Virus record (IMG/VR): IMGVR_UViG_3300027906_000087
Coordinates: 1-30,348 of that record
From: a virus
Direction: 5' to 3' (one strand)
Length of the DNA stretch: 30,348 bases
The position numbers and the translations under genes were made by a program. Below the pieces are notes generated by a model. The model was given only the letters and a program-made list of their open reading frames with translations, had not been told where the DNA came from and did no database searches. Numbering within the stretch: position 1 is the stretch's first letter; each line of letters begins with the position of its first letter. Positions 1-30,348 of this stretch are shown one piece after another.

Positions 1-2
1 TT

Positions 3-866
3 GGTGGAATACTACCTATTCCTGGTCGTGTTGCATTGTCTGCACCACTACTGGATGCGATAGCACCACCAGATAAGAGAAAGAGAAGTGAGTTTGGTGT
101 GATAGACTACTTATCTACACATCATTACTATTGGTGGTCACCATTAGAGAAGACAATTGCTCTTCCTATGGCAGCACTGGGTATAACCTATGGACAGATG
201 CTAGGTTATACATTCATTCCTCTGTGTATATGTCTGGTATATACTTGGTGGTATATCTTTTCTAAGGTAGACCCCAGAAGTGTCGTACCTGACATGAGTA
301 ACATCAGAGAGTTTGATTGGCAACGAGCATTAAGAGGATGGGCTCCTTTCATTGCAACACTATGGTTCCTACTAACAGTAGGTAAGGCAGGAGCACCGTT
401 CTTCTTCCCCTGGTTTGCTGGTATGGCCTGTTACTACAGTATCCTATGTAAAGATTGGAACTGGGGTAAATACCTTGATGGTAAGTTTGCTATCATTGCA
501 ACAATTGTACTTGCATTAGGTGGAGTTGTTGGTATGATTAAGGGACCAGTGATGGAATATCTTAAGGGATCTGATCCTTCTATGATTATTCCTGTCTCTA
601 TTGTTGCAGCAGTTGCAGCATGGATCATGGGTTCATCAGGTAAGTATGCTGGTATGACCTCAGCATTGGTTCTTATCTTCGGTCCTCAGTATCTCGTGTG
701 GTTTCTTACCACTGAGTATGCTGGATACCTTTTATCACCAGCACATAAGTGTTTGATGATTGGTCAACAATACTTTGGTACTCCTATCCGTAAGTACTAC
801 AAAGTGTTGGGCGGTCTTGCCGTCTGGTTAATTGGATACGGATTTATCTCGACCTTTATCTCTTAA
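3..866 (+). CDS. Partial integral membrane protein, DUF401/ion-transporter-like
   Basis: The reading frame is open from the window's left edge (first full codon at base 3), so the N-terminus is missing and at least 287 residues are visible. The protein is strongly hydrophobic, with about seven or eight membrane segments. The C-terminal part has the order SSGKYAGMTSALVLIFGP, then AGYLLSPAHKCLMIGQQYFG. This recalls the DUF401 family of predicted permeases (ion-transporter superfamily), where a 'GxLLSPxHLCLxLTxxYF' block is typical. That assignment is from memory of the motif and is moderate. It would act in the host inner membrane; the substrate is unknown. It ends 4 nt before the next start codon, so the two are probably co-transcribed. 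It could instead be an unrelated polytopic phage protein. Confidence 0.5.
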   Translation, partial: GGILPIPGRVALSAPLLDAIAPPDKRKRSEFGVIDYLSTHHYYWWSPLEKTIALPMAALGITYGQMLGYTFIPLCICLVYTWWYIFSKVDPRSVVPDMSNIREFDWQRALRGWAPFIATLWFLLTVGKAGAPFFFPWFAGMACYYSILCKDWNWGKYLDGKFAIIATIVLALGGVVGMIKGPVMEYLKGSDPSMIIPVSIVAAVAAWIMGSSGKYAGMTSALVLIFGPQYLVWFLTTEYAGYLLSPAHKCLMIGQQYFGTPIRKYYKVLGGLAVWLIGYGFISTFIS

Positions 867-870
867 AAAT

Positions 871-1296
871 ATGGCTTGTAACGATATTAGAAAGCACTTA
901 GTTGCTGCTGAAGAAGAACTTCGGATGGCATTCGTTGAGTCTTTAGAAAATAGATATGATGACAATCTTAGTATGCTCGTAGAGTGTCTTAATAGTGTCA
1001 AGGATGTGATTGCTTGTACTCCTGTTCGTGGTACTGATAATATTAATCAGTACTATAGGAATAAGGCAGAGCATGATTTCAAATTAGATTCTAGTATAAA
1101 AATAGGTGGAGATTTGGATGCATTAGATAATGTTATTAGTTTTCCTACAGGAGAAGTAGATCTTTCTGGTATTGATAATATCAATATAGATACATCAAAT
1201 GATACAGTAACCTTTACACCAGATCCTTCTGCGTGGGGTGAAGATATTATTACATTTGGTGATGAGAAGAAAGATGACAAAGATGATCCAGCGTAG
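871..1296 (+). CDS. Acidic hypothetical protein
   Basis: 141 aa from the ATG at 871, chosen because it lies 4 nt after the upstream stop; extending upstream would run back into the membrane-protein gene. The N-terminal half (KHLVAAEEELRMAFVESLENRYDDNLSMLVECLNSVKDVI) looks helical. The C-terminal half is Asp-rich and ends in an acidic/lysine tail (GDEKKDDKDDPA). No enzyme motif or membrane segment is visible. I do not recognise the family. Its place between a membrane protein and an oxygenase/fibre block suggests late expression. Confidence 0.7.
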   Translation: MACNDIRKHLVAAEEELRMAFVESLENRYDDNLSMLVECLNSVKDVIACTPVRGTDNINQYYRNKAEHDFKLDSSIKIGGDLDALDNVISFPTGEVDLSGIDNINIDTSNDTVTFTPDPSAWGEDIITFGDEKKDDKDDPA

Positions 1297-1717
1297 GAAT
1301 CCTGACGCTGAACAATTAAATCCTGTTGTCCATAATATTATTGTGGAGAAGTCTAATAACTTAGACAAAGGAGCATTGATGACAAATTGGGATTGTTTCT
1401 CTATACCAGAGTTCATTCAAATTGCAGACTATGCACGTAGCCTCATAGATCAACCAACTAAACTGGTTGATCTGTGGGGTCAACTTTATCATAGGGGTCA
1501 TTATCAGGAGTATCACAATCATGCAGAAATTGATTGGGCGTTTGTTTATTATGTCAATACACCTGATGGATCTTCCCCAATAGTTTTCCAAGATCTAGGT
1601 AGATATTATCCTAGAGCAGGAGAGATTGTAATATTTCCTGGCCACTTAGAACATTATGTACCACCCAATCAATGTGTTGGTAGGAGTATTGTGGCAGGTA
1701 ATCTAGTTTATTCATAA
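1283..1717 (+). CDS. 2OG-Fe(II) oxygenase-like protein
   Basis: 144 aa if it starts at the ATG at 1283, which overlaps the previous gene by 14 nt and has a purine-rich AAAGA just upstream; an internal ATG at 1379 is an alternative. The core carries YHNHAEIDWAFVYYVN, a conserved-looking GEIVIFPGHLEHYVPPN and GRSIVAGN. In small phage 2OG-Fe(II) oxygenases, an HxH/HxD pair, a distal His after 'FP' and an Arg before 'xGN' form the iron and 2-oxoglutarate sites. Such genes are common beside cyanophage tail fibre genes, where protein or fibre hydroxylation has been suggested. The substrate is unknown. The stop codon overlaps the late promoter motif of the next gene. Confidence 0.65.
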   Translation: MIQRRNPDAEQLNPVVHNIIVEKSNNLDKGALMTNWDCFSIPEFIQIADYARSLIDQPTKLVDLWGQLYHRGHYQEYHNHAEIDWAFVYYVNTPDGSSPIVFQDLGRYYPRAGEIVIFPGHLEHYVPPNQCVGRSIVAGNLVYS

Positions 1718-1720
1718 ATA
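1714..1720 (+). promoter_or_regulatory. T4-type late promoter motif
   Basis: ATAAATA (preceded by TTC) lies 36 nt upstream of the 390-aa fibre gene start and overlaps the preceding stop codon. It matches the ATAAATA core of T4-like late promoters, which need gp33/gp45/gp55-type factors. Confidence 0.6.
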
Positions 1721-1756
1721 CTTCTAGCTCCATTAAGTGTCTGTAGGACTAGAAGT

Positions 1757-2929
1757 ATGTCAAAAGTATTAGCGGATCAGATAGCAAACTATAACGATAA
1801 TGGTCCTATTGAAATAAAAGAAGGACTTAATATTGCATCTGGTAAACCATTACAAATAGCAGGAAGTGCTGGTAGTAATGGAAATGTATTAGTCAGTAGT
1901 GGTACTACTGTATCATGGTCAAATGCCCTAGACAATTCTAGTAACTGGGATACTGCACATGGTTGGGGCAATCATGCTTCTGCTGGTTACTTAACGTCAG
2001 TACCTGCTATGGCTCTTGATGGTCTTAGTAATGTAGATGCAACGACTGGTGTTCAGAATGGATATATTATTAAGTATAATGGAGCAAGTTGGGAAGTAGC
2101 ACCAGATCTTAATGACAATGACAATACAACTTATGCTCAATCATCAGTTGCTTCTGGTTCTAATGTTAATTTAAGATTAACTGCTGGAGGATCTGGTAGT
2201 GGTAATGATGACATCCTTCTTACAGCAGGTACTAATGTTAGTTTTAGTAGTGTAACTGCTGGAGGATTTACTATTGATGCTACAACAAGTTCTAATCTAC
2301 CTGCTGGACTGACTTTTTCTGATCCTGCTCTTACAATTGGTGGTGGAAGTGGATATTCTTCCATAATAATGACACAAGCATCTGGTACTGCTCCACAGAT
2401 TAGAAATAGTGCTGATCCATCTGCTACTGGAATATCAATCTGGGGTGCATACAGTGGTGGTGGCACGATGCAGGAAGATGTTCATCTAGGAACCAGTGGA
2501 ATACCAAGTAAATTCCAAAATCTTAATCCAAAAACTGATAGTACTTATGACTTAGGTACTAATGCACTTCGTTGGCAGAAGGTATATGCTGATGATATAG
2601 ACACTCCTAGTGTTACTACAGGTAATAATAGTCTTGTATTTAATACAAATAGTAATGATCGTTGGGAGATAACCAGTGCTGGACACATACTTCCAAGAGA
2701 TCATGAGACATATGACATTGGATCAGCAGATAAGAAGGTAAGACATTTATTCTTATCTGATAATACTATCTACTCTGAGACTGGTGTAATAAAAGTTGCG
2801 GATCATCCTTCTGGTGGTGCTGCTGGAACTGCTAAAGTGTTGCTGGATATTGCTAAGTTACAGACAGCAGCAGCTGCGTCAGCAGACTTTGAAGCATTTA
2901 AAACAGCCATTGCTGCGTTGACTCCATAA
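1757..2929 (+). CDS. Tail fibre-like structural protein
   Basis: 390 aa from the ATG at 1757. The sequence is low in Cys and charge and rich in Gly, Ser, Thr and Asn, as in beta-structured phage fibres. It contains two stretches typical of cyanophage fibre proteins: 'TDSTYDLGTNALRWQKVYADDI' near residues 260-280 and a related 'HETYDIGSADKKVRHLFLSDNTIYS' near 315-340. This shows an internal duplicated module with a Y-D-[LI]-G-[ST] core. The C-terminus (residues about 350-390) is an Ala-rich helix. It probably forms part of the virion's host-recognition apparatus. A late promoter motif precedes it and another begins at its stop codon. Confidence 0.75.
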   Translation: MSKVLADQIANYNDNGPIEIKEGLNIASGKPLQIAGSAGSNGNVLVSSGTTVSWSNALDNSSNWDTAHGWGNHASAGYLTSVPAMALDGLSNVDATTGVQNGYIIKYNGASWEVAPDLNDNDNTTYAQSSVASGSNVNLRLTAGGSGSGNDDILLTAGTNVSFSSVTAGGFTIDATTSSNLPAGLTFSDPALTIGGGSGYSSIIMTQASGTAPQIRNSADPSATGISIWGAYSGGGTMQEDVHLGTSGIPSKFQNLNPKTDSTYDLGTNALRWQKVYADDIDTPSVTTGNNSLVFNTNSNDRWEITSAGHILPRDHETYDIGSADKKVRHLFLSDNTIYSETGVIKVADHPSGGAAGTAKVLLDIAKLQTAAAASADFEAFKTAIAALTP

Positions 2930-2932
2930 ATA
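2926..2932 (+). promoter_or_regulatory. T4-type late promoter motif
   Basis: ATAAATA spans the stop codon of the 390-aa fibre gene and lies 32 nt upstream of the large fibre gene. The context (CCATAAATAAG) resembles the other late motifs in this window. Confidence 0.6.
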
Positions 2933-2964
2933 AGTGAGAGCACTAGTATCATTTGGAAGAATAA

Positions 2965-5900
2965 ATGGCTGATCGTTACCCATTAATCGTTAATGCCGTC
3001 TCTAAGAAGATAGAGGAACTGGTATCAGGAGACAATTTAGATCTCACAGGCAATTGTATTATTGTTAGTGGTGATCTGGGTTCTGGAAAATATTTAAAGA
3101 GTGACGGTAATACTGTCCAGTGGGATGCTCCTGGGGATGTTTACCTTACCACAGCACAGACATTAACCAATAAAACACTAGAACAATCTACGATATCTGG
3201 TTCTGTTAATACGATTAGTAACGTTCCCAATTCTTCCTTAAACAACTCTTCTATTACTGTTAATGGTGCTGCTATATCATTAGGTGGAACGGTCACAACT
3301 CCAAATGATAATACAACATATGGTGTCTCTGCTGTTGATGGCCTTAATGCTACGTCAGAAATTATTCGTCTTACAGATAGCGGTGGTAACACAGATGATA
3401 TAACGATTGCTGTTGGTAACCCTGCTAATGTACCTGCTGGATCTAATGCTCTTGCTCTAGAGATTGAAAGATCTGGTGATCAAATTACAATTGCTGGTAC
3501 TGCTCCTGATGCTGACACAGTAACAACTGTTGCATCTGGAACTGGTGGTACGCCTCAGACAGGTGCTATAACTATTGCTGCTTCTGGATCTTCTACAGTA
3601 TCTCAGGATGCAGCGACAAGAACTATTACAATTGATTCATCTTACGTTGATACTATTACTAGATTAAGAGGTACATCTGGTCAGGTGTATGCTGCTGGAG
3701 ATTTTACATTCTTAGATAGTGGAGCAACCACAGTAACTCAGGGTGTAGATGGTAATGGTGATCCAACTATTACATATAGTTCTACTGATACAGTAACTAG
3801 ACTTAAAGGTGGTGCAGCAGGTACATTTACAGCTGGTGATGTAATTATAGAAGGTGGTACTAATGTTGTTGCTTCTCAGACTGGTGGTACTATTGAAATT
3901 TCTAGTACAGATACAGATACAATAACTAGACTTGCTAGTGGAACTAACGCAGTTGCAGCTGGAGATTTTAAATTTGTAGCAACAGGTGCTTCTAGTATTT
4001 CACAGAACACAGTTGGTGGTGTAACTACTATTACAATTACATCTATTAACAGTGACACTGGTGCATCATTGACTGCATCTGATGGTTTGATACTTGATGC
4101 TACTAATTTTGAGATAAAGAATGCTTCAAACTTGAGTGGTAATACATTACTTAAATGGGATTCTGGTAACAGTCAGATATCAAACAGTCTTATTACTGAC
4201 AACGGATCTACAGTTACAATTGGTGGTGACTTAGTTGTCAGTGGAACTCAAACTATTTTGAATACTAGTGTTCTTACAGTTGAAGATAATTCAATTGAAT
4301 TAAGAAAAGGATTAAATCTAACTGGTTCTGATGGTGGTATTCAGTTGAATAGAACTACTGATGCTGCTGGTACAGTAACAACATACACTCAACTTCAATG
4401 GTATGAATCTGGTGGTTATTGGAGAGCATGGGATGGTTCTGTTTCTAAGAGATTTGTAACAGAAAATGAAACTCAAACTCTTACAAACAAAACACTTACA
4501 ACACCAACACTACAGAGTCCAGTCTTAGGTGCTGCTACTGCAACAACTATCAATGGACTTGCTATTACCTCAACTGCTTCTGGTACTTTAACCATAGCAA
4601 ATAATAAAACTCTTGATGTTGCAAGAGATGTTACTCTTACTACTGATAATAACCTTGCTGCAATTACTGCTAACCTTAGACAGGGTGGTGATGTAGTATT
4701 TACATCTGATACTCTTGCTTCACTATCTTCCACAACATCAACACAGATGCGTGGTCTTGTTAGTGATACTACTGGTACTGGTAAGTTGATGTTTAATGAC
4801 CTTCCACAGGTCTTAACTGGTATTAGTACAACATCATCTGGATTTAGTTTGATTAACTCTGGTGCTACATCAATTCAATTTGGTGGTGCTGCTGGTACAG
4901 TTAATATTGGTGCATCCACAGGAACTACAACTATCAATCATGACTTAGTTGTTGATAAAGATTTAACTGTTGGTACTGGTATCTCAGATGATGTTCTTTT
5001 CAATGGTACAGTTAATATTGATAACGCAGACTTATTAATATTTGGTACTGAGTCTAGTGGAACTGCACATCCAATGAGAGTTGGTCGTGGTAATGCTGCT
5101 GATGTTCATTCAAACGTTGCAGTGGGACATGCTGCATTGAATGCAGCGACTTCAGGATCTCAGAATATTGCAATAGGCTACGAAGCACAGTGGACAACTA
5201 ATGTCGGTGCTTCTAACGTAGCAGTAGGCCACCGTGCATTACGAGCAAATGGTGCTGGAGATGGCAATATTGCTATTGGTAAGGATTGTTTACTTGTCAA
5301 TCTTGATGGCGAGAAAAACGTAGCCATTGGTACTAACGCAATGGAGACAAACAGTGTAGGAAATGCCAACGTATGTATTGGATACTATGCTGGATACAAT
5401 GTCAAGGGAGAAGGTAACGTACTGATTGGTCCTGCTGATGATGCTAACCAAACTAACGCAACCTTTGAACCACCTAATGCTAATGGTAACAGACAGTTAG
5501 TTATTGGTTCTGGTACTGAGGCATGGATTAGAGGTGACGCAGCATACGATGTCACCATAGATAAGAATTTCAGGGTTAACGCAGACACTACTATTGTTGG
5601 TAACCTTACAGTTAATGGTACTACAACTACAGTTAAATCTGCTGTGATGGAGATCTCAGACAAGGACATCGTTCTTGCTGCTGTTGTTAGTGTACAGTTT
5701 GTTTGTAGTTGTACAGATGCTAGTGCTAACATTACTTCTATCACTCCAACACTAGGATTGATTCCAGGTATGGCAGTCAGTACTACTACAAGTGGTATTA
5801 CAATACCTGCTGGTACGACTATTGTTTCTATCACAAATAATACTGCTGTTCTTTCTAATGTTATTAGTGGTACTGGTACACCAACTATAGATGCTGTTGG

Positions 5901-7518
5901 TCCTTCAGATACTTCTGCTGATGGCGGTGGTATGGTCGTTAAGGGAACTACCGACAAGAAATTTACATGGAAGCATACAGATGGTGGTGTTACTTATGAT
6001 ACTTGGGTATCTACAGAGCACTTAGATTTTGCTACCAACAGACACATCTCTATTGATAATGTTTTTGTTGCTGATGGTAATTCAAGAACCATTGGACCTA
6101 ACAGTGGTGGTGGAACAGGAGAAACAAACCAGACTTGGACATTAGGTACTGCTGTTGAATTTGCACCTACTAACTTAACAGTAAGTGGACAGGCGAGAAT
6201 TGGTAATACATCTGATACTGCTGACTCTGCTTTTGATGATTTGATTGTTGGAAGCATGGCTTCTGGTAATCACGGTATAACTATTACTTGTTCCAATGGT
6301 CAGCAAGGTGCATTAGGATTTGCAAAAACAGGTGTCCTTGCTGATGCTTATATTGCATATAATCATAATTCCACACAGGAAGATTCCACCATGATAATAA
6401 AATCTGGTGGTAATATTGGTTTATATCACGAAGGTGCTGAAAGATTTACTACTACTGATAATGGAGTGGCCATAGAAAGCACTGGAAATACTCCTCTATT
6501 AAGTTGGGTTGGTGCTAGTAATAATGAAATTGGAAGGATTGATGCTGATCAAACTTCGCCAACTACCAGTCATCTGCGTTTTTATACTGAGAATGGTGGA
6601 AATATTGGAGCCAAGATGTTCCTTAATGAAGCTGGTAATCTTGGTATAAACGATTCATCTCCTAATGCATATCTAGATATAACTCAGGGTGGTCAGGATT
6701 CAGATGTACCTGGCATTAATATATTCATGAATGGTGTTGGTGGAGGAACTGTAGGTCCACAGTATGGACTTAAGATTACTGGTGGTGGATATAACAATGC
6801 CAACCATATCTATGGAATATTTGTAGATAAATCAGCACAATTATCACAAGCTAATACTGCTGCGTACCATAAAATGTCTGGTGTTTATAGCACACTAACA
6901 GGTACAACATCTATCGTAGACTGTACTGATACTGCTGCTGGTGGAACTGTGTATGGGGTTTATGCTTCTGCAAGAGGTAATTCTGGATCTGCAAAGACTA
7001 AAATTGGATATGGTATATGGGCTGAATCAACTGGAACAAACTTCCAACTTGCTTGTGCAGCAAGATTGAAGACTGTTAGTGGAGCAACTCTCGTATACCC
7101 ATTGATATGTCAACATGATAGTAGTGAAGTCTTTAGAGTTGCTTCTAATGGTGATCTTTGGTCTGCAACTGGTAGTTTTAGTTCTGATAGAGATCTAAAA
7201 GAGAATATTCTAACTTTAAGTGGAACTTCATTAGATAAGATAAAGCAGCTAACTCCAAAAACATTTAATTGGAAGGTTGATGATAGAACAAAGGATATAG
7301 AAGAGTATGATGATATAACTACACCAACAAAAACTGTGACAGGATTAATTGCACAGGAAGTTGAACCTATTCTTCCAGATATTGTTAATGGAACTGATGG
7401 TGAAAAGAATATGGGAATTAATTATAATGGTTTAGTTGCTCATTTGGTAAATGCAGTTAAGGAACTATCAGAAAAGAACGATGCACTCGAAGCAAGACTT
7501 GCTGCACTTGAAGGATAA
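2965..7518 (+). CDS. Large tail fibre protein with S74 intramolecular chaperone
   Basis: 1517 aa, Gly/Thr/Ser/Asn-rich and repetitive. Residues about 60-560 are fibre repeats, including 'LTNKTL' blocks. Residues 717-826 hold seven repeats of N-[VI]-x-[VI]-G-x-x-A, a YadA-head-like beta-roll pattern. The 413-510 and 873-1022 regions share a module (G-[DN]-L-x-V-x-G-T ... x-x-D-x-x-I-x-L ... D-G-G). The C-terminus is a Peptidase_S74/endosialidase chaperone domain: SSDRDLKENI with the probable self-cleavage pair Ser1407-Lys1412, TPKTFNWK, GLIAQEVEPILP, and a terminal coiled coil. In this family the domain trimerises the fibre and then cleaves itself off, here releasing about 111 residues. The protein is probably a distal tail fibre that binds the host surface. 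Confidence 0.85.
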   Translation: MADRYPLIVNAVSKKIEELVSGDNLDLTGNCIIVSGDLGSGKYLKSDGNTVQWDAPGDVYLTTAQTLTNKTLEQSTISGSVNTISNVPNSSLNNSSITVNGAAISLGGTVTTPNDNTTYGVSAVDGLNATSEIIRLTDSGGNTDDITIAVGNPANVPAGSNALALEIERSGDQITIAGTAPDADTVTTVASGTGGTPQTGAITIAASGSSTVSQDAATRTITIDSSYVDTITRLRGTSGQVYAAGDFTFLDSGATTVTQGVDGNGDPTITYSSTDTVTRLKGGAAGTFTAGDVIIEGGTNVVASQTGGTIEISSTDTDTITRLASGTNAVAAGDFKFVATGASSISQNTVGGVTTITITSINSDTGASLTASDGLILDATNFEIKNASNLSGNTLLKWDSGNSQISNSLITDNGSTVTIGGDLVVSGTQTILNTSVLTVEDNSIELRKGLNLTGSDGGIQLNRTTDAAGTVTTYTQLQWYESGGYWRAWDGSVSKRFVTENETQTLTNKTLTTPTLQSPVLGAATATTINGLAITSTASGTLTIANNKTLDVARDVTLTTDNNLAAITANLRQGGDVVFTSDTLASLSSTTSTQMRGLVSDTTGTGKLMFNDLPQVLTGISTTSSGFSLINSGATSIQFGGAAGTVNIGASTGTTTINHDLVVDKDLTVGTGISDDVLFNGTVNIDNADLLIFGTESSGTAHPMRVGRGNAADVHSNVAVGHAALNAATSGSQNIAIGYEAQWTTNVGASNVAVGHRALRANGAGDGNIAIGKDCLLVNLDGEKNVAIGTNAMETNSVGNANVCIGYYAGYNVKGEGNVLIGPADDANQTNATFEPPNANGNRQLVIGSGTEAWIRGDAAYDVTIDKNFRVNADTTIVGNLTVNGTTTTVKSAVMEISDKDIVLAAVVSVQFVCSCTDASANITSITPTLGLIPGMAVSTTTSGITIPAGTTIVSITNNTAVLSNVISGTGTPTIDAVGPSDTSADGGGMVVKGTTDKKFTWKHTDGGVTYDTWVSTEHLDFATNRHISIDNVFVADGNSRTIGPNSGGGTGETNQTWTLGTAVEFAPTNLTVSGQARIGNTSDTADSAFDDLIVGSMASGNHGITITCSNGQQGALGFAKTGVLADAYIAYNHNSTQEDSTMIIKSGGNIGLYHEGAERFTTTDNGVAIESTGNTPLLSWVGASNNEIGRIDADQTSPTTSHLRFYTENGGNIGAKMFLNEAGNLGINDSSPNAYLDITQGGQDSDVPGINIFMNGVGGGTVGPQYGLKITGGGYNNANHIYGIFVDKSAQLSQANTAAYHKMSGVYSTLTGTTSIVDCTDTAAGGTVYGVYASARGNSGSAKTKIGYGIWAESTGTNFQLACAARLKTVSGATLVYPLICQHDSSEVFRVASNGDLWSATGSFSSDRDLKENILTLSGTSLDKIKQLTPKTFNWKVDDRTKDIEEYDDITTPTKTVTGLIAQEVEPILPDIVNGTDGEKNMGINYNGLVAHLVNAVKELSEKNDALEARLAALEG
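5113..5442 (+). repeat. Seven YadA-head-like repeats inside the fibre gene
   Basis: Residues 717-826 of the large fibre contain NVAVGHAAL, NIAIGYEAQ, NVAVGHRAL, NIAIGKDCL, NVAIGTNAM, NVCIGYYAG and NVLIGPADD, spaced about 15-18 residues apart. This is the pattern of left-handed beta-roll heads in trimeric autotransporter adhesins. The DNA here is less AT-biased in third positions than the flanks by eye (for example many AACGTA/GCAGT words), which may indicate a separate origin. Confidence 0.7.
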
Positions 7519-7549
7519 TATGTTATAATAATGGTAACTTGATTTTATT

Positions 7550-8155
7550 ATGCAGTACAGACCAATAACTCCCAAGAATGATGGGTGGCTTGAGATCTTT
7601 CTCACTAGAGATATAAAACTACAGATAGATAGCATGATTGCTAACGCTGGCCAGAGTGTCAAGTCACAACTTGCTGGCAATATTAGTAGGAGTCAGGAGT
7701 TAGAACCAACGGATGAATTTAGAAGGTTCATTGATGAGGTAATTAAAAATTATCAAAAAGAATTTGATTATCTCCCACGAAAGACCAATGTAAATCATGC
7801 AGAGACGTTAGAACTGTATGATCTATGGGTCAACTATCAGTACGCAACAGAATTTAATCCATCTCATGTACATGCTGGTGTCTATTCATTTGTGATATGG
7901 CATACTATACCTACTGATATAAGAGATCAGATGCAGTTGTCGTTTGCAAAGGAGACTCGTGCTCCATGTGTATCATGTTTTCAGTTTGAGTACACTAGTA
8001 TCTGTGGTAATAGGAAAGCATTTAACTATCCTATGAGTCCAAAGATGGATGGCATGATGTTGTTCTTCCCTGCTGAGTTGAACCATCTAGTTTATCCTTT
8101 CTATGGTACTGATGATGCTAGGATATCTTTGGCAGGTAACGTAGCATGGGTTTAA
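7550..8155 (+). CDS. 2OG-Fe(II) oxygenase-like protein
   Basis: 201 aa from the ATG at 7550, 31 nt after the fibre stop; a TATAAT-like box lies at 7524-7529. The probable iron ligands are H106 and H108 in FNPSHVHAGVYSFVIW and H179 in LFFPAELNHLVYPFY; R191 in DDARISLAGNV would bind 2-oxoglutarate. The first ligand pair is HxH rather than the textbook HxD, as seen in a putative phage 2OG-Fe(II) oxygenase family. With the gene at 1283-1717 it flanks the two fibre genes, which suggests action on fibre or other virion proteins, but the substrate is unknown. Confidence 0.7.
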   Translation: MQYRPITPKNDGWLEIFLTRDIKLQIDSMIANAGQSVKSQLAGNISRSQELEPTDEFRRFIDEVIKNYQKEFDYLPRKTNVNHAETLELYDLWVNYQYATEFNPSHVHAGVYSFVIWHTIPTDIRDQMQLSFAKETRAPCVSCFQFEYTSICGNRKAFNYPMSPKMDGMMLFFPAELNHLVYPFYGTDDARISLAGNVAWV

Positions 8156-8169
8156 GGTGTGGTTAATAC

Positions 8170-8177
8170 TATAAATA
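8170..8177 (+). promoter_or_regulatory. T4-type late promoter motif
   Basis: TATAAATA, a full match to the T4 late core, 21 nt upstream of the start of the 149-aa membrane protein. A TATAAT hexamer also touches that start codon. Confidence 0.65.
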
Positions 8178-8198
8178 AAATTTAGTTACTATGTTATA

Positions 8199-8648
8199 AT
8201 GGCAGAAGAAATAAAAGAAGAAGTCAAAGAAGAGAAGAAGAAAGGTTTCTTTGGTAAAGCAAAGGCTGCCATTCTTCCTGACGCTGAAGAACAGGCAGCG
8301 ATCATCAGTACAATGGTGAGAATCACAGTGCTGGCCTGGTCTGGAGGTATATTAACTTTAAACTATGTTGCCATACCTGGCGTTCCTCAACAGAAAATAG
8401 ATCCAACATTTATAGCTTCAGTTTTTACAGGAGTTTTAGCTAGCTTCGGAATTCAGACTGCATCTAAAAAGAATGATGGTACTATGAAGATGGATAAGAA
8501 TGGTAATGGTAATGGTAATGTTGGTGGAGGTAATGGTGGAACAGTTCAAACAATTAGAATTGAACAGATGCCACTGAAGATCATTGCTGCTGATATTCCT
8601 GCTAAATTGGATCCAAAGAAGGATCAAAAGAAACCACCTACTGCATAA
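8199..8648 (+). CDS. Small membrane protein, possibly holin-like
   Basis: 149 aa. A charged Lys/Glu N-terminus (residues 1-30) is followed by two hydrophobic segments, about 36-60 (IISTMVRITVLAWSGGILTL) and 68-88 (PTFIASVFTGVLASFGIQTA). A Gly/Asn repeat linker (KNGNGNGNVGGGNGGT, about 100-115) and a basic, Pro-rich C-terminus follow. Two-helix membrane proteins with charged ends include class II holins, so a lysis role is possible, but no endolysin is adjacent and I do not recognise the family. It lies behind a late promoter motif and 15 nt ahead of another membrane-associated gene. Confidence 0.65.
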   Translation: MAEEIKEEVKEEKKKGFFGKAKAAILPDAEEQAAIISTMVRITVLAWSGGILTLNYVAIPGVPQQKIDPTFIASVFTGVLASFGIQTASKKNDGTMKMDKNGNGNGNVGGGNGGTVQTIRIEQMPLKIIAADIPAKLDPKKDQKKPPTA

Positions 8649-8663
8649 AATAGAGGTTATATT

Positions 8664-9206
8664 ATGAAAAAGTGGATAGGAATAAGTCTAGGGACACTCT
8701 TAGGGGTGTCCCATATTGGGATGATTGGCACACTTGCTAATCGTACTAAGTTTCCTAAATTAAATTTACCTATAGGTGAATACACTGCCTACACTGTAGT
8801 GGCAAATGAACAGGGATACACCATAAATTATAGAGCACATGATCCAAGAGTGTTAGCAACCATAGAGAAGGTTGATAGACCTGCTGGATTCTTAGGTTTT
8901 GGTAAGAAGAAAGCAGTTAAAGAACATCAATATTATGTCACACCAACAGAATCAAATTCAGGATTAAGTCCTACTGAGATTGCTTGTATTAAGAAGAGAG
9001 GTAGTGGAGAAGGAACAGGAAGATTAGTAGGTGGTGGCCTTAGTACTGCTGCTGTTACACAGACTGGGGTTGCATCTATTCCTATAGTAGGATGGGTACT
9101 TGCTGGTGCTGCTACGATGGTTGGAATGGATCAAGGAGCAGAGATAGGAGGACAGATGGCCGAAGATCTTGCTAAGGAATGTAAAGATGAAGAGAACATT
9201 AAATGA
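8664..9206 (+). CDS. Exported or membrane protein with glycine-zipper C-terminus
   Basis: 180 aa. The N-terminus MKKWIGISLGTLLGVSHIGMIG is a basic start plus hydrophobic helix, consistent with a signal anchor. The central part (VANEQGYTINYRAHDP) looks beta-rich. The C-terminal region (residues about 115-170) is Gly/Ala-rich with small-xxx-small spacing (VGGGLSTAAVTQTGVASIPIVGWVLAGAATMVG split over two helices), like glycine-zipper proteins that oligomerise in membranes. AGAGGT-type Shine-Dalgarno sequence precedes the ATG. Function unknown. Confidence 0.65.
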   Translation: MKKWIGISLGTLLGVSHIGMIGTLANRTKFPKLNLPIGEYTAYTVVANEQGYTINYRAHDPRVLATIEKVDRPAGFLGFGKKKAVKEHQYYVTPTESNSGLSPTEIACIKKRGSGEGTGRLVGGGLSTAAVTQTGVASIPIVGWVLAGAATMVGMDQGAEIGGQMAEDLAKECKDEENIK

Positions 9207-9218
9207 TTAAATAACTAC

Positions 9219-9356
9219 ATGAGTGTTATAATCTACCAAGAATACATAGAAATTCTGGAAAAAGAGAAAGAAGTTCTCATCGAAGAGGTACTCTTTCTTA
9301 AGGAACAGCTTGAAATTAAAACTTTAGGACTGCCAAAACCAGACAATAAAATATAA
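9219..9356 (+). CDS. Tiny coiled-coil protein
   Basis: 45 aa beginning MSVIIYQEYIEILEKEKEVL and ending LGLPKPDNKI. Residues about 8-34 have a heptad-like spacing of Ile/Leu/Val with Glu/Lys between, so a coiled coil is likely. It sits 12 nt after the previous stop and 3 nt before the next start, and co-directional packing supports it. No family recognised. Confidence 0.5.
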   Translation: MSVIIYQEYIEILEKEKEVLIEEVLFLKEQLEIKTLGLPKPDNKI

Positions 9357-9359
9357 ATT

Positions 9360-9641
9360 ATGACTTTTTTAATAGCAGTGATGTCTTTTGCAAACTTTGT
9401 GTTCTATCCTCTAGTGATAGGCACAATTATTGCTGTCATCATAGAACAAATCTTTAGGGCAACAGGTAATGAAGATGATCCTAAAGCAGTACGGAATGTT
9501 GTGTTGTCTATGGGGATAAGAAAATATCTCTGGAGACAAGCATGGTTGTTCAACATTATTTGGTTTTTAGGATATGCTATACTACTAGTAGTAATGAGAC
9601 CAGGCCAGCAAGCAATGCCAGAAATGATCTGGCAAGGTTAG
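9360..9641 (+). CDS. Two-helix membrane protein
   Basis: 93 aa with hydrophobic segments at about residues 3-29 and 61-80, separated by a charged loop (EQIFRATGNEDDPKAVRN) and followed by a short polar tail. This gives a hairpin membrane topology. The gene starts 3 nt after the 45-aa gene. I do not recognise it; a role in lysis or envelope modification cannot be told apart from sequence alone. Confidence 0.6.
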   Translation: MTFLIAVMSFANFVFYPLVIGTIIAVIIEQIFRATGNEDDPKAVRNVVLSMGIRKYLWRQAWLFNIIWFLGYAILLVVMRPGQQAMPEMIWQG

Positions 9642-9670
9642 CCTAAATAAACGTACTTGAATAAAATATC

Positions 9671-9952
9671 ATGCAAAAAATAATTAATGTACTTGCTATT
9701 GCGTCTACTGTTGTATCTACTGCCGTTGTTGGTAGTGGGTTATACGTATACGTCAATCGCGCATCCATCATTGATGGAGTTAAATCTCAAGTTATGGATG
9801 CAGTTACAGGATCTTTTGGATCACTTGGTGGAGTTGGTGGAGCGGCTGGGGGAGCACTTCCTATAGGCAGTCCCGATCTTAAAGTTCCTGCTGATCAAGC
9901 AGCAGCACCACAAGCAGCAGCACCACCAGCAGGGATTGGATTACCACAGTGA
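9671..9952 (+). CDS. Small exported or anchored protein with Ala/Pro tail
   Basis: 93 aa. A hydrophobic N-terminus (IINVLAIASTVVSTAVVGSGLYVYV, residues 3-27) could be a signal anchor. The middle is Gly-rich (GSFGSLGGVGGAAGGALPIG), and the C-terminus is an Ala/Pro/Gln-rich low-complexity tail (QAAAPQAAAPPAGIGLPQ). It overlaps the next gene by 4 nt (GTGA), indicating translational coupling. Function unknown. Confidence 0.6.
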   Translation: MQKIINVLAIASTVVSTAVVGSGLYVYVNRASIIDGVKSQVMDAVTGSFGSLGGVGGAAGGALPIGSPDLKVPADQAAAPQAAAPPAGIGLPQ

Positions 9953-10185
9953 ATAAGTTTCTGAGGGGTAAAATTCCTCACTATCTTGGGACCATAGCAT
10001 TCTTGCTATGGATCCCATATCTTTTTGGTCCAATACTCAATAATGTCTTTGGTATAACTGGTAGACGTGTTGAAAAAGAGAGACAATTAGAAATAGAACG
10101 TATAGATAAACTTGTTGTTGAAACAATAAACAAGAAGTTTCCTCCTACTACAGGAAAGGTGAAGAAAAATGGATCCGATAAGTGA
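9949..10185 (+). CDS. Small single-pass membrane protein
   Basis: 78 aa with a GTG start that overlaps the previous stop (GTGA). A basic N-terminus is followed by a hydrophobic helix at about residues 14-34 (TIAFLLWIPYLFGPILNNVF), then a charged helical region (RRVEKERQLEIERIDKLVVETINKKF) likely to form a coiled coil, and a Lys-rich end. It overlaps the next gene by 17 nt. No family recognised. Confidence 0.6.
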   Translation: MNKFLRGKIPHYLGTIAFLLWIPYLFGPILNNVFGITGRRVEKERQLEIERIDKLVVETINKKFPPTTGKVKKNGSDK

Positions 10186-11014
10186 GATTCAAGTTATAAG
10201 TCCAATGCATGTTGGGATACATACCATTCGTGTAATCACTAATGATGTTTGGAGTATTCAACAACCCAATGTTAATTACCTAGTTCCACCAGTAGTAATT
10301 AATATAGGTAGTCCAATCGTAGAAATGCCTGGTTGTGTAGAGATGCACCAGGATAATAAGATTCATAAAACTAACATCCCAAAGGATAAAGATCTTGTTA
10401 ATACAGATCCTAAAAAATCTACTGTCTTGTGTCCTAGTGGACAGTATCCATCCTACGATGCTATGAATTATGAACCAGAACAATTAATAATAACTAGAGA
10501 AGTACCTCCTCCACCAATAGCAGGTACTCCAGACGCACCAGATACGCCTGACACGCCTGAAACTCCTAAGACATCTACAGAAGATCCTGAGTGCCCTGGA
10601 CCTAACCAACCAAGGATAGGAGACGTAGCACAGAGTCAAGAGGAGAAGGTATCAGGTTATGAATTACAACCTGACCCTGTTAATCCAGGTAAAAAGATAT
10701 GTGTAGTATTATATGAGGATATAGGTGTAGCAGAACAGTATCTACCTAGTGGTCAAGTTGCTGCTACTACGGCTGTGATTGCGACTGTGGCAGGAGCATC
10801 TGCCCTACTTGCAAAACCTCTAGCTGATCTTCTTCTGAGAGTGTTTCGTCCTGCGATAAAGCAGGCTTTGACCAAGGCCAACGCCATCCTTGGGAAGACT
10901 GCCCCTGTGAAACCTTCTCTTCAAGAGATTCGGACTGATGAGTATCGGAAGAAGAGAGGTCTTGATCCGTTGAAGGTTGCTCTGAAGAATGCGAAGAAGC
11001 AGGGTCTGAAGTAG
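10169..11014 (+). CDS. Hypothetical protein with Pro/Thr repeat and C-terminal helix
   Basis: 281 aa. The N-terminal ~100 residues look beta-rich. Residues about 112-140 are a proline repeat (GTPDAPDTPDTPETPKT). Two Cys-containing segments lie on either side of it (VLCPSGQYPSYD; DPECPGPNQPRIGD). A hydrophobic stretch at about 197-225 (VAATTAVIATVAGASALLA) could cross a membrane, and the last 60 residues are very basic. Its last 248 nt overlap the end of a convergent minus-strand gene, so the two C-termini are encoded on opposite strands of the same DNA. Function unknown; possibly a virion or envelope protein. Confidence 0.6.
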   Translation: MDPISEIQVISPMHVGIHTIRVITNDVWSIQQPNVNYLVPPVVINIGSPIVEMPGCVEMHQDNKIHKTNIPKDKDLVNTDPKKSTVLCPSGQYPSYDAMNYEPEQLIITREVPPPPIAGTPDAPDTPDTPETPKTSTEDPECPGPNQPRIGDVAQSQEEKVSGYELQPDPVNPGKKICVVLYEDIGVAEQYLPSGQVAATTAVIATVAGASALLAKPLADLLLRVFRPAIKQALTKANAILGKTAPVKPSLQEIRTDEYRKKRGLDPLKVALKNAKKQGLK

Positions 11015-11873
11015 TTCCTATAGAATGTGTTCCTAGATCATCTGCTGTACCATTTGCTTCAATTTTAATAGGTTCTATTTCATGTGTATGTTGTGCTACT
11101 ACACCAGGTGGGTTAACTAATACAACGTCAGCACATACACCAGCATAAGGTGACTTAGGATGGAACATGATACCAGATTTCATTAATTCACCACAATTTT
11201 TAAGCCTTGCGATTTCAAAATCTAATCTTTTATTAGCAGTTAGTTGTTGTTGCAGCTTTATTTGTGTCGAGGCTGCTAATTTACATTGGTCTTGTAGTGT
11301 TTTATCTAATGGTCTTGACCATGTAGCAGACAGACCTAGAGAAAGATTATATGCATCTGTCTGATTGGTACGAGTTGGCATGTAATATAATACATTTCCT
11401 GGGTTGTCTATCTGTCCATCGTCATCAGCATCATGTACGTCATAGACAGGATCATTATAGTATGATTCAAATGGTCTCTTAAAATTTCCTGTTCCAGTCA
11501 CATAGGGTGTGATGTTCATGGTGGGGCCTTGACATTGTATACCACCACCGTAGGTGTTAGTAATATATGGACCTTGCATAACCTGTATGGCTTGATTGGT
11601 CACTGAGCCAGATGAGTTGGCAATAGGATTTGCCGTGGCACTAACTCCACCAACGTCGGCTGCTAATGCAGCATTCGGTGCTATAAAACTACACAGAGTC
11701 GCTATTGTGTAAAGGTACTTGTAGTATCTGTTACGCTTTGGATAGTGGTAGTCCTTTGTATTATCGTGTGATTTGAAAGCCCTGGGCCTTGATAGCTCTC
11801 CGTGAATTGGAAGGCTGCGCCTGGTGTTGTCATTGTAAAGTCTGGTCTTTGATTTAAATCCAATCCATTCCAT
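10767..11873 (-). CDS. Probable secreted protein; real start unclear
   Basis: The open frame gives 368 aa from its only upstream ATG, but residues 1-45 overlap the upstream gene in another frame and look non-natural. A convincing signal peptide begins near residue 46 (basic KRNRYYK, hydrophobic LYTIATLCSFIA, cleavage after AALA at about 71). No ATG, GTG or TTG lies between residue 2 and that point, so the start may be non-canonical (ATA at residue 57) or reached by frameshifting from the upstream gene. The mature part is beta-rich with a few Cys and a calcium-loop-like DADDDGQID. The C-terminal ~100 residues are Ser/Gln-rich and overlap the convergent plus-strand gene. Function unknown. Confidence 0.55.
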   Translation of the reverse strand: MEWIGFKSKTRLYNDNTRRSLPIHGELSRPRAFKSHDNTKDYHYPKRNRYYKYLYTIATLCSFIAPNAALAADVGGVSATANPIANSSGSVTNQAIQVMQGPYITNTYGGGIQCQGPTMNITPYVTGTGNFKRPFESYYNDPVYDVHDADDDGQIDNPGNVLYYMPTRTNQTDAYNLSLGLSATWSRPLDKTLQDQCKLAASTQIKLQQQLTANKRLDFEIARLKNCGELMKSGIMFHPKSPYAGVCADVVLVNPPGVVAQHTHEIEPIKIEANGTADDLGTHSIGTTSDPASSHSSEQPSTDQDLSSSDTHQSESLEEKVSQGQSSQGWRWPWSKPALSQDETLSEEDQLEVLQVGQMLLPQSQSQP

Positions 11874-12139
11874 GTCGAAGTCACCCCATCTAATGTTACT
11901 TGTGATTGTGTTGTGCCACCAGGTGTTAAGTTTACTGCATCTGTTTGCACATTGGTTCCAGTGACTACATACTGCCAGCCAGTATTGTAGTCCATACTAT
12001 TAATCGTCTCCGTAACGGTAGACGTAGTAGTAGTGTTTGAAGTCATCGAGCCCTGGGTAAAATTTGGGACCACAGGAACTGCATTAGCAGTTGATGTACC
12101 ACAAAACAATACTACTATGGTAGTTATAAGCCTCTTCAT
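11702..12139 (-). CDS. Secreted protein, paralogue of its upstream neighbour
   Basis: 145 aa with a clear signal peptide (MKRLITTIVVLFCGTSTANA, cleavage after ANA). The mature part is Thr/Asn/Ser-rich. The blocks YVVTGTNV ... PGAAFQFTESYQG match YAVSGSNI ... AGSAFSFSETWTQG of the adjacent 12161-12670 protein in the same order and with similar spacing, so the two are diverged duplicates. AGTAGGA-type Shine-Dalgarno sequence precedes the ATG. Its 3' end overlaps the next minus-strand frame by about 170 nt. It may be a virion or periplasmic protein; function unknown. Confidence 0.7.
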   Translation of the reverse strand: MKRLITTIVVLFCGTSTANAVPVVPNFTQGSMTSNTTTTSTVTETINSMDYNTGWQYVVTGTNVQTDAVNLTPGGTTQSQVTLDGVTSTWNGLDLNQRPDFTMTTPGAAFQFTESYQGPGLSNHTIIQRTTTIQSVTDTTSTFTQ

Positions 12140-12160
12140 GATGCAAATTTCCTACTATCT

Positions 12161-12670
12161 CTAGTCAATGGTAATTTCAGTAACGAATTGTCCCACAGCA
12201 GACGTGCCAGCTCCACCTGCGGTTAGAGTCGTTACACCTGAGCTTAAAATTGTCCCTGCCAAACTACCTGCAACACCACCACTCATCGTCAAAGTGTTGC
12301 CGTATGCTGGCATGTCGGCTACAACACCACTGGTTACGTCAACACCTGTACCGATAGGATTTGTAACGTCTCCTTGAGTCCAAGTTTCCGAGAAGCTAAA
12401 AGCTGATCCTGCGGTATTGATATCGTATGAACCAACGTCTAGTGTTGCAGCTGCAGTAGCAGTACCAGCAGTAAGCTTTCCAAAGTGTGCATCAGTGGCC
12501 ACTTTGATATTGGATCCAGAGACAGCGTATGTCGAACCTATTCTGGATGAATCAGTGTAAGCTCCATTAACATTAAGTTGAGTTGATGAAGTCATACGAT
12601 GAACGAGGTCGGCCCTAACCATAGGTGCCGTCACAAATAGCATAATAAAAGGAATTAAAATTCTTTTCAT
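12161..12670 (-). CDS. Secreted protein, first of three on the minus strand
   Basis: 169 aa. Signal peptide MKRILIPFIMLFVTAPMVRA with likely cleavage after VRA. The mature protein is Gly/Thr/Ala/Ser-rich and probably all beta, with the YAVSGSNI and AGSAFSFSETW blocks shared with the downstream paralogue. It is the promoter-proximal gene of a three-gene minus-strand unit. A TATAAATT box about 4-11 nt upstream of the start on the minus strand is close but not a convincing promoter. Function unknown. Confidence 0.7.
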   Translation of the reverse strand: MKRILIPFIMLFVTAPMVRADLVHRMTSSTQLNVNGAYTDSSRIGSTYAVSGSNIKVATDAHFGKLTAGTATAAATLDVGSYDINTAGSAFSFSETWTQGDVTNPIGTGVDVTSGVVADMPAYGNTLTMSGGVAGSLAGTILSSGVTTLTAGGAGTSAVGQFVTEITID

Positions 12671-12745
12671 TTAAATTTATACCATGATGGGCTTAAAGTA
12701 TTTAGCAATTTATATGAGTATAAATATGGTGCAAATGTATCACTG

Positions 12746-12775
12746 TTTACACCATACATAGGACTATCATATATA
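12746..12775 (+). promoter_or_regulatory. Possible sigma70-type promoter for ferredoxin
   Basis: TTTACA (12746-12751) and TATATA (12770-12775) are 18 nt apart, and the ferredoxin ATG is 24 nt beyond. The boxes lie in the intergenic space between divergent gene sets. A TATGGTG/CACCATA inverted repeat (12725-12756) overlaps the -35 region and could be a hairpin or operator. Confidence 0.4.
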
Positions 12776-12799
12776 CTATTGCACTGTTAAATTAGTTAC

Positions 12800-13090
12800 A
12801 TGGCAACGATTACATTAAAAAATCCTGATGGTTCTACGGAAACTTTTGACTGTAGTAGTGACACTACTATCCTAGATGCATTGGAAGAAGCCAGTTTAGA
12901 CCACCCCTCTTCATGTCGTGCTGGTGCATGTTCTTCATGTGCTATGAAGATCGAAGAAGGATCAGTCAACCAAGAAGAGCAATCATTTTTAGACGATGAT
13001 CAAATGGAAGAAGGTTATGTCCTGACATGCGTGGCCTATCCAGAGTCTGATGTGGTATTATTAACTGAGCAAGAGGAGAACTTATATTAA
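12800..13090 (+). CDS. petF: Plant-type [2Fe-2S] ferredoxin
   Basis: 96 aa, the usual length of a cyanobacterial photosynthetic ferredoxin. The four cluster ligands are C39, C44, C47 (CRAGACSSC) and C77 (LTCVAYP), in the classic Cx4CxxCx29C spacing. The protein is very acidic, as expected for docking to FNR and other ferredoxin-dependent enzymes. Cyanophage ferredoxins are known and can carry electrons from photosystem I. Two likely clients, PebS and PcyA, are encoded in this same window. Its stop overlaps the start of a 51-aa acidic gene (TAATG). Confidence 0.93.
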
Positions 13091-13245
13091 TGGAAGACCA
13101 TCAAGTAAATGATCTATGGGAAGATATGGATCTTTTAAATACTCTCTATGAAGAATTGTTATGGGATCATGACGATGAGTTGCAATTTTCTATTGATGGT
13201 GGTAGGATTGTCATTAGGAATTTAACATTAGAAGATCAATCTTGA
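13090..13245 (+). CDS. Small acidic protein
   Basis: 51 aa ([20 protein letters not shown]...). It overlaps the ferredoxin stop by one base, so translation is probably coupled. It is rich in Asp/Glu/Leu with an amphipathic helix followed by a short beta-like end (IDGGRIVIRNL). Its last codons overlap the -35 box of the next promoter. No family recognised. Confidence 0.55.
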   Translation: MEDHQVNDLWEDMDLLNTLYEELLWDHDDELQFSIDGGRIVIRNLTLEDQS

Positions 13246-13270
13246 CAGTTTAATCTTTCTGTGTTATAAT
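13242..13270 (+). promoter_or_regulatory. Consensus sigma70 promoter
   Basis: TTGACA (13242-13247), a 17-nt spacer and TATAAT (13265-13270): a perfect bacterial consensus. It should be read by unmodified host polymerase, so its target, the 409-aa gene, is probably early. The leader of about 65 nt contains an AGACC...GGTCT hairpin (13284-13309) and a CGCT-GTT-AGCG hairpin (13324-13334) just ahead of the start codon. Confidence 0.8.
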
Positions 13271-13341
13271 TTTCTATGGTAACAGACCATCGCTTTCGGG
13301 TATGGGTCTAGTTGCTTTGTAAACGCTGTTAGCGAACTATA

Positions 13342-14571
13342 ATGACTACAATATCAGAAAATCTTGGCATACCTGTTGATCAGCAGGATTATGTCAGTGG
13401 AACCTATACACAAAAATATGTGGATTGGTTAATCAAAGAAGGAAGGATACAGAATAAAGCAGAACTCCCAGATATATGGAGAGAAGAGCACTGTGACCCA
13501 TTGAACTGGCACTACAAGCCAGACACATATGGTGTTGAAGGTGCTCACCTTACTGGTACTCCAGTTATGATGCTCTGGGAAGAGACAGAAGCAGTAGCAG
13601 AAGATAGTAATATAGGTAGAGCAGTATTTGATGAGGTTGTTGAAGTAAACAAACTTGTTTATGACATTCAATCAAGAGGAATATGTCCTCGTGAAGGATC
13701 AATAGTATACTTTGACGTTGAGAAGAACAGAACTGTCAACGGAACACACCGTCGCCGTGCTTCCGAAATTCTTGGCATTGCTGGTTGGATGATGCAAGGT
13801 ATTCGATTTGATACTGAACTAGCACGTATTCGTTTTGCTTTATTAAGTAACGCTCGTAAGGAAGGTCTACCTCATAACAATGCCTCAAAAGAGGATGTTA
13901 AAAACTCAGTACATTTAATTATGGATGAGTTACGTAGGGTAAGACCAATTGGAAAGAAGGATATAGTGAAAGAGGTGAAGGCTCTTGGACATCACCTGTC
14001 TGAGGCCACTCGTGATGATATTCGTGATGCATTATTTGCTGAACTGATTGCCTCTGGTTTGTTCCCTAGTGCTAATGTATTAGTTAACCACAACAATACA
14101 ACTATCGAACGTGTATTTGAAATTGGAGAATACTCATTAACTGAAGTTGAAAAGTTAAATCGTGATGATAGAGATCCTTGGATCAAAGATTACTATGAAA
14201 ATGATGATGAGATTTGTCTCATTGTCAACGTTAAGAACTTTCAACAACGTGTAGGATCTATTCTTGCTACACATGCAATAGCTAAGTCGAAAGGCAAAGC
14301 AATGCATTTCTTATATACTGTATCAGTTCAAGATGCAGGAAAAGAAAGTCTGCTGTCTAAGAGACAGAAGTTTTTCTCAACCTTCTTGAGAGATCTTGAA
14401 GACCATGTTCTTACGGTGATCAGTGACATTCCTTATTTTAATATTGGTGAGGACGGACGAAAGCTCTTCGCTTGGAATCATCCTGATGCAAAGCATCGCG
14501 CAGTGCCACAGGATACTAAGAACGAAGTTAAGAATCGTTTGATTTATGTACCCAACCGTGGGTTCAATTAA
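13342..14571 (+). CDS. ParB/Srx-nuclease-like protein, uncertain
   Basis: 409 aa. Residues about 115-150 read REGSIVYFDVEKNRTVNGTHRRRASEIL, where 'V-N-G-T-H-R-R-R-A' resembles the D-G-x-H-R motif of ParB/sulfiredoxin-fold proteins, which bind nucleotide and in some cases cut DNA. The rest (a helical DNA-binding-like middle, then a mixed region with LIVNVKNFQQRVGSILATHAIA) is not recognised. No Cys-based or other catalytic motif stands out. It is driven by the strongest early promoter in the window and ends 25 nt before the tmRNA/tRNA cluster. A regulatory or host-takeover role is possible but inferred only from position and promoter. Confidence 0.5.
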   Translation: MTTISENLGIPVDQQDYVSGTYTQKYVDWLIKEGRIQNKAELPDIWREEHCDPLNWHYKPDTYGVEGAHLTGTPVMMLWEETEAVAEDSNIGRAVFDEVVEVNKLVYDIQSRGICPREGSIVYFDVEKNRTVNGTHRRRASEILGIAGWMMQGIRFDTELARIRFALLSNARKEGLPHNNASKEDVKNSVHLIMDELRRVRPIGKKDIVKEVKALGHHLSEATRDDIRDALFAELIASGLFPSANVLVNHNNTTIERVFEIGEYSLTEVEKLNRDDRDPWIKDYYENDDEICLIVNVKNFQQRVGSILATHAIAKSKGKAMHFLYTVSVQDAGKESLLSKRQKFFSTFLRDLEDHVLTVISDIPYFNIGEDGRKLFAWNHPDAKHRAVPQDTKNEVKNRLIYVPNRGFN

Positions 14572-14596
14572 ATAACTGTCCACTAGGACTTGACCT

Positions 14597-14683
14597 ATCC
14601 TCTAGAACCTGTTAATATATACAGTGTTCTAGAGGATATTTCGTCTGTTATCTTGGACAGGGGTTCGATTCCCCTCATCTCCA
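14597..14683 (+). ncRNA. ssrA: tmRNA acceptor piece of permuted two-piece tmRNA
   Basis: The 3' end has a perfect tRNA-like T arm: stem AGGGG/CCCCT (14659-14663 and 14671-14675) around loop TTCGATT. It is followed by acceptor strand CATCTCC (14676-14682) and discriminator A (14683); CCA is not encoded. CATCTCC pairs all seven positions with GGGGATG at 14767-14773, including a G3-U70 wobble, the alanyl-tRNA synthetase identity element. Bases 14646-14655 pair over 10 bp with 14786-14795 (helix P2). The 5' end is uncertain: a 12-bp perfect hairpin (14597-14608 with 14626-14637) may mark it. A TTGACC box at 14590-14595 with TAATAT 17 nt later is a possible promoter, which would put the 5' end inside the hairpin. 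Confidence 0.85.
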
Positions 14684-14688
14684 TTCCT

Positions 14689-14761
14689 TCCCCTGTAGCT
14701 CAGTTGGTAGAGCAGGTGACTGTTAATCACCCTGTCCCTGGTTCGAGTCCAGGCGGGGGAG
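14689..14761 (+). tRNA. tRNA-Asn (anticodon GUU)
   Basis: A full 73-nt cloverleaf. Acceptor TCCCCTG pairs with CGGGGGA (one G-T wobble), discriminator G, D arm GCTCAGTTGGTAGAGC, anticodon stem GGTGA/TCACC around loop CTGTTAA (anticodon GTT), T arm CCTGG/CCAGG around TTCGAGT. CCA is not encoded. Asn codons are frequent in the AT-rich fibre genes here. It sits in the intervening segment of the permuted tmRNA, exactly 5 nt from the tmRNA acceptor end and 5 nt from the start of the tmRNA coding piece, so tRNA maturation could also release the tmRNA ends. Confidence 0.95.
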
Positions 14762-14766
14762 TTCAA

Positions 14767-14928
14767 GGGGATGCACTGGTTTCGACAGGGTAGTAAGGTT
14801 ATATCTGTTGACGGAGCAAACCAACAAACGCTAACAACATAGTTAGTTTCTCACGTCAGCGAGTCCCAGTGGCCGCTTGACCCAAGTGAGATGGGGTTAG
14901 ATCAGCCTTATTACCCAAATGATCCATT
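14767..14928 (+). ncRNA. ssrA: tmRNA coding piece, tag ANNIVSFSRQRVPVAA
   Basis: Begins GGGGATGCACTGGTTTCGAC, the tmRNA 5' acceptor strand plus the D-loop-like segment. A pk1-like interleaved pairing (GGTT 14797-14800 with AACC; GTT 14807-14809 with AAC 14823-14825) precedes the tag frame. The resume codon GCT is at 14830 and the stop TGA at 14878-14880. The 16-residue tag ANNIVSFSRQRVPVAA has the marine cyanobacterial pattern (AN[NK]IV...SRQ..PVAA) and a VAA degron for ClpXP-type proteases. tmRNA rescues ribosomes stalled on broken mRNA and tags the unfinished protein. The 3' boundary is approximate, placed before the terminator hairpin. Confidence 0.9.
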
Positions 14929-14951
14929 GGTGGCTGAGAGGCCACCTTTTT
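14929..14951 (+). terminator. Intrinsic terminator of the tmRNA/tRNA transcript
   Basis: GGTGGC (14929-14934), 6-nt loop, GCCACC (14941-14946), then TTTTT. It separates the RNA cluster from the psbA promoter that begins 12 nt later. Confidence 0.85.
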
Positions 14952-14962
14952 ATATGTAACAC

Positions 14963-14997
14963 TTGACACAATATATGAAGTTATGTTACTATAAATA
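14963..14997 (+). promoter_or_regulatory. psbA promoter: sigma70-like plus late motif
   Basis: TTGACA at 14963-14968, TACTAT at 14987-14992 (18-nt spacer), and a full T4-type late core TATAAATA at 14990-14997. Overlapping early-type and late-type boxes would let psbA be transcribed through much of infection. Confidence 0.65.
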
Positions 14998-15002
14998 GAT
15001 AC

Positions 15003-15070
15003 GGCAGTTCGCTGCCATTACTCCCCCAAACCAAGACCAAGGGGTTATAATGTCTTTATCATACAAGTAA
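15003..15070 (+). promoter_or_regulatory. psbA leader: UUCG hairpin and 6-codon upstream ORF
   Basis: A GGCAG-TTCG-CTGCC hairpin (15003-15016) lies about 5 nt from the predicted transcript start. A CCCC/GGGG pairing (15023-15027 with 15041-15044) encloses AAACCAAGACCAA. Then an ATG at 15050 opens a MSLSYK reading frame ending at 15070, with AAGGGG upstream of it, while psbA itself (15092) has no strong Shine-Dalgarno. Structured leaders of cyanophage psbA have been described as the PhotoRC-II motif; this could be a member, but I could not compare it. Confidence 0.45.
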
Positions 15071-15091
15071 ACACCCGCCCTCATTTTTTCA

Positions 15092-16174
15092 ATGACAACT
15101 CTATCAAAAAAAGATAGTGGCCTGTTAGCTGGATGGGACGAGTTTTGCGAATGGGTAACAAGTACAAACAACCGCATCTATGTTGGTTGGTTTGGAGTAT
15201 TAATGATTCCATGCTTGTTAGCTGCCGCTACTTGTTTCATCGTTGCTTTCATAGCTGCGCCTCCCGTCGATATTGACGGAATCAGAGAACCTGTTGCTGG
15301 TTCTTTAATGTTTGGTAATAACATCATCTCTGGTGCTGTTGTTCCTTCAAGTAACGCAATTGGACTACACTTCTATCCCATTTGGGAAGCAGCATCACTC
15401 GATGAGTGGTTGTATAACGGTGGTCCATATCAGTTGGTAATCTTCCACTTCCTTATTGGAATCTCTGCCTACATGGGTAGACAGTGGGAATTATCATATC
15501 GTTTAGGTATGAGACCTTGGATCTGTGTTGCATATTCTGCACCAGTATCTGCTGCATTCGCAGTCTTCCTTGTATATCCATTTGGTCAGGGTTCATTCTC
15601 TGATGGAATGCCACTAGGTATCTCTGGAACATTCAACTTTATGTTTGTCTTCCAAGCAGAGCACAACATTCTTATGCACCCCTTCCATATGGCAGGTGTA
15701 GCAGGTATGTTTGGTGGAGCACTCTTTAGTGCTATGCACGGTTCACTCGTTACATCTTCTCTAATCAGAGAGACTACCGAGAATGAGTCTCAGAACTATG
15801 GTTACAAGTTTGGTCAAGAAGAAGAGACCTATAACATTGTTGCTGCTCATGGATACTTTGGACGTTTGATCTTCCAGTATGCATCATTCAACAACAGTAG
15901 AAGTCTTCACTTCTTCCTAGCATCATTCCCAGTTATTTGTATCTGGCTTACCTCTATGGGTATATGCACGATGGCATTCAACTTGAATGGATTCAACTTC
16001 AACCAGTCTATTGTATCTGCTGATGGTAAGATTGTTCCTACTTGGGCAGACGTTCTAAACAGAGCGAACTTAGGTATGGAAGTTATGCACGAGCGTAATG
16101 CTCATAACTTCCCACTTGATCTCGCTGCTGCTGAGACTAGTACAGTTGCTTTAGTGGCACCTGCTATTGGTTGA
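15092..16174 (+). CDS. psbA: Photosystem II reaction centre protein D1
   Basis: 360 aa, full length and uninterrupted (no intron or homing endonuclease as in some cyanophage psbA genes). With numbering one higher than plant D1, the key residues are all present: Q131 (canonical 130, the low-light D1:1-type Gln), Tyr-Z Y162, Mn ligands D171, E190, H333, E334 and D343, and H191 and H199. The precursor cleavage site is after A345 (PLDLA), leaving a 15-residue C-terminal extension. D1 turns over rapidly in light; the phage copy keeps photosystem II working after host synthesis stops. It has its own promoter and terminator, so it is a single-gene unit. Confidence 0.98.
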
Positions 16175-16197
16175 TCGCTGATCATCTGTTATAATAA

Positions 16198-16220
16198 GGG
16201 GGTTCAATACCCCCTTTTTT
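16198..16220 (+). terminator. psbA terminator
   Basis: GGGGGT (16198-16203), TCAAT loop, ACCCCC (16209-16214), then TTTTTTC. The next gene's ATG is 1 nt after the T-run. A TATAAT at 16190-16195 just upstream could be a -10 box for that gene, with its start point inside the hairpin. Confidence 0.88.
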
Positions 16221-16221
16221 C

Positions 16222-16428
16222 ATGCAAATTCCTGCTGATCTAGGTGACAACGCAACATACGAGGACTATCTTGAGGAAGCAAAACTCGCTGCTTTCTATG
16301 CAGCAGAGGACACTGATGAACAAATTGTTCAGATGCTTGTTAGAGATGAGGACTTTATGATCAATCAACAAGGATGGAGTCTCGATATTAATGAGGCCAT
16401 TCGTATAGTCAAGGAGTTACGTTCCTGA
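16222..16428 (+). CDS. Small acidic protein downstream of psbA
   Basis: 68 aa, acidic and helical (MQIPADLGDNATYEDYLEEA ... INEAIRIVKELRS). No Cys, membrane segment or known motif. It starts directly after the psbA terminator with no room for a Shine-Dalgarno sequence except the GGGGG of the hairpin, so expression may rely on read-through. A second terminator follows it. I do not recognise the family. Confidence 0.65.
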   Translation: MQIPADLGDNATYEDYLEEAKLAAFYAAEDTDEQIVQMLVRDEDFMINQQGWSLDINEAIRIVKELRS

Positions 16429-16434
16429 TATGTT

Positions 16435-16458
16435 GGAGACCTTCGGGTCTCCTTTTTT
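16435..16458 (+). terminator. Intrinsic terminator with UUCG loop
   Basis: GGAGACC-TTCG-GGTCTCC (16435-16452) followed by TTTTTT: a 7-bp perfect stem with a stable tetraloop. Confidence 0.92.
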
Positions 16459-16463
16459 ATGCC

Positions 16464-16471
16464 AATAAATA
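16464..16471 (+). promoter_or_regulatory. Possible late promoter motif
   Basis: AATAAATA directly after the terminator and 2 nt before the first ATG of the zinc-finger gene. If used, translation would start at a later in-frame ATG (16485 or 16494), so this is weaker than the other late motifs. Confidence 0.35.
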
Positions 16472-16472
16472 A

Positions 16473-16820
16473 ATGCATGATAGAATGCATGATATGGATT
16501 TAGAACAGCAAGTTTGGATGGAACATCTGATGTTGCTTGAAAGAGATTGTAGAGTATGTGGAAAGAAGAAGATACTTCTTGATGATTTCTATAGATGTAG
16601 AAAAGATCCAACAAAAATTTCTTCCTATTCTTATGAGTGTAAGGAATGCACCAAGTCAAGAGTAGCAAGTAACTGTAAGATAGGAACGTGTTCCATTTGT
16701 TCCACTGCTGACGTGAGGTTGGCAGGGGATATCTGTAAGCATTGTAACAGGGGTCTGACAGAGTTTGGAAACAACGTTGACATGCTGAGGAAGGCCGTGC
16801 TATACTTGGAGCAACCTTAA
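16473..16820 (+). CDS. Zinc-binding protein related to recombination endonuclease VII
   Basis: 115 aa. Three pairs of cysteines: CRVC (27-30), CKEC and CSIC in the middle, and CKHC near residue 91. The C-terminal block CKHCNRGLTEFGNNVDMLRKAVLYLE matches the end of phage endonuclease VII proteins (CxxCNxxLGxFxDdxxxLxxAxxYL), which resolve branched DNA. The first half (CGKKKILLDDFYRC ... YECKECTKSR) resembles zinc ribbons of HNH proteins. The catalytic DHxH segment expected before CKHCN is missing, so it may bind DNA without cutting. Start could be 16473, 16485 or 16494. Confidence 0.6.
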   Translation: MHDRMHDMDLEQQVWMEHLMLLERDCRVCGKKKILLDDFYRCRKDPTKISSYSYECKECTKSRVASNCKIGTCSICSTADVRLAGDICKHCNRGLTEFGNNVDMLRKAVLYLEQP

Positions 16821-16827
16821 GGAACCT

Positions 16828-16917
16828 ATGCATCTCATACTACCTATTATCTGTATCATACTTATTAGTATGGCAATTGTTTATAGTATTATTCACAGAT
16901 ACGATCCTCATTCATGA
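16828..16917 (+). CDS. 29-aa single-pass membrane peptide
   Basis: MHLILPIICIILISMAIVYS followed by IIHRYDPHS: one hydrophobic helix with a short polar C-terminus. AAGGA lies 5-9 nt upstream of the ATG. The stop overlaps the next start (ATGA). Very small, but the Shine-Dalgarno and coupling support it. Confidence 0.5.
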   Translation: MHLILPIICIILISMAIVYSIIHRYDPHS

Positions 16918-17231
16918 GCAAAATAGATACACAGGGCATGGGTGCTCCCATGTCACCAGAAGACCTTGCTAAATGGAAGGCAGCAGGTGGTAATAAAAAA
17001 GAATATAAACCTGCCATTGTCAAACCACGAAGACTCTTTACTGAGACTTATGCTAAGGAGATGAAGATCCTTATCAATGAAGTTCTAGATGAGAGAGAAT
17101 ATAAAAAGAGAATGCAAGGATCATATGATGTTGGAGGATATGAATTACCTCCATCATACTTCGACACTGAACACTTCACGTATCGTGTTGGAGAAGAAGA
17201 ACCACCTTATGAAGATTGGAGTCAACCATGA
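16914..17231 (+). CDS. Hypothetical protein
   Basis: 105 aa. N-terminus SPEDLAKWKAAGGNKKEYKP, then a basic helix (RRLFTETYAKEMKILINEVLDEREYKKRM), then a Tyr/Pro/Glu-rich end (YRVGEEEPPYEDWSQP). No motif or membrane segment. Coupled to both neighbours by ATGA overlaps. I do not recognise the family. Confidence 0.6.
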   Translation: MSKIDTQGMGAPMSPEDLAKWKAAGGNKKEYKPAIVKPRRLFTETYAKEMKILINEVLDEREYKKRMQGSYDVGGYELPPSYFDTEHFTYRVGEEEPPYEDWSQP

Positions 17232-17383
17232 TTAGAAAATGGATTAAAGGTATCGTCAAGGAAGCACTCATTGAATGGGAACAGGAAGTAGAGTACCTTG
17301 GTCGAACTGGATACAAGTGGGAGAACAATCAATGGGTTCCTACTCAGACACAACCATTACGTTTGGATGAGATACAAGAATGA
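17228..17383 (+). CDS. Small hypothetical protein
   Basis: 51 aa (MIRKWIKGIVKEALIEWEQE ... YKWENNQWVPTQTQ). A short amphipathic helix at the N-terminus is followed by an aromatic/polar part. ATGA overlaps at both ends place it in the co-translated run leading to purN. Function unknown. Confidence 0.55.
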   Translation: MIRKWIKGIVKEALIEWEQEVEYLGRTGYKWENNQWVPTQTQPLRLDEIQE

Positions 17384-17559
17384 GCAGAGAAATTCCTACT
17401 AAAGATTACATGCAAGCAGGTTGGGACTCTGGCCCTACTGGTTGCCATCCATACCAGCGTGGAAGTAGGCACAATAAAATTGGTATGTGGATTATGTGGA
17501 CCTACTATGTTATATTCGTAGCTATGGTTGTTAGATTAATTTGGGTATTAAACACATGA
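17380..17559 (+). CDS. Small single-pass membrane protein
   Basis: 59 aa. A polar N-terminus (MSREIPTKDYMQAGWDSGPT) and a C-terminal hydrophobic helix at about residues 35-57 (IGMWIMWTYYVIFVAMVVRL). Overlaps both neighbours by ATGA. Function unknown. Confidence 0.55.
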   Translation: MSREIPTKDYMQAGWDSGPTGCHPYQRGSRHNKIGMWIMWTYYVIFVAMVVRLIWVLNT

Positions 17560-17735
17560 GATTAACTGCTGAAATAATTAAAGAGATACAGTTAGCAATG
17601 GTACATACCAAGAAGGATGGCACTGTTAATTGGCATGATGGTGACGAGATAGATGTCTGTCTCGCTGGTACATTTGCTGGTGATAAATTCATTACTATCA
17701 TCAATAGAACACGTAGTAACACAACGAGAAAATAA
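17556..17735 (+). CDS. Small hypothetical protein
   Basis: 59 aa from the ATG at 17556, chosen because it overlaps the upstream stop (ATGA) as its neighbours do; a TTG at 17541 is less likely. MRLTAEIIKEIQLAMVHTKK is helical, then a beta-like region (DEIDVCLAGTFAGDKFITII) and a basic end. No family recognised. Confidence 0.55.
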   Translation: MRLTAEIIKEIQLAMVHTKKDGTVNWHDGDEIDVCLAGTFAGDKFITIINRTRSNTTRK

Positions 17736-17806
17736 TGTGGTATATAATAGGGTGGACAATAGTTACAATGTGGTTACTATCTAAACTGGGGGTGTTTAAA
17801 AAATGA
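17735..17806 (+). CDS. 23-aa hydrophobic peptide ahead of purN
   Basis: MWYIIGWTIVTMWLLSKLGV plus FKK: one short membrane helix with a basic end. Its start overlaps the previous stop (TAATG) and its stop overlaps the purN start (ATGA). It could be a real micropeptide or mainly serve translational coupling to purN. Confidence 0.4.
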   Translation: MWYIIGWTIVTMWLLSKLGVFKK

Positions 17807-18324
17807 GACTAGGAGTAATGTGTTCAGGTGAGGGAACCAACTTCGAGAACATAGTACATTCATGCCCTAAGCATGATGTTGTACTCATGGTATACAACAA
17901 AAAGAAATGTGGTGCAAAGAGAAGAGCAGATCTGTTGGACATACCATCAGTTCGTATTGCTAGTAAGGATGAAGATGACATCATCAAGATCTTTGAAGCA
18001 TACAATGTTGATATAATTGTCATGGCAGGATGGATGAGAGTCATGACCAAGAAATTCTGTGAAGCATTTCCTGGTAGAATAATTAATCTACATCCATCAT
18101 TACTTCCTAAGTACAAGGGACTCCATGCTATTGAGCAGGCCATTGAAGCAGGTGAACAGACCACAGGATGCACTGTGCATTTTGTTACTGAAGAACTTGA
18201 CTCAGGTGCTATAATAAAACAGCAGGAAGTACCAATACTTCCAGGTGATAATGTTAAGACTGTCACTAGGGCAGTACAACAATGTGAACATCAACTTTTA
18301 CCTCTAGTTATTAATGCATTATGA
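17803..18324 (+). CDS. purN: Phosphoribosylglycinamide formyltransferase (GART)
   Basis: 173 aa, slightly shorter than bacterial PurN (about 190-210). It transfers formyl from 10-formyl-THF to GAR in the third step of de novo purine synthesis. The catalytic residues are N95 and H97 (IINLHPSLLPKYKG) and D133 (ELDSGAII); the N-terminal phosphate-binding loop is MCSGEGTNFENI. It overlaps purC by 4 nt. Cyanophages commonly carry purine synthesis genes, which should raise nucleotide supply for phage DNA. Confidence 0.95.
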   Translation: MRLGVMCSGEGTNFENIVHSCPKHDVVLMVYNKKKCGAKRRADLLDIPSVRIASKDEDDIIKIFEAYNVDIIVMAGWMRVMTKKFCEAFPGRIINLHPSLLPKYKGLHAIEQAIEAGEQTTGCTVHFVTEELDSGAIIKQQEVPILPGDNVKTVTRAVQQCEHQLLPLVINAL

Positions 18325-19031
18325 CTGATACTCAAATTATTAAAGGAAAAGTAAAGACTGTATTCACTACGTCTGAACCTGATGTAGTTCTCATACAATA
18401 TGAGGATAGAGTTACTGCTGGTAATGGTAAGAAAGAATTGTGGATAGAAGATAAAGGTAAAGTCTGTTGTGAGATTTCTAAGATTCTTTTTGAAAAGATA
18501 ACAGAGGTAGGAATTCCTAATCATTATATTGATATGATTCCTGTAAGTATTATGTCTTGCAAGAAGGTAGATATCATTCCACTTGAAGTGGTAGTTAGAA
18601 ATCTTGCTGCTGGTTCTATTGTCAGACAGACAACGATTGAAGAAGGTACTGAATTTAAATGGCCATTGATTGAGTTCTTTTTAAAGGATGATGCCAAGGA
18701 TGATCCACTACTAACAACAGATCGCATCATTCAGATGGGATATAATATGGAAGTAGTAGGTGAGATGGAGATCATGGCACGAGAAGTTAATCTTCTATTA
18801 CAGCAGACCTTTGATTCTATTGGTCTTACACTTGTTGATTTTAAATTGGAGTTTGGATACGATGCTAACAAGAATATACTCCTTGCTGATGAACTATCAC
18901 CTGATGGAATGCGGCTTTGGAGAGAAGGTCAGAGTTTTGACAAAGATCTTTTTCGAGAGGAGAAGGGAAGTTTAATAGATGCATACAAATACATACTAGA
19001 ACAACTAAAGGATTTACATAATGAACATTAA
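18321..19031 (+). CDS. purC: SAICAR synthetase
   Basis: 236 aa, the usual bacterial length. It joins aspartate to CAIR using ATP in purine synthesis. Family blocks are present: the N-terminal KGKVKTVFTTSEPDVVLIQYEDRVTAGNG (shown in part), NHYIDMIPVS, EVVVRNLAAGS, DDPLLTTD and ELSPDGMRLW. It overlaps purN (ATGA) and the glutaredoxin gene (11 nt), so the three form one translational unit. Confidence 0.95.
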   Translation: MTDTQIIKGKVKTVFTTSEPDVVLIQYEDRVTAGNGKKELWIEDKGKVCCEISKILFEKITEVGIPNHYIDMIPVSIMSCKKVDIIPLEVVVRNLAAGSIVRQTTIEEGTEFKWPLIEFFLKDDAKDDPLLTTDRIIQMGYNMEVVGEMEIMAREVNLLLQQTFDSIGLTLVDFKLEFGYDANKNILLADELSPDGMRLWREGQSFDKDLFREEKGSLIDAYKYILEQLKDLHNEH

Positions 19032-19287
19032 ACTTTATACTACCACTGGATGTGGGTATTGTATTAAGATGAAGGAACTCTTTAAGAGAGCAGAGATAGA
19101 AGACTATGAAGAGATAGTGATAGGTAATGATGATAAAGTAAAAAGACACGAACTCATTACAAAATATCCTATGGCCTATGGGTATCCTTTCGTTACTATT
19201 GATGAAGAACCTATTGGTAGTCTAGTTGAGGTAGCAAAATGGATGTTGAAGGAAGGATTTATACAATCCCCTAAAAAAGATGGATGA
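19021..19287 (+). CDS. grxC: Glutaredoxin
   Basis: 88 aa with the dithiol active site C11-G-Y-C14 (TTGCGYCIKMKELF), a TxP-like 'YPFVTIDEEPIGS' cis-proline region and the conserved Gly-Ser after it. Glutaredoxins in T4-like phages supply electrons to ribonucleotide reductase. It overlaps purC by 11 nt. The symbol is by analogy; phage copies are often named grx or nrdC. Confidence 0.88.
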   Translation: MNIKLYTTTGCGYCIKMKELFKRAEIEDYEEIVIGNDDKVKRHELITKYPMAYGYPFVTIDEEPIGSLVEVAKWMLKEGFIQSPKKDG

Positions 19288-19450
19288 ACTCAAAATAAAT
19301 AGAGGTGTCGAGTTTATGCTCAGGAGGGCAGATAAAAAGGTACCAAAACCAGCACCTAAAAAGAAAGGTTTTCACATTAAAAAAATATTCATCCTTCTGA
19401 AACGAAAGTTTTATTTAAACTTTGAATTTAGGTGGGAGTCACACAAATAG
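19280..19450 (+). CDS. Small basic protein
   Basis: 56 aa, very Lys/Arg-rich (RRADKKVPKPAPKKKG, HIKKIFILLKRKF). It overlaps the glutaredoxin stop by 8 nt; an alternative ATG at 19284 is out of frame. Such a protein could bind nucleic acid or membrane, but no family is recognised. Confidence 0.5.
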   Translation: MDELKINRGVEFMLRRADKKVPKPAPKKKGFHIKKIFILLKRKFYLNFEFRWESHK

Positions 19451-19464
19451 TTTGGAGTTGAACC

Positions 19465-19692
19465 ATGACACCAGAGATCATTTACTTCTCGGCCATTACA
19501 TCTGTTCTAGTTTTATTAGTAGGAGGTGTAGTTGGTTGGTTAGGAAGACAAGCATTCAACGAACATATCTATGTTCAGGCAGCACAAGCAGAATCATTAC
19601 ATCCTGAGATGTATGATGAAGATGGTCGCTGGATCAACGAAGAGTTACTCTCTGTCCGCTTCATAGATGAGGATGAGATAGAAGAGGAATAA
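19465..19692 (+). CDS. Small membrane-anchored acidic protein
   Basis: 75 aa. Residues about 5-26 form a hydrophobic helix (IYFSAITSVLVLLVGGVVGWL), followed by an acidic soluble tail (MYDEDGRWINEELLSVRFID and EDEIEEE). Single-pass topology with the tail probably cytoplasmic. GGAGT-type Shine-Dalgarno sequence upstream. Function unknown; the sequence style is typical of conserved cyanophage small proteins. Confidence 0.65.
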   Translation: MTPEIIYFSAITSVLVLLVGGVVGWLGRQAFNEHIYVQAAQAESLHPEMYDEDGRWINEELLSVRFIDEDEIEEE

Positions 19693-19717
19693 ATAAAGTT
19701 ATATTATCTTATGAGAC

Positions 19718-20149
19718 ATGCAATTATTAATGAATGAAATCTTACAAAAAGTAAGCAATGCGAAAACAAAAGCGCAGAAGATCAAACTCCTACAGGAGAT
19801 GAACTCTCCAGCATTAAGAGCAATTCTTATTGCTAATTTTGATGAGAGTGTGATTTCTATGCTTCCACCAGGTGATGTTCCGTACAAGGAGAATGATGCA
19901 CCAGAAGAAACAGAGCATACTAAACTCATTCAAGAGTATCGTAAACTCTACTTGTTCTTTAAAGGTGGTGCTAACATAAGTCAGACACGTCGTGAAACTC
20001 TATTCATTCAGATGTTAGAGGGACTTCATAAAGGTGAGGCCGAAGTTTTATGTCTTGTAAAAGATAGAAAGATCGGTAAGCGTTGGAAGATAACTAGACA
20101 GTGTGTAGAAGAAGCATTTCCATCAATCCAATGGGGGAATAGAAGTTGA
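19718..20149 (+). CDS. Conserved cyanophage protein (DUF6433-like)
   Basis: 143 aa from the ATG at 19718; an ATG at 19730 (MNEILQKVSNAKTKAQKIKL) is equally possible and looks more like the family start. Conserved-looking blocks are NSPALRAILIANFDESVISMLP, LYLFFKGGANISQTRRETLF and QCVEEAFPSIQWGNR. I recall this as a conserved T4-like cyanophage family (DUF6433) with no known function. Mostly helical, no Cys motif except isolated residues. Confidence 0.7.
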   Translation: MQLLMNEILQKVSNAKTKAQKIKLLQEMNSPALRAILIANFDESVISMLPPGDVPYKENDAPEETEHTKLIQEYRKLYLFFKGGANISQTRRETLFIQMLEGLHKGEAEVLCLVKDRKIGKRWKITRQCVEEAFPSIQWGNRS

Positions 20150-20442
20150 CTATCACAGTTGTCCATGAGAAGTGTGATGTTAAGGTAGCTAACACAAGAG
20201 ATCTACCTTACTCTGCATACATTGTTCAGTACGAACAAGAAGGTAAGATTCATCATGATATTGCTGTTGGTGATAAGGCCGCAGATGTTTTTGATCATTA
20301 CTATGATAAGTATAAGAAGGGATTAAAATGGATGAAGCAAAGTGATGGTACTGTAAGACCAAAACTTTGGAACAATCCTAATGAACCTGTGAAACCTAAA
20401 AGGAAGAAACGTAAAAAACCATCAGCATCGGAGGAAGGATAA
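20146..20442 (+). CDS. Hypothetical protein with basic tail
   Basis: 98 aa with a TTG start overlapping the previous stop (TTGA); GGGGGA lies about 13 nt upstream, and no in-frame ATG exists near the 5' end. A beta-rich first half (DLPYSAYIVQYEQEGKIHHD) is followed by a helix and a very basic tail (KPKRKKRKKPSASEEG). The pattern suggests nucleic-acid binding, which is inference only. Its stop overlaps the next ATG. Confidence 0.55.
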   Translation: MTITVVHEKCDVKVANTRDLPYSAYIVQYEQEGKIHHDIAVGDKAADVFDHYYDKYKKGLKWMKQSDGTVRPKLWNNPNEPVKPKRKKRKKPSASEEG

Positions 20443-20705
20443 TGGATTCACATCCATATGGTATGTGGGCAATCCACTACTGTAAAGTTGAAGACATAAC
20501 TAAATGGAATGTTATGAAGAGACGTAACAGTGATGGTGTCTTAGTGTCTGCTAAAATATATGATGATGTGTTTAGGTTTAAAAAGTATCACGATGCTTTT
20601 GAATTCTGTAGACTAATGAATGCAGAAGAGCCACAGGTTTACGATTCTAAACCAGCAAGAGTTTGTAAGACAGGTGTAGATAAATTTTATCTCTCTAATA
20701 ACTAA
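20442..20705 (+). CDS. Hypothetical protein
   Basis: 87 aa (MDSHPYGMWAIHYCKVEDIT...), preceded by GGAGGAAGG, the strongest Shine-Dalgarno in the neighbourhood. Mixed alpha/beta character with scattered aromatic residues; no motif recognised. It overlaps the genes on both sides by one base. Confidence 0.6.
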   Translation: MDSHPYGMWAIHYCKVEDITKWNVMKRRNSDGVLVSAKIYDDVFRFKKYHDAFEFCRLMNAEEPQVYDSKPARVCKTGVDKFYLSNN

Positions 20706-20857
20706 TGTTATCTAAGGAATATAGATTGAGATTGGTGGAGATAGTATGTCGCATGAAATTAAATAGAGAAGTATCTCTTGCAGAAAGAATATGGGTACAG
20801 AAATTGTGTACCCATAACAGATCCGCAGCAGGGATACGAGATAGATTCTTAAGTTAA
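20705..20857 (+). CDS. Small basic protein
   Basis: 50 aa (MLSKEYRLRLVEIVCRMKLN...), helical and basic. Starts on the last base of the previous stop (TAATG). It ends the co-directional run that began at 16.5 kb. No family recognised. Confidence 0.5.
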   Translation: MLSKEYRLRLVEIVCRMKLNREVSLAERIWVQKLCTHNRSAAGIRDRFLS

Positions 20858-20888
20858 TATTAAATTGTAGTCATTTATACTATTTTAC

Positions 20889-20918
20889 TTGACTAAATAC
20901 TGAAGAGTGTGTTACTAT
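20889..20918 (+). promoter_or_regulatory. Promoter of the riboswitch-peptide cassette
   Basis: TTGACT (20889-20894), 18-nt spacer and TACTAT (20913-20918). The same TTACTAT -10 region follows the TTGACA of psbA. The transcript would begin just before the riboswitch-like RNA. Confidence 0.55.
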
Positions 20919-20927
20919 TAACACATA

Positions 20928-21008
20928 CGTTCAACCCCTTTGGGGTCGCAAGTAAGTCGCGGAACGGATACGTTCATCCCTTCGGGGACGCACACGACTA
21001 AAGGAACG
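20928..21008 (+). ncRNA. Glutamine riboswitch-like RNA (glnA / Downstream-peptide type)
   Basis: The 5' half reads CGTTC-A-ACCCC-TTT-GGGGT-CGCAAGTAAG and the 3' end CTAAAGGAACGG. This is the pattern of glutamine aptamers: P1 CGTTC/GGAACG, a short P2 hairpin, the conserved CGnAAGTAGG-like joint, then CCGAAGGAACG. Between the halves is a second CGTTCATCCC-TTC-GGGGA hairpin plus an inner GGAACG, so it can be read as two tandem copies (20928-20966 and 20971-21008) or one aptamer with a long P3 arm (AGTCG 20954-20958 with CGACT 20995-20999). It lies between a promoter and a 49-aa peptide gene, the standard context of this class. Confidence 0.75.
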
Positions 21009-21043
21009 GGCCTTAAAATCCAACTACTTTAGGAGAAAATCCA

Positions 21044-21193
21044 ATGGCAAAAGTCACTTACAGGGGTGTCACCTATGACACCGAGAACCGTCCTAACAAG
21101 ACAGTAAAACCACATGAGCATGTGGAGACTTACAGGGGAGTAAAATTCCTTGTAGATACTGAAGGACACAAGAGAGTTCTCGTTGCTGCATAA
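21044..21193 (+). CDS. DUF4278-like peptide under riboswitch control
   Basis: 49 aa, MAKVTYRGVTYDTENRPNKT through RVLVAA, with AGGAG 8 nt upstream of the ATG. The TYRGVxYD motif matches the short cyanobacterial peptides (DUF4278) often found downstream of glutamine riboswitches. A second TYRGVKFLVDTE at residues 29-40 makes it an internal two-copy design. Related peptides in cyanobacteria interact with nitrogen metabolism; in a phage this may tune host glutamine synthesis, which is inference. Promoter, riboswitch and terminator make it a single-gene unit. Confidence 0.8.
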   Translation: MAKVTYRGVTYDTENRPNKTVKPHEHVETYRGVKFLVDTEGHKRVLVAA

Positions 21194-21220
21194 CCAAAAA
21201 TCACAATGTGATTTCCCAAA

Positions 21221-21249
21221 TCCAGGAAAATTTTTTCCTGGATTTTTTT
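21221..21249 (+). terminator. Intrinsic terminator
   Basis: TCCAGGAAAA/TTTTCCTGGA with a 2-nt nominal loop (so effectively an 8-bp stem) followed by seven T. An AAATCAC/GTGATTT hairpin precedes it (21199-21215). Confidence 0.9.
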
Positions 21250-21277
21250 GTTGCAAAAGTCGTTCACCTGTGCTATC

Positions 21278-21284
21278 ATAAATA
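21278..21284 (+). promoter_or_regulatory. T4-type late promoter motif
   Basis: ATAAATA, 20 nt upstream of the 71-aa gene and just after a terminator, in the context GCTATCATAAATATT. Confidence 0.55.
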
Positions 21285-21304
21285 TTAAGTAACATTACTC
21301 AGTT

Positions 21305-21520
21305 ATGTCACAGAAGTTAGAAGGAGAAGAGCTTCTTAAATTAAGAGAGCACGTTCTCAAATTATTGTTGAACAATTTTCCCAACCATCGCTCGAAATAT
21401 ATTTACGAGTGTGCAGATGATTGGTGTAGTAAACAAGTTACATCTAATGGAATCGTAGGTTACTTCAAGGCATACTACGGCAAATATGAAGGACAAGAAG
21501 GCAGCAAAGAAAATTATTAA
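21305..21520 (+). CDS. Small hypothetical protein
   Basis: 71 aa (MSQKLEGEELLKLREHVLKL ... YYGKYEGQEGSKENY). A long amphipathic helix then an aromatic, polar C-terminus; two Cys in CADDWC. It overlaps the next frame by 35 nt. First gene of the thyX/phoH/gp33 run. No family recognised. Confidence 0.6.
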   Translation: MSQKLEGEELLKLREHVLKLLLNNFPNHRSKYIYECADDWCSKQVTSNGIVGYFKAYYGKYEGQEGSKENY

Positions 21521-21761
21521 GATAGCAAAACAAAATCCCCTCCTTTATACCAAAGAAGAGGTAAAGTATGCTAAAATGGTACGTAAACGTATAAAACGTG
21601 AAGAGAAACAACATGAACGTGAAGTTAGTGAGCGTGACTCCAGAAGCAGAGAAGCACATGGGGTACGTAGCGAGGGTGAGCAACCCAAAGAACCAAGACA
21701 ACCCAAACGTCGCTGGTTTACTAAGTTATTGTATCAAGCACGGTCATTGGTCCGTCTTTGA
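21486..21761 (+). CDS. Small basic protein overlapping thyX
   Basis: 91 aa. The first ~40 residues (KKAAKKIIKIAKQNPLLYTK, then EEVKYAKMVRKRIKREEKQ) look like a genuine basic helical protein. The rest (SRSREAHGVRSEGEQPKEPR) is the other-frame image of the thyX N-terminus over 149 nt. The N-terminal part is probably translated; the long overlap suggests a lost stop codon or a real dual-coding stretch. Confidence 0.45.
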   Translation: MKDKKAAKKIIKIAKQNPLLYTKEEVKYAKMVRKRIKREEKQHEREVSERDSRSREAHGVRSEGEQPKEPRQPKRRWFTKLLYQARSLVRL

Positions 21762-22248
21762 ACAAGCATTTATGACTGTGGAAATCGAGACCACTCGTGG
21801 CCTCGCAGCACAGATACTAAGACATAGATCATTTACATTTCAAGAGTTCTCTCAGCGTTATGCTGATGTGAATTGGTTGAAGATGGGGATACCTATACCA
21901 GAACTTCGCAGTCAGGATGATAAGAATCGTCAGAATAGTATAGATGACATACCAGAAGAACAACAGAAGAGGCTCAAGAACCAGATCGGTAGGCACTTCT
22001 ATGAAGCGTTGGATTTATACAATGAACTTATACGTGAGGGTGTTGCGAAGGAATGTGCGAGATTTGTTCTCCCATTAGCATCACCAACCAGAATTTATAT
22101 GACTGGTAGTGTACGTTCGTGGGTTCATTACGTAGACCTACGCACTGGCCACGGTACTCAGAAGGAGCACATGGATATTGCTAATGCGTGTAAAGATATA
22201 CTTATAGAACAGTTCCCTGTTTGTGCTAAGGCACTGGAGTGGTTATGA
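21613..22248 (+). CDS. thyX: Flavin-dependent thymidylate synthase
   Basis: 211 aa from the ATG at 21613 (MNVKLVSVTP), preceded by GAAGAGAAA; the frame is open a little upstream with a GTG. The ThyX signature RHRx7S is R70-H71-R72 ... S80 (RHRSFTFQEFSQRY). It makes dTMP from dUMP using methylene-THF and FADH2/NADPH and is a usual cyanophage gene. The homotetramer is cytoplasmic. It supplies dTTP for phage DNA; its stop overlaps the next start (ATGA). Confidence 0.95.
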   Translation: MNVKLVSVTPEAEKHMGYVARVSNPKNQDNPNVAGLLSYCIKHGHWSVFEQAFMTVEIETTRGLAAQILRHRSFTFQEFSQRYADVNWLKMGIPIPELRSQDDKNRQNSIDDIPEEQQKRLKNQIGRHFYEALDLYNELIREGVAKECARFVLPLASPTRIYMTGSVRSWVHYVDLRTGHGTQKEHMDIANACKDILIEQFPVCAKALEWL

Positions 22249-22523
22249 TATTCTGGATAGGATTCTTTATCATGGTTGTTAATGAGGGGTTCGTTATTCT
22301 ACGACATCAATCTAAATTCTTTGCTCAGTTGAGGGAAGAGATCGTTAAAGATTTTGGTGATGGGTGGAAGAAATTCCATTCAACATTAGATTGGGTCTGG
22401 GTTGCTGGAGTTGTTCTAGGACTCATATTAGCAGGTACTCAGAGACTGACGGACATCGTTGCTCTTGTCACATTCTGGGGTTGTGTGCTAGTATTCGTTT
22501 ACATACCAAAGTGGATAGGATAA
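22245..22523 (+). CDS. Small membrane protein
   Basis: 92 aa from the ATG at 22245, which overlaps the thyX stop. Three hydrophobic segments: residues about 1-18 (MIFWIGFFIMVVNEGFVI), 48-65 (WVWVAGVVLGLILAG) and 70-90 (IVALVTFWGCVLVFVYIP), with a charged loop between the first two. No family recognised. Confidence 0.6.
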   Translation: MIFWIGFFIMVVNEGFVILRHQSKFFAQLREEIVKDFGDGWKKFHSTLDWVWVAGVVLGLILAGTQRLTDIVALVTFWGCVLVFVYIPKWIG

Positions 22524-22571
22524 GCGGAAACCTTAGCGTAAATCTAAATATTATTACTACTCTATACAATT

Positions 22572-22832
22572 ATGCCAACATACCCAGTAAAAAATAAAGA
22601 TACTGGAGAGACTAAAGAACTCTCCATGACAATGGCTGCTTATGATGAGTGGCGTAAGGAGAATCCTGATTGGGATAAGGATTGGATGGCAGGAGTTGGA
22701 AATTATTCTACAGAGGTAGGTGACTGGCAATCTAAGATGAGTAGAACTCATCCTGGTTGGACAGATATTATGAAAAATAAAATACTACCTAAAGCACCAA
22801 CTAATACATCTATTGCGGAGAAGTGGGGTTAA
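22572..22832 (+). CDS. Conserved-looking hypothetical protein
   Basis: 86 aa. The first residues (MPTYPVKNKDTGETKELSMT) resemble the N-terminal strand of FmdB-type zinc ribbons (MPTYxF...), but all zinc-binding cysteines are missing. The rest is Trp-rich (YDEWRKENPDWDKDWMAGV) and polar. I recall similar proteins upstream of phoH in cyanophages, with no assigned function. Its stop is 1 nt before the phoH start. Confidence 0.65.
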   Translation: MPTYPVKNKDTGETKELSMTMAAYDEWRKENPDWDKDWMAGVGNYSTEVGDWQSKMSRTHPGWTDIMKNKILPKAPTNTSIAEKWG

Positions 22833-22833
22833 T

Positions 22834-23586
22834 ATGCCAGCAAAGAAAAAAGTTACTAAAGCACCAGGAGCAGGTATGACTGCCAAGCAAAAGAAAAGAC
22901 GTAAGCCAATCAATCAGGAACTAATGTTTCCTGTTGAACCTATCACTGATAATCAGAAAATCTTCTTTGAAGAGTGGGATAAAGGTCAGATGCTTTATGC
23001 ATATGGTGTAGCAGGTACAGGTAAGACATTCATTGCCCTCTACAAGGCGTTGTGTGATGTACTTGGTGACTCTACTCCTTACGAGAAGATCTATGTTGTA
23101 CGGTCTCTTGTACCATCTAGAGAGATTGGTTTCTTACCTGGTGATGCTGATGACAAGTCATTCTTATATCAAGTACCATATAAGAAGATGGTACAGAGCA
23201 TGTTCCAGATGCCAGATGATAATGCATACGAGATGCTCTATGAGAATCTAAAGTCGCAGGATACTATTTCATTCTGGTCTACTAGTTTTATACGTGGTAC
23301 TACCTTTGATAATGCAATCATTATTATTGATGAGTGTCAGAACTTGAATTTTCACGAGTTAGATAGTATAATAACAAGAGTTGGACAAGATAGTAGGATC
23401 GTTTTCTGTGGAGACCAAGCTCAAACTGATCTAGTTAAGACCAATGAGCGTACTGGTATCCTAGACTTCCAAAAGATCATTGGATCTATGGAAGAGTTTT
23501 CTCTTGTTGAATTTGGCATAGAAGACATCGTTCGATCTGGTCTAGTTAAATCATATCTTATTAGTAAAATCAATGCTGGCCTATGA
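22834..23586 (+). CDS. phoH: PhoH-like P-loop ATPase
   Basis: 250 aa from the ATG at 22834 (MPAKKKVTKAPGAG). Walker A is GVAGTGKT (residues 58-65) and Walker B IIIIDECQN (162-170), followed by the sensor-like RIVFCGDQAQTD. PhoH proteins are ATPases in the helicase superfamily, phosphate-linked in bacteria and near-universal in marine phages; a role in RNA or nucleotide metabolism is proposed. The basic N-terminus is typical. The stop overlaps the next ATG. No clear PHO box is visible upstream. Confidence 0.95.
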   Translation: MPAKKKVTKAPGAGMTAKQKKRRKPINQELMFPVEPITDNQKIFFEEWDKGQMLYAYGVAGTGKTFIALYKALCDVLGDSTPYEKIYVVRSLVPSREIGFLPGDADDKSFLYQVPYKKMVQSMFQMPDDNAYEMLYENLKSQDTISFWSTSFIRGTTFDNAIIIIDECQNLNFHELDSIITRVGQDSRIVFCGDQAQTDLVKTNERTGILDFQKIIGSMEEFSLVEFGIEDIVRSGLVKSYLISKINAGL

Positions 23587-24272
23587 AATTTAATCATGTA
23601 GAGGGAGTGATCCCCATTGAAATGTCAGCAAGTATAGTCAACCACAAGCGTGTATACGTTACACCAGATGGTGACAAGTTTCCATCAGTTACTACTGTCA
23701 TTAGCAACAATGCTAAGAAGATGGCAGGTATTGCTAGGTGGAGGGAACGTGTTGGTATGGAGGAAGCGAATCGAGTATCCGCAAGATCAACTAAGAGAGG
23801 TACAACCTATCACTCTATAGTTGAGGACTACTTTAACAATAAGTTAGAGATAGAAAAGTATAAAGATTCTCCGCTTCCTACTGTTATGTTCTATCAATCA
23901 GTGGATACTCTGAACAGGATAAATAATATTTACTTGCAGGAGGCCGCTCTATACTCCAAACACTTAGAGTTAGCGGGACGAGTTGATTGTATTGCAGAGT
24001 TCGATGGGGAATTATCTATTATCGACTTCAAGACATCAGCAACACCAAAGCGAGAAGAATATCTAACTGATTACTTCGTGCAAGAAACTGCTTATGCATG
24101 TATGCTCCAAGAGTTATACGATGTTAGCGTTAAAAAAATAGTGACCATCGTTGCTTGTGAGAATGGGGAAACTCAGGTGAAAGTACTTCCACCTAAGAAA
24201 GAATACTTCATCACATTAATGGGTTACATCCACGAATACCAAGAACGTTATGGACAAAAAACAATTACTTGA
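23583..24272 (+). CDS. PD-(D/E)XK exonuclease
   Basis: 229 aa. The nuclease core is E120 (IYLQE), D135 (GRVDCIAEF) and D148-F-K150 (IIDFKTS), followed by the QETAYACML motif of RecB/Cas4/MGME1-like exonucleases. H77 (GTTYHSIVEDYF) matches the upstream His of this group. Such enzymes process single-stranded DNA ends in phage replication and recombination. It overlaps phoH by 4 nt and gp33 by 23 nt. Confidence 0.85.
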   Translation: MKFNHVEGVIPIEMSASIVNHKRVYVTPDGDKFPSVTTVISNNAKKMAGIARWRERVGMEEANRVSARSTKRGTTYHSIVEDYFNNKLEIEKYKDSPLPTVMFYQSVDTLNRINNIYLQEAALYSKHLELAGRVDCIAEFDGELSIIDFKTSATPKREEYLTDYFVQETAYACMLQELYDVSVKKIVTIVACENGETQVKVLPPKKEYFITLMGYIHEYQERYGQKTIT

Positions 24273-24504
24273 GGATAAATTTATGACAGCTGCGAAGTTT
24301 TCGCAGGAAGTGGAAAAGATTGCACTACACAATCTTGATATGAATTATATTGATTCGGTTATCCATTACTGTGAAGAAAATGAGATAGAACTAGATAGTG
24401 TTACTAAATTGATTAGTAAACCACTTAAAGAGAAGTTGCGTCACGAGGCTCAACAACTCAACTTCATGAAGAAAACAAGTCGTGCCAAATTAATGCTAGT
24501 ATGA
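24250..24504 (+). CDS. 33: gp33-like late transcription accessory protein
   Basis: 84 aa, helical. The sequence KFSQEVEKIALHNLDMNYID through ENEIELDSVTKLISKPLKEKLRHEAQ fits T4 gp33, which links RNA polymerase's beta flap to the gp45 sliding clamp and, with gp55, activates late promoters. The late motifs throughout this window are its expected targets. It overlaps the exonuclease by 23 nt and the next gene by 4 nt. Confidence 0.8.
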   Translation: MDKKQLLEDKFMTAAKFSQEVEKIALHNLDMNYIDSVIHYCEENEIELDSVTKLISKPLKEKLRHEAQQLNFMKKTSRAKLMLV

Positions 24505-24860
24505 GATCTAATTTTTTCCAATCCGAATTAGTCCGTGGTGACATTCAAGAGATGGTAGAACTCCAGCAGTTCTGCTTCAGATCTGCTATGAATTTTATGC
24601 TACTTGATCCAGAAAGAAAGTTTGAATATTTTGATGCATTGGAAAGACTCATTGAGAAACAGAAAGTATTCTATGCTCGTATAGAATTGAGTGATGACCC
24701 TGAAGCACAGTCAGTCAAGGAAACTATGAAGCAAGGTATCATTATGTTGGGTGCAACTCCTGATACTAGGATGCAAGACATGTTTGATGAATTATTGGGA
24801 AAGGTGGCCAAGTTTAGAGAAGATCTGAAGGCAAAGTTGGAGCAAGATAACGGAAAGTAA
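24501..24860 (+). CDS. DUF1825-family protein
   Basis: 119 aa. FFQSELVRGDIQEMVELQQF, the DALERLIEKQKVFYARIELSDDPEAQ region and 'TPDTRMQDMFDELLGKVAKFREDLKAKLE' match the cyanobacterial/cyanophage DUF1825 family (F-x-S-E-x-V ... M-E-x-L-x-x-R-x-R-I-F-x-x-R-x-E-L-S-x-D). It is helical and of unknown function. The family in cyanobacteria suggests that the phage copy was taken from a host. ATGA overlap with gp33. Confidence 0.75.
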   Translation: MRSNFFQSELVRGDIQEMVELQQFCFRSAMNFMLLDPERKFEYFDALERLIEKQKVFYARIELSDDPEAQSVKETMKQGIIMLGATPDTRMQDMFDELLGKVAKFREDLKAKLEQDNGK

Positions 24861-24914
24861 ACCAAACCGAAAGATAGTATAAAGGAAACGGTGTTTTGTG
24901 TGAATTCCATGTTA

Positions 24915-24920
24915 TATAAT
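24915..24920 (+). promoter_or_regulatory. Possible -10 box
   Basis: TATAAT in ATGTTATATAATATG, 23 nt before the 45-aa gene. A TTGACA-like -35 is not evident at the right spacing, so this is a weak candidate. Confidence 0.3.
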
Positions 24921-24942
24921 ATGTGGAACCCAACACAGAACA

Positions 24943-25080
24943 ATGCTACAAACTTTAAAGTGGTCGGAAGACGGAGAATTATCACAACTTGACATGGAGA
25001 AGGTACTGAGTGCCTTAGAAGAGCAGAGTACTGAGTATGTTGTCGAACATGAGCAACCAATTCTGAGTACAAACAAATGA
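24943..25080 (+). CDS. Tiny acidic protein
   Basis: 45 aa (MLQTLKWSEDGELSQLDMEK...), acidic and helical. It overlaps the next start (ATGA). No family recognised; support is its Leu/Glu spacing and coupling. Confidence 0.45.
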   Translation: MLQTLKWSEDGELSQLDMEKVLSALEEQSTEYVVEHEQPILSTNK

Positions 25081-25235
25081 GTGGTGATCCAGGACTAACT
25101 GAACCAGTTATCTTTTACACGAGTGAGATGACTATAGCAAAGAGAATTTTGCTGAAGCACCACACACATACAGTTCAATCTAAAGAGGAGTATCATCTGA
25201 CAAGGTGGAGAACTGGGAGCACTCTTCAGGAATAA
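25077..25235 (+). CDS. Small hypothetical protein
   Basis: 52 aa (MSGDPGLTEPVIFYTSEMTI...), with a His-rich stretch (LLKHHTHTV) and a basic/Thr end. ATGA overlap with the 45-aa gene. A terminator begins 12 nt after its stop. No family recognised. Confidence 0.45.
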   Translation: MSGDPGLTEPVIFYTSEMTIAKRILLKHHTHTVQSKEEYHLTRWRTGSTLQE

Positions 25236-25246
25236 TTAATAATTCA

Positions 25247-25269
25247 GGGGGTTGACAAACCCCCTTTTT
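25247..25269 (+). terminator. Terminator overlapping the gp32 promoter
   Basis: GGGGGTT (25247-25253), loop GACA, AACCCCC (25258-25264), then TTTTTC. The loop and right arm junction contain the TTGACA (25252-25257) of the downstream promoter. Confidence 0.88.
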
Positions 25270-25283
25270 CTGTGCTATAAATA
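25252..25283 (+). promoter_or_regulatory. gp32 promoter: TTGACA plus late motif
   Basis: TTGACA (25252-25257) and TATAAATA (25276-25283), 18 nt apart: the same 'early box plus late core' combination as psbA. The -35 hexamer lies inside the preceding terminator hairpin. Confidence 0.6.
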
Positions 25284-25286
25284 GTA

Positions 25287-25476
25287 TATCGGCGTAATTA
25301 ACCGATACGGGAGTGACTGAATAAACTTGCTGGCATAAGGCTAGTTAAGGTGATGAGACACAGGTGGTGCTGCTTCCCCCAAGGAAGAACCGACCTACCA
25401 GTCGGGTCTCAGATAGTACAGTAAAAATCTACTAATGTAGCAATGCCCTGTACTTGTTGGTATACATTAATCCAAC
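25287..25476 (+). ncRNA. Structured leader of gp32
   Basis: Stems found by eye: TATCGG/CCGATA (25287-25292/25302-25307), right at the predicted transcript start; outer TGAGAC/GTCTCA (25354-25359/25406-25411) enclosing CTTCC/GGAAG (25373-25377/25383-25387) and CCGAC/GTCGG (25390-25394/25401-25405); GTACAG/CTGTAC (25416-25421/25448-25453) enclosing CTAC/GTAG; and GTTGG/CCAAC (25456-25460/25472-25476). No ORF occupies it. It could control gp32 translation (T4 gp32 binds its own mRNA at a leader pseudoknot), act as a riboswitch, or be an independent small RNA. I could not match it to a known riboswitch class. Confidence 0.5.
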
Positions 25477-25519
25477 CTCCCACCCCAAACCAAATCCAAT
25501 AAAATCTAAGGTAATCTAA

Positions 25520-26416
25520 ATGTCGTTTGCTAGTTTAAAGAAAAAGTCTGGTCAGAATCTACAGTTTCTACAAAAAGAATTGGAGAAGTCTGTTAGTGGT
25601 AAGAATGTTGATGAGAGATTCTGGAAGCCAGAGGTAGATGCATCAGGTAATGGTTATGCTGTTATCCGTTTCCTTCCTGCACCTGATGGGGAGACAGTTC
25701 CCTGGGCAAAAGTATATTCACATGCTTTTCAAGGGCCAGGAGGATGGTACATTGAGAACAGTTTAACAACTCTTGGTGAAAAAGATCCAGTAGGTGAGGT
25801 TAATCGCCGTCTCTGGAACAGTGGTGAAGAAGCAGACAAGGACACTGCACGTAGACAGAAGCGTAAGTTGTCCTACTACAGTAACATTCTTGTTGTAAAG
25901 GATCCTAAGAATCCTGATAACGAGGGTAAAACATTTCTGTATAAGTATGGTAAGAAGATCCATGATAAGATTCTTGCAGCAATGCAACCTGAGTTCCAAG
26001 ATGAGACACCAGTAAATGTGTTTGATTTCTGGGAAGGTGCTAACTTCAAGTTGAAGATCAAGAAAGTAGCAGGGTTCTGGAATTATGATAGCAGTGAGTT
26101 TGATTCTGTTAGTGCTCTTAGTTCAGATGATTCTGAATTGGAAGCAACGTGGAAGAAGGAGCACTCGCTAGAAGCATTCCTTGCTAAGGATCAGTTCAAA
26201 TCTTTTGAAGATCTAGAAAGAAGGTTGAGTTTTGTATTAGGTACTGCCAAACGTGCTGCTGTATCAACAGTAGATACTGAGGAGTATGAGCCAGTCAAGG
26301 CCCCAGAACAATCTTCTTTTCGTGCTAAAGTAAGTGCGAACATACCAGTGAAAGAAGAATCAATAGTTGAAGATGATGATGCACTCTCCTACTTCAGACA
26401 ACTTGCAGAGGAGTAA
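25520..26416 (+). CDS. 32: gp32-like single-stranded DNA-binding protein
   Basis: 298 aa. It fits T4 gp32: a basic, helical N-terminus with KKKSG (LAST-like, for cooperative binding), a central OB-fold-type domain (residues about 30-220, with VIRFLPAPDGETVPWAKVYS, GGWYIENSLTTLGEKDP, LSYYSNILVVKDPKNPDNEG), and a low-complexity acidic C-terminus (EESIVEDDDALSYFRQLAEE) for partner binding. Unlike T4 gp32 it has no Cys, so the zinc site is missing. It coats ssDNA during replication, recombination and repair. A long structured leader precedes it and pebS overlaps its 3' end. Confidence 0.92.
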   Translation: MSFASLKKKSGQNLQFLQKELEKSVSGKNVDERFWKPEVDASGNGYAVIRFLPAPDGETVPWAKVYSHAFQGPGGWYIENSLTTLGEKDPVGEVNRRLWNSGEEADKDTARRQKRKLSYYSNILVVKDPKNPDNEGKTFLYKYGKKIHDKILAAMQPEFQDETPVNVFDFWEGANFKLKIKKVAGFWNYDSSEFDSVSALSSDDSELEATWKKEHSLEAFLAKDQFKSFEDLERRLSFVLGTAKRAAVSTVDTEEYEPVKAPEQSSFRAKVSANIPVKEESIVEDDDALSYFRQLAEE

Positions 26417-27038
26417 TGATCTCTGGAAAAACTACAGGTCAGCAGTCTTTGAGACTTTCCCTGACCTGAAGTTTGAGAAACAACATGTTCATTGGACTAA
26501 CGAAAAGGATGTCCATCTTACTGCTGACCTGTATTCAGGTCAGTATTTTATTAAGTCGAGACATGTTGATATCTGGGATGACAAATTAAATATCCATAAC
26601 AATGTGATCTATCCTAAGACAGGGCATAACCTTCCCTGTTTCGGGATGGATCTTATGGGTTTCTTTGAGAAGAAAGTTATCATAGTATTTGATTTCCAAC
26701 ATCCAGTTGAAAATTATGTACTTAATGTACCACCATTACCTAAAGCAGAAGGAACCTATCGTTTCTTTGAACCAGGTAATCATTTCTCTGAGAATATATT
26801 TGTTAGATACTGTGAGATGTCACAGGTTGACACTTACTTACCAACATTCAAATATTATCTGTCACTCTATAAAGAGATGATAGATAAAGCAAAACCTACT
26901 GGTACTGATACCAGTCTGTATAAAGATTTTGATAAGTATATGATAAGACTTGATCCTATCTCAGGATACCTATCTAATTCATTTGGAAAGGAAGAGTCTG
27001 AAAAACTAATCAAAGAATTCTTTTTCAGTTATGCTTGA
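26373..27038 (+). CDS. pebS: Phycoerythrobilin synthase (ferredoxin-dependent bilin reductase)
   Basis: About 221 aa from the ATG at 26373. The start is uncertain (TTG 26367, ATG 26376 or 26379 also possible), all overlapping gp32. It aligns well with PebS of P-SSM2 as I recall it: YPKTGHNLPCFGMDLMGF, KKVIIVFDFQHP, YRFFEPGNHFSENIFVRYC, DFDKYMIRLDPISGY. The two catalytic aspartates (D105 and D206 in PebS) are present here as the Asp of FGMDLM and of RLDPISG, exactly 101 residues apart. PebS reduces biliverdin IXa to phycoerythrobilin in two two-electron steps using ferredoxin. No heme oxygenase (ho1) is in this window. Confidence 0.93.
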   Translation: MMMHSPTSDNLQRSNDLWKNYRSAVFETFPDLKFEKQHVHWTNEKDVHLTADLYSGQYFIKSRHVDIWDDKLNIHNNVIYPKTGHNLPCFGMDLMGFFEKKVIIVFDFQHPVENYVLNVPPLPKAEGTYRFFEPGNHFSENIFVRYCEMSQVDTYLPTFKYYLSLYKEMIDKAKPTGTDTSLYKDFDKYMIRLDPISGYLSNSFGKEESEKLIKEFFFSYA

Positions 27039-27735
27039 CTTAGTAGACGATCTAGCATCCTTAATCACTCAGGTGATGGAAAGTTTCCCTGATGTTGAAC
27101 CATTAGAGAGTCCTATCCCTGAAGTGAATAAGGATGACTTGATCATTACAAACAAGATGTATAAGTGTCCTTCACTTAGGAAGATGCACTTGGAGTTGGC
27201 AGACTTAAAGGGACTAAAGATATTACATTCTATATTCTATCCTGATCCACGTTACAATCTACCTATCTTTGGGTGTGATGTGGTTGCTACTGAGAAGGCA
27301 GTGACTGCTGCTATCGTTGATGTATCTCCTATGAGTGGTGTTGATGATAGATTCTACAGTAAGATAAGAGAGATCAGTAACAGGTATAGTTTCAGTGAGA
27401 GAAGGCCACTTCCATTGTGGGCAGATGAAATCTTCTCACCTTACTGTAAGTTCATGCGTCTTAGTAACTTCATGGACATGACAAATTTCTATTGCATTGT
27501 ATCTGAATACCTTAATGTTTTCTCTAATGATCTGTATCATTCAGTGATAGATGATAAAGAATATAATAGAGTGATGCTAAGGTTTGATGATCAGATATAT
27601 TATTGTAATCAACAGAAGAAGAATGATAAGACTCGTGGTATACTAGAGAAGTTATTTGATAAGGAATGGGCAGAAGAATACATAAACACAGTACTTTTTG
27701 ATTTACCATGTCTAAAAGAACAGCAGGAGAAGTAG
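27031..27735 (+). CDS. pcyA: Phycocyanobilin:ferredoxin oxidoreductase
   Basis: 234 aa. PcyA makes phycocyanobilin from biliverdin IXa with four ferredoxin electrons. Family blocks: RKMHLELADLKGLKILHSIF, PRYNLPIFGCDVVA, QQKKNDKTRGILEKLF and EEYINTVLFDLP. The catalytic residues of Synechocystis PcyA (E76, H88, D105) correspond to E55, H66 and D83. The N-terminus is about 20 residues shorter than cyanobacterial PcyA. It overlaps pebS by 8 nt, so the two reductases are co-translated. The same pool of biliverdin would be shared between them. Confidence 0.95.
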   Translation: MLDLVDDLASLITQVMESFPDVEPLESPIPEVNKDDLIITNKMYKCPSLRKMHLELADLKGLKILHSIFYPDPRYNLPIFGCDVVATEKAVTAAIVDVSPMSGVDDRFYSKIREISNRYSFSERRPLPLWADEIFSPYCKFMRLSNFMDMTNFYCIVSEYLNVFSNDLYHSVIDDKEYNRVMLRFDDQIYYCNQQKKNDKTRGILEKLFDKEWAEEYINTVLFDLPCLKEQQEK

Positions 27736-27893
27736 CAGGTCATCCACTATGGATGCTACCAATGATGTTATTGATAACGTTCGGTGGTATAGAAGCATTG
27801 CATACTATGGCACATCTCCATCAAGAAATGGATGTTCATGGTGTTTGTAAACGGAACAAGGAATACATTGAGAGTAAAGATGACGATTATTAA
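27708..27893 (+). CDS. Small membrane protein after pcyA
   Basis: 61 aa, overlapping pcyA by 28 nt. A hydrophobic helix at about residues 12-30 (HPLWMLPMMLLITFGGIEAL), a His-rich segment (HTMAHLHQEMDVHGVC) and an acidic end (YIESKDDDY). The His/Cys cluster could bind metal or heme, which is speculation. Last gene of the gp32 transcript, with a terminator 7 nt after its stop. Confidence 0.6.
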   Translation: MSKRTAGEVAGHPLWMLPMMLLITFGGIEALHTMAHLHQEMDVHGVCKRNKEYIESKDDDY

Positions 27894-27900
27894 AGTGGCA

Positions 27901-27928
27901 CAGGGGATCACACGACCCCCTGTTTTTT
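27901..27928 (+). terminator. Terminator of the gp32-pebS-pcyA unit
   Basis: CAGGGGATC/GACCCCCTG (one mismatch) around an ACAC loop, followed by TTTTTT at 27923-27928. Confidence 0.88.
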
Positions 27929-27932
27929 ATTG

Positions 27933-27938
27933 TATAAT
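27933..27938 (+). promoter_or_regulatory. Possible -10 box
   Basis: TATAAT 22 nt before the GTG of the 75-aa gene, directly after the terminator. No clear -35. Confidence 0.35.
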
Positions 27939-27960
27939 ATGATTAGTTAAAAGAAGACAA

Positions 27961-28188
27961 GTGTTAGCAGAGTTATTACAATTAGCTGAAGCAGTCATGG
28001 TAGCTACCACCTTATCAGTTGGTCTTGTGGCCACAGGTTCTTCTGTTATCAATGGTACAGCACCTCCAGATCTCACTACATTTATTCAGTCTGTCCAACC
28101 ACCGTATGAGTCTGATGACAAAAGGATATATCCTGAGAAGGATGAAGAGAAGGAACTCAATCCTCCAGAAGAAAGACTCCAACAGTAG
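27961..28188 (+). CDS. Small membrane-anchored protein
   Basis: 75 aa from a GTG start with AAGAAGA just upstream. Residues about 5-32 are hydrophobic (LLQLAEAVMVATTLSVGLVA and TGSSVING), then a polar Glu/Lys/Pro-rich tail (EKDEEKELNPPEERLQQ). Possibly an exported protein with an uncleaved signal. Bracketed by terminators, so a single-gene unit. No family recognised. Confidence 0.6.
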   Translation: MLAELLQLAEAVMVATTLSVGLVATGSSVINGTAPPDLTTFIQSVQPPYESDDKRIYPEKDEEKELNPPEERLQQ

Positions 28189-28205
28189 TATTAAAATTTC
28201 TTATC

Positions 28206-28234
28206 AGGATCATCAGAAATGATGATCCTTTTTT
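28206..28234 (+). terminator. Intrinsic terminator with GAAA loop
   Basis: AGGATCATCA/TGATGATCCT, a perfect 10-bp stem around a GAAA tetraloop, followed by a T-run. Confidence 0.94.
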
Positions 28235-28259
28235 GTGTGGATAACTAGGCATTTATACC

Positions 28260-28289
28260 TTGACAAGACCTTAACGTTTGCTATATAAT
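28260..28289 (+). promoter_or_regulatory. hli promoter
   Basis: TTGACA (28260-28265), an 18-nt spacer, and TATAAT (28284-28289): close to consensus. The first hli ATG is 28 nt downstream. Confidence 0.75.
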
Positions 28290-28316
28290 TATGTTACATT
28301 ACTTTACAAAAGTTAT

Positions 28317-28532
28317 ATGACTTCATCTACACCTAGTATGAAACGTTACACAACCACAGAGTATGGTAAGCAAAACATCTTTGCTGCTGAACCAGAAATG
28401 AGAATGGTTGAAGACTATCAAGGATACTGGGAGAATGCAGAGCAACTTAATGGTCGCATGGCCATGATCGGTTTCTTTGCTGCCGTTCACAACTACATCT
28501 TATTTGGTGCAGTTATCCCAGGCATATTCTAG
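28317..28532 (+). CDS. hli: High-light-inducible protein (Hli)
   Basis: 71 aa from the ATG at 28317 (MTSSTPSMKRYTTTEYGKQN); an in-frame upstream ATG inside the promoter is rejected. The chlorophyll-binding helix is AEQLNGRMAMIGFFAAVHNY, with the ExxNxRxAMxG motif (here Q-L-N-G-R-M-A-M-I-G), followed by the typical phage ending GAVIPGIF. Hli proteins are one-helix relatives of plant LHC proteins that protect photosystems and dissipate energy under high light. First of three tandem hli genes. Confidence 0.95.
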   Translation: MTSSTPSMKRYTTTEYGKQNIFAAEPEMRMVEDYQGYWENAEQLNGRMAMIGFFAAVHNYILFGAVIPGIF

Positions 28533-28613
28533 AGACAGTCAAGGTCTCTTACACTTCTAGCAATGCTAGACACTTTCTAACCCTAAACACAATCTAACGA
28601 AAGGAATAAAACA

Positions 28614-28721
28614 ATGACACCAGAAGCAGAAAAGTTTAATGGCTGGATGGCCATGATCGGAATAGTAGCAGCACTAGGTGCCTACTCATTCACAGGACAA
28701 ATCATTCCAGGTATATTCTAA
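28614..28721 (+). CDS. hli: Short Hli protein, 35 aa
   Basis: MTPEAEKFNGWMAMIGIVAA followed by LGAYSFTGQIIPGIF. It keeps the E-x-F-N-G-x-x-A-M-I-G core and PGIF end, but Arg of NGR is Trp here, so the chlorophyll ligand pair is altered. GAAAGGAA precedes the ATG. It is a minimal helix with almost no N-terminal extension. Its stop overlaps the third hli start (TAATGG). Confidence 0.85.
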   Translation: MTPEAEKFNGWMAMIGIVAALGAYSFTGQIIPGIF

Positions 28722-28828
28722 TGGAAAATACTAACATAGCAATTTGGAATAGAGCAAACGGTAGGTTTGCAATGATGGCCTTCTGGGTTATCATAGCTGC
28801 TTACACTAAGTTCCAATACTTTACATAA
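28721..28828 (+). CDS. hli: Short Hli-like protein, 35 aa
   Basis: MENTNIAIWNRANGRFAMMA followed by FWVIIAAYTKFQYFT. The N-R-A-N-G-R-F-A-M-M-A core is Hli-like, with NGR intact, but the usual Glu (A/E-x-x-N-G-R) is replaced by Arg and the PGIF end is absent. Starts on the last base of the previous stop, so it is co-translated with it. A late promoter core begins 3 nt after its stop. Confidence 0.75.
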   Translation: MENTNIAIWNRANGRFAMMAFWVIIAAYTKFQYFT

Positions 28829-28831
28829 CTT

Positions 28832-28839
28832 TATAAATA
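28832..28839 (+). promoter_or_regulatory. T4-type late promoter motif
   Basis: TATAAATA, 24 nt upstream of the 65-aa gene, whose ATG also has AAAGGAA upstream. Confidence 0.6.
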
Positions 28840-28863
28840 ATATTTTAAAAGGAACACAATCCA

Positions 28864-29061
28864 ATGAGCGACTTAGTAGCCGCCCAAGATACAATTTCAC
28901 CACTAGTAGCAGTCCTCTGGGTTTTTTATCCCATGGCTGCTTTAGTGTTGATAGAATTATTTTTAAGAGCAATTAATAATGATGACGATGACGACACCAA
29001 TGGTGGCAAAGGTATGAGAGTACAACAAATGCAACCAGTCCCTGTGCCATCAGGAGCTTGA
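28864..29061 (+). CDS. Small single-pass membrane protein with poly-Asp
   Basis: 65 aa. A hydrophobic helix at about residues 12-33 (SPLVAVLWVFYPMAALVLIE) is followed by an Asp run (NNDDDDDTNGG) and a Pro/Gln-rich tail. Its size, next to the hli genes, recalls small photosystem subunits, but I cannot name it. The stop overlaps the next TTGACA box. Confidence 0.6.
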   Translation: MSDLVAAQDTISPLVAVLWVFYPMAALVLIELFLRAINNDDDDDTNGGKGMRVQQMQPVPVPSGA

Positions 29062-29086
29062 CAAATTTACAAAAGGTATATATACT
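29058..29086 (+). promoter_or_regulatory. sigma70-type promoter
   Basis: TTGACA (29058-29063), 17-nt spacer, TATACT (29081-29086). The first ATG is 23 nt downstream. Confidence 0.7.
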
Positions 29087-29108
29087 TATAGTATTATTAC
29101 CTAGTAGA

Positions 29109-29189
29109 ATGCCACAACTTATTTTCTTCAGTCTAATCGGAGCATACGTTTACTTCAATGGAACCATCAGCACTATCGTTTTTCAATAA
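29109..29189 (+). CDS. 26-aa hydrophobic peptide
   Basis: MPQLIFFSLIGAYVYFNGTI plus STIVFQ: a single short membrane helix, similar in size to small photosystem subunits. It has its own promoter. No Shine-Dalgarno of note. Partly overlapped in another frame by the next ORF. Confidence 0.45.
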   Translation: MPQLIFFSLIGAYVYFNGTISTIVFQ

Positions 29190-29286
29190 TATTCTGATCT
29201 CTACACCTGCATCAGCACATGGCCTGTTAGAGTTTGGGTTCTTTGTTGCTGTAGGAATTACTGCTGGATCTCTTGGAATAATATAG
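29158..29286 (+). CDS. 42-aa small membrane protein
   Basis: MEPSALSFFNNILISTPASA then HGLLEFGFFVAVGITAGSLGII. A hydrophobic C-terminal helix preceded by a TPASA stretch that resembles a signal-peptidase site. The start overlaps the previous ORF by 32 nt in another frame. Both are plausible; only one may be real. Confidence 0.45.
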   Translation: MEPSALSFFNNILISTPASAHGLLEFGFFVAVGITAGSLGII

Positions 29287-29313
29287 GAAAATCAAAAACT
29301 GAATACTAAAAAA

Positions 29314-29341
29314 CCCCGAAAATTTTTCGGGGTATTTTTTT
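29314..29341. terminator. Bidirectional terminator
   Basis: CCCCGAAAAATTTTTCGGGG self-complementary stem, flanked by A-rich sequence on the left and TATTTTTTT on the right, so it can stop transcripts from both sides. It divides plus-strand genes from the minus-strand baseplate genes. Confidence 0.85.
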
Positions 29342-29360
29342 GGCCAAAAAGTCGATCAAA

Positions 29361-29990
29361 TTATCCTACGGATTTAAGTCTCTTGTTAATATATGAAGTA
29401 GACTTTTGGTATATATTATTCTGTCTGAAGTCATCAATAAATGATCCAATAAAGTTTGGTTTTAATAGATAGATTTCTCTCTTCTTTTCGTTCTCTCTAA
29501 AGAAGTGTTCTGCTACTGGTACAGCATTCACAAAAGAACTTCCAATTTTATCTTGTACTGATCCGTTTATGTTTAGTTTATGTGTAGCATTGTAGAATGT
29601 TTCATCAACAATAGTTCCTGCTTTATACTGTGCTATTTCTATTGTTTCGTAGTGATGTATTTCAGTGAACGGATCTGTATATTCCGTTGCAAGTGTATGA
29701 TATAACTGAGTGCTATCCATAGGCCAATCATACTGTGCGTTGATCATATTATTTGTAATAAGAATGATCCAATCATAATGTACATTGTCGTATGCTTTTA
29801 ATGCTAGACTGTCAGGTCTTTCTCCGTCTTCTATAGCATACTTCTGAAAGAATACTGCGAAAGAAAATACATCTTCATTCACTTTATATCTTCTAAAGAA
29901 GTTCTTTGCTATTGTAACTTCAGAAGAAGAGAATGGATACTTTATAGGTTTCTCATCGTATCCTATGTCTGGTAGATTAGAGAAGTACAT
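29361..29990 (-). CDS. 53: gp53-like baseplate wedge protein
   Basis: 209 aa. MYFSNLPDIGYDEKPIKYPF, then YDNVHYDWIILITNNMINAQYDWPMD, fits T4 gp53, a wedge subunit that begins with a hydrophobic/aromatic LysM-like segment and has a 'DWIILLTNNIINPxxDWPL' hallmark. C-terminus basic. It joins wedges around the central hub of the baseplate. One-base stop/start contact with the neighbouring gp48-like gene. Confidence 0.85.
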   Translation of the reverse strand: MYFSNLPDIGYDEKPIKYPFSSSEVTIAKNFFRRYKVNEDVFSFAVFFQKYAIEDGERPDSLALKAYDNVHYDWIILITNNMINAQYDWPMDSTQLYHTLATEYTDPFTEIHHYETIEIAQYKAGTIVDETFYNATHKLNINGSVQDKIGSSFVNAVPVAEHFFRENEKKREIYLLKPNFIGSFIDDFRQNNIYQKSTSYINKRLKSVG

Positions 29991-30348
29991 TAGTAACGAT
30001 CAGCCTCTTCTTTGTAGATAAGTTTTGTTTCTTGGAAATTTAATGTTAGTTCTGTGGCCACTGGAGTTCCATCCCAGTAGGTAGCATACTGTCCATCAGG
30101 AGTATAATTTACATCTACTTGAGTCAGAGCACACATTTTAAATTGTGGTAATTTTGTGTTCTCTGATCCTCCTTTCATGAATGATACTCGAACAAGGTCG
30201 GGAACACTTATGTATCCATTAGTGACACCATTACCTCTCGACCATTGAAATACTTCACTTACTTGAGTACCAGGTAACATATTCCTTTTGAATAGTTTGG
30301 TTATTTGTGAAATTATTTCTGCTTCTGTGGCTGATCGAGGAACTAATT
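29990..30348 (-). CDS. 48: gp48-like baseplate protein, C-terminal part
   Basis: On the minus strand the frame is open to the window's right edge, so only the last 119 residues or so are seen; the ATG at 30280 is internal. The frame reads PRSATEAEIISQITKLFKRN, then the end LTQVDVNYTPDGQYATYWDG and VATELTLNFQETKLIYKEE. This is the C-terminal pattern of T4-like gp48 tail-tube cap proteins (F-K ... VxYxPxGxYATYxDGxPVxTxLxLxFxET). gp48 sits on the central baseplate and starts tube growth. A gp54-type protein is less likely. Confidence 0.7.
   Translation of the reverse strand, partial: LVPRSATEAEIISQITKLFKRNMLPGTQVSEVFQWSRGNGVTNGYISVPDLVRVSFMKGGSENTKLPQFKMCALTQVDVNYTPDGQYATYWDGTPVATELTLNFQETKLIYKEEADRY

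Follow-up and report, generated by a model that had tools for sequence, protein, structure and literature searches.

A complete tRNA-Asn gene in the intervening segment of a permuted cyanophage tmRNA gene, with counterparts in other viral contigs

How does a complete tRNA gene come to lie within another RNA gene, and what would become of the two products? The question is raised by a linear virus record of 30,348 bases (hereafter the window, meaning this whole stretch of DNA), in which the only two RNA genes called by ARAGORN are a permuted tmRNA and a tRNA-Asn that lies within it. We consider it very likely that a T4-like cyanophage here carries a permuted tmRNA of the cyanobacterial type whose discarded intervening segment (IVS) received a complete phage tRNA-Asn, that host tRNA enzymes cut the single transcript, and that the IVS is a repeatedly used landing site.

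A permuted tmRNA gene enclosing a tRNA

The cyanobacterial tmRNA model of Rfam (cyano_tmRNA, RF01851) matches positions 14609-14945 with 162.7 bits (cutoff, 70; E 2.7e-45), aligning from model position 1 to 288, end to end across the permuted order and over both halves—a score above those of all other nested phage cases scored. The tmRNA_permuted model (RF04321) scores 109.7 bits (cutoff, 47; model positions 1-213). Together with the ARAGORN call, these matches bear out a sequence-only reading of the locus, which had recognised a permuted two-piece tmRNA of the cyanobacterial type and named RF01851 as the model to search with. The acceptor half lies 5′ of the coding half, and the locus is laid out as follows:

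14590..14618, + strand: sigma-70-like promoter (TTGACC-17-TAATAT) upstream of the tmRNA, from a consensus scan
14620..14683, + strand: tmRNA acceptor half, from the RF01851 and RF04321 alignments; 5′ end predicted, 3′ end at the discriminator A14683
14647-14654, 14659-14675 and 14676-14682, + strand: P2 5′ strand, T arm and acceptor 3′ strand, all in the acceptor half
14684..14688, + strand: 5′ IVS linker TTCCT, read from the sequence; CCA is not encoded, as in alpha-cyanobacterial hosts
14689..14761, + strand: nested tRNA-Asn with anticodon GUU and discriminator G73, from RF00005 on the IVS alone and ARAGORN
14762..14766, + strand: 3′ IVS linker TTCAA, read from the sequence
14767..14945, + strand: tmRNA coding half (RF01851), with acceptor 5′ strand (14767-14773), P2 3′ strand (14787-14794), tag frame and 3′ helices
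14830..14880, + strand: tag reading frame ANNIVSFSRQRVPVAA and stop (ARAGORN)
14929..14946, + strand: intrinsic-terminator-like hairpin followed by TTTTT, downstream of the tag frame
15092..16174, + strand: psbA (photosystem II D1), the next gene downstream of the tmRNA (phrog_182, E 7e-195; tblastn, 93% to the contig L081)

The two halves are joined by a tmRNA acceptor stem in which GGGGATG (14767-14773) pairs with CATCTCC (14676-14682) at 7/7 positions, including the alanine-specific G3-U70, next to discriminator A14683, just as had been read from the letters. The T stem of the acceptor half has 5/5 pairs, and its T arm is intact. In the coding half, the tag frame carries a GCU resume codon and a stop, resembles host tags (Synechococcus, ANNIVRFSRQAAPVAA; Prochlorococcus, ANKIVSFSRQTAPVAA), is intact and aligns to those of the contigs L081 and L424; the stop and 3′ helices are conserved. 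The gene resembles the alpha-cyanobacterial two-piece tmRNA (RF01851/RF04321) in its acceptor-then-coding order, its ANNIV..FSR..PVAA-type tag and its lack of an encoded CCA; the short IVS of those hosts is removed in maturation, as is predicted for the IVS here. It differs in being a phage gene and in holding a complete tRNA in its IVS.

The halves would also pair through P2, which had been described as a 10-bp helix; instead of 10 pairs we find an uninterrupted run of 8 (14647-14654 with 14787-14794), at least half of which are G-U. Phage and host tmRNAs differ in a compensatory manner in this helix (for example, A-U to G-C and U-A to C-G, by comparison rather than formal test), and this joint change of paired letters argues in favour of P2.

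Searched alone, the IVS (14684-14766) matches the tRNA model RF00005 at 14689-14761 (66.3 bits; E 4.3e-15), and the predicted cloverleaf has anticodon GTT (GUU) and discriminator G at 14761. The tRNA-Asn lies wholly inside the IVS, and the claims of a complete tRNA between the halves and of exactly 5 nt on each side were both correct. Since it is 97% identical to the tRNA-Asn of AG-345-F15 and 95% identical to those of S-RIM12 (where the tRNA-Asn is free-standing) and S-MbCM6, its donor was probably a cyanophage tRNA.

Genomic and transcriptional context

The proteins encoded around the tmRNA are those of a T4-like cyanophage: a virion structural protein (phrog_6002), 2OG-Fe(II) oxygenase, psbA, purN, purC, thymidylate synthase, PhoH, an exonuclease, a gp32-like single-strand binding protein and a baseplate wedge. 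By this combination of a T4-like core with cyanophage auxiliary genes we assign the window to the T4-like cyanophages (Kyanoviridae), and the phage origin that had been proposed is upheld, in particular by psbA, phoH, the gp32-like protein, purN/purC and the baseplate wedge. Neither the window nor S-CAM1 nor any of five related contigs with nested tRNAs yielded an smpB gene, so any trans-translation would rely on host SmpB.

The window holds further features outside the tmRNA. A glutamine riboswitch (RF01739, 39.7 bits; cutoff, 35) is predicted at 20926-21012, and a manA RNA (RF01745, 171.2 bits) at 25287-25486, a short way 5′ of the gene at 25520 for the gp32-like single-strand binding protein. 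Two neighbouring genes at 26367-27735 share a match to phrog_7278 (ferredoxin oxidoreductase) and may be a tandem duplication or a split gene. Immediately upstream of the tmRNA lies a 409-aa ORF (13342-14571) that has no PHROGs or Pfam match, was not seen in L081 and has a 25% identical stretch in L424; it contains a GTHRRRASE motif, presumably reminiscent of ParB-like proteins. L424 itself has two psbA copies, at 233-1288 and 10620-11699 (− strand), both ~92% identical to the window PsbA, and one of them sits just downstream of the tmRNA.

Consensus scanning gave two sigma-70-like sites in the region against 1.4 expected, which alone is weak evidence; S-CAM1 has a TTGACA/TACTAT-like arrangement at the position equivalent to the promoter-like site of the window. 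One potential transcription unit extends from this site (14590-14618) to the terminator-like hairpin (14929-14946). As the former precedes and the latter ends the whole gene, no separate transcription signals are visible for the nested tRNA. A perfect 12-bp inverted repeat, ATCCTCTAGAAC ... GTTCTAGAGGAT, spans the predicted promoter at 14597-14637 with the –10 element in its loop. It is absent from L081; at the equivalent place in S-CAM1 there is a dyad of lesser length, CACTGTAT..ATACAGTG, and the repeat is therefore a possible operator or promoter-linked structure. Position 14597, previously given as the start of the feature, is the start of this repeat and not necessarily that of the RNA.

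In the minimum free energy (MFE) fold of 14597-14945, the tmRNA acceptor stem encloses 5 nt, the cloverleaf and another 5 nt. For a transcript starting at 14620, the MFE fold has the acceptor strands of tRNA and tmRNA mispaired, and the nested fold accounts for a fraction of roughly 0.14-0.16 of the ensemble. Folds computed without constraints do not contain P2 (–103.9 kcal/mol with P2 enforced versus –115.7). Co-transcriptional folding would favour the nested form, given that the tRNA would be complete before the second tmRNA acceptor strand is made.

Relatives without a tRNA

The nearest syntenic relative of the window is L081, a 32-kb IMG/VR contig (fibre-like protein 90%, oxygenase 96% and psbA 93% identical), in which psbA lies just downstream of the tmRNA, in the same order as in the window. 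Its tmRNA can be aligned to that of the window both before and after the insert, and the IVS between its halves consists only of ATACGA; on this alignment, L081 is an empty site at the locus of the window. L424 is similar (IVS, ATCAT; tag, ANNIVSFSRQAAPVAA), and within the IVS the window differs from these two by the tRNA and its linkers.

Together with the discriminator A, the 3′ linker TTCAA equals the whole IVS (ATTCAA) of L088, L422 and L442, and the 5′ linker with the discriminator (ATTCCT) equals that of phage L460; being matches of five-letter words, these may be due to chance.

Empty tmRNAs also occur in phage isolates, namely S-CAM1 (IVS, ACTCAT), S-CAM3 (ATTCAT), Sf-FS3 (ACTCAT) and S-SSM7 (ACTCAG), and in the single-cell record AG-345-P14 (ATTCAG). 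These phage two-piece tmRNAs share with that of the window the RNA family, the phage group and, in several, the neighbourhood of a tRNA cluster; they differ in that their IVS of 6 nt is empty.

Recurrence of nested tRNAs

The sequence-only reading knew of no permuted tmRNA with a tRNA in its loop and suggested looking for the same order in other cyanophages. Pattern scans of IMG/VR, whose yield depends on the pattern, turned up at least 14 other viral contigs in which a cyano-type permuted tmRNA encloses an intact tRNA in its IVS. A tRNA-Asn different from that of the window is nested in seven (L256, L373, L375, L377, L380, L381 and L382) and a tRNA-Tyr in another seven (L277, L297, L301, L357, L291, L327 and L356). 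With at least this many phage contigs, one published permuted tmRNA IVS containing a tRNA-Ala (PMC11915505) and phage two-piece tmRNAs already described (PMC9004378), the notion that the arrangement lacks precedent has to be abandoned. All nested contigs scanned with Rfam are RF01851-positive, L356 in a whole-record search. The locus of L256 ends inside the gene, where ARAGORN makes no tmRNA call and RF01851 lends support in a whole-record search; L357 likewise ends inside the gene and is supported by a pairing test and by its identity with L301. Across relatives, linkers of 2-5 nt surround the nested tRNA. One contig was tried and rejected as a nested case: L123 (− strand; RF04321 match at 2077-2425) has an IVS of 167 nt in which ARAGORN calls no tRNA.

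In a set of 109 cyano-type phage tmRNAs—taken from the window, from some isolate records and from contigs selected by pattern, partly from among the matches listed, such that the frequencies are not unbiased—the IVS was 12 nt or shorter in 85, contained a tRNA in 15 and something else in nine. No cyano-type tmRNA with an IVS of 93-123 nt was found in IMG/VR, and distant searches of the 50,697 phage records of INPHARED returned no isolate with a nested tRNA. The exact allele of the window is known from a single metagenomic contig; a second copy was not found in the searched sets, from which records near the window may be missing. Of 400 genomes of the host family, 337 are matched by the model; in four of the 400 the IVS falls in the 60-90 nt class but contains no tRNA, and the IVS measures 6-35 nt in the host loci read.

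Evolution of the nested genes

When mature tmRNA sequences are placed on a tree, all 16 host genes group together (99/94). The nested tmRNAs are polyphyletic: the nested state changes five times, and nine times on a larger, quicker tree. A single clade of all nested tmRNAs is rejected (AU p 3.6e-22), as are the grouping of the window with L256, both of which hold a tRNA-Asn (p 2.7e-6), and that of the tRNA-Tyr nested set (p 4.5e-7).

S-CAM1-like and Sf-FS3-like tmRNAs have tRNA-bearing counterparts in IMG/VR (L301, L291, L327 and L356). Because a near-identical tRNA-Tyr occurs in these two distant tmRNA backgrounds, the comparison suggests that the IVS may be exchanged when the conserved blocks on either side, T-arm/acceptor and GGGG..TG.CATGGTTTCGAC, recombine. 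A likely source of the nested tRNA-Tyr is visible in a syntenic pair of contigs with near-identical tmRNAs. In L423, tRNA-Tyr heads the array Tyr-Ser-Val-Pro-Asn-Leu-Ala and the tmRNA is empty; in L291, the array reads Ser-Val-Pro-Asn-Leu-Ala and the tRNA-Tyr is nested in the tmRNA, with no free tRNA-Tyr found in the 14.5 kb covered. The pair thus points to the tRNA array as the likely origin.

The opposite event, tRNA loss, may have left traces as well. The short IVSs ACCTTTGCAA, ACCTTGCAG and ACCTTGCAA of L393, L394, L387 and L418 begin like the nested tRNA-Asn form ACCTTTGCTCC..., and such short IVSs may, speculatively, be deletion scars.

Maturation model and alternative explanations

We propose that acceptor half, tRNA-Asn and coding half are made as a single transcript, probably from the 14590-14618 promoter to the 14929-14946 terminator. 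Host RNase P would generate the 5′ ends of the tRNA-Asn (14689) and the coding half (14767), RNase Z or 3′ exonucleases would generate the 3′ ends of the acceptor half (14683) and the tRNA (14761), and CCA would be added to both the acceptor half and the tRNA-Asn. The predicted products are a free tRNA-Asn, available for charging, and a two-piece tmRNA joined by the acceptor stem and P2, which would act with host SmpB in ribosome rescue; these cuts and the CCA addition are modelled on established tRNA and two-piece tmRNA biology. The idea that processing of the tRNA alone makes both tmRNA ends fails on the linkers: as these persist on both sides of the tRNA (5 nt here, 2-5 nt in relatives), the tmRNA needs RNase P and 3′-end cuts of its own. 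Relatives that lack a tRNA, with IVSs of 5-10 nt, are presumably processed without one. The IVS would be a harmless, already transcribed landing site for tRNA genes, since the enzymes of tRNA maturation excise it in any case, and this removal would account for repeated entry of tRNA genes in cyanophages.

Alternatively, the nested tRNA might be kept for a function, since its excision would help or pace tmRNA maturation (with additional sites for RNase P and RNase Z at which the IVS is opened) or would tie the output of tRNA and tmRNA to one transcript. The insertion is confined to the IVS, recurs with different tRNAs in distant tmRNA lineages and retains linkers of 2-5 nt, all of which would suit such coupling. 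However, close relatives and most cyanophages (the 85 tmRNAs with an IVS of up to 12 nt in the selected set of 109) do without a tRNA, and the nine switches in its presence on the larger tree fit a dispensable passenger, so we regard functional coupling as unlikely. It is less probable still that the tmRNA halves are a decaying relic that supplies a promoter and terminator to a tRNA-Asn which alone is used. The G-U pairs among the eight of P2 beside the T arm, and the failure of P2 to form in unconstrained folding, are what decay might produce; yet the fully paired acceptor stem with its G3-U70, the intact T arm and tag frame, the conserved stop and 3′ helices and the 162.7-bit match all argue against it.

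We also considered, and rejected, coincidence and two explanations that deny the gene its unity. A metagenomic assembly chimera of a tRNA-Asn contig with a tmRNA comes to mind in view of the single contig for the window allele; it would require two joints within 83 nt, both inside the IVS, whereas the same architecture is present in the other nested contigs from many samples, and we deem it highly improbable. An ordinary tRNA array followed by a standard one-piece tmRNA, with the upstream part a tRNA fragment, derives some appeal from the resemblance of tRNA 3′ halves to the tmRNA acceptor half, blast matching the latter to tandem tRNA-Arg/Asn and tRNA-Ala/Asn pairs. Yet RF01851 aligns end to end in the permuted order, and its alignment shows no T arm with a CATCTCC-like strand downstream of 14880, as a one-piece gene would have; the upstream half, which no program calls a tRNA, is complementary to 14767-14773, and ARAGORN calls no standard-form tmRNA, making this the least credible explanation, with next to no probability. 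We hence retain the reading of an intact permuted tmRNA whose IVS probably served as a landing site.

Relation to known systems

Phage isolates have yielded 53 two-piece tmRNAs, most of them from marine or aquatic settings (PMC9004378). A 2025 database paper describes one permuted tmRNA, that of the nominally archaeal MAG GCA-2688965__sp002688965.2, whose IVS contains an intact tRNA-Ala, and calls this a unique feature among 97,179 tmRNAs, 79 of them from phages (PMC11915505). As compared by description rather than sequence, that gene and the window share an intact tRNA gene inside a permuted tmRNA IVS. The published case concerns tRNA-Ala in a genome of doubtful origin, given no further analysis, whereas the genes described here are from phages, contain two kinds of tRNA-Asn as well as tRNA-Tyr, recur and have empty sites. 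Group I introns in tmRNA T loops are another element housed in tmRNA genes (PMC11915505); these are self-splicing and lie within the mature sequence, while the nested tRNA lies in discarded sequence and needs no splicing. The literature searched, with subscription journals outside its scope, yielded no other report of a tRNA in a tmRNA IVS.

Nested tRNA-tmRNA genes are rarer than ordinary phage tmRNAs; their recurrence, the variety of their tRNAs and the natural empty sites add to their interest. What began as a one-line curiosity thereby becomes a recurrent comparative system, with natural empty-site controls in the isolates S-CAM1, S-CAM3, Sf-FS3 and S-SSM7, that marks out the split-tmRNA IVS as a place where phage tRNA genes land. 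The nested genes offer tractable material for studying in which order RNase P and RNase Z cut a precursor whose two tRNA-like domains are interlocked, and they bear on why phages carry tmRNA at all.

A bolder and rather doubtful proposal is that the nested tRNA-tmRNA is a recurrent phage device coupling tRNA excision to tmRNA maturation from one precursor, such that rescue capacity and tRNA supply would be set together during takeover; tRNA-like IVS remains in the beta-type L378, L371 and L369 group would then be later stages, and nested tRNAs the source of permuted-tmRNA IVSs. The beta-type (RF01850) phage tmRNAs in question have IVSs that resemble decayed or modified tRNAs (L378:10735-10873, L371:5885-6023 and L369:3796-3920). 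The L378 IVS is predicted to form a cloverleaf whose anticodon loop is enlarged and whose acceptor stem is lengthened; in L371 and in the L369 group, long hairpins retain GGTTCGAATCC-like T arms.
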